Positions 1-64,000 of a DNA stretch of 64,000 bases are shown here, piece after piece; the first letter of the stretch is position 1; each line of letters begins with the position of its first letter. The translations under genes and the position numbers were made by a program. Where the stretch lies: positions 682,001 to 746,000 of the forward strand of contig NC_089449.1 in NCBI RefSeq assembly GCF_026210795.1. The letters are read 5' to 3'. The notes beneath the pieces were generated by a model. It worked only from the letters and a program-made list of their open reading frames with translations, ran no database searches and had not been told where the DNA came from. Origin of the DNA: Rhizophagus irregularis. Its lineage: Eukaryota > Glomeromycota > Glomeromycetes > Glomerales > Glomeraceae.

Positions 1-1474
1 TGAAATATTAATAATATTAATGACATCACTAAAAGAAATGATAACTTCTACATGTGCCTTGAAATCTCTTATAAAAAGAATCTTTTCTCTTCAATTACCA
101 TTAAAGAGGAATACATGCAATTCCTTAAAAATCCATAATGTTGCTGGAAGAAAAAACAACTTCTTACACTAAAAGTTACCCGAAAATTCTTTAAAACATT
201 TGTTTCAAATTCCCAACAAATGACTTAAAATCGGAAAAACAGGAAAAAAGGCATTAATGTTTTTTCATAATGCCGTTAACCACTTTATACCAACCCAAAG
301 ATGCTTACCTTAATAGTTCCGTTCCAAAGGAAACTCTGAACCCTAAAAAAATAAGGTGCTAGTCTTTTCAAAATGTCATTAACATCGCGTCATTACAACT
401 ACACATTTATTAAGAAGAAATAAAAAAAACGGGTTAATATCGTTTTTAAAAGTAAATTTAAATAAAACTCTTACCACTTACCAGAAATCTGTTAAAAAAA
501 TAAAAAAATAAACATAGTTTCGTTTCAAAAAATTTGAGAAAAAAAAGAGCCAAGTCACAATCATGTGAAAAAAATGTTGTTTATACAATCATACGGTCAT
601 ACTTTATTTTCTGGTTCGAGATAAATATACATGTACGAAATCATTACCATACATAGCATACATGTAACAGTTTGTAACACCATACATACATACATCGGTT
701 TCCATACAATACTTGTTTTTTATATAATCGTGTAACAGTGTGTAAAATAAGGGGTGTGAACCATACACAGGTGATGATTAGCATTTCGGCCCACTCCAAA
801 TCACGTGTTTGGCCCGTCGCGTTATTTATCACCTGTGTAAACTGTCACATAGGAGACCATACACTACACATCTCCTTGACCCTACACCACTCATCTCCGT
901 AGCACTCAAATTTTATGGTTGATCATTTCGTACCGTACCGTACTGGTTTGCAAATTCGTACCGTACTGGTTAAATATATATTCGTTTTTTTCCAGCCCAT
1001 ACGGGTAATGCGGTCAATCACGTGTGATTTAGTCGCAAACATTCTTGATAACGTTGATTATTTTATTTATTTATGTAAAAAGATAAATAATAGGAGAAAT
1101 ATATTAAAGAAAAAAATAAATAAAATACAAATAAATAAAGGTAATGCAATATTTTTAAGTAAAAACTTGATTTAATTCTTAATTTTTATTTAATTTTATA
1201 TAAAAAAAATTTTAGGCTCATCATAATCAAAAATATATTTATGGCTTACATTGTTACAAATGAATGTTTTTACATCAGTTTCGTTACATTTTAATCAAAA
1301 TTATAAAAATAGCTATATTAAATCAAAAATGAAAATAGTCTAAATTCGAGTGTCGTAATATGTTAGAATTTGTAAACGTAATATCGATAAATAATAAATA
1401 ATAAATATAAACGTAAAGGAGAATAGGAATATCTTTTCGATGTAATTAAGATGTGTTGAAAAAAGGTACAGTAT
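1..1474. other. AT-rich intergenic DNA, no gene seen
   Basis: No open frame here has protein-like composition. A short motif reading TTCGTACCGTAC...TGGTT occurs twice near 926-972, and homopolymer A/T tracts are common. Nothing else is supported. Confidence 0.5.
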
Positions 1475-1669
1475 CTAGAATGTCGACCCGTTAAATAATT
1501 GATTTACGAATGAATTAGTCGAATTTTGTTGAGGAAGGTTTGAAATTCTTCTAAGCGTGTCATCATTATTCGATGTGAATCTTCGAGAATGATTTATAAT
1601 TGTTCTTCTTAACCTTCGACTTTTCTGATACCTTTGATGTGATCGAATAGATAAAGGCATTTTTGACAA
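1475..1669 (-). CDS. possible small basic protein, 64 aa
   Basis: A short minus-strand frame, rich in Arg, Ser and Asn, starts at ATG 1669. It has no recognised domain. Its only support is that the same stretch recurs in degraded form about 0.9 kb further on (about 2405-2625), so this may be a duplicated small gene or just a duplicated non-coding block. Coding status is uncertain. Confidence 0.22.
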   Translation of the reverse strand: MSKMPLSIRSHQRYQKSRRLRRTIINHSRRFTSNNDDTLRRISNLPQQNSTNSFVNQLFNGSTF

Positions 1670-2404
1670 AATGTAAATTTTCTTTCAGTAATGATCAACG
1701 AATAATAAATTCTTTATTAAAGAAAAAATTTATAAAATAATACAGATAAAGATCAGCTTTTAGTATGATAAGATTATTTGTCTCTTTATATCCTTTCTGA
1801 AAATAATGTGGAATTTGCAATTGACATTCAAAAAAATTGATTGACATAAACCTGATTTAACCAAAATAATCAGATTCTTAGATATTGATCTAATCCAAAT
1901 TTATATGCATTTTTGATCATAAGTATTTTAGCGCCAAGGTGGAAATGGAAATAATTTTAACGAGTCAAATATTTCATTACGTATGGACTGACTAAAATGA
2001 TTATATATCTTTGATTGTTCAAATTTATAAATGTCATTATCATGCACACGTAAAGTTCCGATTAATTGTCTCGGGTGATGTTCATAAAATGTCCGGATTG
2101 TTTCACACTATATAACAGGTTCTGTATTAATTAAAATTATCCAAATTTTTACGAACAGAATTGTTTTTGTAAATATTGTACAGTACATATGCCTCAAAGA
2201 TGAGAAATGTCTATGTGACAACACGACTGTTTTTTTTAATGATATATAAATTCAGAAATTGAAACCGCTTTTAAAAAAAAATTATATCTTGTAGCTCAAT
2301 CTTTAAGCTCAATCATTAGACCATATACTGATATACAGTATTCCATATATCATATATATTAATATTATCGTAGCGGTTTGTAATAATTTTTTTTAATAAA
2401 CGAT
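1670..2404. other. AT-rich intergenic DNA, nothing recognised
   Basis: Only A/T-rich sequence with short poly-A and TA runs was seen between the small frame at 1475-1669 and its degraded copy. Confidence 0.4.
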
Positions 2405-2625
2405 AATAAACGATAATAAACGAAAAAAAAGCGACCCGATACAATAAATAACCAAATTTTGTTGAAATCCTTCTAAATATGTCATTCTTAGCGAATCTTC
2501 AATAATGATTTATATTTTTTTCCACTTATCCTTCATTTTTTTTAGGCTTCATTTTTTTAGGTAGATTTGGTAATTTATGGGATCGATTTGGAAAAGGTAT
2601 TTTTAGAAAATATAATTTAAAAAAA
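2405..2625 (-). repeat. diverged copy of the 1475-1680 block
   Basis: The sequence from the CGACCCG motif at about 2431 through the GATTTGG...AAAGG stretch near 2600 aligns by eye with 1480-1660, sharing AAATTTTGTTGA, TTCTTCTAA/TCCTTCTAA, CGAATCTTC and AATGATTTAT in the same order. Several indels break the minus-strand frame, so it is a decayed duplicate. Confidence 0.4.
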
Positions 2626-3757
2626 AAATCGGCAAAGTTAAAATATAATTATTTATGACTGATGAATAAACAGTCGGTTCGCCTTATAACGAAGTTGGTT
2701 TCCGGAACAGGGATGGCAAATGACATTGTTATTTGATCAATTCCAAATGATATCAATTCATTTCCAAGCGATATCAATTCATTTCAAAATGACATCATTT
2801 TGTCATACTGAATCTGCCAAGGTTAAAGTAAAATTTAAAATTAAATCAGGCCAAAATTTAGCAAGTAGCTGGTGTAAACCAAAATCTCAGCCAGCATTAG
2901 GATCACATAACTCAAAAGACATAAATGATGTGGCCTTCATTATCTACTATATTCAGTATATTGGTATGTATATGATATAAATTCATATAATTCTCGTATT
3001 TTGTATAACGTATGTCACACAAGATATCTTTGTTAAATTAATTTTCGTTATAAGGAAAAATCTGTTGCAATAAGGTCATTTCCATTCGTTATACAAAGTA
3101 TTAAAAAATTCGTTAAAATCAAAATTGGGGAAATTAACATCCGAGTCACGCTTTCATAAGTTTACAACGTACATTATGTACTAACTAAAGTAATAAAAAA
3201 ATACAAGAAACCATTATAAACTTAGTTGCATGTAATTGTTCTAAATGTAACAGGAAAATTGGTTAATTCTCGTACGAAAAAAACCATGAAATAATAAGTG
3301 ATTTAGATGATTCAAAAGATATTACTTTTACCAACAATAAATCTGCCTAATGAACCATCTCAAAATAATGGAAAGTACTTATGTTATCCGAATTAATTTT
3401 AAAATTGTCAAAGTTTGGAAACCAATATTATTTGGTCACACGCGTCAACATAAATAATTACTACGAAAAAATCCGGCTTTCAAAACCTTAACAACATATT
3501 AGAAATTTCGACCTATTTTAAAATCACAACTACTTATTTTTGATAATTAATAATTTTTTCACATTAAATACTTTTTAATAATTATTATTTTTAAAAGATG
3601 ATTATTTTATTTATCTGGGAAAGAAGATAAAGTATAGATTAAAAAAAATATATTGAAATAAAATAAAAAAAAAATTTAATATATAATTAAACCCGCTAAT
3701 GTATGTCTCAAATTTTTTACACTAAATCAAACATTAATTAAGTAAAGGCAAAGAATT
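2626..3757. other. intergenic DNA with short ATGACAT-type repeats
   Basis: Around 2720-2800 there are repeated ATATCAATTCATTTC and AAATGACAT motifs; a related AAATGACAT cluster lies at 37765-37845. The remainder, which is the 3' flank of the dioxygenase gene, is plain AT-rich DNA. Confidence 0.4.
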
Positions 3758-5937
3758 TTATGATAATTTAGGCTCCTCATAATCGAACTTCTTCCATAAG
3801 TCACCTCCACGATTTTGCAAATTCTTTTTGGTCTGCGAGGGTGTAGTAAACGGAAATAAAGCCCAAGCAGAATTTTCTTTGTAAACGTTAGGTACATGTC
3901 TCAAGATGAGTTTATGTAAAATTCCTCCAGAAGACATATCATTTGGATCGCTTTGAATTTCATTCCAGCCCCAGGTTGTTAAGTTTCGTGGAGTGAGATC
4001 ATTCGTATAGAAGCGATCGTTTCGTACAAGATTAACCGCATCTGATAGAATAGCGCGACTGATGGTAAATGGAAGCGCGATTGCTGAACCGAGAACAGCA
4101 GGCTTCGTTTTTTCTGTCATGAGACCAGGATACAATTCGACATTTTCTACATGTCCATAAAGTTCTTCGAGTTTTTCCGCTACCTTTGGATCAGGATTCA
4201 TTTCCTTAAATGTATCATAAGGCTTCAAGTTTAAGGACCGACGAAAATCGTTGAGACTACTTAATCCCAAAGATCTAGCTGATTCAATGCCGAGAAGCTC
4301 AATAGGACGGAAAACTTTATTAACGCGATTTGCTCCAAAAGCACCTGTCCAACATGATGCAACCAATTATTAGTTTTCATAAATAAAGATGATAAATATT
4401 ATGAATAATAAATTATACTAGTTCCTTACCTGAAACTTTCCTTGTTCCACCAATGATCTCTTTTGCAATATCAGTATCTTTGAAACGGGTATCACTTCCT
4501 CTTTCTATATCATTAAACTTCCATTTGGATGGCTCTTTGGGTATTGATCTCTTCCAAGTAGACATCTTTTCCCTGAATTTATCAATAGCTATCTATTATA
4601 TAGAATAATAATGTTAATACGTGCTGGTCCTTTTTAAATTGGAAGGAATAATTAATCATAAAAGTTAAAAATGCTTACATTTTCCCAATCATCTCCAAAA
4701 ATCGTTTTGAACTCATCTACAACATATTTTGTATCATCTTCTGAGACAGCTGGATGCCATCGATAGATGTAGTTGAACTCTAAAGAGACTATATTTCCGG
4801 ATCCAGAAGGTAAGGCATCAAGTTGCCCTGTTTTATTATATGGCACTGTAGGATCAACGAACCAAGTTGAAGCAGTTTGATCGAGACCAAGGATAGTACG
4901 AAGGTAATTATGAAGGATTATATTAATATAAAATCCACAATTAATCAATCGTGCGGTTTGAAAGAGGTCTTCATCTTGCTTTTTGAGTTGTTCAGGATCA
5001 TTTTGATTCTTAACGCTGAATCGTCCTAGCTCATTTTTTTCAAGAAGAGTTTGTGCAATATAATTATGATTTCGCGAAAAAAGTATTAACAAAGCAGATA
5101 CGCCGGGTGGTTGTAACAGGATTCGTGAATCAGCAAATGTATCAGGTTTTAAGAGTCCAGATTTAAAGGCGCGAATAGACTTTAATTGTTCATCATTATT
5201 TCCATACAATGGAGTGAGGTCAAGGTATGAAGAAGTAAGGTTGATGGTAGGATCAGCGAAGCTGGTATGGAATAAATCGTGAGTGATGATTATGGCCAAA
5301 TAGAATAACATTGAACTGATTCCAGATGGATGTTCCACGAATTCTCCCTCTTGAACCATTAGTTTATCAAAGATATCTTCTGCTTTGGGAAGGACTGTGA
5401 GTTTAATAGGGTACTGAATACGGGATGTAAGCGAATATTTGCTATTAGCTTTTCCAAGTGATTGGATGATCCTGTTGTAACCGGAACCATCAGAACTGCG
5501 ATACATGTCACCAGCGATCATAATAGGTGGTTTAGCGATGTCATGCCATAGTTGTGTAACCAATAGCCTACTCAAGAGTGACAAAATTTTTTCGCCTTCA
5601 GGAGTATTAGGAATATGGGTCAAAGCTGTAATGTATATTTCCAACTAATAATAACAATAATATTATTAGAATTATTAATATATATATATATAAATATATA
5701 TATATAGAAACTAAGTCAAAAAAAAAAATCTATTTTGTCCTTTACCTCCAAGTGAGAATCGTCTACAGGTAATTTTGGTATAAGAAATATCTTGAATAAA
5801 TCAATCAATTTATACTTGAGGGTAATATGTTTATCTGGAATTGGTTCATTAAGACCTAAAAGATATTGTACAACTTTAGATTCTATTTCATCATCAGTTG
5901 ATTTTTGAAATAATCCTGATAATCCTCTTAAAGACAT
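3758..5937 (-). CDS. haem-dependent fatty-acid dioxygenase (Ppo / linoleate diol synthase-like)
   Basis: Four exons join in frame: 5937-5746, 5644-4679, 4592-4430 and 4344-3758, giving 635 residues. The protein belongs to the animal-type haem peroxidase fold used by fungal Ppo and linoleate diol synthases, which oxygenate unsaturated fatty acids to oxylipin signals. Visible family motifs are HDLFHT (distal haem His), SSYLDLTPLYG, RNHNYIAQTLL, EFNYIYRWHP (catalytic Tyr and proximal His) and ELYPGL near the C terminus. Introns have GT-AG ends; exon 1 ends at GAG|GTAAAG. The length corresponds to the dioxygenase half only: the C-terminal P450-type domain of the classical bifunctional enzymes is absent and the stop is clean. 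The first product should therefore be a hydroperoxide without the coupled isomerase step. The family call is firm; substrate and product are inferred. Confidence 0.88.
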
Positions 5938-8297
5938 TGTGTAAGATAAAATTGTGTAAGGTAAAATGAAATTAAAGAATTTTTTTTTTTGAAGGACGAT
6001 GAAGAAAACATCAAGCGGTTTTTATAGATTGTTCGAGTATTCTATCTTAACCGGATATAGAATAGATTATCATAATAAATGGCCATTAATTAAAAATAGT
6101 AATTTTATATACAAAAAACTCGGATAGAATTTCATTTATGGAATAAGCTTATACCGTAATCCATAAAAGTATAAAAATATAATTCCTCAAAGTCCGATCT
6201 GACGATCCAATTTTACTTTTAATGTTTGGTCAATTTTTAGTTAATTTAGTCAAATTTAATTATACTTTTAGATGATCAAATCGGTTCGGATCATAGTTTT
6301 TCTTAATGTATTTACACCCGGTGTGGCACAAAATGTTGGCCGGTGAGTACGAATTCACATGATTACGTGAATTTCTTTTGTGTATGTGAAATTTTTTGTT
6401 GGATTGTTTCAAATAATTTGGTAATGATTGTAATTTGACGATTGTATAACCAAACTAAATTGCATGAAACATTTTCTCAAATCTTATTTATTTAAAGAAT
6501 TCCTTTAAAGAAAAATCTCTCACCCGAAAGTAAATCTTTAACAACAATACTTAAAAAGTAAGACAAAAAGACAAAAAGACAATTATATACTATATTTAAT
6601 GATACATTACTCACAATGATATTTCGTTTCACAAGGCTGTGCAACATTAAAAATAGTGGGATTTATTATAAAAGGAAAATTTCATGCGCCTAACAACTTT
6701 TTACTCTTTTTCCCTCCAAACAAATTGTATTATCAAGAATGCCAATGTATCAAACAATTCGTCATAATAGAAATGTAACCTTATCCAGGTAAAAATAATA
6801 GGCTACTATTGTTCTAAAATTATTGTATTTGAAAATCTTTTCCGATTGTTAATAGTCTAAAACTAAAATAGTAACGGTTAAACAAATATAGTTTGAAATA
6901 TTTCGAATTATTCATATGGAATTGAGTTTTGCTTTTTTCATTGTATGTCATTTCTGTCTTCTATGAATTCCTTTTTTTAGGAATAATATACCAAAATGGT
7001 TTCATTTTGAAAGAGTAAATTAAATAAGCACGTTTTTCTCACTCATACAAAACAGGTAAGGAATCGTGTTACGAATATTTTTATCTTGAAAGTTAGTGGC
7101 GGCTTATTATCCATATTAAGTGACAATTTGCGTTAGGATTATTCGCTGTTAAATGGTGTGAATGTTTTTTATTCATAATAATTAACATCTTTTTTTGGGT
7201 AAATGTAACTTTTATCGTATTCACAAATAGAACTAAACAAGAAAGAACATCTGTTTCCTAAAGAGAAAAAATGACAACAATATAAAAATATGATGCTTTA
7301 TGCTAAATCAAATGTTAAATCGGTGTAATGTTTCCGGCGCAATGGGAAATTATTTATTATGATGTAGAAGAGAACATAATACGTAAAGATAACGAATTTT
7401 CAGTAATCAATTACGTACTAAATATTTTGCTAATTTTATTATTTTTAGTGATTATAGATAATAATGGTTTATATTGTTATATTTAATTGGGAATTTAATA
7501 AAGAGAATTTATTAATAAAATCAAAGCGATACTTTCAAGCTTTCTTTTATTGAAATAGATTTTATTGATATACCATCAGACCTCAATATACCGGTATTCG
7601 ATATATCGATATATATTAAAAACATAACGATATTTTCAATGATTTTCACATGGATCCCAGCGTTGTATCGGAGTTGATCCCAATATCTATCTTTATTTCT
7701 TCTTTTTTTAAAAAAAATACCCTGAATACATCGTGCTATTAATCGGATATCTAATAGAGTGTTCTTATCATATCCTCGTGTTATTAAAACATGCACATGG
7801 CGATGAATTATTATAGCAATGCCTTCCTTTTCTAACTTGATTAAAAATGTGATTTCATAAATAGTCGTCAACCTAAATATAATTAAGAAAGGATTAGCTC
7901 TCATTCATTGTTGATGTAATATAGAGATTGTTTTGATTGGTTCCTAAATAAACTATTGAAATTTATTGAACTTGTAACCATAATAGCCTTTCATATTCTT
8001 TTTATGGAACAATCAAACCGATTTTACAACGTTCCTATTGTACAGAATTAAATCTTTCGCTCTTTGAAAATTTCTTTTACGAATCATTTCACACGCAATG
8101 AAACCAATATCCTTTTACTTTTACCAGAAAATTTAAATAAATTATCATTATCGTAAAACTCATCATATTTTTCACCGCCTATATACATTCATTATTGTCT
8201 TTGAAAAGAAGGAATTTTATATATAAGAAATATTCACATTGTAATTCAATGAAGGAAGTATATCAAACAAAGTAAACATTGCGTTAAGAACTTGCGT
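5938..8297. other. AT-rich intergenic DNA
   Basis: Upstream region of the dioxygenase gene. A short AAGACAAAAAGACAAAAAGAC repeat-like tract is at about 6560-6583. A minus-strand frame of 127 codons at 7521-7904 is not protein-like enough to call. Confidence 0.4.
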
Positions 8298-8301
8298 TTC
8301 C

Positions 8302-8304
<3 letters not shown>

Positions 8305-8336
<32 letters not shown>
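8305..8336. repeat. (TA)n microsatellite
   Basis: About 16 uninterrupted TA dinucleotides. Confidence 0.95.
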
Positions 8337-8338
<2 letters not shown>

Positions 8339-8639
8339 TTAAATTCGGATCATAATCAAAATATAAAAATTCCGGAAAAAAAGACTCGTTATTCTTGTAA
8401 ATAATCAAAATTTAAAAATTCCGGCCGGAATCCGTTTTTCCAAAAAAATTTGAAGGGATTAAAAAAAAGGTTTGCTCTAAGCATTTTTATCTTGGCTTTC
8501 TGACATTTTCGAATTAGAAGTATTAGAAGTAAAAAATTTATTAATGCCTTTTTTTATATACGAATAGAATAAATTATGTTTCAAATTATTGTGCAAAAGA
8601 GAATATTTTTGTTGAATTGATGCAATGCGTAAAACTTAC

Positions 8640-8994
8640 CAATTTCTAAAGATTATCCAAGTGAAGGATGAACGGATCGTAACACCGCCTCATACCAATC
8701 TTTAAAGATTATCCAAGTGATAGATGAACGGATCGTAACACACGCTTCGTACCAATCTCTAAGATTATCCAAGTGACGGATGAACGGATCGTAACACCGC
8801 TTCGTACCAATTTCTAGATTATCCAAGTGACGGATGAACGGATCGTCTAAAGATTATCCAAGTGACAAATGAATGGATCGTAACACCATTCCATACCAAC
8901 CTCTAGAGATTACCCAAGTGACGGATGAACGGATCGTAACACCGCTTCGTACCAATCTCTAAAGACTATCCAAGTGACGGATGAACACCGCATT
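8640..8994. repeat. ~58-bp tandem minisatellite, about 6-7 copies
   Basis: Each unit contains GATTATCCAAGTGACGGATG followed by AACGGATCGTAACACCGC and TTCGTACCAATCTCTAAA. Copies differ by a few substitutions, and one copy (about 8820-8850) is truncated after GGATCGT. The block is more GC-rich than its surroundings and has no long open frame. Function is unknown. Confidence 0.92.
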
Positions 8995-9332
8995 GAAGTA
9001 ATATTTGTCATATGACATCAAGAACTAGGTGCAATTCTAATTATCATTCATCAAAATTTTTGTACAAAGCGCACGTATAAAAAATTTTTAATTGACATAA
9101 CGAATTAATATTTAATATAAAGCTTAAGTAACAATTTATTATTATATAGCACTGGTCACAATACTCTAGATACTAATCAAATAAATATGATAATTCTGGT
9201 CAAATTTTATTGCCCCTCTTCACACTACGTACTATATTACTCGAATTTCTATTTTACTGTCACATTGCAAATTATTTACAAAATATTTTACAAGCAAATA
9301 TATTTTGTACATTAATTATACAAATTTCAATT
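8995..9332. other. intergenic DNA, nothing recognised
   Basis: AT-rich, 3' flank of the small minus-strand gene at 9333-9780. Confidence 0.4.
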
Positions 9333-9780
9333 TCACAAATCCATATTTCTCACATCAAAATCCAATTCAAAAGAACTATTATCCAATAAGAAACAATCGT
9401 TAGCACCATATTTTAGCGCACTTTTATTAAATTCATTATTTTCATCTTCAAAATCTATTAAAAAAGGCATCGCATCCTCAGGTGACTCCGTCCGTTCATT
9501 CTTTGATTCCGAAATCTATGGAAAGAAAAAAAAAATTAAATTTAATATAAATGAACGATACCAAATAATACTGTAAATAATATCATACTTTTCTTTTCAA
9601 TTCATTAATTTGATCTGCGCAATAAGGAATAAAAATCTCTATATCACATTTTACGAATTTATCTTTCTCATCGTTGTGAGATTTTTTGCTTCTTTTTTTA
9701 TGAATTGAATTATCAGAGGAATCTGAAGAATTGGATGAGTAACTTCTTTTTTTTCGTAACAACTTTGATGTTTTAACCAT
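9333..9780 (-). CDS. hypothetical small protein with basic N half and acidic C half
   Basis: Two exons, 9780-9589 and 9515-9333, join in frame across a 73-nt GT-AG intron (donor AAA|GTATGA, acceptor CCATAG|ATT) into 124 residues. The N-terminal part is Lys/Arg/Ser-rich with RKKRS and KKRSKKSH clusters that could serve as a bipartite nuclear localisation signal. The exon-2 part is rich in Asp, Glu and Asn (for example IDFEDENNEF). No domain is recognised. The frame-preserving intron and charge segregation argue that it is real. It could be a nuclear protein, but that is inference only. Confidence 0.5.
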
Positions 9781-10221
9781 AACGATATTTGAGATCTCGT
9801 AAAAAAATAAAAAGATTGAGGATAAACAATATTAACAATTGAATTTCTTGAGAAATCCATTCAGTATATATTTATGTTATAATATATGCAGGTATAAAAT
9901 TTAATGAGAAAGTTATTTTTGTGTAAAGTTTTTTTAACTAATTGTAATGAATGAGTATTTTAGGGACAATATTCTTGGAATGAGTACGATTGTCACGCAG
10001 GTTTTTTCCTAAAAATTTCACGTGAATTAAAACGGGGATACAGTGGCACGACAGAAAAATAATTTTATATTTAGTATAAAAATCAAGTTTTTTTTTGTTG
10101 TTGCTCTTTTCCTTATATAATAAAGGATTTTTTTTTATAAATACCACTCATACACTTACACATTTTCAGCTGACGATCATTAAATTTTTGAGTTAGCCGA
10201 GTCATTAAAAAAAATACTATT
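9781..10221. other. divergent intergenic region
   Basis: This separates the small minus-strand gene from the first gag/MIR family gene. It is AT-rich. The start of the latter is set by an ATG preceded by a run of A (AAAAAAAATACTATT). Confidence 0.4.
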
Positions 10222-11455
10222 ATGAATCTTCTTCCAAAATATGATGGAACTATTCATCCAGATGAATGGCTGAGACAAATTAAAACACAATGCATGATTC
10301 ATATTAATAATAACCATTATTATTCTAATCTTGAAAACATGACTCTTGAAGTTGCAAAATCATTAGTGGATCCGTCAATTAATGTTAATAATGTAAGAAG
10401 TAATGATCAATTACTCACCACACTTAAAAATAATGTTTTATTTAAAATTTTTCTTAAATCAAGTAAACAAAAATTGCGTGATTTAAGTTATAAATTTAAT
10501 ACATGTGGTGACGAAGCCGAAAGTACTTTAGAATTTCTTGTTAAATTCAAAAAACTTTGTGATAATGCTGAAATTATTAATATTGATGATCAAAAATTTT
10601 ATCTTATTCATACCTTGGATATTATATATCAATATAAATTTTCTGAAAAAATCATTAATATTAATACATTTGATGAATTATTAACATCTTTTCAAGATTT
10701 TATAATTGATCAAAAATGTAGTATTCGTAGTTCTTCTATTGTTATAATTAAACATGTAGCTACTGGAAAATATTTATCATCAAATAATTGTCCAAATGGT
10801 AGATATGGATACGTGGTTTGTATATAATATAAATATATAGACTATATTATATTTTTAATTATAATTAATCATTTCAATTAATTATTAGGTAACATTATCC
10901 AATAATCAATCTGACCCATCTTGTCAATGGCAAATTATTGGTCAAAGTCTTAATGACGAGATTCATTATGGAAATAAAATTCGATTAAAAAGTCCAGCGA
11001 CAAATCAATATTTAAGTTCCACGAATGGATGTAAATCTCCAGCAACAAATCATCATCTAGGTAACCTCTTTTTAATAATGTTAATTTATTATTACTAAAA
11101 CAATCATCTTACAAATACATGTATAGTATATTCCTATGGTTCCATATTTAATTGGATTGTGCAATTTGGTAACTCTGTAGATTATAATGGAATGTGGAAA
11201 TTAAATGATAAATTTTCGTTATTGTGCGAAATTGGGAGCGCAAAGTCGTTATTAAGAGCTCATGATTTTCATTTCAATATAGGAAATAAAAATTTTCAAG
11301 AAGTTGTTTGTCATAACGAAAGATTTGGTGGAAATGATGAAGTAAATTATCAAATTATTATTATTTTCTTTTTTCTTTTTTTTTTTGTTACAGTAATCTT
11401 TTTTTATGTCATTAAATTTTTTATAATATTGTAGTGGTGTATTGAATTTTTTTGA
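10222..11455 (+). CDS. gag-like + MIR-repeat family protein, member A (333 aa)
   Basis: Exons 10222-10815, 10889-11060, 11127-11341 and 11435-11455 join in frame with intron phases 0, 1 and 0, as in the cluster at 27.6-44.9 kb. Residues 1 to about 170 start with LLPKYDGTIHPDEW and include FLVKFKKLCDNAEI, a layout resembling the capsid part of Ty3/gypsy Gag. From about residue 172 (VIIKHVATGKYLSS) to the end there are three MIR-like segments, the last with FQEVVCHNERFGGNDE followed by the tiny last exon WCIEFF. MIR domains are beta-trefoils known in protein O-mannosyltransferases and SDF2. This isolated copy, 16 kb from the others, is the most diverged in sequence. Function is unknown. Confidence 0.75.
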
Positions 11456-13294
11456 AAAAGGATTTCCGTTCTCGAGTGAAGTTTGATGATTTTCTAGGGT
11501 CATTGCAAATTGATATGCAGGTGCTTGAATGCTTGTGTTTCCGATTAACCTAAATGAAGTCTAGTTGATAATTGATTATTTAGATAATGTGTGTTTAAAT
11601 AAATAATAAATATATATAATAAATATATATAATAAAAAAATATATATAAATTTGGCAATAAAGATCTCTTTTAAGAAAAAAAAAAAGTATTTAAAGTCCG
11701 ACGTAACTTTATTTAGAATTTACCGTGGGTATGTAAGTTTGAACTTTGAAGTTTTGTTTACGGGGCGGTAAAAGTGTGGTAAACAAAAAAAAAATATTTT
11801 TTTTTTGTGTACTTATTATATTTTTTTGTGTAACAAAGTAATCTCGTCACGCGATATAAAACTCGCATATCACGTGCTTGAAATTGTTAATCTATCTTCT
11901 ACCTTCTGACAAAAACCATTTAAACTATAAAAGGTGGTATACACCATTTTTTTCTCCATTATGAATCAGTTGAATCACGCCTTAAAACGAAATCTCAAGA
12001 AAGAACAATGGTCTTTTTTTTAATGAATGCTTCGTTAAATCGGTAAACCACATGTTTATCTTATAATGATCATTGTCAATTTTGCGGCTTAAATGGTGTT
12101 ATACATTACATATCTAAAATTCTCGTGAAAAAAAAATGTATAAATGTATGATTGGGAATAATAATGTACGTATGCTTGATATTTCCGTGAAAAAAATGTA
12201 TTAATAATTATATTTTCTGTGCATTATATGTATAAAGAATAAAGAATATATATAATCATATTTAATTACCTAATTAATCTTGCAATTTTTAAAAAAGTGA
12301 TGGATCGAATGCAAACCATGGTATGAACAGCTGATAAAGATTATTGTTTCCTGTAAGAACTAATTATTTTCATGCTCTTTGAGTCTTTAGAAGATAAACT
12401 GCGGTATAAGTAATGTAGATCCATTTATTGGAATTTCATTATGAAATCATACAAATTAAGTAAACTGTAATGAAAATCTTAGGAAAATTCTGCAAAACAC
12501 GCGGGAATAAACTTCAATGTCTAATAGACGCTAGATTTACTTGATTTAGATGAAAATCATCATTCAAAGAACAATGCCCCAAACGAAAAGAAAAAATGTT
12601 ATTGATATACTTTATAAAAGTTACCTCTATTTATGTTGCGCATATAATTCGTGCATAAATGATCGGCGTTCTCTGATGACACTATGCATGGACCTCATAC
12701 AAGTTAGCCAACACGAAATCGACACCTGTTAATTATTATTTTTATCACCAAAAACATTGACACTATAATTAGCCTAAATATCGTCGAAATCTGGTAAATC
12801 CTTGTTTCAAAAAAAGCGCCAATTACATATGAGTTTCTAAATTAGTGATGATATTCACATGAACGTATCTTCTACATAGAGAAGTTTTGTGTTCCCTAAC
12901 ACTTTTTTCTTTCTTTTTTCAATTTTTTTTTTCAATAATAAATATAGTGCTGATTGTTTATATGTGTACAAAGTGTAAAATATGTTTAGTGCGCTCGGGT
13001 AAAAATTTATATAAAACTTTGATCATATTACGCGTTTAACTTCAATGATAAATTTTTTTTCCATCAAAAAAAAAAAAAAGGAATAATCTTAACATCTTTT
13101 ATTTGTTTAACAATTATAAATTTGTGAAATATTGTTAACCCTTGTGAAATAAACATTCAAAATTTAATCGTTTTTTTTTTTTGTATATATATCGTATAAT
13201 AGATTTTTTTCATTTTCATTTCATTTTTTTTTCTTTTTATAAAAATAGTATTAAGAATAATTTTCTTTTTTTTTATTAAAAAAAAAAAACAAAG
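11456..13294. other. long AT-rich intergenic region
   Basis: Poly-A/T tracts and TA-rich runs, no convincing gene. Short frames, for example a 60-codon one at 12550, lack protein-like features. Confidence 0.4.
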
Positions 13295-14725
13295 ATGGGA
13301 AACGAATTTTCTCAACATCATGAAAATATGACAAATGTGACAAGCGCACAAAATCAACATACAAGTTGTGCACCTTTGGTATCTTTATATGAACCATCGA
13401 GTATAAATAATAATAAATTAAACAAAAAACAAGAACCTTCTTCCAATTTATCCTCCAATAATGAGAATACGGATAATATTTGTTACATATGTTCGGATCA
13501 AATGGAAATTTATTCAATATCTAAATGTAATCATCGAACTTGTCATTTATGTTCTCTTCGAACAAGAATTTTACTTGACTCCGATACTTGTGCATATTGT
13601 AGAGTAAGTTTTTTTCATTAAATATTTTATTATAATATTCTTATTTGAAGATTAATATATATTTAAAATACTGAAAAAAATTATTATTATTATTATTATT
13701 TTTATTTTTAAAAAAAAACTTAATAGACTCAACAAAATGAAGTTTTATTAACACGAGATTCAAAAAAATCATTCGAAGAATTAAAATCGTCATCAATTAA
13801 TTGGATAACAATCTCTAAAATTAATGTTTTATGTGAGGATGCTTCTATTTTTCATACTGCGACTCAATTGATGGAATTTCAATGTCCATCAAAAAATTGT
13901 AAAGTTATGTGTAAAGACTGGCATGATTTATCATGTCACGTGCGAATTGCTCATAATAAATTATTTTGGTAAGTTTTTAAATTATTTATAATAATCTAAT
14001 ATATATAATAATAATTATTAACTTTATTATCATTATTTATTTTTAGTACCATGTGTATAGTAAATCGAAAAATATTTATATCGGAACATCAATTATACAC
14101 ACGAGAGGAACTTGTAAACCATTATAATGGAAATAATACAGCAGATCCATATTTTCAAGGTCATCCTTCTTGCTCAGAGTGTAGTAATATTCATTTTTAT
14201 GATTCATCGGAATTATATGATCATTATTTAATTCATCACAAATTCGTTCCTAACGCAAATTTATTAAGACCATCTGATCATTCTTCACATTCAACATCAT
14301 CATCAACGAGTTCACAAGAACATTTAATAGAAGCAAGTGATATTGATATACCATTATTAATAATGTGTATTATATCAGGATTACTTAGTATCATTGGAAA
14401 TATTATTGGAAATATAACGGGGTCAGGATGTCATGATTTTGAAAGATTCTTTCATTCTCTTGAAGATCTTTTTGTTACTTTAATGAATTATGATGATGTT
14501 AATAATAACGATCAAAGTTTTGAAATAATACTAAGAAATATGGCAAGTTCATTATACAAGGTCGGAGGAAGGTGTTTAATGTTATTTATGTACTTGATGA
14601 TAATATTTTGGGTTTTAAAAGGGTGGTTTTTTTTCATGAGTTGGGCAATTTATGTGATATGTGTAATAACTTTTGGAAAAATTTGTTGGGAAAATTTAAC
14701 TAAATCTTTCACTTCTAGGGATTAG
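13295..14725 (+). CDS. ZNF598/Hel2-like RING and C2H2 E3 ligase with C-terminal membrane segments
   Basis: Exons 13295-13603, 13727-13968 and 14047-14725 join in frame into 409 residues. The RING finger (about residues 62-103) reads CYICSDQ...CNHRTCHLCSLR...CAYCR, a close match to the family that ubiquitinates small ribosomal proteins on collided ribosomes. It is followed by the family's C2H2 block: CPSKNCKVMCKDWHDLSCHV, then CTMCIVNRKIFISEHQLYTR, then GHPSCSECSNIHFYDSSELY. Normal family members continue into long disordered, Pro-rich tails. Here a Ser-rich linker leads to hydrophobic stretches IDIPLLIMCIISGLLSIIG and LMLFMYLMIIFWVLKGWFFF, then a third. This suggests a membrane-anchored version. 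The family call is firm; membrane location is inferred. Confidence 0.8.
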
Positions 14726-14845
14726 ATCTTGGGATTTAAATCTTGAGATTAGGTTTGGGATTTAAAGTTTGGGATTTAAGTTTGGGATTTAGGTTTGGGA
14801 TTTAAGTTTGGGATTAGGTTTGGGATTAAAAGTTTGGGATTTGGG
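14726..14845 (+). repeat. degenerate TTTGGGATTTAAG tandem repeat
   Basis: About nine G-rich units of the form TTTGGGATT(TA)AG follow directly on the stop codon of the ZNF598-like gene. GGG runs are spaced about every 13 nt on the coding strand, so the 3' UTR could form a G-quadruplex. The unit resembles, but is not, a telomere repeat. Confidence 0.75.
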
Positions 14846-14911
14846 TTAAGACGTCAAGGAAAAATAATTTTTTTTAATTTACTTATTTTAATTTATTTAA
14901 TTTGTTTATAT

Positions 14912-14942
<31 letters not shown>

Positions 14943-15604
14943 TTCTTTTTTGTTGTGTATAACTGTATAACTACCGTATTGTATATTTTCATTATCATTA
15001 TCATTTATTTCTTCATTTGTTTATTATTAGAATCAGATTACTTTTTCTTTAGGGTTGGAGTAATGGAGGCAAAAAAAAAAAGTATTTATTTATTATTATT
15101 TATTATTCATTATTACATTTACATTTTTTACGTATTACATTTTTCCGAAATAAAAAATAATTCATCACACGCTAAAATGCCAAGCATTATTATTATACTA
15201 TTGATTAGTATAAACTTGACATTTAGCGTATAATGCATTTTTTTTTCATAAAAAAAAAAAAAAAAAAAATTCGTCAAATTTTTTTTTTTACATGTGGGAA
15301 TTTCCATAAAAAAAACAAAAAATACCACGCAAACATTCTATTGTGAAAAAACACCATTGTTAAAAAAAAAAAAAAGATTATCATAATTTTTTCACGTGTT
15401 TTAAATTTTTGGTAAGGTTTGGTTTTTTGATTTTTCTGCCACGATACAATCTTAAGATTAATTACGTATTACTATCACGCCATCGGATTTTCGGATATTG
15501 GCGCGGACCATGAATGTGTAAATCGTATTCATTTTAAGAACGGGATTTACCAAATTACAACGCCTTAAATTAAAGCCGTAATCAAAGCCGTGTAATTATA
15601 AATA
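14846..15604. other. AT-rich intergenic DNA with (TA)n and A/T homopolymers
   Basis: Contains a TA microsatellite at about 14918-14943 and poly-A/poly-T blocks at 15237-15290. No gene seen. Confidence 0.45.
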
Positions 15605-15835
15605 AAAAATCTCTTTAATCAATATTAATCTCTTCAATCAATTTTAATCTCTTTAATATCTTTTAACCTCCTTATCCCTTTAATCTTTTCAATCCCCTAA
15701 TTCCTTTAGTCAAATGTTTAATCCCCTTTAGCCAATTTTTAATCCCTTTAATCAATTTAATCCCCTTTAGTCAACTTATAATCCCTTTAGTCAATCCTTT
15801 TAGTCACCTTATCCCTTTTAATCAAAATATAAAGG
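15605..15835. repeat. degenerate AATCCCTTTAGTCAATTT tandem repeat
   Basis: A run of 12-20-bp units built from CTTTAATC/CCTTTAGTCAA, strongly strand-asymmetric (pyrimidine-rich on the plus strand). Its function is unknown. Confidence 0.7.
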
Positions 15836-16179
15836 AAAATCGGTATTATTAAATGGATTTCCCCCTTTTAATATTAACGTAATTATTTAAAACAATATAT
15901 GTGTATGGTATAATAATACGCTCTCCTTATGACGTAAAAAAATTGTGCCCAGAAGATAACTCCTGTGGCTAAAAATAGAATATTACCCCTGTGACAAAAT
16001 GATATGCACAATAAAAAATAGAATTAATTATAGAAATTTTTTTATTCTTTTTTCTTTTTTTTTAAAAAAAAATATAACAATCTGTTTCCCTTTCCTTTTT
16101 TTTAAAAAAAAGGAAAAACACAACAGTCTGCTTCTCTCTTTTTTTTTTCAAAACAAAAAAAACAATAATTATTATTATT
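15836..16179. other. intergenic DNA with paired T/A homopolymer blocks
   Basis: 3' flank of the membrane-protein gene at 16180-17391. There are several short T-run/A-run palindromes at 16040-16160. Confidence 0.4.
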
Positions 16180-17391
16180 TTAAAAGAATACAGGACGATT
16201 ACCACCACCATTATTTCTTAGATTAAAGGTTCTTGAACCTCTAGATTGTCTTCTTGAATCTCTTGGATTATCATTTTCTTCACTATCTTGACTACTATTA
16301 TATGTTCTCACGTTAGCCCAATCCAATTCTGATGATCGTTTTCTCGCGATTAATAATGATATAACATATAATCCTACATTTATCCATCCAAATGATATAC
16401 TTGCTACATCTGTATTGCATTGTAATTGTGCTAATTCTGCTAATTTTGTTAATTCAAGATGTTTAGAATTTGTATTAATTAGGTCACATCTTAACCCTGG
16501 TCCTGAATACCACGGATCAAAATTTGCCACTCCTGAAAAAGAAGGAAAAAAGAATATAAATTGGCATCTTGCTTTTTTTTTAAAAAAAAAAATAAACGAC
16601 ATGAAAATGATTTTACCTGATGAAAACCATAATGCAAAGAAGAATCTAGAACGTAATAAATTAACGTAAAAATTAATATTTTTACAAAAAATAAAAAAAA
16701 AAACATAAAAATAAATTATAATACAAACAATTCCATTAATATAAGTCTTAATGCATGATTCCATAACCACCTATAATTTGATACATAAACAACTACAAAA
16801 TTTGAAAAATTCGAAAAAAAAATTTTAATTTTTATCACACAAAATGTAATATAATTTGAAATTTATATAATTTATATTTACTTGCTCCCAATAATGTTGT
16901 TGCTACTACGATATAATACCATATTTTAACTTGTCCATTATAACTGAAAAAAATTTAATAAATACGTTATTATTATTATAGAAAAAAAAGAAAAAGAAAG
17001 AAAGAAAGAAAGAAAGAAAAAATGGTATATAATATATACTACATAATATATACATAATATATACATAATATATACTCACGTTATAGATTTATCAGTTGGT
17101 AAAGGTTGCTTCTTAAAATACACTGACTTATCAATATTGATTTGTGGATAAAATTTTGATGAATTAAGTTCATCAACATAATTTGACCAAGTAACATATG
17201 ATGTAACTTCTAATAAATTGATAATAATATTAGTAAAAGAAAAAAAAATTATCTTTTATAAAAAAAAAAAAAAGAAAAAAAAATCCCCAGGAAAAAAAAA
17301 AAATCTTACCTAGTATAACTATTATTAAACATACCAATAATTGTGCTAGTTTTACAAATAAAAAATAATATGGATGTTTACTAGCTTTCAT
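16180..17391 (-). CDS. four-helix membrane protein, MARVEL-like (239 aa)
   Basis: Six exons join in frame: 17391-17310, 17209-17080, 16943-16882, 16792-16729, 16645-16617 (29 nt) and 16532-16180. Four hydrophobic helices are visible: around LAQLLVCLIIVIL, IWYYIVVATTLLGA, FFFALWFSSG, and ISFGWINVGLYVISLLIA. The tail is Arg/Ser/Asn-rich. The neighbour at 18641-19538 has the same layout, including an 82-nt first exon, so the two are paralogues. A fungal MARVEL-type topology fits, but the family name is an inference from the four-helix layout. Exon 4 was placed by frame and by similarity to the neighbour and uses a weak donor (GTTTGT). Confidence 0.65.
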
Positions 17392-18640
17392 GATTAATAT
17401 TTCATATATATATGAATGTGTATATAATAATATATTGTATAATGTATATAATTTTTTACGAATTTTTTACGAATGTGAAAAAAATGTTATTATGTAATAT
17501 ATAATGTATAATATTTGTTAAAATATTTTACAAGAAAACAAAAAAAAAAATAAAATTTTTTTTTTTGTTTTATAAAGTTCATAAAAAAAAATCGTATCGT
17601 ACGATAATAAAATCAAAAAATAAATGAATTAAATCCTTAATATATATAAATAATTTATCCGTTATAATAAACAAATGGTACCTATTAAACCTAATAAAGC
17701 ATTAAAGAAGACAAAAAGGATGATAGAAACAATGGAAATAAATCATTAAAATGAGGTCAAACCAATAAGATTTCTATGATGGTTACAAATTGTTACAAAC
17801 TACACAAGATACCAAAATAATCGAAAAAATTATTCGTGATGATAAAGCACAACCGGGCGCGGGCGTTTTTAAAAAAATATCTTCTTTTTTTTTAAAAAAA
17901 AAGTAGGAAGAAAAAGTAAAATACCGCGGAAAAATATTTTAAGTCTATATCTTTATTTTTATATAATCATCCCGTTTATACATTATGCGGTACTACGCAG
18001 ATCAGGACATTTATACGTCTTTCACTCTTTTAAATATATCCAATTAAGTAAAATCTATAATATCATTCGAATAAATTTATTTTTAGCAAAATGAATATGG
18101 GCGTTTCCTTTTAAGTTAATATCTGAGGTTATCTTATCTTTTGACATATAAAAATTACGGCTAATTACATATCGTGTCAGAAAATACTATTAAAGTTTAA
18201 ATCCATGTAATAGGAAATACATATACTTTTTTATAAAATCATTAAAAAATCAAACCGCAATTTATTATTTATAATATAACAATTATATAATATGACATAT
18301 AAAAGAAATCAATATTGAGAAAAAAAAAGCCGCACAAATTCAAATCTGTTCCTGCCAGTCTGACCATGAAATGAAAATATGAGTAAATGTGAATGAATGG
18401 GATGCATGGGATAAATGCCAAAAAAAAGGAAAAAAAAAATGAATAATTTACAATTAAAAATTACAGTTATATGCTAATACTATTACTGTACTGTATAGAT
18501 ACAAGTGGGGAAAAATGGTATTTATATTATTAAATCGTGAAATCGTGGATTAAAGGGGGGGTATCATTAAAAAACATCTCAGGCGAAAGTTATTTTTATA
18601 AAAATGTATAAAAAAAAAACTTTCAAGTAATTCCTTTTTT
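17392..18640. other. intergenic DNA between two membrane-protein paralogues
   Basis: AT-rich, with no gene seen. It includes the upstream region of one paralogue and the 3' flank of the other. Confidence 0.4.
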
Positions 18641-19538
18641 TTAGATGGGATTTTGAGAAGTTTTTATGATATAAATTGGTGTTCCTCTCTTCATTTCCTT
18701 TTTACTATAAGTTTTATAAATCATAACTTGTTCAGGTTCATCAATTTGAACTATCGTATTAGGACGTGGTTTATATTTGTAAATCACTTCTCCTAAAGCT
18801 TCAACTCTTCTTTCACCTTCATATCTTTCTTGTCTTTCTTTCCATAATTTCAATGCTATTAAGGTTGTTGCAAGGAAAAGAAACCCATTAATCCAGCCAA
18901 GTGATATAAGCATCACTTTAGCTTTACACTCGCGGGCGACAGCGTCGGTTAAATTTGTATCTTCCCCTATTACAGGTAAATTATCGCAAGTATATCCATA
19001 TCCTTTAAATGATGGATAAATGTTTGCTATACCGGATGTTAACCATAATGTCATGAAAAATGCATTAATAGAAATATCTCGTTTATATGGACCCATATAA
19101 AAACGACAAAATCTTGATAAATAAAATCCACTATCTGCTAAAGTTATTATTAGAACAATATAAAAAAATATTTTTGTCCCATTATAATATACGACATTAT
19201 CATCTTTCATGGATTTGTTTCTATTGAAAAAATGAAGAAAAAAAAATTTTAGGATAATTGAAGCGAGAAAAACAAAACATTTAATAAATTCTAATAAAAA
19301 CTTACATGTCGGCATTGAAATAAGCCGATCCGTTAAAACCTTGATCTATGTAGAATATTTGAAATGCTGCATATTCGACAATTTCTAAAAAAGAAAGAAA
19401 TTATGTTATATAAATATTTGAAAAATTTTTAAAAAAACTTCTCCAAGACCACCTACCTAAAATAAAGCAGATGAAAACAATTAAGATTTCAACGGCTCTC
19501 AAGATTTTAAAAATATTGGATACAGATTGCGAATTCAT
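18641..19538 (-). CDS. four-helix membrane protein, MARVEL-like (246 aa)
   Basis: Exons 19538-19457 (82 nt), 19384-19306 and 19220-18641 join in frame. Helices: ILRAVEILIVFICFIL, IFFYIVLIITLADSGFYLS, FFMTLWLTSGIANIY and VMLISLGWINGFLFLATTLI. An extracellular-type loop contains two Cys (YTCDN and RECKAK). The cytosolic tail is charged. It is a paralogue of the gene at 16180-17391 and has fewer introns in the part downstream of YYNG, so introns were gained or lost since duplication. Neither function nor partner can be read from the sequence. Confidence 0.7.
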
Positions 19539-20764
19539 GTTGTAATAAAGATTTCGTTAAAATTTGATGAAGATACAAAAAGAGTGAAAATAAAAAATAT
19601 CGCGTAATAAAAGGATTCGTTTATATATGGATAATCTAGCTGGTAGATATGAATAATAAGATTTCCAAAAGAAAACTTATTTAGTATACGTAAATGTTTT
19701 TTTATAAAAAGGTGAAAATTCCTTTTTTAATTAAAAAAACGTGATGGTAATAAGGGATTTGCGATATGGAGTTGATAAAGAAAAAGGAGAAAGGAGTATA
19801 AAGAAAGGCAAAGGTTAAATAACCGCCAACTCTTTAAAGCCCGCGAGAATTTTGTAGCTGTGAAAGGAAAAGAAGGGAAATTTATTCTCAAACAAAAAGA
19901 AATTTCAATTTGAATATATATTTAATTATCAATACGTCAAGTTTATATAATAGCTAAATTAGGTTGTAATACCAATTTAATACGTAATACTAATTGTATA
20001 TCAAAAATTATCCAATAAAATCAATTTTCGGATCGACCTTTAAACTATTTTAGTATAATAAAAAAAAAGCATAATGTTCTGTAACCCATATGCTCTAAAA
20101 TTGTTACTATTTTTGGTATATAACGAAGATTACCCGTGAAAAAAAATTTCCTTCTTAGAACATTATTCTCATTATTATTGGTTGAGAATATTAACTAACT
20201 ATTATTGTCATTTTTTATTTAATTTCTTTTAATCCTTTTTATAGTTATCATTTCTAATAATTTTTTTCAACTAATACAATTAATTATTTATCATGCGCTT
20301 ATATACGATAAAAAAAATATAAATTAAAAATTTTTGTTTCATCTTCAAAGATAACGGTTTTAATGAACCTTATCTCATTATTTTCACATATGCATAAACT
20401 TTTTATAACATGCTTAAATATTTATTTATCATTCGAACTTTCAACCGAATATGGTAAATCCTTAATTAAAATTAAAACCAATCAATAATCACAAGAATGA
20501 ATCTAAAGAATAAATAGTACACGAAAGTAAAATAAACAGCAATTATCAATTGAGTTTAAAATTACACGACATAATATAATATTTGATATCAAGTCTTTAC
20601 TTTCACATTGTAATAAAATTATGTAATACACTCATTCAATAATAAAATATAAACACGCACACAGCATATATTTTTTTTCTTAAATAATGGCTAAAAACTA
20701 TCCCATAACTTATATTTTGTGATCAGTCGTCAAAGGATAAGCCAAGAAAAAAATATATAATTTA

Positions 20765-20935
20765 TTAAATGGTTATTAACTATTATTGTCTGTTATTAAT
20801 TGTTATTATTAAAAGAAGTTATTAACTATTATTATCTTTTATTAACTATTATTAAACTATTATTAAACTATTATTAAACTATTATTAACTATTATTAACT
20901 ATTATTAACTGTTATTAATTGTTATTAAAAAGAAT
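20765..20935. repeat. (ACTATTATTAA)n-type minisatellite
   Basis: About 14 units of 10-12 bp built on TTATTAACTATTA, with small length variants. Confidence 0.85.
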
Positions 20936-21269
20936 TTTAAATATTCTTAACATTCTTTAAAAAGAAGAAAAATTATTGTAATAAATACAAATTGATTAAT
21001 TGTAATTTAATTAATTTAATTTAAAAAATAAGGAAATCTCAATAAAATAATTATTTTAAAGCCATTCGTTCTCGCAAATTACTCAAACTACTCAAACTTT
21101 AATTCTATTTTCAGAATTTTCAGAATTTTAGAATTAGCAATATTTAAATTTCCAATAAAATAATAATTATGTTCAATCGTATCAGAAAAAAAACCATAAA
21201 ATCTTTATGATGGTGAATCTGAGGGTAAAAGCGGATTTTTTAAAATTCCATAAATCGGTTCCGATTGTC

Positions 21270-21327
21270 ATGTGCCCATCGGAACGACGGAAGTCACGGA
21301 ACGACGGAATGACGGAATGACGGAATA
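21270..21327. repeat. short GACGGAATGACGGAA tandem repeat
   Basis: Five or so copies of an 8-9-bp GGAA(C/T)GAC unit in a slightly GC-richer island. Confidence 0.7.
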
Positions 21328-22261
21328 CTGAATAAACTGATAAAATAAGTATAAAGATCCCCGCATTTATTTTAATTGGTCGTTGTCATTTTTTTCGTTG
21401 AATTTACACAGGATGAGGTGTACATCCACGTGACGCTTGATGTATTTGTGCAATTTGCGTCAGTATTGCGCCCCTATCCCTTATAAAAAATTTTATCCGA
21501 ATATTTCCGGTATATCTCCAGGCAATGCTAAAGAGAAATTTCTAAAGGACAAACTTAATGTTTATCAAAGATCAAAATAATCTATTACTTAAAGTATACA
21601 TTTGTTGGAAATAAATTAGTAATTAGTAATTAGTAAGAAATGATTAACAAAATTGTTGCTCCTACGAAAAATTACAAATAATCATAAGTTATAAATATCG
21701 TAATGTTTTCTTTCGTTCAATAAAAAGATCACATATTCACATATTTAATATATTTTGCGATTTATATGTGACACAGAAAAAAAAAAAGATTTTATTCCTT
21801 TTATGAATAGATGATACAATGTACATCTATTTGATGTTTAAATGGAAGGTGATCCTTTTATTATATCATCATTATCGAAAATTTCCTAATTTTCGTTCAT
21901 GCATATATGGTCTAACGTAGTCTTACGCAACTTCGCCAAGAAGCACGTCCATAAATGAAATTTTGGGTAAGTGACCGGAACGTTAATATCCGGTTGTCAA
22001 TCAATTCCTATATAAGTATTTTCGTAACTGTTAGATATGCGCCCTCATCTTTGTTTTCTCATTTAATAAAATAATTGATTTCTTTTTTCAACTTGAACGA
22101 AAAAATTTAAAATAATTCAAATTTTTTTCTATCATAGGTCCATAACTCTTAATTTAATTAAACTCCAAGTTACAATTATAAAAAAAAAATAATAATTTTA
22201 AAAGATATATTATTTATTTATTTACTTATTTATTATTATTTTTTTTAAAAAAAAATAAAAA

Positions 22262-25200
22262 ATGTCAACATCAAATGAACCAAATAACCCCGAGTCTGTT
22301 CAAAATGAAATTTCAAATCAAAATGAAAATATACGACAAAATCCACGTGAAACAGTACAATTATCAAAAAGTACATTAGCATTACTTAATCCTCATGAAG
22401 AAGAGCAAAGTCCATCGGATGATGAAGATGAAGAAGAAGATGAAAGTTCACATTGGCATGATAATTTTTTCGCTAATGTCTTTAAATCTCTTGGTGACAA
22501 CCAACCAACTCAACCACGTTCTACAAATGTAGATCATCAAAAGAGACAAAAGAGACCTTATATTCATCGTTTACAATCTCAGGCTGATAGAAAATCTCTT
22601 GATTGTGGTTTAAGTGAACATCAATTAGCTGCGCCGTACATTGAAGAAGAACAACCTGAGAAACCCGAAGATTTCAAACGTTCTAGTACAACACCTTTAT
22701 TGACTCCAGAAGAACAGCTAGAATCTTCAGAAGCTGAAGGTATATTATTATATAATTTATTTTTTTTCTTGAAAATAAATAAATTTATTTCTTATTTAAA
22801 TTCTCGTTTTAATATAGGCTCAAGCGTACGTCCACATGAAAATAGTCTTAGGGATCGCGCAAAGAAAGCTTTGGCGTTACATCACATTCAAAATTTATTT
22901 ACACCTTCTAATAAGGAACATTTAGAGAATGCTGGAAATTTAGCTTCTGAATTGTTACCAATTTCAATTTCTGTTCCATTCTTGTGGGCTCGTCTAGACT
23001 ATAAAGGTCGTAGAGCGGTAATATAAATTTCTTAGTAGAACTTATGATTTATGATATTATAACATCTTTTAATTTAATTTTATTTAATCAATTCAGCCTC
23101 CTATTATATTTGAAGCTTTAAAGGTTTGATCATAAAACTTTTTTTATTGTATTCATCAATTACGTGAACAGTAATTAAAAATAGTTTCATTCTTATTTTT
23201 ATAATAAATAGCTTGCTATCACAGATTCTTATGCTGACCATAATATGTATAACCTACAAACGATTTTTCGAATTGAGTTGGAATATGGTGATGTCAAATG
23301 GGTCATAAAAAGATCTGGATATGAATTTTTTCAACTTGATTTTAATTTAAAAAAGAGACAAGAAATTGCTGGCATACCGTCCTTCTCGACTGGTATGTCA
23401 GCATGGGTTGGAACATTATTTCATAGATCTGAAGAAAGACATGCAAGACAAGCTACATTGTCCCTTGAGAGAAGGAAAACTTTGCAAGAATATCTTATTC
23501 GATTAATAGGAGTATTGCGTAAACATGTTTCTTATGATCTTAATGAATTCTTGGAACTTAGTGCTATTTCGATTACAAGAGATATGGGTTGGAAGGGTAA
23601 AGAATGTTATTTGGAAAATAAAGTTGAAAAGTTTAGGAAACCGAGGTTTTTTTGGAGAATGAGAAATTCTAATGAAAAATGGGAAAAGGAATGGGTTATA
23701 GTTCGTGATTCGTATCCTTTTTTATTATTATTTTTTTTTTTAATATAATTTTCTTTATTCTTAACTTTATTGAATCCTTAATATATATAAAAAAAAATTA
23801 TAAAATAATCGTCAAATAGCTATATTGCATTTTGTTCACATATAAGTTCATCATCCCCAGCAGATGTGTTTCTGTTGGATAAATATTTTAAATGCGATAG
23901 AACTGAAATTCATGGGATCCATAAAGTTTTATTACACGATCGCATTGATTTATCAAATAGTTCTCGTAAAATTGAGCTCAGAGGCGATAAACGTACCTTG
24001 GAAAGTCTTATGGAAAGTATCAATAAAGTTAAAATATCATCTCCTTGGGTGAGACAACATCGGTTCGATTCTTATGCCCCAATAAGAGAAGCTGCAAAAA
24101 TAAAGTGGTATGTTGATGGCAAAGATTATTTCTTCGCCGTTTCACAAGCCATTTTGGCGGCTAAATCTGAAATTTATATCGAAGATTGGTGGTTATCTCC
24201 TGAATTAGTAAGTATGCGTAATATGTGTACATATATATATATTTTTTATAAATTTAATTGTTCTAATAATTCCTTGTATAGTATCTTCGCAGACCTCCTA
24301 GTGAAAATGAAGATTTCCGATTAGATAATTTACTTAAAAAGAAAGCAGAAGAAGGAGTTATGATTTATATTGTTGTATATAAAGAAGTGAGATATGCTCT
24401 GACTTTGGATTCGCGTCATACAAAACTGTCATTAGAAAAACTTCATAGGAACATAAGAGGTTATTTTTCAAGATTTAAGATTTTGATGATTTTGATTCAA
24501 ATAGTTTAAATAGTTTGAAACATGTAATAATTTAATTATTTGTTTTAGTTCAAAGGCACCCGGATCATGGACCTGAGGGAACGATGTTTTGGGCGGTAAG
24601 AAATAAAGTATCCATGTATATTTAATTTTTAATTTTAACACTGTTTCTTATTCTATGAAATTTTTAATTTTCATTTCAGCATCATGAGGTGAGTTTATTT
24701 CTTTAAAATATTTCGTTTATTACTTTTTTATTCTCATTTATTAACAATATTTGACACAAATTATATAGAAAATGGTTGTGGTTGATAGTCAAGTAGCGTT
24801 CATAGGAGGATTAGATTTATGTTTTGGGCGTTATGACACTCATACACATGAAATGATTGATTGGTTTCCTGAAGAAACCAAAAAAGCTCGATCAATATGG
24901 CTGGGATTAGATTACTCTAATCCAAGAGTTAAGGATTTCGCAAATGGTATTTTCTCTTTTTAATAAAGAACGAATTTTTATTAAATAAATCATATTACAT
25001 TATTTTAATCACTTTGATTTCTGGTTTTTTTTATAGTTGCGGATTATTTGCATGAGATCATTGATAAAAAACGTACCCCTCGTATGCCATGGCACGATGT
25101 TTCTATAGGAATGGTAAATTCACACAATAAATTAAACTATTATTTAAAGGTTAAAAAATTTAATTTTAATTGAAGTAATATTGATCTTTAGATTGGAACT

Positions 25201-27321
25201 CCCGCTCGTGATGTTGCTAGACATTTTGTACAAAGATGGAATTTCATTAAAGATGAAAAGGCTTATAATAAAGAAAAGTTCCCATTTTTAACTCCAAAAG
25301 GAGAATATGTTAGTACTCGCGATGAAAGTTTATTCAGAGGTACTTGTGATGTGCAATTGCTAAGAAGTAGTGCAGAGTGGAGTAGTGGGATTAAACAGGA
25401 GGTGAGTAATGTTTTGCATAATAATTATTTATTTATCAAATCAGATTTAAATGATTACGCTTATTTATAACTCTGATATTTTTAATTGTTCAAATTAGAA
25501 TTCTATCTATAATGCTTATGTTCATTTAATTCGAACTTCCAAACATTTTATTTATATTGAAAATCAATTTTTCAGTAAGTTTTTATATTTTGAAAATAAA
25601 TAATATTTTAAGCAACTAGTATTTCAAGTAACTTTTTATTTATTCATTTTTAATTTCTCATATTACGATATTAGTCACTTCCACCGAACATGAAAACAAT
25701 TATGTTATTAAAAATAGGATTGGAGAGGTATTTTATTAAATTTTAATTACAATATCAAAAGTTGCCTTTAATCTATAACTGGTACTAGAACTTAGCATTT
25801 TTTTGATTTAAATCAATTTATTGTTATTTTTATTTTTATTTTTTTAGGCTATTGTTGAACGAGTGAAGCGAGCTCATAAAAATAATGAAAAATTCCGTAT
25901 AATAGTTATTATGCCTTTATTACCTGCATTCGAAGCCGATTTAAGTTCAAAAGATGCTGGAACAATCCGGTAAATAATAAAAAACCCTTTGGGAAGGGTA
26001 AATGATCCATTTTCTAATTTTAATGTTTTTTTATTTTATTTTATTTTTTTAGTATGGTCATGCATTGGCAATATGTTTCAATATGTCGAGGCGGGAAATC
26101 AGTTTTAGAGAAAATTGCAGAGGAAAAAATTAATCCGGAAGATTATATTTCATTTTTTGCTTTGCGTGGTTATGATAGAATTCATGCAAATGATGATAAG
26201 GGAAAGAAAACTGATGGTTCATCAACGGATCATACTAAACAAGATTCTTTCTCAGATGAACAATCTCGCCCAATTTCGGATGGTAGAATTGGCGGTGAGC
26301 CAGTTATCCCGTCAGGCATAAAACAGATGGATCCAAAACAAAATTTTGTAACCGAAGAGGTTTATATCCATAGTAAATTAATGATTGTAGATGATAGATT
26401 TGTGATTTGCGGTTCAGGTTTGTTCAAGAATCAATTTAATATACTCACTTTATTAACGCATATTTGAGATGATAATTTTCTAAAAAAAAACTTTTTATAT
26501 AGCTAATATAAATGACAGATCACAGGTTGGAAATCGTGATTCGGAAATTGCAATTGTTATTGAAGATAAGAAACATGTCAAATCACGCATGAACGGGTTG
26601 GAAGTAAGTGATTATTTTAAATTAATTCTTCGAATTTCTTCTTTTATTTTAATTATTTCTTTTAAATTTTATAATTTTATAGTATCAAGCATCAAAATTT
26701 GCATACACATTACGGAGCAGCCTTTTCAAGGAACATTTGGGAATATGTGAACCACAAGACCATTCGTCAGTTACGAAAAGTTCTCTGCCGCCCGTGAGTA
26801 GAGAAATATTATTTGATTTATTACACGAAAGAGATAGATCTATTTCTTCAATATTAGATGATGATATGAATTATAAACAACCTAAAATTAAACATCCAAC
26901 AAAAGAAGATTTAATTGTTATGGATCCACTCTCTGATGAATTTTATGATCATTGGAAAACAACTGCGAAAAACAATTCTGAAACATATCGATCGGTATTT
27001 AGATGTATTCCTGATAAGAATGGTGTGTATCATTTTTTTTTTGAATGTCTTTTAATGTTTTGGAATTTGATTAAAATAATTTTATTAAATATCTTTTATT
27101 TAGTAACGTCATGGGATGAGTATAAACACTTCGTTCCTGATCAAACTAAAGTCCCCATAGGGCATGTTGCAAATTCGGAGACTCCTATAGATGAAACAGT
27201 TAAAAAATTGAATAATATTCGTGGACATTTAGTTGAATTTCCTTATGAATTTTTAAATAAAGAAAATTTATTAGGAAGTGTAATTTCAAATGCCGTAACT
27301 CCCGCTGAAATATTTACATAG
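22262..27321 (+). CDS. PLD1: phospholipase D, PX-PH-HKD type
   Basis: I place 18 exons that sum to 3567 nt (1188 residues plus stop) with every junction in frame; exons 3 (23097-23123, 27 nt) and 8 (24680-24688, 9 nt) are tiny. The enzyme hydrolyses phosphatidylcholine to phosphatidic acid and choline. Order: a disordered acidic N terminus, a PX-like region (FRIELEYGDVKWVIKRSGYE), a PH-like region (WEKEWVIVRDS...), then two catalytic motifs HxKxxxxD: HEKMVVVD (24683 and 24769 on) and HSKLMIVD in exon 15, the second followed by GSANINDRSQVGNRDSEIA. HRNIRVQRHPDHG and the GGLDLCFGRYD motif are also typical of PLD1/Spo14. Both active-site motifs are intact, so it should be active. Family assignment is very firm; the symbol is by family. 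Confidence 0.95.
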
Positions 27322-27643
27322 TTTAAAAATACAAAAATTTTCATATAGCTAGCTTATTTAATATTTATTTTATTCATATTATTTATTTGTATTTATTACC
27401 ATAAATATTATAAAAATCAATAAAATCAAGTTTATTCTTTTTAATTAAAATGAGTTCATCATTTGAGATCGACTGTACAGCAGACCTGATAATCATATGT
27501 CTTGAGGTCATATTTATAAATGTTTCACAAAATTTGCCCAGAGATTTTAATCATATTGATTATATAAACAATCATTATTAACTTTCCAAAAAAAATTTTT
27601 TTTTTTTCTTTTTTAAAAAAAAGCTTTTTTTTAAAAAATTTAA
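27322..27643. other. short intergenic region, 5' flank of family member B
   Basis: AT-rich with T/A homopolymers just before the ATG of member B. Nothing else seen. Confidence 0.45.
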
Positions 27644-29000
27644 ATGAACCCACCAAGATATGATGGAACTGTCCATCCAGATGAATGGATTAAACAAATT
27701 AGAACATTTTGTTATTTTAAACAAATTACAGAAGAACAAGAAATAGTAAAATTTTGTAAATCAATGATACATTCAACGATTAATATTAATAATAATAATG
27801 GTAATAATGATAATAATAATAATAATAATAATAATGAAATAGAAGAAATCAATACATTAGATTCACTTTCAAATGCTTTAAAATCTCATATAACATTTCA
27901 AATACTTAAAGATACATGTAAAAGAAAATTACAAGTATTAAAATTTGCACCAGAAATTCATGGAGGAGATACAGCAAAATTTATTTCATATTTTAATATG
28001 AAATGTTTTGATGCTGAAATAAATGATTTAGAAGAACAAAAGAAATTATTATTTCATAGTTTTTCTGATGATTTTTTTCGTAAAGAATTTAATAAACAAA
28101 TTCATAACGTTAATTCAAAAGAAGTTTTATTTAAATTATTTAATAATATAGTTAATGAATATTCTAAGTTAATTAAATATGGTAATTTTGTATCTTTAAA
28201 ACATATTACTACTGGAAAATATTTGACTACTGATGATAAAAAATATCTTACTGGTTCAAGAGGTCAAATTGTAAGTAATTATTTTTTTTTATTTTCCTCG
28301 AAAATTTTAAAAGATTTTTAAAAAATTCTTTTTCTTTTTTTAAAGGTATTTTCAACTGATGCATTACCTGAAGCTAATGCTATATGGAAAATTAATTATC
28401 CATTTGGAAGTCAACCTAAAGCAAATAATGAAATAGTATCATATGGAGATACGATCAGTTTACAAAATAAATTAGGAAAGATGTTATGGGCGTATCCAAA
28501 TTATAAATCTCCAACTTCTGGTCACGTTGAAGGTATTTAAAATGTATATTCTAATCCAGATTATATATATATATTACATATACATGAATGTCTTATTAAT
28601 TTTTCTAATCGTTTTTAGTTAGTTGTTATTCAATGAATCAATATAATAATTGGATGATTGAACCAAATATTAGTAATATTAGTACAAAGAAAAATAGTAA
28701 TGAAGAAAAAAGATATTTAAAATCAGAAGATAAAATAGTTATTGTAAATGAAAGTAAAGAAAAAGTTATGATTTTACATAGTCATAATATTAAATTTACT
28801 TTAGATAATTCATTATATCAAGAAGTTTTTTGTCATGATAATAGAATTCATTTAAAAGATGAGGTGAGTTTATAAAAAAAAGAAAAAAAAAAGATTAGAA
28901 AAAAAAATTATTATTATTTTTTTTTTATTGAAAATTACTAATTTTTTTTTTATATATGTAATATATTTTATAGTGGTGTATCGAACTTGTTGAACATTAA
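27644..29000 (+). CDS. gag-like + MIR-repeat family protein, member B (361 aa)
   Basis: Exons 27644-28270, 28346-28532, 28619-28863 and 28974-29000 join in frame with phases 0, 1 and 0. It starts PPRYDGTVHPDEWIKQIRTF. A low-complexity Asn run (codons about 45-65) is inserted in the gag-like half. The MIR half starts at about VSLKHITTGKYLTT and ends YQEVFCHDNRIHLKDE plus the last exon WCIELVEH. It is intermediate between member A and the tight group C-H and opens the tandem cluster. Function is unknown. Confidence 0.75.
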
Positions 29001-29353
29001 AAAAAATACATTAAAAAATACATTTTAAAGATTTTTTTTTTACAAAAATACATTTTATGTTTTTAATATTTTAATTTTCAAGAAAAAAAGGATATTTTAA
29101 ATTTAAAATTAATTTTTTTTTTTAAAAAAACAATGTAACTTTTTAATAAAAAATGTCCGGCTTCGTATCATAGTAAAATTTTATCTTATGTTCGCACGTG
29201 ACAGATGATATACATGATAATCGACATACTATATATATGTTTATATTTGCGTTTCATAATGAACCAGTATAAAACTGGATATTAATTAAATATATAAATA
29301 AATAAAATGCCAAGTTCTTTTTCATTAAAAATTTACGCTTTTTTTTAAAAAAT
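29001..29353. promoter_or_regulatory. promoter region of family member C
   Basis: Shared blocks: TTCGCACGTGACA...GATAATCGACAT (about 29190-29228, with a CACGTG E-box/G-box) and AACCAGTATAAAACTGGATA with a TATA box at 29268-29274, 86 nt before the ATG. The same blocks, in the same order, precede member D and in part F and G. Confidence 0.6.
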
Positions 29354-30620
29354 ATGGATATTCCAAAATATGACGGAAATATTCATCCAGATGAATGGAT
29401 AAATGATATTCAAAAGTATCTTAAACTTAGATACACAGGTGATAATTATTTGAATATTGCTATATCATTAGTAGATTCCAATATTATCTCACTTCCAACT
29501 AATATTGATAGTTTTGAAGAACTTCGTAATACACTTAAAGAGGATATTTCTTTTACAGTATTTAAATGTACAAATAAAAGGTTATTAGAATTATTAAAAT
29601 ATATACCCGAAAAAGAAGGTGGAAATACTTCAAAATTTATTTCAGATTTTCGTAAATTATGTTACAATTCTGAAATTAATGATATACGAGAGCAAAAAAA
29701 TTATTTTTGTAATACACTTCCAAAACTTCCAAATAAGAATGATACCGATTGTTATAATTATCTTCTGGAATTTATCAAGAGAAGGGAGAAAATCAAATCA
29801 ATGAATGATTTAGTTAAAGAATTCGTGGAAATTATTACAGTTGAATTAAATTTAATTAAAAATGGATCTATTGTAGCTTTAAAGCACGTTGTTACAGGAA
29901 AATATTTAAGTTCGATTGAAAATTTACGTTATACAACTGGAAGCATGAATCAGCTGGTATATCTATTTATACATTTCTTTTTATTACATCAATAATTAAC
30001 TTTATTCAATTATTTTAGGCTTTTGCGGGCAGCCCAGAGCCTGATCTAAATGCTTTATGGAAAATCGAATTTAGTGGAAAATTAGCTATGTATAATAAAA
30101 CTTCTATAAGATTACGACATGTTAAATCTGACAATATTCTTGGATTACGTTTTTTTTTCAATAGACATGGATATTTTTATTGCAAATCTCCGATAACCGA
30201 ACATGCAGAAGGTAATAAATTGAAAATTTTTTACTTAATTTATTATTAATTAAAGAGATAAAAAGTAATCAATAGTAATTCTTTTTAGTGTGTTGTGACG
30301 GAAATGAAAATCTTTGGAAGTTTAATTATAGTAAATTAGAAAATCACCAAGGATATTTGAAGTCAAATGATATTATTAATCTTAGTATTGCTAAAGAGTA
30401 TGATAATTATAAAATTTCATTTTTACGTAGTCATGACGTTCAATTTACTATTGAAAATAATATTTTTCAAGAAGTTGTTTGCCATAGCGAAAGATTAGGA
30501 GGGAATGATGAAGTAAGTTTTTTATTTTGTTTTGTATTTGAAATGTTCAATAAATAAAAAATTTATTTATTTATTTTTTATTTTTGTTAGTGGCGCATTG
30601 AACTTATTAGTCAAGATTGA
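29354..30620 (+). CDS. gag-like + MIR-repeat family protein, member C (349 aa)
   Basis: Exons 29354-29956, 30019-30211, 30289-30512 and 30591-30620 join in frame (phases 0, 1, 0). The N-terminal half runs from MDIPKYDGNIHPDEWI through SFEELRNTLKEDISF and GGNTSKFISDFRKLCYNSEI, which matches the Gag capsid layout (DG...PDEW start, conserved FxxFRxLC helix). The C-terminal half has MIR features: VALKHVVTGKYLSS, SPITEH, FLRSHDVQFTI, FQEVVCHSERLGGNDE|WRIELI. There is no protease or reverse transcriptase and no zinc knuckle, and the gene has introns, so it behaves as a host gene rather than an element. The intron positions are the same as in all other members. Confidence 0.8.
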
Positions 30621-31195
30621 ATAAATTAGGATGTGAGTTATATTCGAGAAAATATAAATTATTTTAGTTTATTTATCAAAAATTTGAATTCCTTAATTAT
30701 AAGTAGCCATAATTTTTGTGCATAATATTTATTCTAATATTTGATTTTAATAATCATAAATAAATAGTACTGGATCCACGATGTTTTCCTTAAAAAAATC
30801 ACTTGTAATATTGATAGTTCAAACTTTCAATAAACAAACTACATGCGTCGACTATTATAAAAGAGATCGCGGTAATCCATTTTCAGAAATATTGACAATT
30901 CTAAGTGTCGCTGTTTACGATTTATAAAATGATCAATACTCAAGTTGCCAACATTTTTTGATTATGACAGTAAAATCTATTACAATTTATTTGTCTGTTA
31001 AAAATATATAGCAAATTTGTTATTTTAATAGTATGATAAGTTTCAATTATTTGAGAGATTTTTTACATTTTTTTGTCTGTTAAATGTAAAAAGTATATAA
31101 TTTTTTTATTAATCAACACTTTAAGAAAAATAAATATCGGTAATAATAATATTGCTTTCAGTATGTCAGAATGTCAGATGCTCAGATCACGTGAA

Positions 31196-31309
31196 GCAAA
31201 TGTATCGTTCTTATACGTGTACGACATACTATCTTATACGACGTATATGTCACATAATATAGGTCGTATAAGATAGTATGTCGTACACGTATAAGAACGA
31301 TACATTTGC
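31196..31309. repeat. long perfect hairpin / MITE-like inverted repeat
   Basis: Two 47-bp arms (31196-31242 and 31263-31309) are perfect reverse complements around a 20-bp loop. The corresponding place upstream of copy E (about 33405) lacks it, so it is a recent insertion in the promoter region of member D. If transcribed it would fold into a strong stem and could feed small-RNA production. Confidence 0.85.
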
Positions 31310-31489
31310 CACTGTGAATGTCATTTAGTTGTGTTCGCACGTGATAATAATATGCATGATAATCGACATGTTTGTTAACGCGCGTAATACGCGCTTCTTC
31401 ATAAACCAATATAAAACTGGATATAAAAAACGCGGTCCAAAATTTTACGCTTCTTTCTTAAAAAAAAAAAACTTTAGAAATATAAAAAT
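31310..31489 (+). promoter_or_regulatory. promoter region of family member D
   Basis: Contains the shared GTTCGCACGTGATAATAATATG...GATAATCGACATG block (about 31330-31372) and AACCAATATAAAACTGGATA with TATAAAA at 31410-31416, 80 nt before the ATG. Confidence 0.6.
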
Positions 31490-32729
31490 ATGGATATTCC
31501 AAAATATAACGGAAATATTCATCCAGATGAATGGATAAATGATATTCAAAAATATCTTGCACTTAGGAAATATGATAAAAATTATTTGGATATTGCTATA
31601 TCATTAGTAGATTCCAATATTATCTCACTTCCAACTAAAATTAATAGTTTTGAAGAACTTAGTAACGCACTTAAAGAGGATACTTCTTTTACATTATTTA
31701 AATGTACTAATAAAAGGTTATTAGAATTATTAAAATATATTCCTGAAAAAGCAGGTGGAAATACTTCAAAATTTATGTCAGATTTTCGTAAATTATGTTA
31801 CAATTCTGAAATTAATGACATAGAAGAACAAAAAAATTATTTTTGTAATACACTTCCGAAACTTCCAAATAATAATGATACCGATTGTTATTATTATCTT
31901 CTGGAATTTATTAAGAAAAGGGAGAAAATCAAATCAATGAATGATTTGGTTAAAGAATTTGCGGAAATTATTGCGGATGAATTAAATTTAATTAGAAATA
32001 GATCTATTATAGCTTTAAAGCATGTTGCTACAGGAAAATATTTAAGCTCAATTGACAATTTGCGTTATACAACTGGAAGCAAGCGTCAACTGGTATTTCT
32101 ATTTATACATTTCTTTTTTATTGCATCAATGATTAACTTTATTCAATTATTTTAGGCTTTTGCAGGCAGCCCAGAGCCTGATCTAAATGCTTTATGGAAA
32201 ATTGAGTTTAGTGGAAAATTACCTATGTATAATAAAACTTCTATACAATTACGACATATCAAATCTGGCAGTGTTCTTGGATTATATTATGATTACAACT
32301 ATTATGCTTATTGCAAATCTCCGATAACTGAACATACAGAAGGTAATAAATTAAAGATTTTTTATTTAATTTATCATTAATTAAAGAGATAGAAAGTAAT
32401 CAATAGTAATCCTTTTTAGTGTGTTGTAACGGAAGTGAAGATCTTTGGAAGTTTAAGCATATTAAATTAGAAAATCACCAAGGATATTTGAAGTCAAATG
32501 ATATTATTAATCTTAGTATTGCTAAATCGTTTTTGCGTAGTCATGATGTTCAATTTACTATTGGAAATGATACTTTTCAAGAAGTTGTTTGCCATAGCGA
32601 AAGATTAGGAGGGAATGATGAAGTAAGTTAAAATTTTGTTTTGTATTTGAAATATTCAATAAATAAAAAATTTATTTATTTATTTTTTATTTTTGTTAGT
32701 GGCGCATTGAACTTATTAGTCAAGATTAA
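31490..32729 (+). CDS. gag-like + MIR-repeat family protein, member D (340 aa)
   Basis: Exons 31490-32092, 32156-32342, 32420-32622 and 32700-32729 join in frame. It is nearly identical to member C over most of its length and in the introns, so the pair arose by recent tandem duplication. It differs by a shorter third exon (deletion before FLRSHDVQFTIG). The gag-like half (DIPKYNGNIHPDEWINDIQK) and the MIR half (IIALKHVATGKYLSS) are both intact. Confidence 0.8.
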
Positions 32730-33190
32730 ATAAATTAGGATGTGAGTTAATTTCGAGAAAATATAAATTATTTTGGTTTATTTATCAAAAATAAGAATTC
32801 CTTAATTATTGATAACTTAAGTAGCCATAATTTTTGTGCATAATATTTATTCTAATATTTAATAATTATAAATAAATAAATAGTACTGGATCCACGATGT
32901 TTTTCCTTAAAAAATCACTTGTAATATTGATAGTTCAAACTTTCAATGAACAAACTACATACGCCGACTATATCGCGGTAATCTATTTTCTGAAATATTA
33001 TTCACGTAAATATAAGTGTCGCTGTTCACGATTTATGTACTCAAGCTGCCAACATTTCTGATTATGACAGTAAAATCTATTACCAATTTATTTGTCTGTT
33101 AAAAATATATAGCGAATTTGTTATTTTAATAGTATGATAAGTTTCAATTATTTGAGACATTTTTTTTGTCTGTTATATGTAAAAAGTATA

Positions 33191-33314
33191 TACTTTACAG
33201 ATCGTAGCGATGGCTTAATGCGCAGTAACTGCATATATGTAATCTCTTTACGATTACATAATGTGGTCACTATGTATTAATCCATCGCTACGATCTTGAA
33301 GTTTCTGTAAAGTA
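33191..33314. mobile_element. MITE-like insertion with TACTTTACAGA termini
   Basis: Ends TACTTTACAGA / TCTGTAAAGTA are perfect inverted repeats, and next to them GATCGTAGCGATGG pairs with CCATCGCTACGATC. TA flanks and its absence from the equivalent place after member B/C copies (about 31095) indicate an inserted non-autonomous DNA transposon with TA target duplication. Confidence 0.8.
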
Positions 33315-33552
33315 ACTTTTTTTATTAATCAACACTTTAAGAAAAATAAATATCGGTAAATAATAATATTGTTTTCGTTTTCTATTATTGAAGAATGCTC
33401 AGTATGTCAGTTCACTGTGAATGTCATTTAGTTTGTAGATTTTTGTGTTCGCACATGATAAATGATATGATAATCTAAACCAATATAACTGAACGCAGAG
33501 TCCAAAATTTCACGCTTTTTTCTTAAAAAAAAAACTTTAAAAATATAAAAAT

Positions 33553-34777
33553 ATGGATATTCCAAAATATGACGGAAATATTCATCCAGATGAAATGGAT
33601 AAATGATATTCAAAAATATCTTAAACTTAGATACATAGCTAAACACGATGATGATTATTTGAATATTGCTATATCATTAGTAGATTCTAATATTATCACA
33701 CTTCCAGCTAAAATTAATAGTTTGAAGAACTTAGTAACGCACTTAAAGAGGATATTTCTTTTACATTATTTAAATGTACAAATACAAGGTTATTAGAATC
33801 ATTAAGATATATTACTGAAGGTAATACTTCAAAATTTATTTCAGATTTCCGTAAATTATGTTACAATTCTGAAATTAATGATATAGGAAAATAGGAAAGC
33901 AGAAAAATTATTTTTGTAATACACTTCAAAACTTCAAAATGATGATGATAACGATTGTTTTAATTATCTTCTGGAATTTATTAAGAGAAAGAAGAAAATA
34001 AAATCAATGAATGATTTAGTAAAAGAATTTGCGAAAATTATTGCAGATGAATCAAATTTAATCAGGAATAATTCTATTGTAGCTTTAAAGCATGATGTTG
34101 CTACAGGAAAATATTTAAGTTCAATTGACAATTTGTGTTATATAACTGGAAGCAAGAATCAACTGGTATATCTATTTATACATTTCTTTTTTATTGCATC
34201 AATGATTAACTTTATTCAATTATTTTAGGCTTTTGCAGGCAGCCCAGAGCCTGATCTAAACGCTTTATGGAAAATTAGTACATTTAAAGAAAAATTCCCT
34301 ATGTATAATAAAACTTCTATAAAATTACGACATATCAAATCTGGCAATGTTCTTGGATTATGTAATTTTTATAAAGATGGATTTTTTTTATCACAAATCT
34401 CCGATAACTGAACATACAGAAGGTAATAAATTAAAAATTTTTTAATTTATTATATTAAAGAGATAGAAAGTAATCAATAGTAATTCTTTTTAGTATGTTG
34501 TAACGGAAATGAAAATAGTTAAAAGTTTAATTATAGTAAATTAGAAAATCACCAAGTCAAATGATATTATTAATCTTAGTATTGCTAAATCGTTTGGTAA
34601 TTATCAAAATTCATTTTTACGTAGTCATGATGTTCAATTTAGATACTTTTCAAGAAATTGTTGGTCATAACGAAATAATAGAAGAAGTAAGTTATTTTTT
34701 GTATACGAAATATTTAATTAAATATTTATTTTTTTTTTCTTTATTAGTGGTGCATTGAACTTATTAAACGAGTTTAA
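33553..34777 (+). pseudogene. broken gag-like + MIR family copy E
   Basis: The copy keeps the ATG (GATATTCCAAAATATGAC) and the four-exon layout up to the last-exon WCIELI-type end near 34748. It has an extra A just before the TGG of the DEW motif (about 33594), a lost T before the FEEL motif (about 33722), a missing stretch before GNTSKF, a GGAAAATAG scramble near 33890, an extra codon in KHDVATG and a deletion in the FTIGNDTF region of exon 3. These lesions are spread over the gene, so it is a pseudogene and not a single sequencing error. Confidence 0.85.
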
Positions 34778-35940
34778 ATAAAGTAGGATGTGAGTTACTA
34801 CATTCGAATTACTTCTCAAAAAATTTTGATAATCATAATAAATAAATAGCACTAGATCCATAACGATTTCCTTAAAAAGTCGTCATCTATAATATTGATA
34901 GCTCAATCTTCAATAAACTAGTACGTAAACTAACTATTCTAAATTTCTAATTAAAAAAAAAGTCACAAGTTGGAAGTTATAGTGTTACCCACCAGTCCAC
35001 TAAAGGTATTGTATTTGCGTATCTCGAACGACTCAAGAATATTGAGCGTTATGATTGTTAACACTAATTGATTCAACTTATAAAACAAACAGATATGGTT
35101 AGCACTATTCACCTTGTATATCCGTGGAAGTCTCTAATTGTTGTCATTTTCAGAAATATTGACAATCAACATATCGATGTATATAAGTAAATAAAATTAC
35201 TGATAACCCTTATCTGATTTTGAAGCAAAGGTACTTTAAAAGTTTTGATCTGTGTGACATTATCTTTCTGATGCACACCCATAAGATATCATGTATGACT
35301 TTTGTTTCAAATTTATTATTGATACGGGAAATAAAATATATGATTCAACTTGTAGTTGTGATACATAGATTTGCTACACGATAGTTCTATATTAATGCCT
35401 GCAGAGGTTTTTCACTTGTCTAAACTATCTATACTAACACCATGATTGTTTCAATCATCAATATCCTGGATAAAAAAAATTGGTCGTAGGACGTCAGTTA
35501 TAATATCGAAAATAAATCAAATCTTAACTTAGTAAAAGCCCCGCCAAAAACTTCTTGTGTCTTCCATAATGCTAATAAATTTCTCGGGATTCCTGAACGG
35601 AAATTTCATTTACTATATATGCACAGCCACAACAAAAAAAAATATTCATACTTTTTAAAATTGCATGTCTTGTCGGCATTCCTTGTTGGTAGTCCTATTT
35701 ATTTGGGTTTAAAAAATAAAAGCCTTATGTGCTTGCTGCACAACCGCAGTTTATTAAGTTTCGTATTTATTCGCAATTTAACAAGTGTTGTCGCCTTTTT
35801 TTCTTTTATTGATAAAAAATAATTACAAGAGCAGTAATACATTATGTTTCTATCTTGTAAAATACACTCATAAAAATTATTGACATTTGAAATTCTAAAT
35901 ACTAATTGTAAAATCATCACCTCAATAACAATTACGCTAT
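34778..35940. other. intergenic DNA between copy E and the SAM/kinase gene
   Basis: 3' flank sequence shared with the other family copies up to about 34930, then unique sequence. A 67-codon plus-strand frame at 35619 overlaps nothing and looks like chance. Confidence 0.45.
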
Positions 35941-37631
35941 CTAATAAGTATAATGATCAAGCAAATTGGTCAATTTACGTTTCTCTTCATCAAACGATCT
36001 AACGTCACAATGAATTCTTGACATCCCAAAGTCAATTAAGTAAACAACATCATTAGTATCATCAAGCAAAATATTTGCCTCGCGAATATCATTGTGAAGT
36101 ACTCCTCTATCATGAATTGCATTTAATGCAAGGAGACCCATAACTCTTTGCCGTTCAGTTATACGTTTATAATTATTTAAAGCAGAACCAACAAGAGTCA
36201 TGCCAATAGCATAATACATCCCACCGTAAAAGCCATAACACAACAAATTTGGAATATGAATTCCTTGAATATCAGAGAGAATTTTATAAATATTGACTTC
36301 TTGTTGCATTTCTTTCAAGACATGTGGGTTTTTTGATAGGTCAGTACACTTCAAAGCAATTGTATTTCCGCGGAATTCACATAGGAGTGTCTTCCCACTT
36401 CGTCCTTGGCCTAATATACTCTTATACTTGAAATCTGCAAAGCTAAAATCCTGAATAGGTATCTGCATTTTTTCGTTTGTACTAGGAGATGGTTTCTTCT
36501 TAGAAGCTATGACTGTCTTTCTTCCCTTAGTTGATTTAGTAGTTGATTCGAAATAGGACACTGAATGTTTATTTCTTTTATCAGTAGTTATAACAGGATT
36601 TCTAGAAAACGAATCTGCACATAAAACCTGAACCATATATGCATACGTTTTAAGGACCGGTGGTGATTGAGACTGTATTGGAAGGGTCTTTGAAATATAA
36701 AGCACTGATGGTTCATCAGCTGGCCGGCGTAGAAACCAGTGATGTTGATAGGTTGATAACACGCCATACTGAAGTTGAGATTCTTTCATGTAGGTAAAAA
36801 TCTGTCGAATAACATCTCTTGCATGGGTCATTTCATAACGTTGGTTTTTTTGATCGAAATACAGGAATGTTTGTTCACCATCCAATCGGAACAATTGTAA
36901 AATGTGCTCACTCTTGATCTCGATTGGCGCGATAAATTCAAATGAAAACATGGCAGAAAAATCCGGTTTACCGGCGATAGGAACTGATTGTCTCGAAAAT
37001 TCATAGTCCGGCAAAAGGACGTTTAAAACTTTACAAATATTGCAATAAAAAGCAATGCGAATGTCCTCTTCATTAATACAATCCGAGAAGTCGATAAATT
37101 GTGGTCTTCCAAATTTCGGTTCATTGTCAAAGTGAAAATTATTAACTTCTTCGAAAAGATCATCCCAAAGACGAATCTCCCCTGGAAATTGATCACCTGA
37201 ATATGTAATGCTCTGCTGTGAGATAATATTTGGATGATACTCAATAGGTAACGGAACACATGATAATACCTGTTCTTGACTAAGAAGCCCTAAAAAACAA
37301 AAAAAATAGCTTTAACTACGAAAATAAACTGTGTCTGTTGAATAACAAAAGCGCTCGAACTTTAAACTATTTGATTGAACCTACTTTGCTTATTTAACTC
37401 ATCGATAAGATCCTCAAGATCTTCCGTCGGTCCCCCAGGAAAGTTATAAGGATGGGTAAGAAGTCTTTCTCTGGTCAGTTTAAGAAATTGACGACCATTA
37501 ATTCTTTCCCTACGAAAAATTTTATATTCTTTATTTTTAAGGCCAAAGTCCTTTCCTTTTAAAAAAGTGATGAGTTGTTCCGCATCATATCCTTCCACAA
37601 CTTCGGTCGATGGATTAGCAGAAGTGGACAT
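35941..37631 (-). CDS. SAM-like + PD-(D/E)XK-like + protein-kinase protein (Crinkler-type layout)
   Basis: Two exons, 37631-37385 and 37289-35941, join in frame into 531 residues. Residues 15-82 look like a SAM-like helical bundle (YDAEQLITFLKGKDFG ... GPTEDLEDLIDEL). The middle holds GKPDFSAMF followed 8 residues later by PIEIKSE, a D...ExK spacing like PD-(D/E)XK nucleases. The C-terminal half is a kinase: glycine loop GQGRSGKT, Lys in IALKC, HNDIREANIL (catalytic Asp and Asn), DFG in YLIDFGMS, with a very short C-lobe. This combination of nuclease-like and kinase domains is known from Crinkler-type effectors. The gene sits inside the gag/MIR cluster on the opposite strand. The kinase is firm; the nuclease and SAM calls are moderate. 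Confidence 0.75.
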
Positions 37632-38369
37632 ATACAGTATTGATAAAAAAATATATAGTGGGACAAAGCAGTCAACGGTTGTACAGTTTCAGAAAAAAAG
37701 GAAAATTTTGCATTAAAAAATGTGGTATATATAAGAAATTTATGGTCACACAAATGAGTCGTATGTCAAATGACACAGAAATGACATTGAAATGACATCA
37801 AATGACATCGATTTTACTATGAGAAATGACAAATGTCATTTGAAGAATGAATTTAACAACACTGGTGCCTGATGCTGGCATAAAATTTATCTTTATGCAT
37901 TAAGAGACTAGAATTTTAACCGAATACATCATTAAATAGTTTGCAGGTGTTGCCGAACGAAAAATGTGTACGATACTCTAACTCAAGTCCGGTCAAGGAT
38001 GTGGATAATTTATAATTTTTATTGCTGTGTTCACTATATACTACGTAATACAATTCATAAAATGATCAATATTCAAATTTGCCAACATTTCTGAATATAA
38101 CAGTATTAAACTTTTACCAATTTATTTGTCTGTTAAAGTATTTTTTATATTTGATGATAATAGTTAATGGTTTGAAAAATTTTTACTTATTTTGTCTGAT
38201 AAATGTTATATATTTATATATTAATCAATACTACTTTAAGAAAAATATATACTAGAAATAATTCTGCTTTCGATTCTCTATTTTGAGATTTTAAAAATAG
38301 TGCTCGTGAACAATGATCACAATGATCATTTGGCCATTTAATATTGTGCGATAAATGATATGCATGATA
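37632..38369. other. intergenic DNA with AAATGACA repeats
   Basis: At 37765-37845 a cluster of AAATGACAT motifs, both orientations, resembles that near 2720-2800. From about 37950 the sequence shares the family-cluster upstream blocks (GTCTGTTAAA..., GATAAGTTT-like). Confidence 0.45.
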
Positions 38370-38595
38370 TAGTGTTTCGACCCGGATGGGTTATTAACGG
38401 ATCAATCCGCGGTTTAGTGGTTTACTACGGTTTGGCATCGGTTTATTTGAGTTGGAGCTATAAGTTTGGCCAAAATTAATAAAATTTGTAGAAGAATAAT
38501 TTTTTTTAAATCTGACAAAAATTATAGTTTGACAAAAATAATAAAAAAAAAATGTTGTGATGCTAATCAACGGATCAATCCGGGTCGAAGCACTA
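38370..38595. mobile_element. MITE-like insertion with TAGTGYTTCGACCCGGAT termini
   Basis: Left end TAGTGTTTCGACCCGGAT and right end ATCCGGGTCGAAGCACTA (nearly) pair over about 25 bp, continuing into AACGGATCAATCCG. It splits the GATATGCATGATAATCGACAT promoter block that is continuous upstream of member D, so it inserted into the promoter of member F with TA flanks. Confidence 0.8.
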
Positions 38596-38640
38596 GACCA
38601 TGATAATCGACATATATATATTTATACTAGCGTTTTATTA

Positions 38641-38660
38641 AACCAGTATAAAACCGGATG
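38641..38660 (+). promoter_or_regulatory. core promoter of family member F
   Basis: AACCAGTATAAAACCGGATG, TATA box at 38647-38653, 64 nt before the ATG; same block as upstream of members C, D and G. Confidence 0.6.
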
Positions 38661-38710
38661 TAAAAATTCTGAGTCCCTTTTATTAAAATTTTACGCTTTT
38701 TCTTAAAAAT

Positions 38711-39972
38711 ATGAATATTTCAAAATTTGATGGAAGTACTCATCCAGATGATTGGATAAATGATATTAAAAAATATTTTGATATTAAGCAACCAAATAAA
38801 CATGGTGATTATTATTTGAGGACTGCTATATCATTAGTAGATTCTAATATTATTTCACTTCCAGCTAAAATTAATAGTTTTGAGGAACTTAGTAACGCTC
38901 TTAAAGAGGATATTTCTTTTACAATATTTAAATGTACAAATAAGAGATTATTACAATCAATGAAATATATTCCTGAAAGAGAAGGTGGAAATACTTCGAA
39001 GTTTATTTCAAATTTTCGTAAATTATGTAATTATTCTGAAATTAATGATATAGAAGAACAAAAAAATTATTTTCATAATGCACTTTCAAATAATGATAAC
39101 AGTCATAATTATTATTTTTTTGAATTTTTTAAAAGAAAAGAGATAATAAATTCGATGAATGAATTAGTTAAAGAATTTGCGGAAATTATTACAGATGAAT
39201 TTAATTTAATTAGAAATGAATCTATTGTAGCTTTGAAACATGTTGCTACAGGAAAATATTTAAGTTCAATTGACAATTTATGTTATACAACTGGAAGCAA
39301 GCGTCAACTGGTATGTCTTTTTATATATACATTTCTTTTTTTGTTTCATCGGTAATTAACATTTATTCAAATTTTAAGGTTTTTGCAGGCAGTCCAAAGC
39401 CTGATACAAACGCTTTTTGGAAGATTAAATTTAATAAAGAATTAGCTGTATATAATAAAACTTCTATAAACTTACAACATATCAAATTTGGCGAAGTTCT
39501 TGGATTATGTTATAACTACTGCAGTACTTATATTTATTACAAATCTCCGATAACTGAACATACAGAGGGTAACAAATTGAATATTTTTTACTTAATTGTT
39601 TTTTACTTAATTTATCAGTGACAGAAAGTACTCATTAGTAATTCTTTTTAGTATGTTGTGGCGGAAATGAAATTAGTTGGAAGTTTAAGCATAGTAAATT
39701 AGAACATCACCAAGAATATTTAAAGTCAAATGATATTATTAATCTTAGCATTCATAGACATGATAATTCTCAAAATTTATTTTTACGTAGTCATAATGTT
39801 CAATTTACTATTGGAAATGATACTTTTCAAGAAGTCGTTTGTCATAACGAAAGATTAGGAGGAAATGATGAAGTAAGTTATTTTGTTTTATATTAGAAAT
39901 GTTAAATAAAATACTTATTGTTTATTTTTTTATTTTCATTAGTGGTGCATTGAGCTTATTAAACAAGGTTGA
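38711..39972 (+). CDS. gag-like + MIR-repeat family protein, member F (346 aa)
   Basis: Exons 38711-39310, 39379-39568, 39652-39872 and 39943-39972 join in frame. Start NISKFDGSTHPDDWINDIKK; the usual PDEW is PDDW here. The gag-like half (GGNTSKFISNFRKLCNYSEI) and MIR half (VALKHVATGKYLSS, FQEVVCHNERLGGNDE|WCIELI) are intact. It continues the tandem series on the far side of the SAM/kinase gene. Confidence 0.78.
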
Positions 39973-40647
39973 ATAAATTGGATGGGGGCTATATTTGAAA
40001 AAATATGAATTACTTCAATTTAATCATCAAAAATTTGAATTCATTTAATCAATGATGTTTTTTCCTTTTAAAAAAAAATTACTTGTAATATTGATAGTTC
40101 AAACTTTCAATAAACAAACTACGTGCGCTGATTATTCTAATTTAAAAAAAAAAATTATGAAATATCGATAATTTTATATGAATATAAATGGATAGCTTTT
40201 TTACTGTTTTCAATGTGTTTGCTATTTACGATTTATAAAATGATTAATATTCAAATAGTTATTTTAATAATCTGATAAGTTTCAATTATTTTACTATCTT
40301 TTGTCTAATGAACGTATACATGAGGGCGTAATTATTTCAGATAACTCAACATTAAGACAGCGCAATGGTGAAATATATTATACCGAATTTTTGTTCAAAA
40401 AATAGTATTACACCAGTTACACCGGTATAATGAATTGGTGTAATGTACCGTCAACCATCAGCATGGTTTGAACCTAATTCGCCCCATGTATTTATGAACC
40501 ATGAACGCAAAAAAATAATACAATTTTTTTATTAATCATTATTTTAAGAAAAACAAATTAATCAGTATCGGTAATGATATTCATTTTCGATTTCAAATCA
40601 GTGAAGTGATCACCGGGATCATTTGGCCATTTAAGGATTTACTTGAC
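39973..40647. other. cluster spacer with shared upstream blocks
   Basis: Diverged version of the spacer seen after members C and D (CTTGTAATATTGATAGTTCAAACTTTCAATAAACAAACTAC). A weak inverted pair ACACCAGTTACACCGG / CCGGTATAATGAATTGGTGT lies at about 40412-40442. Confidence 0.4.
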
Positions 40648-41136
40648 TATGAAGCGTAGTATGAAGTACTATACTGATCAAAAGTATGAAGCGCCATACT
40701 GATCAAAAATCTGGGATTAAACCCTGGATCAAACCCTGGGGTGAAAATAGACTAATCCATACTTCATCTCGGATCTTCCTATATTTTATCCTGGATCTGA
40801 TCCATATTTTATCCTTTGATCCACATTTTATCCCAGTCCAATTATCAAACCCTGGATTAACCTACACTTTATCCCAATTTGATCTATATTTTATCCCGGA
40901 TTTGATTTTGTTTCTAACTTATGTAATCAGATTTTTTTGTTTATAAGATCATTTTAGAAACTTCTCTTATAACTTTAAAATAAAGAAATTTCCAAGTTTT
41001 CACGGGGTGTTTAAACAGGAGCACGTGATTTTAATTGGGATAAAATATAGATCAGATCCTGGATAATTATAGGAAGATCCGGGATATAAATCCTAGGGTT
41101 TAATACCGATCAGTATGACGCTTCAGCCGCTTCATA
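40648..41136. mobile_element. ~490-bp MITE-like inverted-repeat element
   Basis: Ends TATGAAGCG / CGCTTCATA, then imperfect arms (CATACTGATCAAAAATCTGG, GGATTAAACCCTGG versus CCTAGGGTTTAATACCGATCAGTATG). The interior has repeated CTGGATC/TTTATCC units. No coding capacity. Confidence 0.65.
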
Positions 41137-41198
41137 CTTGACCATATATGTTCACACATATGACAAATGATGTGCATAATAATAAACATTATAAAATG

Positions 41199-41205
41199 TA
41201 TAAAA
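41199..41205 (+). promoter_or_regulatory. TATA box of family member G
   Basis: GTATAAAACTGGATATAAAAAACGC, 71 nt before the ATG; matches the block before member D. Confidence 0.6.
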
Positions 41206-41269
41206 CTGGATATAAAAAACGCCGTGTCCTTTTTTTACGCTTTTTCTTAAAAAAAAAAAATTTAAAAAT

Positions 41270-42526
41270 ATGGATATTCCAAAATATGACGGAAATATTC
41301 ATCCAGATGAATGGATAAACGATATTCAAAGATATCATGAACTTAGGGGTACAGATGAATATGATAGTTATTATTATTTGAGGACTGCTATAGCATTAGT
41401 AGATTCTAATATTATCTCACTTCCAGCTGAAATTAATAGTTTTGAGGAACTTAGTAATGCACTTAAAGAGGATATTTCTTTTACATTATTTAAATGTACA
41501 AATAAGAGATTATTACAATCATTGAAGTATATTCCTGAGAGAGAAGGTGGAAATACTTCGAAGTTTATTTCAAATTTTCGTAAATTATGTTATAACTCCG
41601 AAATTAATGATATAGAAGAACAAATAAATTATTTTTATCGATTACTTCCAAATAATGAATATTATAATTATTTTTTGACTGAATTTTTTAAAAGAAAAGA
41701 GAAAATCAAATCAATGAATGATTTAGTTAAAGTATTTACGGAAATTGTTACAGATGAAACAAATTTAGTTAGAAATGGATCTATTGTAGCTTTAAAACAC
41801 TTTGCTACAGGAAAATATTTAAGTTCAATTGACAATTTACACTATAAAACTGGAAGCAGATATCAACTGGTATGACTTTTTTATACATTAATTTTTTGTA
41901 TTTTATTGGTAATTAACTTTTATTCAAATTTTTAAGGTTTTTGCAGGCAGTCCCGAGCCTGATCCAAATGCTTTATGGAAAATTAAATTTGATAAAGAAT
42001 TAGCTATATATAATAAAACTTCTATAAGCTTACAACATATCAAATCTGGCAATGTTCTTGGATTATATTATAAAACCGATTATGGATATAGTTGTATTTA
42101 TTACAAATCTCCGATAACTGAACTTACAGAAGGTAATACATTGAAAGTATTTACTTAATTTATCATTAATTAAAGCGACAGAAAGTGCTCATTAGTAATT
42201 CTTTTTAGTATGTTGTAGCAAACAAGTAATTAGTTGGAAGTTTAATCATAGTAAATTAGAAAATCACCAGGGATATTTAATGTCAAATGATACCATTAAT
42301 CTTAGCATTATTAAGCATGGTAATTCTCAAAATTCATTTTTACGTAGTCATGATGTTCAATTTACTATTGGAAATGATACTTTTCAAGAAGTTGTTTGCC
42401 ATAGTGAAAGATTAGGAGGAAATGATGAAGTAAGTTATTTTATTAATTTATATTTGAAGTGATAAATAAATGCTAACTGATTTTCCCTTTATTTAGTGGT
42501 GCATTGAACTTATTAAACAAGGTTGA
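41270..42526 (+). CDS. gag-like + MIR-repeat family protein, member G (348 aa)
   Basis: Exons 41270-41869, 41937-42132, 42209-42429 and 42497-42526 join in frame (phases 0, 1, 0). Same organisation as members C, D and F: DIPKYDGNIHPDEWINDIQR, GGNTSKFISNFRKLCYNSEI, then MIR segments with FLRSHDVQFTIGNDTF and QEVVCHSERLGGNDE|WCIELI. Third exon begins VCCSKQVISWKF, diverged from the VCCxGxExLWKF of its sisters. Confidence 0.78.
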
Positions 42527-42819
42527 ATAACATAGGATGTAAGTTATATTTGAGAAAATATAAATTACTTTAATTTTAATTGTCGAAAAATTCGAATTCC
42601 TTAATTATTGACAACTTAAGCAGCCAAAGTTTTTGTGCATGTTGAAAATAACCGATGTTCAGATTTTTAATAATCTCAAATAAATAGTGCTAGATTCTTG
42701 AAGTTTTTTCAACAAAACAATCTTGTAATATTTAAACTACGTACGCTGACTATTCTAATTAAAAAAAAATCCGATAAAAATAAAGTCTCCAGTTATTGCT
42801 GTTTTCGGTGTTATCGCTA

Positions 42820-42995
42820 TACAGTTCACCCTCACTATAGTGAATCCTATGGGCTGGAGATTAAAATTCGTTATAGTGAGAAATTCACTATACTGAGGGT
42901 CATTTTATTATATATAAAAAAATCTGTACCTGAACTTTTCTTCATTATAGCAAGTTATTCACTATAAAAATTCATTATAGAGAGGGTGAACTGTA
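42820..42995. mobile_element. MITE with TACAGTTCACCCTC termini
   Basis: Terminal inverted repeats TACAGTTCACCCTC and GAGGGTGAACTGTA are perfect, continuing with ACTATAGTGAAT / ATTCACTATA pairs inside. TA at both ends fits a Tc1/mariner (pogo-like) non-autonomous element. Its termini resemble those of the element at 52972-53171. Confidence 0.85.
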
Positions 42996-43540
42996 TACAG
43001 TACGATTTATAAAATGATTAATATTCAAATTGCCATCATTTTTGAATATGACAGTAAAATCTTTTACCAATTTATTTAATATATTTTTTTCTCAAAGCTG
43101 CTCATATAATGATAATAGTTATTTTAATAATGATAAGTTTCCAATTATTTGAGAAATATTTATTTTTTTTTCTGATAAACGTAAATATATTTTATTAATC
43201 GATACTCTAAGCAAAATAACAATTCTGCTTTCGTTTCTATTATTGAAGATTTCAAAAATAGCGCTCATGGTGCTTAACCATTTGTCATTTAGCTTAGTAT
43301 ATTAGTAAACTTATCAATCCAATTAAATTATTTATATAATATTGGTGATAATTCTATTTATTTATCAAATTTATAAAAAAAAAGCAATACATAGTCACAT
43401 TCCATCTAATTCTGTATGTATATGATATTAGTAGTATTGAAAACGTAAAATCATTTGTCATTTCAAGTCAAGGATTAATAAAATTTATGTCACTATACTA
43501 ATAACCAATAAAAAGGGGTGTCTATGTAAATAAATATTAA

Positions 43541-43611
43541 TTAACTTGCACTTTTGCAACATCAACTTGCACTTTTACACCATCAACTTACTTGCATTTT
43601 TGCACCGTCTA
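43541..43611. repeat. triplicated ACTTGCACTTTTGCAC motif upstream of copy H
   Basis: Three-and-a-half copies of a 22-bp unit (AACTTGCACTTTTGCAACATC and variants) end 16 nt before the ATG of copy H. They replace the promoter blocks of the other copies, so H may be under different control or dead. Confidence 0.7.
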
Positions 43612-43626
43612 CTTTAGAAAAAAAAA

Positions 43627-44889
43627 ATGAAACTTTCAAAATATGATGGAAATATTCATCCGGATGAATGGATAAATGATATTCAAAAATATCTTGCACT
43701 TAAGGATTATGATGATGATTATTTGAATTTTGCTATATCATTAGTAGATTCCAGTATTATCTCACTTCCAACTAAAATTAATAGTTTTGAAGAACTTCGT
43801 AATGCACTTAAAGAGGATATTTCTTTTACAGTATTTAAATGTACAAATAAAAGGTTATTAGAATCATTAAAATATATTCCTGAAAAAGAAGGTGTAAATA
43901 CTTCAGAATTTATTTCAGATTTTCGTAAATTATGTTACGATTCTGAAATTAATGATAGAAGAACAAAAAAATTATTTTAGTAATGCACTTTATAATAATG
44001 ATCGTTATAGTTATCTTTCGGAATTTATTAATAGAAGAAAAAAAATTAAATCAATAAATGATTTAATTAAAGAATTTACAGAAATTATTGCAGATGAATT
44101 AAATTTAATTAGAAATGAATCTATTATAGCTTTAAAGCATGTTGCTACAGGGAAATATTTAAGTTCAATTGAAGATTTGTGTTATACAACTGGAAGCGGG
44201 CTTCAACTGGTATATATATTATTTACACATTTCTTTTTTATTTCATTGATAATTAACTTTTATTCAATTATTTAAGGTTTTTGCAGGCAGTTCAGAGCCT
44301 GATCTAAATTCTTTATGGATAATTAAATTTAGAGGAGAATCTGCTATATATAATGGAACTTTAATAGAATTGCAACATATTGAATCCGGCCGTAATCTTG
44401 GATTATGTTATTTTGCCCCAAAAGTTCATACTTATTACAAATCTCCGATAACTGAACATACAGAAGGTAATAATAAAGTTGAAAGTTTATTACTTAATTT
44501 ATTATCTTAATTAAAGTATTCATTATTATTTTTTTTCTAGTATATTGTGGCAAAGATGATTATTGTGAGTGGCATTTTAAACACAGTAACTGAAATCGGA
44601 AAATCATGAAGGATATTTAAAATCATATGATACTATTAATCTTGCCATGAAGAAAACGTATGATAGTGAAGAGGTATTTTTACGTAGCCATGATGTTCGA
44701 TTTACTATTGGGAACGATACTTTTCAAGAAGTTGTTTGTCATAATGAAAATTTAGGAGGAAATGATGAAGTAAGTTATTTTGTTTTGTATTTGAAATGTT
44801 CAATAAATAAACATTTATTTATTATCTTTTATTTTTGTTAGTGGCGCATTGAACTTATTTGTAAGAATAAATTAGGATATGAGTTGTAA
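43627..44889 (+). pseudogene. frameshifted gag-like + MIR family copy H
   Basis: Starts KLSKYDGNIHPDEWINDIQK and follows the family until about 43955, where AATGATAGAAGAA replaces AATGATATAGAAGAA of the sisters, a 2-nt loss that shifts frame. The family frame resumes as IEEQKNYFSNAL... to the exon-1 donor at 44209. Exons 2 (44277-44466) and the start of 3 (about 44542) are intact, but AGTAACTGAAATCGG near 44585 adds a second shift, and the last exon reads through the usual stop (WRIELICKNK...). Two lesions make a pseudogene more likely than an error. Confidence 0.75.
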
Positions 44890-45378
44890 TTGATAAGGTT
44901 CCTTTAATTTGATTTTTGTAACTAATGCTAGATTCAGTTTTCAAAGAAATGTAATATTGATTTTGTCGATTATACGTACATATGCATACCTTTTTACTGC
45001 AAAATTAATGAATATTCTTTAGCAGGAAGTATTGTAATAAATAACAAAACAGTTGTTCATTCGTCAAATAAAAAAAAATAAATAATATCAGGTGTGAAAT
45101 GTCACGTGAATATTTTCATTTGTCCTGCTGCGTCACATCAATAACCAATAAACAAGTTCGAATTAATATCATTTATTATTATCATAAAATTTACTTTAGA
45201 GTTACAATGTGCTTATATTTAGAATTTCAATTTCAAGTTGATAAAACTATAGAATTTAAAAATTGCTTTGATTACTTAATATATTTCTAGTGATGTTAAT
45301 TTTCATCAAAGAATTTTCGGTTTCAATTTTTACTTGTTTCTTCTATTGTAATTAAATAAAAAAAATAATTACTTGGGT
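44890..45378. other. intergenic DNA, nothing recognised
   Basis: The 3' flank of copy H; AT-rich. Confidence 0.4.
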
Positions 45379-45548
45379 GGGACACTTAACAAATTTTAAA
45401 GAACTCGGAAATATTCGGTAAAGCTCAAAATAAGGTAAAATTATACCACCATTCTCGGAATATTGATCCAAAATTAGCGTATAATTTTTTATTTTATATC
45501 AAGCTTTACCGAATATTTCCGAGTTCTTTAAAATTTGTTAAGTGTCCC
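45379..45548. mobile_element. MITE-like element with 47-bp perfect inverted ends
   Basis: Left arm starts GGGACACTTAACAAATTTTA and the right arm is its reverse complement for 47 bp, ending TAAGTGTCCC at 45548; about 75 bp of loop. Flanking TTGGGT / AACC extends the pairing. No open frame. Confidence 0.85.
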
Positions 45549-45817
45549 AACCTTTTTGAAATCAGCTGTAAATTTCAAATTTCGCTTTAGCATTACATTT
45601 TATTTCGCCACAAAATTTTATTATACTTTAAACTATTAAATAAAATAATTTAATGTGATTTTTTTTTACACATTTATGATTTGGAATAACGCTTCAAAGT
45701 TTATAATGTGATATCATGATCGGCAAATGGTCGGCACGTGATAATAATCACCGTCCTGTTACTTATAGAGCAAGAAATAACATTTTCGCTAAATATTTTA
45801 GTTAAGACGATTTTAAT

Positions 45818-46525
45818 TTAATTATATGCTTCAGCAAGTAATTGTTGAATTGTTTCATCACTTGGAAATCGATAATTTGGGTCAAATTCATGAATGAATT
45901 CGCCAAACCCTTCATTGGTCGATCAAGATTCCAACAAATTTTCAGTCTCGGTTATTTTTAATATCTGGATTATCCCGTGCGTATTATTTCATCTATATGA
46001 AGCTGTGATAACTGTCCATTATTTTGTACCTCATTCATCTTTCTTTTATGACTTTCTTCAGTAATTCGATGTGTAGCAAGATGAGCAATAAAATTGCTAG
46101 TGGAATTATCAGAACCCATAAAATGTTCACATTATTCTGCACCATTCTTTCGTTGAACTTGAGCTAAACACCTTACTATTCTTTTGTATTGTCCAACTAG
46201 CTTTTACTGATCTAAATATCCCCATATCCAACTTTGCCCTGGTGGTTTTGCGTTTGGAATTAATACTAGCCTTACTAGCCTGGCTGGTTATTTTATTTAA
46301 CTCAAATTTTAATTTTTTCCAAGTTTTTATTGTTTTATTGTACTTTCTACTATTAGCTATCTGCTAGCTACTTGTATCAGTACCAGATTATAACTCAATT
46401 ACATGTGAAATTGGTTTTTTTCACTTTAATAGTAAGCTCTTTGATCCACTAGCTTCAGAGCTCGAAGCTTCTTCAACTTCAAGGTCTTCTAACCACGGAA
46501 TTTCTTCAGACTTATCACTAGACAT
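45818..46525 (-). pseudogene. BED-finger / hAT transposase N-terminal remnant
   Basis: Reading the minus strand from ATG 46525, the acidic start SSDKSEEIPWLEDLEVEE is followed, after stops and shifts, by a BED-type zinc-finger tail: CEHFMGSDNSTSNFIAHLAT then HRITEESHKRKMNEVQNNG (C and H spacing as in BED fingers), and at the end IHEFDPNYRFPSDETIQQLL ahead of TAA at 45820. The Phe-Asp-Pro-x-Tyr ... Pro-Ser motif is typical of the start of hAT transposase domains. Several in-frame stops show that it is decayed. No catalytic core is present. Confidence 0.7.
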
Positions 46526-47346
46526 CTTTTTTCTAGTCACAGTCACGCAAAGCAGCAAAGTCAAATAACGCGTTTTAGATATCGTAATTTTTTTATCCGT
46601 CATACAAAACTGACATCCGGATACCTGCTGGATATCCAGATAATGCATCCACGGATCAGACCTCTAGATAAGAGAAAAATAATAAGCTTTTTCCTGAAAA
46701 AATTATTTTTGAGGATGGGACAGATAAGGGAACCTCTCTAGCACTTTATTAATTTTCTTCTCTTCTGGATCGTCAGAGTTAAAGATGCTACGTGATGGTT
46801 CCGAATTTTTCTTAGCACGTGGATCAGGATGTGACAATTCGGAATTTTTTCATCACTTAGCTGACGCTAATAACAATAGTCCGAAATTTTAAATTTTATT
46901 TATTTATATTGTGTAACTTATTTTTAAAGTACTTTGTTAAAATATAATTATTGTATTACATGGAATTTTTGTGGATTTCCATGGAATGTTGTAAAATCCA
47001 TAAAAATTACATGAAAACTAGTCCGAAATTTTATGTTTTTATTATTGCTACTTATTAAAATTGCTCTATCACTTTATCAGTTTAATTACTCTTTTTACTA
47101 TTCAATTTACAATTTATAAAATTTGAAGTCATATAATATTAGTGTGGTTTCTAGGTGGCAGACACCATACTTCTATAATATACTACGTTATTAAACATGA
47201 TTCATTTTGTGTATGAGCATGAACGAAGAGAAAAATTGCAGCAATATATTGTATCTTTATTATGAATTATTTTCATTTGAATTAATTACATGAGAAACAT
47301 AATATAATCTGCTAGTTATATTCACACCGTTTTTTTGATAAATTAA
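46526..47346. other. intergenic DNA, nothing recognised
   Basis: AT-rich; includes small palindromes (GGATTTCCATGG..., 46970-47010). Confidence 0.35.
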
Positions 47347-48122
47347 CTAAACATATTGGTTTATAAGTATATCATTAAAATATAAAGATGCGCCACAACT
47401 AAGAATGATATGATTGTTCCACTCCACCTTGTACCATCGTACATTATTAAAACCTACGCCAACTCTCCAATGCCCAAGATGACCTGAAAATATTCATAGA
47501 CTATTAATGAAAAAAAACCAAATTACAGTTTTAGAAGCAAAACTAGTAAATTACCTTGATCCATAAGTTTGGGGGGTGGGCATCTATGAACAATCGGTTT
47601 CATTCTTCGCGAGCGTTGGTTTATGGCGTCATCCACCAATGTCCGGACGATACCTATTATTATTAGCTATGCATATAACTTCACTGCAAACCCACCAGCC
47701 TCATTTTTGTTGCTGAATTGAGCTTTGTAATGCGAGATGTACATCTACTTTAACTCCACAATCAAGTTAATCCATATAAAAAATAAGTAAGAAGTTGAAT
47801 GAAACAGGATTGTATGTTAGAATATACTTACTTTGAAGATGAGTATGTCATTTATTCTTTCTGCTTTAAAAACGTTGTGGATGGTTTTAAGAACGTCCAT
47901 ATTTTGAATTTTATATGGTAATTCTACTTCTACAAGATCTGTGTATCCTTCAGTATCTCCATTTTCGTCAGAATCTGTATTTTCTTCATATTCATTAGAC
48001 TCGGCTTCATTTTCGTCAGAGTCTGTACTTTCTCCATCTCTGTTAGACTCAGCTTCAAACTTGGCTATTTTTTCTTCATACCTTCACTTTATTTCTGCGA
48101 TAAGCTGAGAGTTTTGTAGAAT
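47347..48122 (-). pseudogene. degraded gene of unknown family
   Basis: Minus-strand coding traces: SQLIAEIK, a TGA, RYEEKIAKFEAESNRDG, an acidic Ser/Asp/Glu/Asn-rich stretch, then VEVELPYKIQNMDVLKTI up to ILIFK at a GTAAGT donor; a next block SHYKAQFSNKNEAGGFAVKL, a TAG, then IVRTLVDDAINQRSRRMKPI to a donor at 47555; last exon 47483-47347 GHLGHWRVGVGFNNVRWYKV ... stop. The last intron keeps frame, so it was a real gene, but two in-frame stops (TGA, TAG) suggest decay. No family is recognised. Confidence 0.45.
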
Positions 48123-51100
48123 AGTTAGTCATATTCATTTTTGATCAATATTAGAAAAGATACTTTTTTGGCAATTATACCATGATTAGTTTTTTTCCAA
48201 AATTCATTTTCCACGTTATAATAATATTATTTTAGTTAAAGAGTTAATATAAGATTATAGTATGCCAACATGTGTGTATCTAATTGGCTAATATGTAAAT
48301 CAAATGCCTTGAATAATATTTCTATAAAACTTTTAAAATGTTGCAAAGCTTCTTTAATAATTCATTGTATATTTACTATAATTTTTAATATAGTGACTAA
48401 TGAAACGGGTTAAGAGTATTACAAGTGTATAATATGTAAAATAGATATCATTCAGTGATATCAAATGATGAAAATCATGCATCGGAACTCCAAATTGTGA
48501 TTATAATCGCAACCATCAGTTTACTAATAATGACTCACTGACTCAGCCGCAACAAATTTTCCCATTAAATATTTCTTATAAAAAATCATTTTTTTTCTAC
48601 ACAAAATTCTTTTACACTTTTGTACTCGTATTTTTCTTTCAATACTTGTAATTTTTTTTAAAATGATATAAATATTCCTTCTTTAATATTTATTATAACG
48701 TAGATTTTTTTTTATTAACCTATCGTTCAAAAACACGTAAAACACGTAAATATCTTACGTCTTCGTCCACTCATATTCAAGCTATTTTCATCTATTAACT
48801 CCTATCTAGAATAATATTATTAAAAAAATATTGTAAACAACCTAATTAAAGGTGTCGTGAGTTGTGGATAGTTATGAACAGTTATTCAGCATGTCTTTTT
48901 TCTTAAAAACAGAAAAAGAAAATTAAAATGAACATCATGATATTTTCTATTATTCGGGTAAGTGGAAATGGCTAAGCTGGGATGTACAAGGGACTAGTGC
49001 ACCTAGTGTGCTTTGGTTATCCTCCTCTTCTAGTAGTCTGGTTACCTTTAATGAGAAAATAATATTTCAAGCTATGTCGCAGACTTCTGTATGTGGGGCC
49101 CGTCCCTTTGGTGGTGGGTCTCATGTCTTATTATCAATATGACAGTACCTCTGCACGAGTTTGATCACTCACGATATACGTTAATGTCAGTTGATAGTAG
49201 GCATGGGGGCTTGAATCTGTCATTTCTGTGAAGCTTACTTAGAGTACTCGAGTCTTCTAACTATTTTATTATATATTTTTATATTTTTAGATTTCATTCT
49301 CTCCTGTTGAATTCACCTTTACTTTACAGTAAGAATTGGTATGTTATAGGATTATTCTTGTTATTTGCTTTAACCAATTTATTTCTAGTATTCACAATAA
49401 TTGATAGTTAAACTTTCATTAACATTTAAAATATTTATTATTAAATTTTATAAAGTCATAATATACAAAGCTATTTATTAAATTTATAAATTATTTATAA
49501 AATAGAAATGATAAATTTAAATAGCAATAGTTTAATTTAATTGCACTATTTTTATTTACCAAATGTATTAAATAAATTAGAGATGAAAATTTGAAGTTAA
49601 GATGACGATTTTTTTTATGTTGATTAATCATTTTTTTAAACAATTTTTTTAGAGTTTTAGAGTACACAATTATTTTATTTTTCACTTATTCATTTTTTAT
49701 TAGTAAATTAACGAGATTTCTTATTTAACATATAAGTTTTGCTTTTAACAGTGATAACATTAATACTTAAATAACTCATTATAAGAAATTCAAATATAAT
49801 TACTTCTTATAAATTTAAACAAAAATGTATATTCCTCAATCTCAGACAATAGAAAAAAATCCAGAAATTATTTCTGTTTCCTTCCATTTTATAGTACGTA
49901 AAAAGGTCATTGTTCTACTGCACACACTTTTAAGCTGTGAACGCTCAATTTTATTGACATATTGACATAAAGTTAAGGCATATGGCCCAGAAATTTCTTT
50001 ATTATGCAAATATGCAATGCAAAGTACAACAATTATTTATATGTTATTTGCTGTCAAATGTCAAATAATGATCATTTCTTGAAGTTATCGAAGGATACGC
50101 AATGTGCTAATAAAATGGTTTGTTATCTGTCTACTCAATAATATGTCCATTACTCTTTTGAAAACCCCACACTTATATATTTATATTACTAGAAAAATCA
50201 TATAATTATAATACGAAATGTCAAAATAAATGGTGTAAATCATTTAAACTTCCATCGTTTAAAGGATAAATATTTAATTTTTCAAAACAATAACTTTGAT
50301 TTATAGTAAAATTATTTTTATCTGACTAATTTTATCATTTTTTTCAAAATAATTGAAATAATATTGCTTTTTACTACCAGCTAATTATAAAAAGCTCACT
50401 TCAATTATTACCCCATTCTGGTTATTATAATATATCTGGAAATTCAAACATACATAAAAGACAGTATCTAATAAAACTCAAAATATACGTAAAAAGGTCA
50501 GGTTCAAGTTTTTTGCGTACGACTAACCATATGTATTTCATAGTTCTATCTAATATTTTAGTGTATACTAGTAGAAGTTATTTTTTTTAAGTGAATAATA
50601 TTTATAATCCCCTGTCGCACTAAGTGTCACCTTCATACTAATTTTTAAAAATTGCGAGTGATTAGCTGAGTTTATAAATAACCGTATACTTATTTCCCGG
50701 CCTCATATAGATAACCGGGAAATTACTAATTTTAGTTTAAAATGGTTAAGTTTAAAATAGTTAATATTTAATGAGTGATACGTTCCAGGGGATTACCCAT
50801 TTATTTCATGGGAAGGGAACATTAGGGGTTTTGTTCCTTCGGAAGAAAAACCCTATTATTCCCAACTCCCCATGAAATAAATAATACAAATATCATGAAA
50901 GAAGTGAACTTTTTTTTTTTTGAAGATGATGTTTGTGAGAATATTGTTTATTAATCATCTCAAATATACAATATAACAACTCAAAATGTTGATACTTACG
51001 ACTTTTTAATAATTTATGATATTTGTGATAAACATTTTTCGATCATCGGATAATTGTCATAAATTATGGAAATAGAAAATAAAGTGATGAAATTGAGTTG

Positions 51101-51528
51101 CAATTAGAGTTGAAATTTTGTTGAAGTTTCAGATGTTATAAAACAATCTAGTTGTTAAACAATTTATAATTTCTTTCTCTTATAGCGTAACACTTTTGAA
51201 AAGATTAAATTAAATTTTTTTTAAATAAAGCTCTAAATTTTATATTAGACGTATTATTAACTGCTCTAAAAGCTTGTTTAAGAGTTTGGAAGGAGATCTT
51301 AATACTGGTTTTGACTATCATATTATATGTATAAAAAAGTAATATTATCGTCTTTACCGGTCATTTTAAGGTGGTTTTAACGAAAAAACTAAGTATACTT
51401 AAAGACCTTTAGAAGTCATATCGTGATTTTGCTGCGCCAAAATGAGGCTTGATAGCTGAATTTGTTTTGTCATACATGCAGTGCTCGATCAAGATTTGCA
51501 TTTTGCGTATACATTACACAAACAACCA
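48123..51528. other. long AT-rich intergenic region
   Basis: A slightly GC-richer patch at 48960-49260 has no sustained frame and could be an old repeat. The remainder is plain AT-rich DNA with the hairpin at 50799-50882. Confidence 0.4.
50799..50882. repeat. 84-bp hairpin, MITE-like
   Basis: Arms ATTTATTTCATGGG...AGGGGTTTTGTTCC and GGAAGAAAAACCCT...CCCCATGAAATAAAT pair over almost their whole length with a TTCG-type turn. Confidence 0.8.
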
Positions 51529-51537
51529 TATATAAAC
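51529..51537 (+). promoter_or_regulatory. TATA-like box of the micro-exon kinase gene
   Basis: ATATATAAA about 60 nt before ATG 51596, in CAACCATATATAAACCCTCC. Confidence 0.4.
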
Positions 51538-51595
51538 CCTCCTTATTTAATTAAAAAAAAATTATTTCCGTTATCCTTTTTAGTTAGGGAGAATA

Positions 51596-54500
51596 ATGGC
51601 TCACAGTAATAATGAAGGTAAAAAGCATATAGTATGAGTATTTAATATAAATTAGAATTATTCTAAATTTTCTAATCAAATTGCAATAAGTTTTAAGTAC
51701 CGAGGAAATTAAAGGTAATTATAATATATTAAATTGTAAATAATTTAAATATTATAATTGTATATTATGCAATAATTTAATATTAATTATATCAAATAAT
51801 TTATTTAGTTTGTAAGTTAATAGAGTTATCTTATAATTGAATAATAATGGAATTACTTATTTTTGTTATATTCTAATGTAACTAAATAATTAATGATTAA
51901 TAATACTATAGTTAGTAAGTATCAGCTGTTTAATTTTTTTATTTTAATTTACACAATATTTAAATAACTAAATTTTTTTGAATAACTATTAATAATTAAT
52001 TATATTACAGAAGGTAAGTTTCAATTTATAATAATATTATATTTATTTGTTTAATATTTTATATAATTCAACTAATTATATATTCTTTACTTAAATGATA
52101 AGATTGTGAGTAATATATCTGATTCATAATATAGTTTTGTATCATATTTAATCCTACTAACAAATTAATAATAATTAATAATACTACAGGGTGTAAGTTA
52201 TATGTTATTAATATTTTTATCATTATATAATTTAAACTGACTGAATTCTTTATTTAAAAATTTTTTGGTAATTTCTTTTAGTTGGTAAGTTATAAGTTTA
52301 TTTATTAAATTCTATTATTATAAATTTATATAATATTTAAACAAACAAACTAAATTCTTTATTTAAAAAATTATTTAAAATATAGAGAGTGAGTTATTTA
52401 TTTAATTCTATTATTATATATTCATATATTATTTATGTATAATTTAAACTAACCAAATTATTTATTTTAATAATATAGGAAGTAAGTTATTTATTTAATT
52501 CTATTATTACATATTTTATAATATTTGCATATAATTTAAACTATCCAAATTCTTTATTTGAAAATTATTTTTTAGAATGTGAGTTATTTATTTAATTCTA
52601 TTATTATATGTTTATATAATAATTAGATTAATCAAATCCTTTATTTAATAATTATTTAATAATATAGTTTGTAAGTTATTTATTTAATTCTATTATTACA
52701 TATTTATAATAATTGCATATGATTAAAATAACTAATTCTTCATTTAAAAAATTATTTAATAATATAGGGGGTAAGTTATTTATTTAATTATACAATTACA
52801 TATTTTATATAATTTAAATTAACTGAATCCTTTTTAATAAAATAGATTGTAAGTTATTTATTTAATTCTATTATTATATGTTTATATACAATTTAAACTA
52901 ACGAATTCTGTATTTTATAGATCGTAAGTTATAAGTTATTTATTTAATTCTATTATTACATATTTATATAATACAGTGAACATCTCTCTAAGTGCACCCC
53001 TTGGGACCATAGTAAAAAAATAGTAGAATGTGCTCTTAGAGAGGGTGTGCATTTATAAAGAGTAAAATATTAAGAGCTTTTATAAGTTGGGACCAGTCAA
53101 ACCATGCACTTAAAGAGAATTTATATAGTGCATGCACTTATAGAGAGTGCACTCATAGAGGTGTCGCTGTATTTGCATTTAATTTAAATTAACCCAATTG
53201 GCCAATTCTTTATTTAAAAAATTATTCAATAATAATATAGGGAGTAAGTTATTTATTAATTCTGATTACATATTTGTTATATTTACATATGATTTAACTA
53301 ATTCTTTATTTGAAAAACCACAAATTATTTTATAATTTAGGTAGTAAGTTATTTATATAATGCTATTTGCAAGTAATTTAACTAATTATTAAAAAATATT
53401 GGTAAATTATTTTAGATGGTAAGTTATAACTTATTTATTTAATTTTATTTTTATTAGGGTTGCAGACATTAGAACATAAACTAATATAAGTCAAGACGTA
53501 ACTGAGTAGTTACCCAAAATTTATATGACGTAACTGGGTAGTTATCCTTAACAGAAGAAATGTCTGCAACCAAAATTTTTATATATTTATATTATATTTA
53601 AACTAACTAAATTCTTTATATTATAGATTGTAAGTTATTTATTTATATCCTATTATGCTTTTACTTCAAATCACCGGGGATGATCATCACCTTTGGCCAG
53701 AATTATCAATTTTTACTGGCACTATATTTTTTTAATGCTGGTGATCATCATAATTTCAGTCACCGGTGATCATCACCCCGGTGATAGTTAGAAAAATTCT
53801 TCTATTATTATATATTTGTGATATATTTACATATAATTTAAGCTAATTAAATTCTTTATTTGAAAAATTATAGATCGTAAGTTATCTATTTAATTCCATT
53901 ACTATTTATTCCATTATATATAATTTAAACTAAATTTTGCTAATTTCTTTTAGATTGTAAGTTATAAGTTATTTATTTGATTTCATTATTATTTACTATT
54001 TATATATTATTAAAATTGAATTCTCTATTTAAAAATTATTTGCTAATTTCTTTAAGATGGTAAGTTAATAAGTTATTTATTTAAATTTATTATTACATAT
54101 TTATATTATAATTAAAACTAAATTCTTTATTTAAAAAATTATTTGCTAATTTCTTTTAGATCATGGTAATAATTTATTTAATTTCATATTTTCATTATTG
54201 CATATTGTATTTATATAATATTACATGTAATTTAAACTAAATTCATTATTTGATAATTTCTTTTAGATGGTAAGTTAATAGATTATTTATTTAATTTATT
54301 ATTGCATATTTATACAATATTTAAGCTAAATTCTTTATTTAAAAATTATTGATAATTTATTTTAGAAAGTAAGTTGTAAGTTATTTACTATTTTATTTAA
54401 TTATATTATTACATATTTTTGTATAATTAAATTAATTAAATTCTTTATTTTAATAATATAGGTTGTAAATTGTTTATTTAATTCTATTATTATATGTTTA

Positions 54501-57500
54501 TAATTTATTTACATATAATTTAAACTAATTAAATTCTTTATTTAAATATTATTTAATAAATAGAAAGTAAGTTATTTATTAAATTCTACTATTAAATATT
54601 TATATATAATATTTATAATATTTACATATAATTTAACTAATTAAATTCTTTATTAAAAAATTATTTAATAAATAGGGAGTAAGTTATTTATTTAATTCTA
54701 TCTATTATTAGTACATATTTATATAATATTACATATAATTTAAACTAACTAAATTATTATTATATATTTATATATAATACTAAATTCAATTTTTAATAAT
54801 ATAGTTTGTAAGTTATTTATTTAATTTTATTATTATATATTATATAATTTAAATTAATTAAAATTCTTTATTTAAAAAAATTATTTAAAATACAGGTTGT
54901 AAGTTTAGTTATTTATTTAATTTTATTAATATTACATATTTATAATATATTTATATATAATTTAACTAATTTAATTATTTATATTTAATAATATAGCTTG
55001 TAAGTTATTTATTTAGTATATTTATATAATGTCTACTTATATAGTAATTTACATAATTTAAACTAAACTATATTCTTCATTTAAAAAATTATTTAATAAT
55101 ATAGTTTGTAAGTTATTTATTTAATTTATTATTACATATCAATAATATATTTATATAAAATTTAAATTAACTAAATTCATTATTTAATTAATAATATAGC
55201 TGGTAAGTAATTTATTTAATATATTTACAGTATATTATATTAGCATGTATCAAATTTAAATTAACTAAATCCTTTATTTTAAATAATATAGGCTGTAAGT
55301 TATTTATTTAATTCTATTGTTATATATTTATAATATACATAAACTAATTAAATTCTTTAATTTAAAAATATAGGGGGTGAGTTATTTATTTAAATTTATT
55401 ATTATACATTATATTTATTATATTGTATTGTAAATTAAACTAACTAAATCCATATCATTATTTAAAAATTATTTAATAACTGATAATATAGTTTGTAAGT
55501 TATTTATTTAATTATATTATTATACATTTGTATATAGTATTTGATATAATTTAAGCTAATTAAATTTTTTATTTAATTTGGTAATATAGTTTGTAAGTTT
55601 ATATTTAATTAACTCTTTAACAAAATATTTTATTTATAATTTAAACTTATTAAATTTTTTATTTTAAAAAATTATTTATAATATAGTAAGTAAGTTATTT
55701 TAATACCATTATTACATAATTATGTAATATTTATAAACAATTTAAACAAAAAAAATCCTTTATTTAAAAAATTATTTGGTAATTTCTTTAGTTGGTAAGT
55801 TATAAGATATTGATATAGGGAGTTGTAAGTTATTATCTGATTTTATTTTTATATATTTATATCATACTAAATTTTTTATTTAAAAATTATTTAATAATGT
55901 AGTGTATTGTAAGTTATTATTTAATTTTGTGATTTTATTATTATTATTTATTAATATAATTCAAATTAACTAAATTTTTTATTAAAAAATTATTTAATAA
56001 TATATAGCAATTAGTAAGTTATTTAATTTTATTATTACATATTATTTATTTATAATATATTTGCATATAATTAAACTAACAAAATTCTTTGTTTAAAAAA
56101 TAATTTGGTAATTTTATTTAGTTCGTAAGTTATAAATTATTTATTTAATTCTATTATTAGTTTCATTATTATTAAACAAACTAAATTCTTTATTTAATTT
56201 AATAATATAGTTTGTAAGTTATTTGTTTGAGTTTATTTAATACTTACATAAAATTTAAACTGACTAAATTCTTTAATTAAAAATCATTTAAATAATATAG
56301 TTTGTAAGTTATTTATTTAATTTTATTATTATATATTTTTGTATAATTTATGCTAATTAAATTCTATTTGAAAAAATCTTTAATAATATAGCTAGTAAGT
56401 TGTTTATTTTAATTCTATTATTTTATATTTGTAATATATTTAATCTAACTAAATTCTTTATTTAATAATATAGTTTGTAAGTTGTTTATTTATTTCTATT
56501 ATAACATAATTATAATATATTTATATATATATAACAAACTAAATTCTTTATTTAATTTAATAATATAGATTGTAAGTTGTTTATTTTACTCTATTATTTA
56601 TTAAATATGTTTACATATATTTAAACTAACTAAATTTTAATTATATAGATTGTAAGTTATTAATTTAATTCTATTAATATATATTTATGAATATTCATGT
56701 ATAATTTAAATTAACTAAATTTTTTATTTAAAAAATATTTAATATAGTCTGTAAGTTGTTTTTTTTAATTCTATTATAATATATTTACATATAATTAAAA
56801 CTAACTAAATTCTTATTTAAAAAAAATTATTTAATAATATAGTTTGTAAGTTGTTTATTTAATTCTATTCTTACATAATTACAATATATTTACATATAAT
56901 TTAAACTAACTAAATTCTTTACTTAATTTAATAATATAGATTGTAAGTTTTCCATTATTATATAATATTGTGATTTACATAATTTAAACTAACTAAATTT
57001 TTATTTAAAAAATTACTTTATAATATAGTTGGTAAGTTATATTTATAAAATGCTCATATTATTTAAACTGACTAATTCTTTATTTAAAAATTGTTTAATA
57101 ATGTAGTTTGTAAGTTATTTATTCAATTTTATTATTACATTTTTATATGATATTTACATATAATTTAAACTAACTAAATTCTTTATTTTTGGTAATTTCT
57201 TATAGTTAGTAAGTTATTTATTTAATCCTATCATTACATAATTATATATGATTTAAACCAACTAAATTATTTATCTTAAAAAAAATTATTTAACAAATAT
57301 AGAGAGTAAGTCATTAATTTAATTTACTGTATTACTACATATTTATATAATATTTACACTAAATTATTTATCTTAAAAATTATTTAACAATATAGAGGGT
57401 AAGTCATTAATTTAATTTTATTATTACATATTTATATAATATTTACACTAAATTTTTTTTAAAAAATTATTAATAACCTAGAATGTAAGTTATTTATCTA

Positions 57501-60500
57501 ATTTTATTATGATAGATTTATACATATAAGTTAAACTAAATTATTTTATAACATATAGGGAGTAAGTTATTTATTTGATTTCACTATTGCATATTTATAT
57601 TATATTTGCATTATATTTGCATATAATTTAATTAAATTTCAACAAATAATTAAATAATATAGCTTGTAAGTTATTCATTTAATTCTATTATTGTATTTAT
57701 ATTTACTTATAAACTAACTAAATTCTTTATTTATAAAAATTATTTAATGAATAGTTAGTAAGTTGTTTAATTCTATTATTGTATATTTATAATATTTATA
57801 TATAATTTAAACCAACAAATTTGCTAATTGTTTTTTGAAAAAAATTATTCAATAATATAGTTCGTAAGTTGTTAATTTAATTATTATTGCTTATTTATTT
57901 AATATTTATGTATAATTTAAACTAAATGAATTCTTTATTTAAAAAATTATGAATGATTTATTTTAGTTGGTAAGTTATAAGTTATTTATTTAATTCTATT
58001 ATTATATATTTACAATGTATATATAATTTATACTAAATTCATTTAAAAATTACTTAATAATATTAGGGTCTGGTAAGTTATTTAATTCTATTATTACATA
58101 TTATTTATTTATATATAATTTAAACTAACTAAATTCTTTGTTTAAAAAAACTATTTGACAATTTTATTTTAGCGTGTAAGTTATAAGTCATTTATTAATG
58201 ATTCAGTCTATTATTATACATAATTTAAACTTACTAAATTCTTTATTTTGGTGATTTATTTTAGTTGGTAAGTTATTATTTAATTATTTAATTTATTATT
58301 ATCAGTGTATGAAATCTATTTGTGGAATTTGTAGAGTGCACATTATGCAACTTTCAATTTAAAAATATTAACATATCTGTGCACAAAATCAAGTTTATTT
58401 TCAACAAATTGCATGCAACTTTTTTTTATATGCAATAACTATTTTACTTGAATTTCATATGCTGATTATTATACATAATTTAAATTGACTAAATTTTTTA
58501 TTTAAAAATTTATTTGATAACCTAGAATGTAAGTTATTTATTTAATTTTATTATTATATATTTATAATATATTTACTAAATTCTTTATCTAAAAAAATTA
58601 TTTAATAATATAGATTGTAAGTTATTCAATTTTTTATTACATATTTATATATATACTAGTAATTTGACTAAGTGAATTAATTCTTAGTTATTTGGTAATT
58701 TTTTAGATGGCAAGTTATAAGTTATTTTTTTGGTTCTATTATTATATGTATATAATATATATATATATAATTCAAACTAATTAAAGTCTTTATTTAAAAA
58801 TAATTTAATAATATAGTTTGTAGGTTATTTATTTAATTTTATTATATATATTTATATTTGCATATGATTTAAGCTAACAAAATTCTTTATTTAAAATTTT
58901 ATTTGGTAATTCCTTTTTTTAGATGGTAAGTTATAAGTTATTTATTTAATTGTATTATTATATATCTATGTATAATTTAAATTAATTAAATTGTTTATCT
59001 AAAAAAATATTTAATAATACAGATAGTAAGTTATTTATTTAATTTTATTATTATATTATATTTGCATATAATTTGTTAACTAAATTCTTTATTTGAAAAA
59101 ATTATTAGGATGTAAGTTATGTATTTAATTTTATTATTGTATATTTATATAATATTTACATAATATAATTCAAATTAACTAAATTTTTTACTTAAAAAAT
59201 TATTTAATAATATAGGGCGTTGTAAGTTATCATCTGATCTTATTATTATGTTTCTGTATAATCTAACTAAAAATTTTTATTTAAAAAATTATTTAATAAC
59301 ATAGCATCTTGTAAGTTATTATTTTATTTTATTATTATTTATTTATATCATTCAAATTAATTAAATTTTTATTTAAAAAATTATTTAATAATACAGATAG
59401 CAGTAAGTTATTATTTAACTTTATTATTATATATTTATATAAATCAAAGCTAACTAAATTTTTTAAATTATTTAATAATATAGAGTATAGTAAGTTGTTA
59501 TTTGATTTTTATTATATATTTATATAATATGTACTGTATATAATTAAAGCTAACTATATTCCTCGTTTAAAAATAATTGTTAGAGTGTAAGTTATTTATT
59601 TCTACTATTATTATATATTTATATTATGTTCACATATATTTTAAACTAACTAAATTCCTTATTTTAAAATAAAATTATTAGGGTGTAAGTTATTTATTTA
59701 ATTTTATTGTTATATATTTATATAATGTTTATATAATTTAAACTACTAACTAAACTCTTTATTTAAAAAATTATTTAATAATATAGCATGTAAGTTATTA
59801 GTTATTTCTTTTAGTATATATATTTATAAATTTATTTTAGCTATAATTTTAGTTAACTGAATTTTTATTTGAAAAACCATCTGTTATTTTAGTTGGTAAG
59901 TTATTAAATATAGGTTATTCTATATATATGTACAAAAACTAAATTTATATTTTATTAAATCCCTGTTTAAATTTTAGAGTAAGTATTAATATTAATTTTT
60001 TCTAATTATAAACTTTGATAATTAACTTTAATATAATTTTAATTATTTAAATTTATAGATTTGGAAGAAGTGGAGAAATGATTTTGGATAGATTTATTTG
60101 TGATAGAAATTTAAAATGGATTCCTTATGATCAATTTACAAATATTAAATATTTTGATAAGGGAGGATTTAGTGTTATATACAAAGCTAATTGGTTAAAT
60201 AATGAAAATAAAGAAATAATTTTCAAATGTTATAATAATTTAAGCGAAAATTTAAATGAATTCTTAAATGAAGTATGAATAGCATATTATTTACTTATTT
60301 TTAATCTAAATTATAATTTATTTATACTAATATTATATTATTATTTTTTATAGTGGGAATATCATAAACGTTGTTTAAATTCAATTGATATTATTAAATT
60401 TTATGGATTTACAAGAAATCCAGATACTTTGAATTATATGGTGGTAATAGATTATGCGAACAAAGGTAATTTGAGAGGAAATTTAACAAAAATAATCAAA

Positions 60501-61346
60501 AAAAATTGGAAACAAAAATTACATAAGTTATACGAAATTATTTCTGGACTTAGTAAGATACATAGAGAAGATCTTATTCATTGTGATTTTCATGATGGTA
60601 ATATTTTAATTCATGTGGAAAGTGATGAAGATAAAATTTTTATTAGTGATTTAGGATTATGTCGACCTGTAAAATCATTTTTGAAAAAAGATGATATTTA
60701 TGGTGTTATACCATTTATGGCACCTGAAATTTTAAGAGGCAAATCTTATACTCCAGCTAGTGATATATATAGTTTTTCTATGATTATGTGGGAATTTACA
60801 TCCGGAGTACCACCATTCAATAATAGAGCACATGATATTCAACTTAGTATAAGTATTTGTAAAGGTGAGCGCCCTGAAATTATCGAAAATACTCCACAAT
60901 GTTACGTAGATTTGATGAAAATGTGTTGGAATGAAGATCCATTAAAAAGGCCATCTTCTAGAGAAGTTTTAGATATTGTTGGAGAATGGATTTTTTTTCC
61001 TGAAAATGGTATAATGAATAAAGGATTAAAATCTAACGTTATGGAATTTATAAATGCACCAATTGGGCCTAACAATCTCGCTACTGAATCTCATCCACAA
61101 GTATATTATATAAGTCGCTTACTTAATTTTAGTAGTAAAGAATTGAACGAAACTCTTAAAAGTAAAGATTTACAAACATATTATGCAAGTCATTCTACTA
61201 GTGGAAAAGTGGATGAAATGCTGATAAGTTTTGAAAGTGAAGATTTACAATCATATTATGCAAGTCAATCTACTAGTGGAAAAGTGAATGAAATACCAGT
61301 TAGTGAAGATTTAGATGATTGTATAATTATAGACATAAATGATTAG
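51596..61346 (+). CDS. tyrosine-kinase-like protein kinase whose N terminus is encoded by ~80 codon-sized exons
   Basis: Proposed model: exon 51596-51617, exon 51691-51714, then about 80 exons of 3, 6 or 1 nt (51809 to 59978), then 60059-60272 and 60354-61346. Lengths before the kinase exon sum to 311 nt, so its first base completes a codon and the frame enters FGRSGEMILDRF directly; about 505 residues in all. The start MAHSNNEVLSTEEIK is hydrophilic, then VFKDWFERKFWDY..., and a 19-residue hydrophobic stretch VFLIGSLYSIILFSIYYFF followed by KK. Kinase: GGFSVIYKA loop, Lys in IIFKC, HCDFHDGNIL (D and N), DLG in ISDLGLC, MAPEIL, SDIYSFSMIMWE. The tail has two ~22-residue repeats (DLQTYYASHSTSGK / DLQSYYASQSTSGK). 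Kinase exons are firm; the micro-exon part is inference. One TAA (exons at 54462/54564) must be skipped. Confidence 0.65.
52972..53171. mobile_element. MITE inside a micro-exon intron (TACAGTGAACATCTCT termini)
   Basis: Ends TACAGTGAACATCTCTCTAA and (reversed) TACAGCGACACCTCTATGAG with TA flanks; several internal CTCTTAGAGAG/CACTTATAGAG pairs. It enlarges one intron to 317 nt without touching donor, branch site or acceptor. Confidence 0.85.
53458..53571. mobile_element. MITE inside a micro-exon intron (GGTTGCAGACATT termini)
   Basis: Perfect 13-bp inverted ends GGTTGCAGACATT / AATGTCTGCAACC and an internal pair GACGTAACTGAGTAGTTA / GACGTAACTGGGTAGTTA (direct repeat). Lies within the intron between exons 53416 and 53627. 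Confidence 0.85.
53670..53785. mobile_element. MITE inside a micro-exon intron (ATCACCGGGG termini)
   Basis: Inverted ends ATCACCGGGG / CCCCGGTGAT with GATGATCATCACC-type internal pairs; in the intron between exons 53627 and 53874. Confidence 0.85.
58301..58466. mobile_element. MITE inside a micro-exon intron (ATCAGTGTATGAAAT termini)
   Basis: Inverted ends ATCAGTGTATGAAAT / ATTTCATATGCTGAT; fills the intron between exons 58265 and 58526, leaving the splice signals intact. Confidence 0.8.
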
Positions 61347-61421
61347 GTAAGTGATATATACAAAAAAAGTAATTTTGCAAATTATTTATGAGGAATTAAT
61401 TTTATTTATTTAATTATTTAG
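61347..61421 (+). other. probable 3'-UTR intron directly after the kinase stop
   Basis: The stop TAG (61344-61346) abuts GTAAGTGATAT, and an acceptor TTATTTAG ends at 61421. An intron starting immediately after the stop is possible. It could also mean an alternative C terminus when unspliced sites differ. Confidence 0.45.
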
Positions 61422-61493
61422 ATTTTAAAAAAGTTCTATATTTTTGATATTATGCATTTAGCAAAAACCGTTCTTTGATTTTTGATTCATTCT

Positions 61494-61735
61494 TTTTTTG
61501 ATTTATTTAAACACTAAGCCTAGAGTAGTAAAATATTTACAAGTTTCTTAGTTTGTAATTTAAATAATTCCTTTATTTTATAGCTTATCCAGATATTAAA
61601 TATATGTATTCTCTTTTTTTTATTTTTTTTTAAAATTATTTAAACACTAAAACTAGAGTAGTAAATATTTTACAAGTTTCTTAGTTTGTAATTTAAATAA
61701 ATCTTTTTTTTTTATTGTAACTTATTCAATTATTA
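61494..61735. repeat. tandem duplication of ~120 bp
   Basis: Two copies of ATTTAAACACTAA(G/A)(C/A)CTAGAG, TAGTAAA, TTTACAAGTTTCTTAGTTTG and TAATTTAAATAA in the same order, 3' of the kinase gene. Confidence 0.85.
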
Positions 61736-63641
61736 AATTTATTAAATATAAACATATAAAATCATTTCCAATATGTGAAATCATTCTTTTATACACATTA
61801 AAGTAATTAAAATTTCATTAAGCTCAAAATTTTTAAATCAAGTAAAAATCTTCTCTTGAATTCGTAAATTATGACAAATTTAACTAGATGGGAATAAATT
61901 TATCATTTTGGTTTCAGTTTACGAGCCAGAGCGATAGAACTGACTCCGAAAACCGAAAATCACTTCAGAGCGGAGTTTAGAACTGAACTGATTGAGCCAG
62001 TTTTGATATTATAAATCTTACTGGTAAAAATTATTAACTTTTAAAAATTATCTAAAATAAATTAACCTAACTATTGTAAAGTTTGTTTAATTTTTTATTT
62101 AAATTATTTTAAAAAAAAGAATAATTGTTTTATTAGAACAAAAGAATTATCAATTGAAATAAATTAACTAAATTATAATCTTTTTTATATTGTTAATAAT
62201 TAATCTTACTATTCTAATCTTAGTGTTGAAGATAATTATTCGGTATCTAAATGTTTTTGAAAAAATTCTTTATCATTTGCATCAGTAATTCCGATCAAAT
62301 ATTAGGATTATTGTGATTTTCATAAAAAAAAAAAAATGTCTCGTTGTGAATTGTTTTGCAATATTAATAGTGTTATTAATTGTTATTGTTTATTGTTTAC
62401 CATTGCTATTTGGTATTTGTCACTGATTTAAGCAAAGAAAGAAAAATCAATGCTTATTTAATATAGCAAAGGATTTGGTTGCATTATATAGAAAATTTTA
62501 ATTCGGATTTAGCTGCATTGTACAATGAGTGATTAGAAATTGATGACAATATTGACGACTTACAAGCAATGATGATACTGTTACTATCGATTGGCATCAA
62601 AGTCACGTGATGTTAACAGACGAATAGTTTAAGATAGACGCAAAATTTAAAGTGTATGGGTGAAAATTAAAGTGTATACTTTATTTAAATAAAACAATAA
62701 GAAATGTACAACAAATAATAAAATTAAATGCTAATTGAAACAAAATCATCAATAAATCTTAAATGAAACTAACAATATTTCTGCCTCACTCCACGATCTG
62801 ACAATATTACAATACGAAACTACTATTACTAAAATTAAACTAAAATTATCTAATAAATAATACCAAAAATTCCTTTCTTTTTCGCATCGTTTAGCGAGTT
62901 TTTATATATTGATTCTTTGGTGGGTATAACTTATACTTAGTGTAAATTATACTAAGTATAAGTTATCCAAAGTATGTTATACTAACAAATTGCCGACCGA
63001 GTTTCGTATACACACCATCGTCAAATGATCTGCGTAACAATAACATTATGCAGCGTTCATGAAGTATCTTAATTTTTTATAAATCTAAAATATCTGATAT
63101 TATTTAAATACTAAATAAATGTTAGTAAAAGATTTCTTGAAAACAAGCCATTGAATAATTCTAGCCAATTAATAAAATAAAATAATTCTGCAATCAAAAA
63201 ATCAAAAATCAAAAAAGAATCACGTCGGCCTTTAAAAATCTATTCCGTTTTTCGGTTTAATTCTGTTATTTTATTGGTTTATTTAAGATAGGCTATCACG
63301 TGAGCTTTTAATTCATTATTGATAAACACGTGAAATTGAACATTTTTATATTTTTTTCGTCATAATATGATCACATAATAATGATAGTATGATATTTATT
63401 GTATTACATAATTGGTATTTATTGCGCCACATAGTATGATAGTTATTATTAACAATCAACGTAACTTCATTTAGGTTTCTTTTTTCAGCCTGATTGTAAC
63501 GGCATTTCTTTGTAAATATACATAAAATACAAATTACCTGATAAAGTTAAGAAATACATGGGGCCAGGAGTAAAAACTCAAGAAGCTCTATAACTAATTA
63601 GTTATTAAAGCATCTATATCTAAGTTATCTATTAAACTAAT
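61736..63641. other. AT-rich intergenic DNA
   Basis: No gene recognised. A short GC-richer patch at 61920-62005 (ACTGACTCCGAAAACCGAA) has no frame. The hairpin at 62926-62966 is the only structured element seen. Confidence 0.4.
62926..62966. repeat. 16-bp-arm perfect palindrome
   Basis: ATAACTTATACTTAGT ... ACTAAGTATAAGTTAT around a 9-nt loop. Confidence 0.85.
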
Positions 63642-63965
63642 CTATAAATGCCAAATCTGTTCGATATTTTTGCCTTTATTTTCTATCATCCGGTCAAGCG
63701 TTAATAATTTTACTAATTGTTTTGGTTTTTTCTTTTTATAATTATTTTCTTGATTTTTTTGTTCGTTATTTTCTATATTTTTATTTTTATCCTTTGCATG
63801 TATATTTTTCTTTTTTTCTAGATCTATAACCCTATTACAACGTTCTTTCAATAAATTATGTTTAAAACTATCATAACAACGCGTCCAAATATATTTAACC
63901 AAGAATCTCACTTCCGAATTATTACCTATTTGAATAAATTTGTTATTATATAACCCTCTAATCAA
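63642..63965 (-). CDS. partial hypothetical protein at the window edge, possibly frameshifted
   Basis: The minus-strand frame reads LIRGLYNNKFIQIGNNSE, then VRFLVKYIWTRCYDSFKHN, and a Lys/Asn-rich coiled tail to TAA at 63642. The frame has a stop just upstream (TGAGAATTG) and no ATG at its start. The adjoining frame across the junction reads KYLEEGRKYEN, which would continue smoothly into LIRGLYNN if one base were added. So either an upstream exon lies outside the window or the copy is frameshifted. No family is named. Confidence 0.4.
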   Translation of the reverse strand: MIRGLYNNKFIQIGNNSEVRFLVKYIWTRCYDSFKHNLLKERCNRVIDLEKKKNIHAKDKNKNIENNEQKNQENNYKKKKPKQLVKLLTLDRMIENKGKNIEQIWHL

Positions 63966-64000
63966 TTCTCATACTTTCGTCCTTCCTCTAAATATTTTTG

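Follow-up and report, generated by a model that had tools for sequence, protein, structure and literature searches.

Arrays of predicted codon-sized exons precede the kinase exons in a gene family of Rhizophagus irregularis

How should one read a gene in which the N-terminal codons seem to be split, one after the other, by introns of their own? This question is raised by a locus of the fungus Rhizophagus irregularis, located in a window of 64,000 nucleotides (assembly GCF_026210795.1, contig NC_089449.1, positions 682,001 to 746,000), to which all coordinates below refer and in which all the features described lie on the forward strand. A preliminary description of the locus had counted 80 micro-exons between positions 51809 and 59978, namely 70 of 3 nt, nine of 6 nt, and one of a single nucleotide, and these counts are exact. 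The array, delimited by listing the donors and by joining the exons, is mostly made of units of ~100 bp. An AG lies directly 5' of each of the 80 micro-exons, and 72 of the 80 donors start with GTAAGT. Four donors read GTGAGT (at 52106, 52389, 52579, and 55377), and four deviate singly: GTAATA at 54166, GTAAAT at 54465, GTAGGT at 58820, and GCAAGT at 58710. The spliced model consists of an exon of 22 nt, an exon of 24 nt, the 80 micro-exons, and two kinase exons, and has 505 codons ahead of the terminal stop, counting an internal TAA at residue 41. Joining the exons bore out two further points of the preliminary description, i.e., the reading is open apart from one TAA and enters the kinase in frame.

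In this model, the first leader exon (51596-51617; ATGGCTCACAGTAATAATGAAG, encoding MAHSNNE) ends in phase 1 and resembles exons at the loci L011, L012, L016, L018, L026, and L034. The second (51691-51714; V-LSTEEIK) runs from phase 1 to phase 1; its acceptor, AATAAG, looks weak, and its start is, by eye, like that of exon 2 of L012. The 6-nt micro-exons comprise ATCATG (54160-54165, with the donor GTAATA), three in a row at 55819-55824, 55903-55908, and 56008-56013, GGTCTG (58067-58072), and four in a row (59216-59489) starting at 59216, 59305, 59397, and 59484. The array closes with a one-nucleotide exon at 59978 (TTTTAG-A-GTAAGT), which shifts the phase from 1 to 2 and recurs in other arrays. 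It is followed by kinase exon 1 (60059-60272; FGRSGEMILDRFICDRNLKWIPYDQF...) and by kinase exon 2 (60354-61346), which carries the stop codon and matches Pfam PF07714 (E=6.1e-32). The sole in-frame stop of the array arises where the micro-exon GTT (54462-54464) is joined to AAA (54564-54566). The donor of this GTT, GTAAATTG, has a score of 1.0, versus 12.6-16.1 at three neighbours. Since the stop sits at the exon with the weak donor, this copy is possibly in decay, or else that one micro-exon may be skipped. By eye, the window array also contains inserts resembling transposable elements.

The structure is not restricted to this gene. Across the 146.75 Mb assembly, TAATAATATAGNNNGTAAGTTATT has 579 exact matches (327+252) and its sequence read backwards has none. 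The looser pattern TAATAATATAG-N{0,13}-GTAAGTTATT has 586 matches, with a gap of exactly 3 in 579 of them, and zero in the reversed control, which rules out chance as the origin of the 3-nt spacing. Places pooled from four patterns form at least 73 array clusters on 20 contigs. Among the matches listed, a same-strand kinase follows 49 of the 73 clusters at a distance of up to 9 kb, and a kinase lies upstream of one; L009, L010, and L011 possess kinases although they were scored as misses in this count. By eye, a related kinase ORF follows the array in 17 of the 20 loci fetched first. The arrays of L024 and L027 overrun the fetched stretch, and their kinases are listed just past its end, while L019 shows neither a kinase nor a one-nucleotide exon in the ~4 kb past its last unit. 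Locus L045, chosen since its kinase adjoined no listed array place, also carries an array. Four of nine sampled isolated array places are mere fragments; lone array fragments are seen at L036, L039, L043, and L044. Hence, while the preliminary description was right that the array begins after leader exons and ends in a kinase, its view of a single gene does not stand: the architecture is very likely common to a large kinase family of R. irregularis.

We scored the micro-exons of 36 loci, with L001-L008 and L029 (~3 kb each) set aside, and dropped sites below the score thresholds or lacking a neighbour within 135 nt. Because the splice-site matrices had been trained on sites with a 3-nt gap, any preference for exon length was removed, so that length followed from the splice-site score alone, and the pattern with the variable gap served as a check free of matrices. 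In the 33 arrays or fragments with chained sites, 1,390 of the 1,424 micro-exons are 3 nt long, the others having 1 nt (17), 4 nt (2), 6 nt (12), 7 nt (1), and 10 nt (2).

If phase 1 is translated, AA, AG, or GA must not open an exon whose predecessor ends in T. In the same 36 loci (33 with chained sites), joining adjacent exons in phase 1 gives 2 stops in 1,245 joins versus 47.3 expected when exons are shuffled inside their arrays (sd 5.2, minimum 30 in 2,000 shuffles). When the same neighbours are joined in reversed order there is no depletion (49 stops versus 47.5 expected), and the phase 2 reading has 179 stops in the 1,245 joins. Among the 31 arrays with at least 10 joins, 29 have no adjacent stop, the exceptions being the window and L038, where the stop falls at an ATT-AGA join flanked by good splice sites. 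Two smaller sets gave 0 stops in 699 and in 855 joins; they lack the window stop because the weak exon scored under the threshold, which left its join out. A set of 26 arrays had 1 stop in 1,128 joins, and the loci added later contributed that of L038; with this second stop in 1,245 joins the depletion is as strong as before. Duplicated units are ruled out as the source of the stop avoidance, since after removal of near-duplicate introns (21 arrays) there were 0 stops in 333 joins versus 17.3 expected (sd 3.1, minimum 7 in 5,000). Some details speak against translation in phase 1: once weak exons are filled into the gaps, two stops appear in L011 and one in L014, one falls across a gap of 182 nt in L045, and L017 contains two units whose exon is 4 nt long. 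The bases concerned are ~100 nt apart in the DNA and would meet only in spliced RNA, and we thus take their coupling as evidence of selection for ordered splicing and translation. The pattern matches the trace that in-order splicing followed by translation would be expected to leave. Together with the one-nucleotide exon and the recurrence across loci, this avoidance supports the core of the initial reading, i.e., codon-sized exons, phase-1 introns, and a kinase end.

Each micro-exon might instead be optional, such that one gene would give rise to many N-termini. There is a reported precedent for this in the truffle nank genes, phase-1 exons with a length multiple of three could be skipped without a frameshift, and the window stop would vanish if the weak-donor exon were skipped. 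Joins skipping four exons are borderline low in stops (23 in 783 joins versus 31.1 expected, a value reached by 43 of 1,000 shuffles). Against this, there is no clear selection for readability in joins skipping one exon (37 in 1,104 versus 41.0), two (45 in 979 versus 35.7), three (29 in 873 versus 33.0), or five (31 in 703 versus 27.9). As skip joins show no clear depletion, we argue that optional skipping is probably not maintained by selection, and regard combinatorial use of these exons as unlikely.

Another possibility is that the spliced micro-exons are read in phase 0, each as a whole codon, and that the one-nucleotide exon gives way to a last exon AGTAA, coding for Ser-Lys ahead of FGKS. 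Stop codons make up only 8 of 1,253 micro-exons, the public protein models P0076 and P0024 contain strings with LLM or MIG that resemble micro-exon codons, and SK precedes FG.S in 15 of 120 listed models, all of which would fit. Yet a phase 0 reading leaves the coupling of stop avoidance between neighbours without explanation, does not extend the reading of exon 1, and requires, by eye, a donor poorer than the adjoining GTAAGT. We therefore give it hardly any credence.

The introns of 21 arrays measure 97 nt in the median and have 11.5% G+C. CTAAY occurs in 653 of 913 introns, versus 208 of 913 once their sequences are shuffled, and the A of this branch-site motif lies at a median of 35 nt from the 3' end of the intron. 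With GT-AG ends and a branch-site motif, these introns fit the spliceosomal U2 type. Both ends of the arrays agree with in-order joining in phase 1. Exon 1 of the family genes is a short exon with an ATG that ends in phase 1 and encodes MAHSNNE, MALSNDK, MDQCIGK, or similar peptides; by eye, some genes have an acidic second leader exon. Where the start of an array could be read, the joined peptide mostly begins with (L)xDWF, DWY, DWW, NWW, or the like, and in many arrays it ends with F ahead of E-FGKSGN. In a survey of 25 loci, with L037-L042 set aside, a strict pattern of a one-nucleotide exon and then an in-frame kinase exon was found in 20. Beyond these, L015 likewise has the one-nucleotide exon, and L010 has it ahead of an interrupted kinase exon. 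Counting the arrays that do not overrun the fetched stretch, as L024 and L027 do, the one-nucleotide exon is present in 22 of 23 (L019 lacks it), and the 21 whose kinase exon is legible all form a sense codon, mostly GAA, across the junction. Outside this set, L045 also has a one-nucleotide exon, and in L034+L035 none was seen before a kinase start. Because an array in phase 1 meets a kinase exon in phase 2, the one-nucleotide exon is needed to keep the frame.

This junction also bears on whether the array could be a minisatellite in one long intron, the mRNA joining leader exons to the kinase without any of the 3-nt pieces. The units are indeed tandem, AT-rich, and partly near-identical, the inserts resembling transposable elements (by eye) lie inside the array, and the public models P0036, P0041, and P0025 run leader exons nearly straight into the kinase. 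However, without the array and the one-nucleotide exon, window exon 2 (phase 1) is out of frame with the kinase exon (phase 2), and a minisatellite has no cause to avoid T before AA, AG, or GA over ~100 nt, between neighbours only and in one direction only. We hence find a minisatellite very improbable.

Some features of the public protein models count against the in-order reading. The phase-1 start DWF, DWY, or DWW is absent from the 120 listed relatives (in the region before WIPY, or in the first 60 residues), and several models begin at or near the kinase. The only match to residues 1-95 of the spliced model of L016 is P0001, which covers 28% of that region; the alignment runs from FGKSE on, and the N-terminus of P0001 resembles, by eye, a translated intron. 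We dropped P0076 as evidence of splicing, its best genome match being 93%, with no identical copy. P0114 maps to L029/L031 at 98%, and its N-terminus tracks the exon list, by eye, at the two ends only. P0002, recorded under R. irregularis DAOM 181602 = DAOM 197198, is 100% identical to the spliced model of L021 over 91% of that model, and the genome is probably from this strain or one very near to it. The record P0024 is named R. diaphanus, which hints at arrays in a second species. The models P0001, P0036, P0041, P0025, P0076, and P0024 are treated here as products of gene prediction and not as RNA evidence.

What proteins would in-order joining produce? The spliced models of L012, L016, L017, L018, L020, L021, L023, L026, and L028 stay open from the ATG up to the kinase stop or up to the edge of the fetched sequence. 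These nine models include added weak exons and were built without a second leader exon, except for L023, in which one of 3 nt was placed; in the model of L017 the two 4-nt exons were left out. Where second leader exons were placed by eye, their length is a multiple of three. The reading is also open in L030, with 39 micro-exons of 3 nt each. L034+L035 has 139 micro-exons, each 3 nt long, and no adjacent stop; its joined peptide contains IEKEIEKE-like repeats, which are presumably helical, and downstream there is no more than a kinase tail. In the window, the joined peptide of 55374-57208 is strongly hydrophobic and may be a transmembrane stretch, with a Kyte-Doolittle mean of 2.17 over 19 residues that none of 200 exon shuffles reached. 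The order of the exons gives such a stretch (19-residue mean >2.1) in three of the 23 scorable arrays, namely the window, L022, and L025; none of these was matched in 200 shuffles, and the other 20 arrays are all below 1.1. Local duplication of units could account in part for these hydrophobic runs.

As for the kinase itself, two spliced models match PF07714 (E of 2.8e-45 and 8.2e-42), which, like window exon 2, is above the curated cut-off. The window kinase has the catalytic-loop motif HCDFHDGN, with the Asp kept. Among the 120 listed relatives this Asp is present in 117, replaced by Asn in one (where a Tyr precedes it), and the loop pattern is unmatched in two; the Asp follows a Cys in 108, a His in 6, and an Arg in 3. 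Kinases without Arg at that position (non-RD) are common among plant immune receptors, and the non-RD-like loop might be a lead towards a likeness to these receptors.

The introns and the codons of these arrays seem to have evolved apart. In 260 nearest-neighbour pairs of units with intron divergence below 2%, the introns, excluding their ends, differ at 109 of 17,778 sites, and the exons that follow them at 310 of 780. Among 213 pairs of near-identical introns (up to 3 differences, both directions counted), both flanking exons are common to 78, one to 70, and neither to 65, the chance of sharing one flanking exon being 0.07. Near-identical introns thus flank unrelated codons, both within and between arrays. 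In L014, a block of 15 units was duplicated together with its codons. Gene conversion limited to the introns, with the codons held by selection, would explain the divergence pattern, as would the spread of introns.

Taken together, these analyses lead us to a reading to which we give a probability of about 88%: the array codes for the N-terminal part of a protein kinase and is interrupted by roughly one spliceosomal intron per codon, its exons being joined in order. The introns, all in phase 1, would fall after the first base of a codon and split this region codon by codon, so that each 3-nt exon would complete one codon with two bases and open the following one with its third. The introns of ~97 nt would be removed one by one by the spliceosome, since simultaneous binding on either side of a 3-nt exon is hardly conceivable, and the closing one-nucleotide exon would set the phase for the kinase exon. 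The product would be a kinase with a variable N-terminal segment that could serve in sensing or in binding partners. More tentatively, and with odds that we put well below even, one may think of a family of receptor-like kinases with an N-terminal region evolving codon by codon: introns would spread or be homogenised apart from the codons, several units could be duplicated at once without risk to the frame, ordered splicing would extend to thousands of 3-nt exons and to scores of exons of 1 nt, and each array would encode one variable segment for sensing, perhaps in the recognition of self and non-self or of a partner.

Should transcripts confirm the in-order reading, tens to ~140 exons of 3 nt and one of 1 nt would be spliced accurately as a matter of routine, far beyond the supposed limits of exon recognition. 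The arrays would then be a natural system in which to study the ordered use of splice sites 1-3 nt apart. Many kinase genes of an important plant symbiont would have mis-modelled N-termini, hiding a possible variable recognition region. The near-identical introns between differing codons make intron spread or conversion directly testable.

How do these arrays compare with known systems? In the titles and opening abstract lines of the literature on microexons and codon-sized exons, a scope that mostly leaves out subscription journals and bioRxiv, we found no description of such arrays in Rhizophagus. Introners are mobile introns, and they share with the present arrays the occurrence of near-identical introns between unrelated codons; to our knowledge, a regular 3-nt spacing is not one of their properties. 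The micro-exon genes of schistosomes are reported to consist largely of very short exons of 3-81 bp (PMC10526429), with varied exon lengths, long introns, and secreted products, unlike the uniform single codons before a kinase described here. A constitutive single-nucleotide exon between two introns has been described and experimentally tested in APC11 of Arabidopsis (PMC4674806). According to that report it concerns one gene, whereas the one-nucleotide exon of R. irregularis is predicted from sequence and recurs across a family.

The closest parallel comes from truffles, and it corrects the initial remark that no array of single-codon exons on this scale was known. The NACHT-ankyrin genes of Tuber melanosporum, the nank genes of the NLR class, are reported to have dozens of 3-bp exons per gene (Iotti et al. 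2012; PMC4986451, PMC3689799, PMC9815663, PMC10197012). As these accounts present them, they too are a fungal family with tens of 3-bp exons in tandem, and belong to a class of proteins with a variable recognition region. They encode NACHT and ankyrin domains, whereas the arrays of R. irregularis are N-terminal to a kinase; in the three proteins that we scanned with Pfam, kinase families alone were listed, without NACHT or ankyrin. Rhizophagus irregularis and Tuber belong to different phyla. Further differences lie in the 139 micro-exons of a single R. irregularis locus, in the one-nucleotide exon that closes nearly every array end examined, and in the probable manner of splicing, reported as optional in the truffle genes. 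Relative to the truffle precedent, what differs is the kinase family, the array of 139 exons, the recurrent one-nucleotide exon, and probably the joining of exons in order, which the avoidance of stops between neighbours leads us to favour.

One array of the family, which extends over the two loci L034 and L035 of the same genome (positions in such loci are local to each), comprises 139 micro-exons of 3 nt each. We found no stop codon at the adjacent joins across these 139 exons, and once joined they encode repeats of the IEKE type. Downstream of this array only a kinase tail was found, and no 1-nt exon ahead of a kinase start was found at L034+L035.

Stops at adjacent joins were read in 2 of 1,245 joins, one in the window and the other in locus L038 (1302-1395), where the join ATT-AGA has good splice sites. 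Contrary to the 3-nt rule, two micro-exons of locus L017, at 3471 and 5743, are apparently 4 nt long (GATT and GGAA).

At L010, unrelated sequence interrupts, from ~5980 onward, the kinase exon that follows the 1-nt exon, and this locus looks like a broken family member. At L019, neither a kinase nor a 1-nt exon was found in the ~4 kb past the last array unit; an additional unit match lies outside the fetched stretch, at position 5874936 of contig C4.

Solitary array fragments of ~100-300 bp also occur outside arrays, as seen at L036, L039, L043, and L044 (four of the nine isolated places that were sampled). They consist of partial introns with one to three exons, and adjoin sequence without units.

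Within the window, a tandem array with a 56-bp unit (8637-8986) is unrelated to the micro-exon array. The introns of the latter carry inserts at 52970-53170, 53455-53580, 53665-53790, and 58300-58470, some of which, when inspected by eye, have inverted-repeat ends and resemble small transposable elements.
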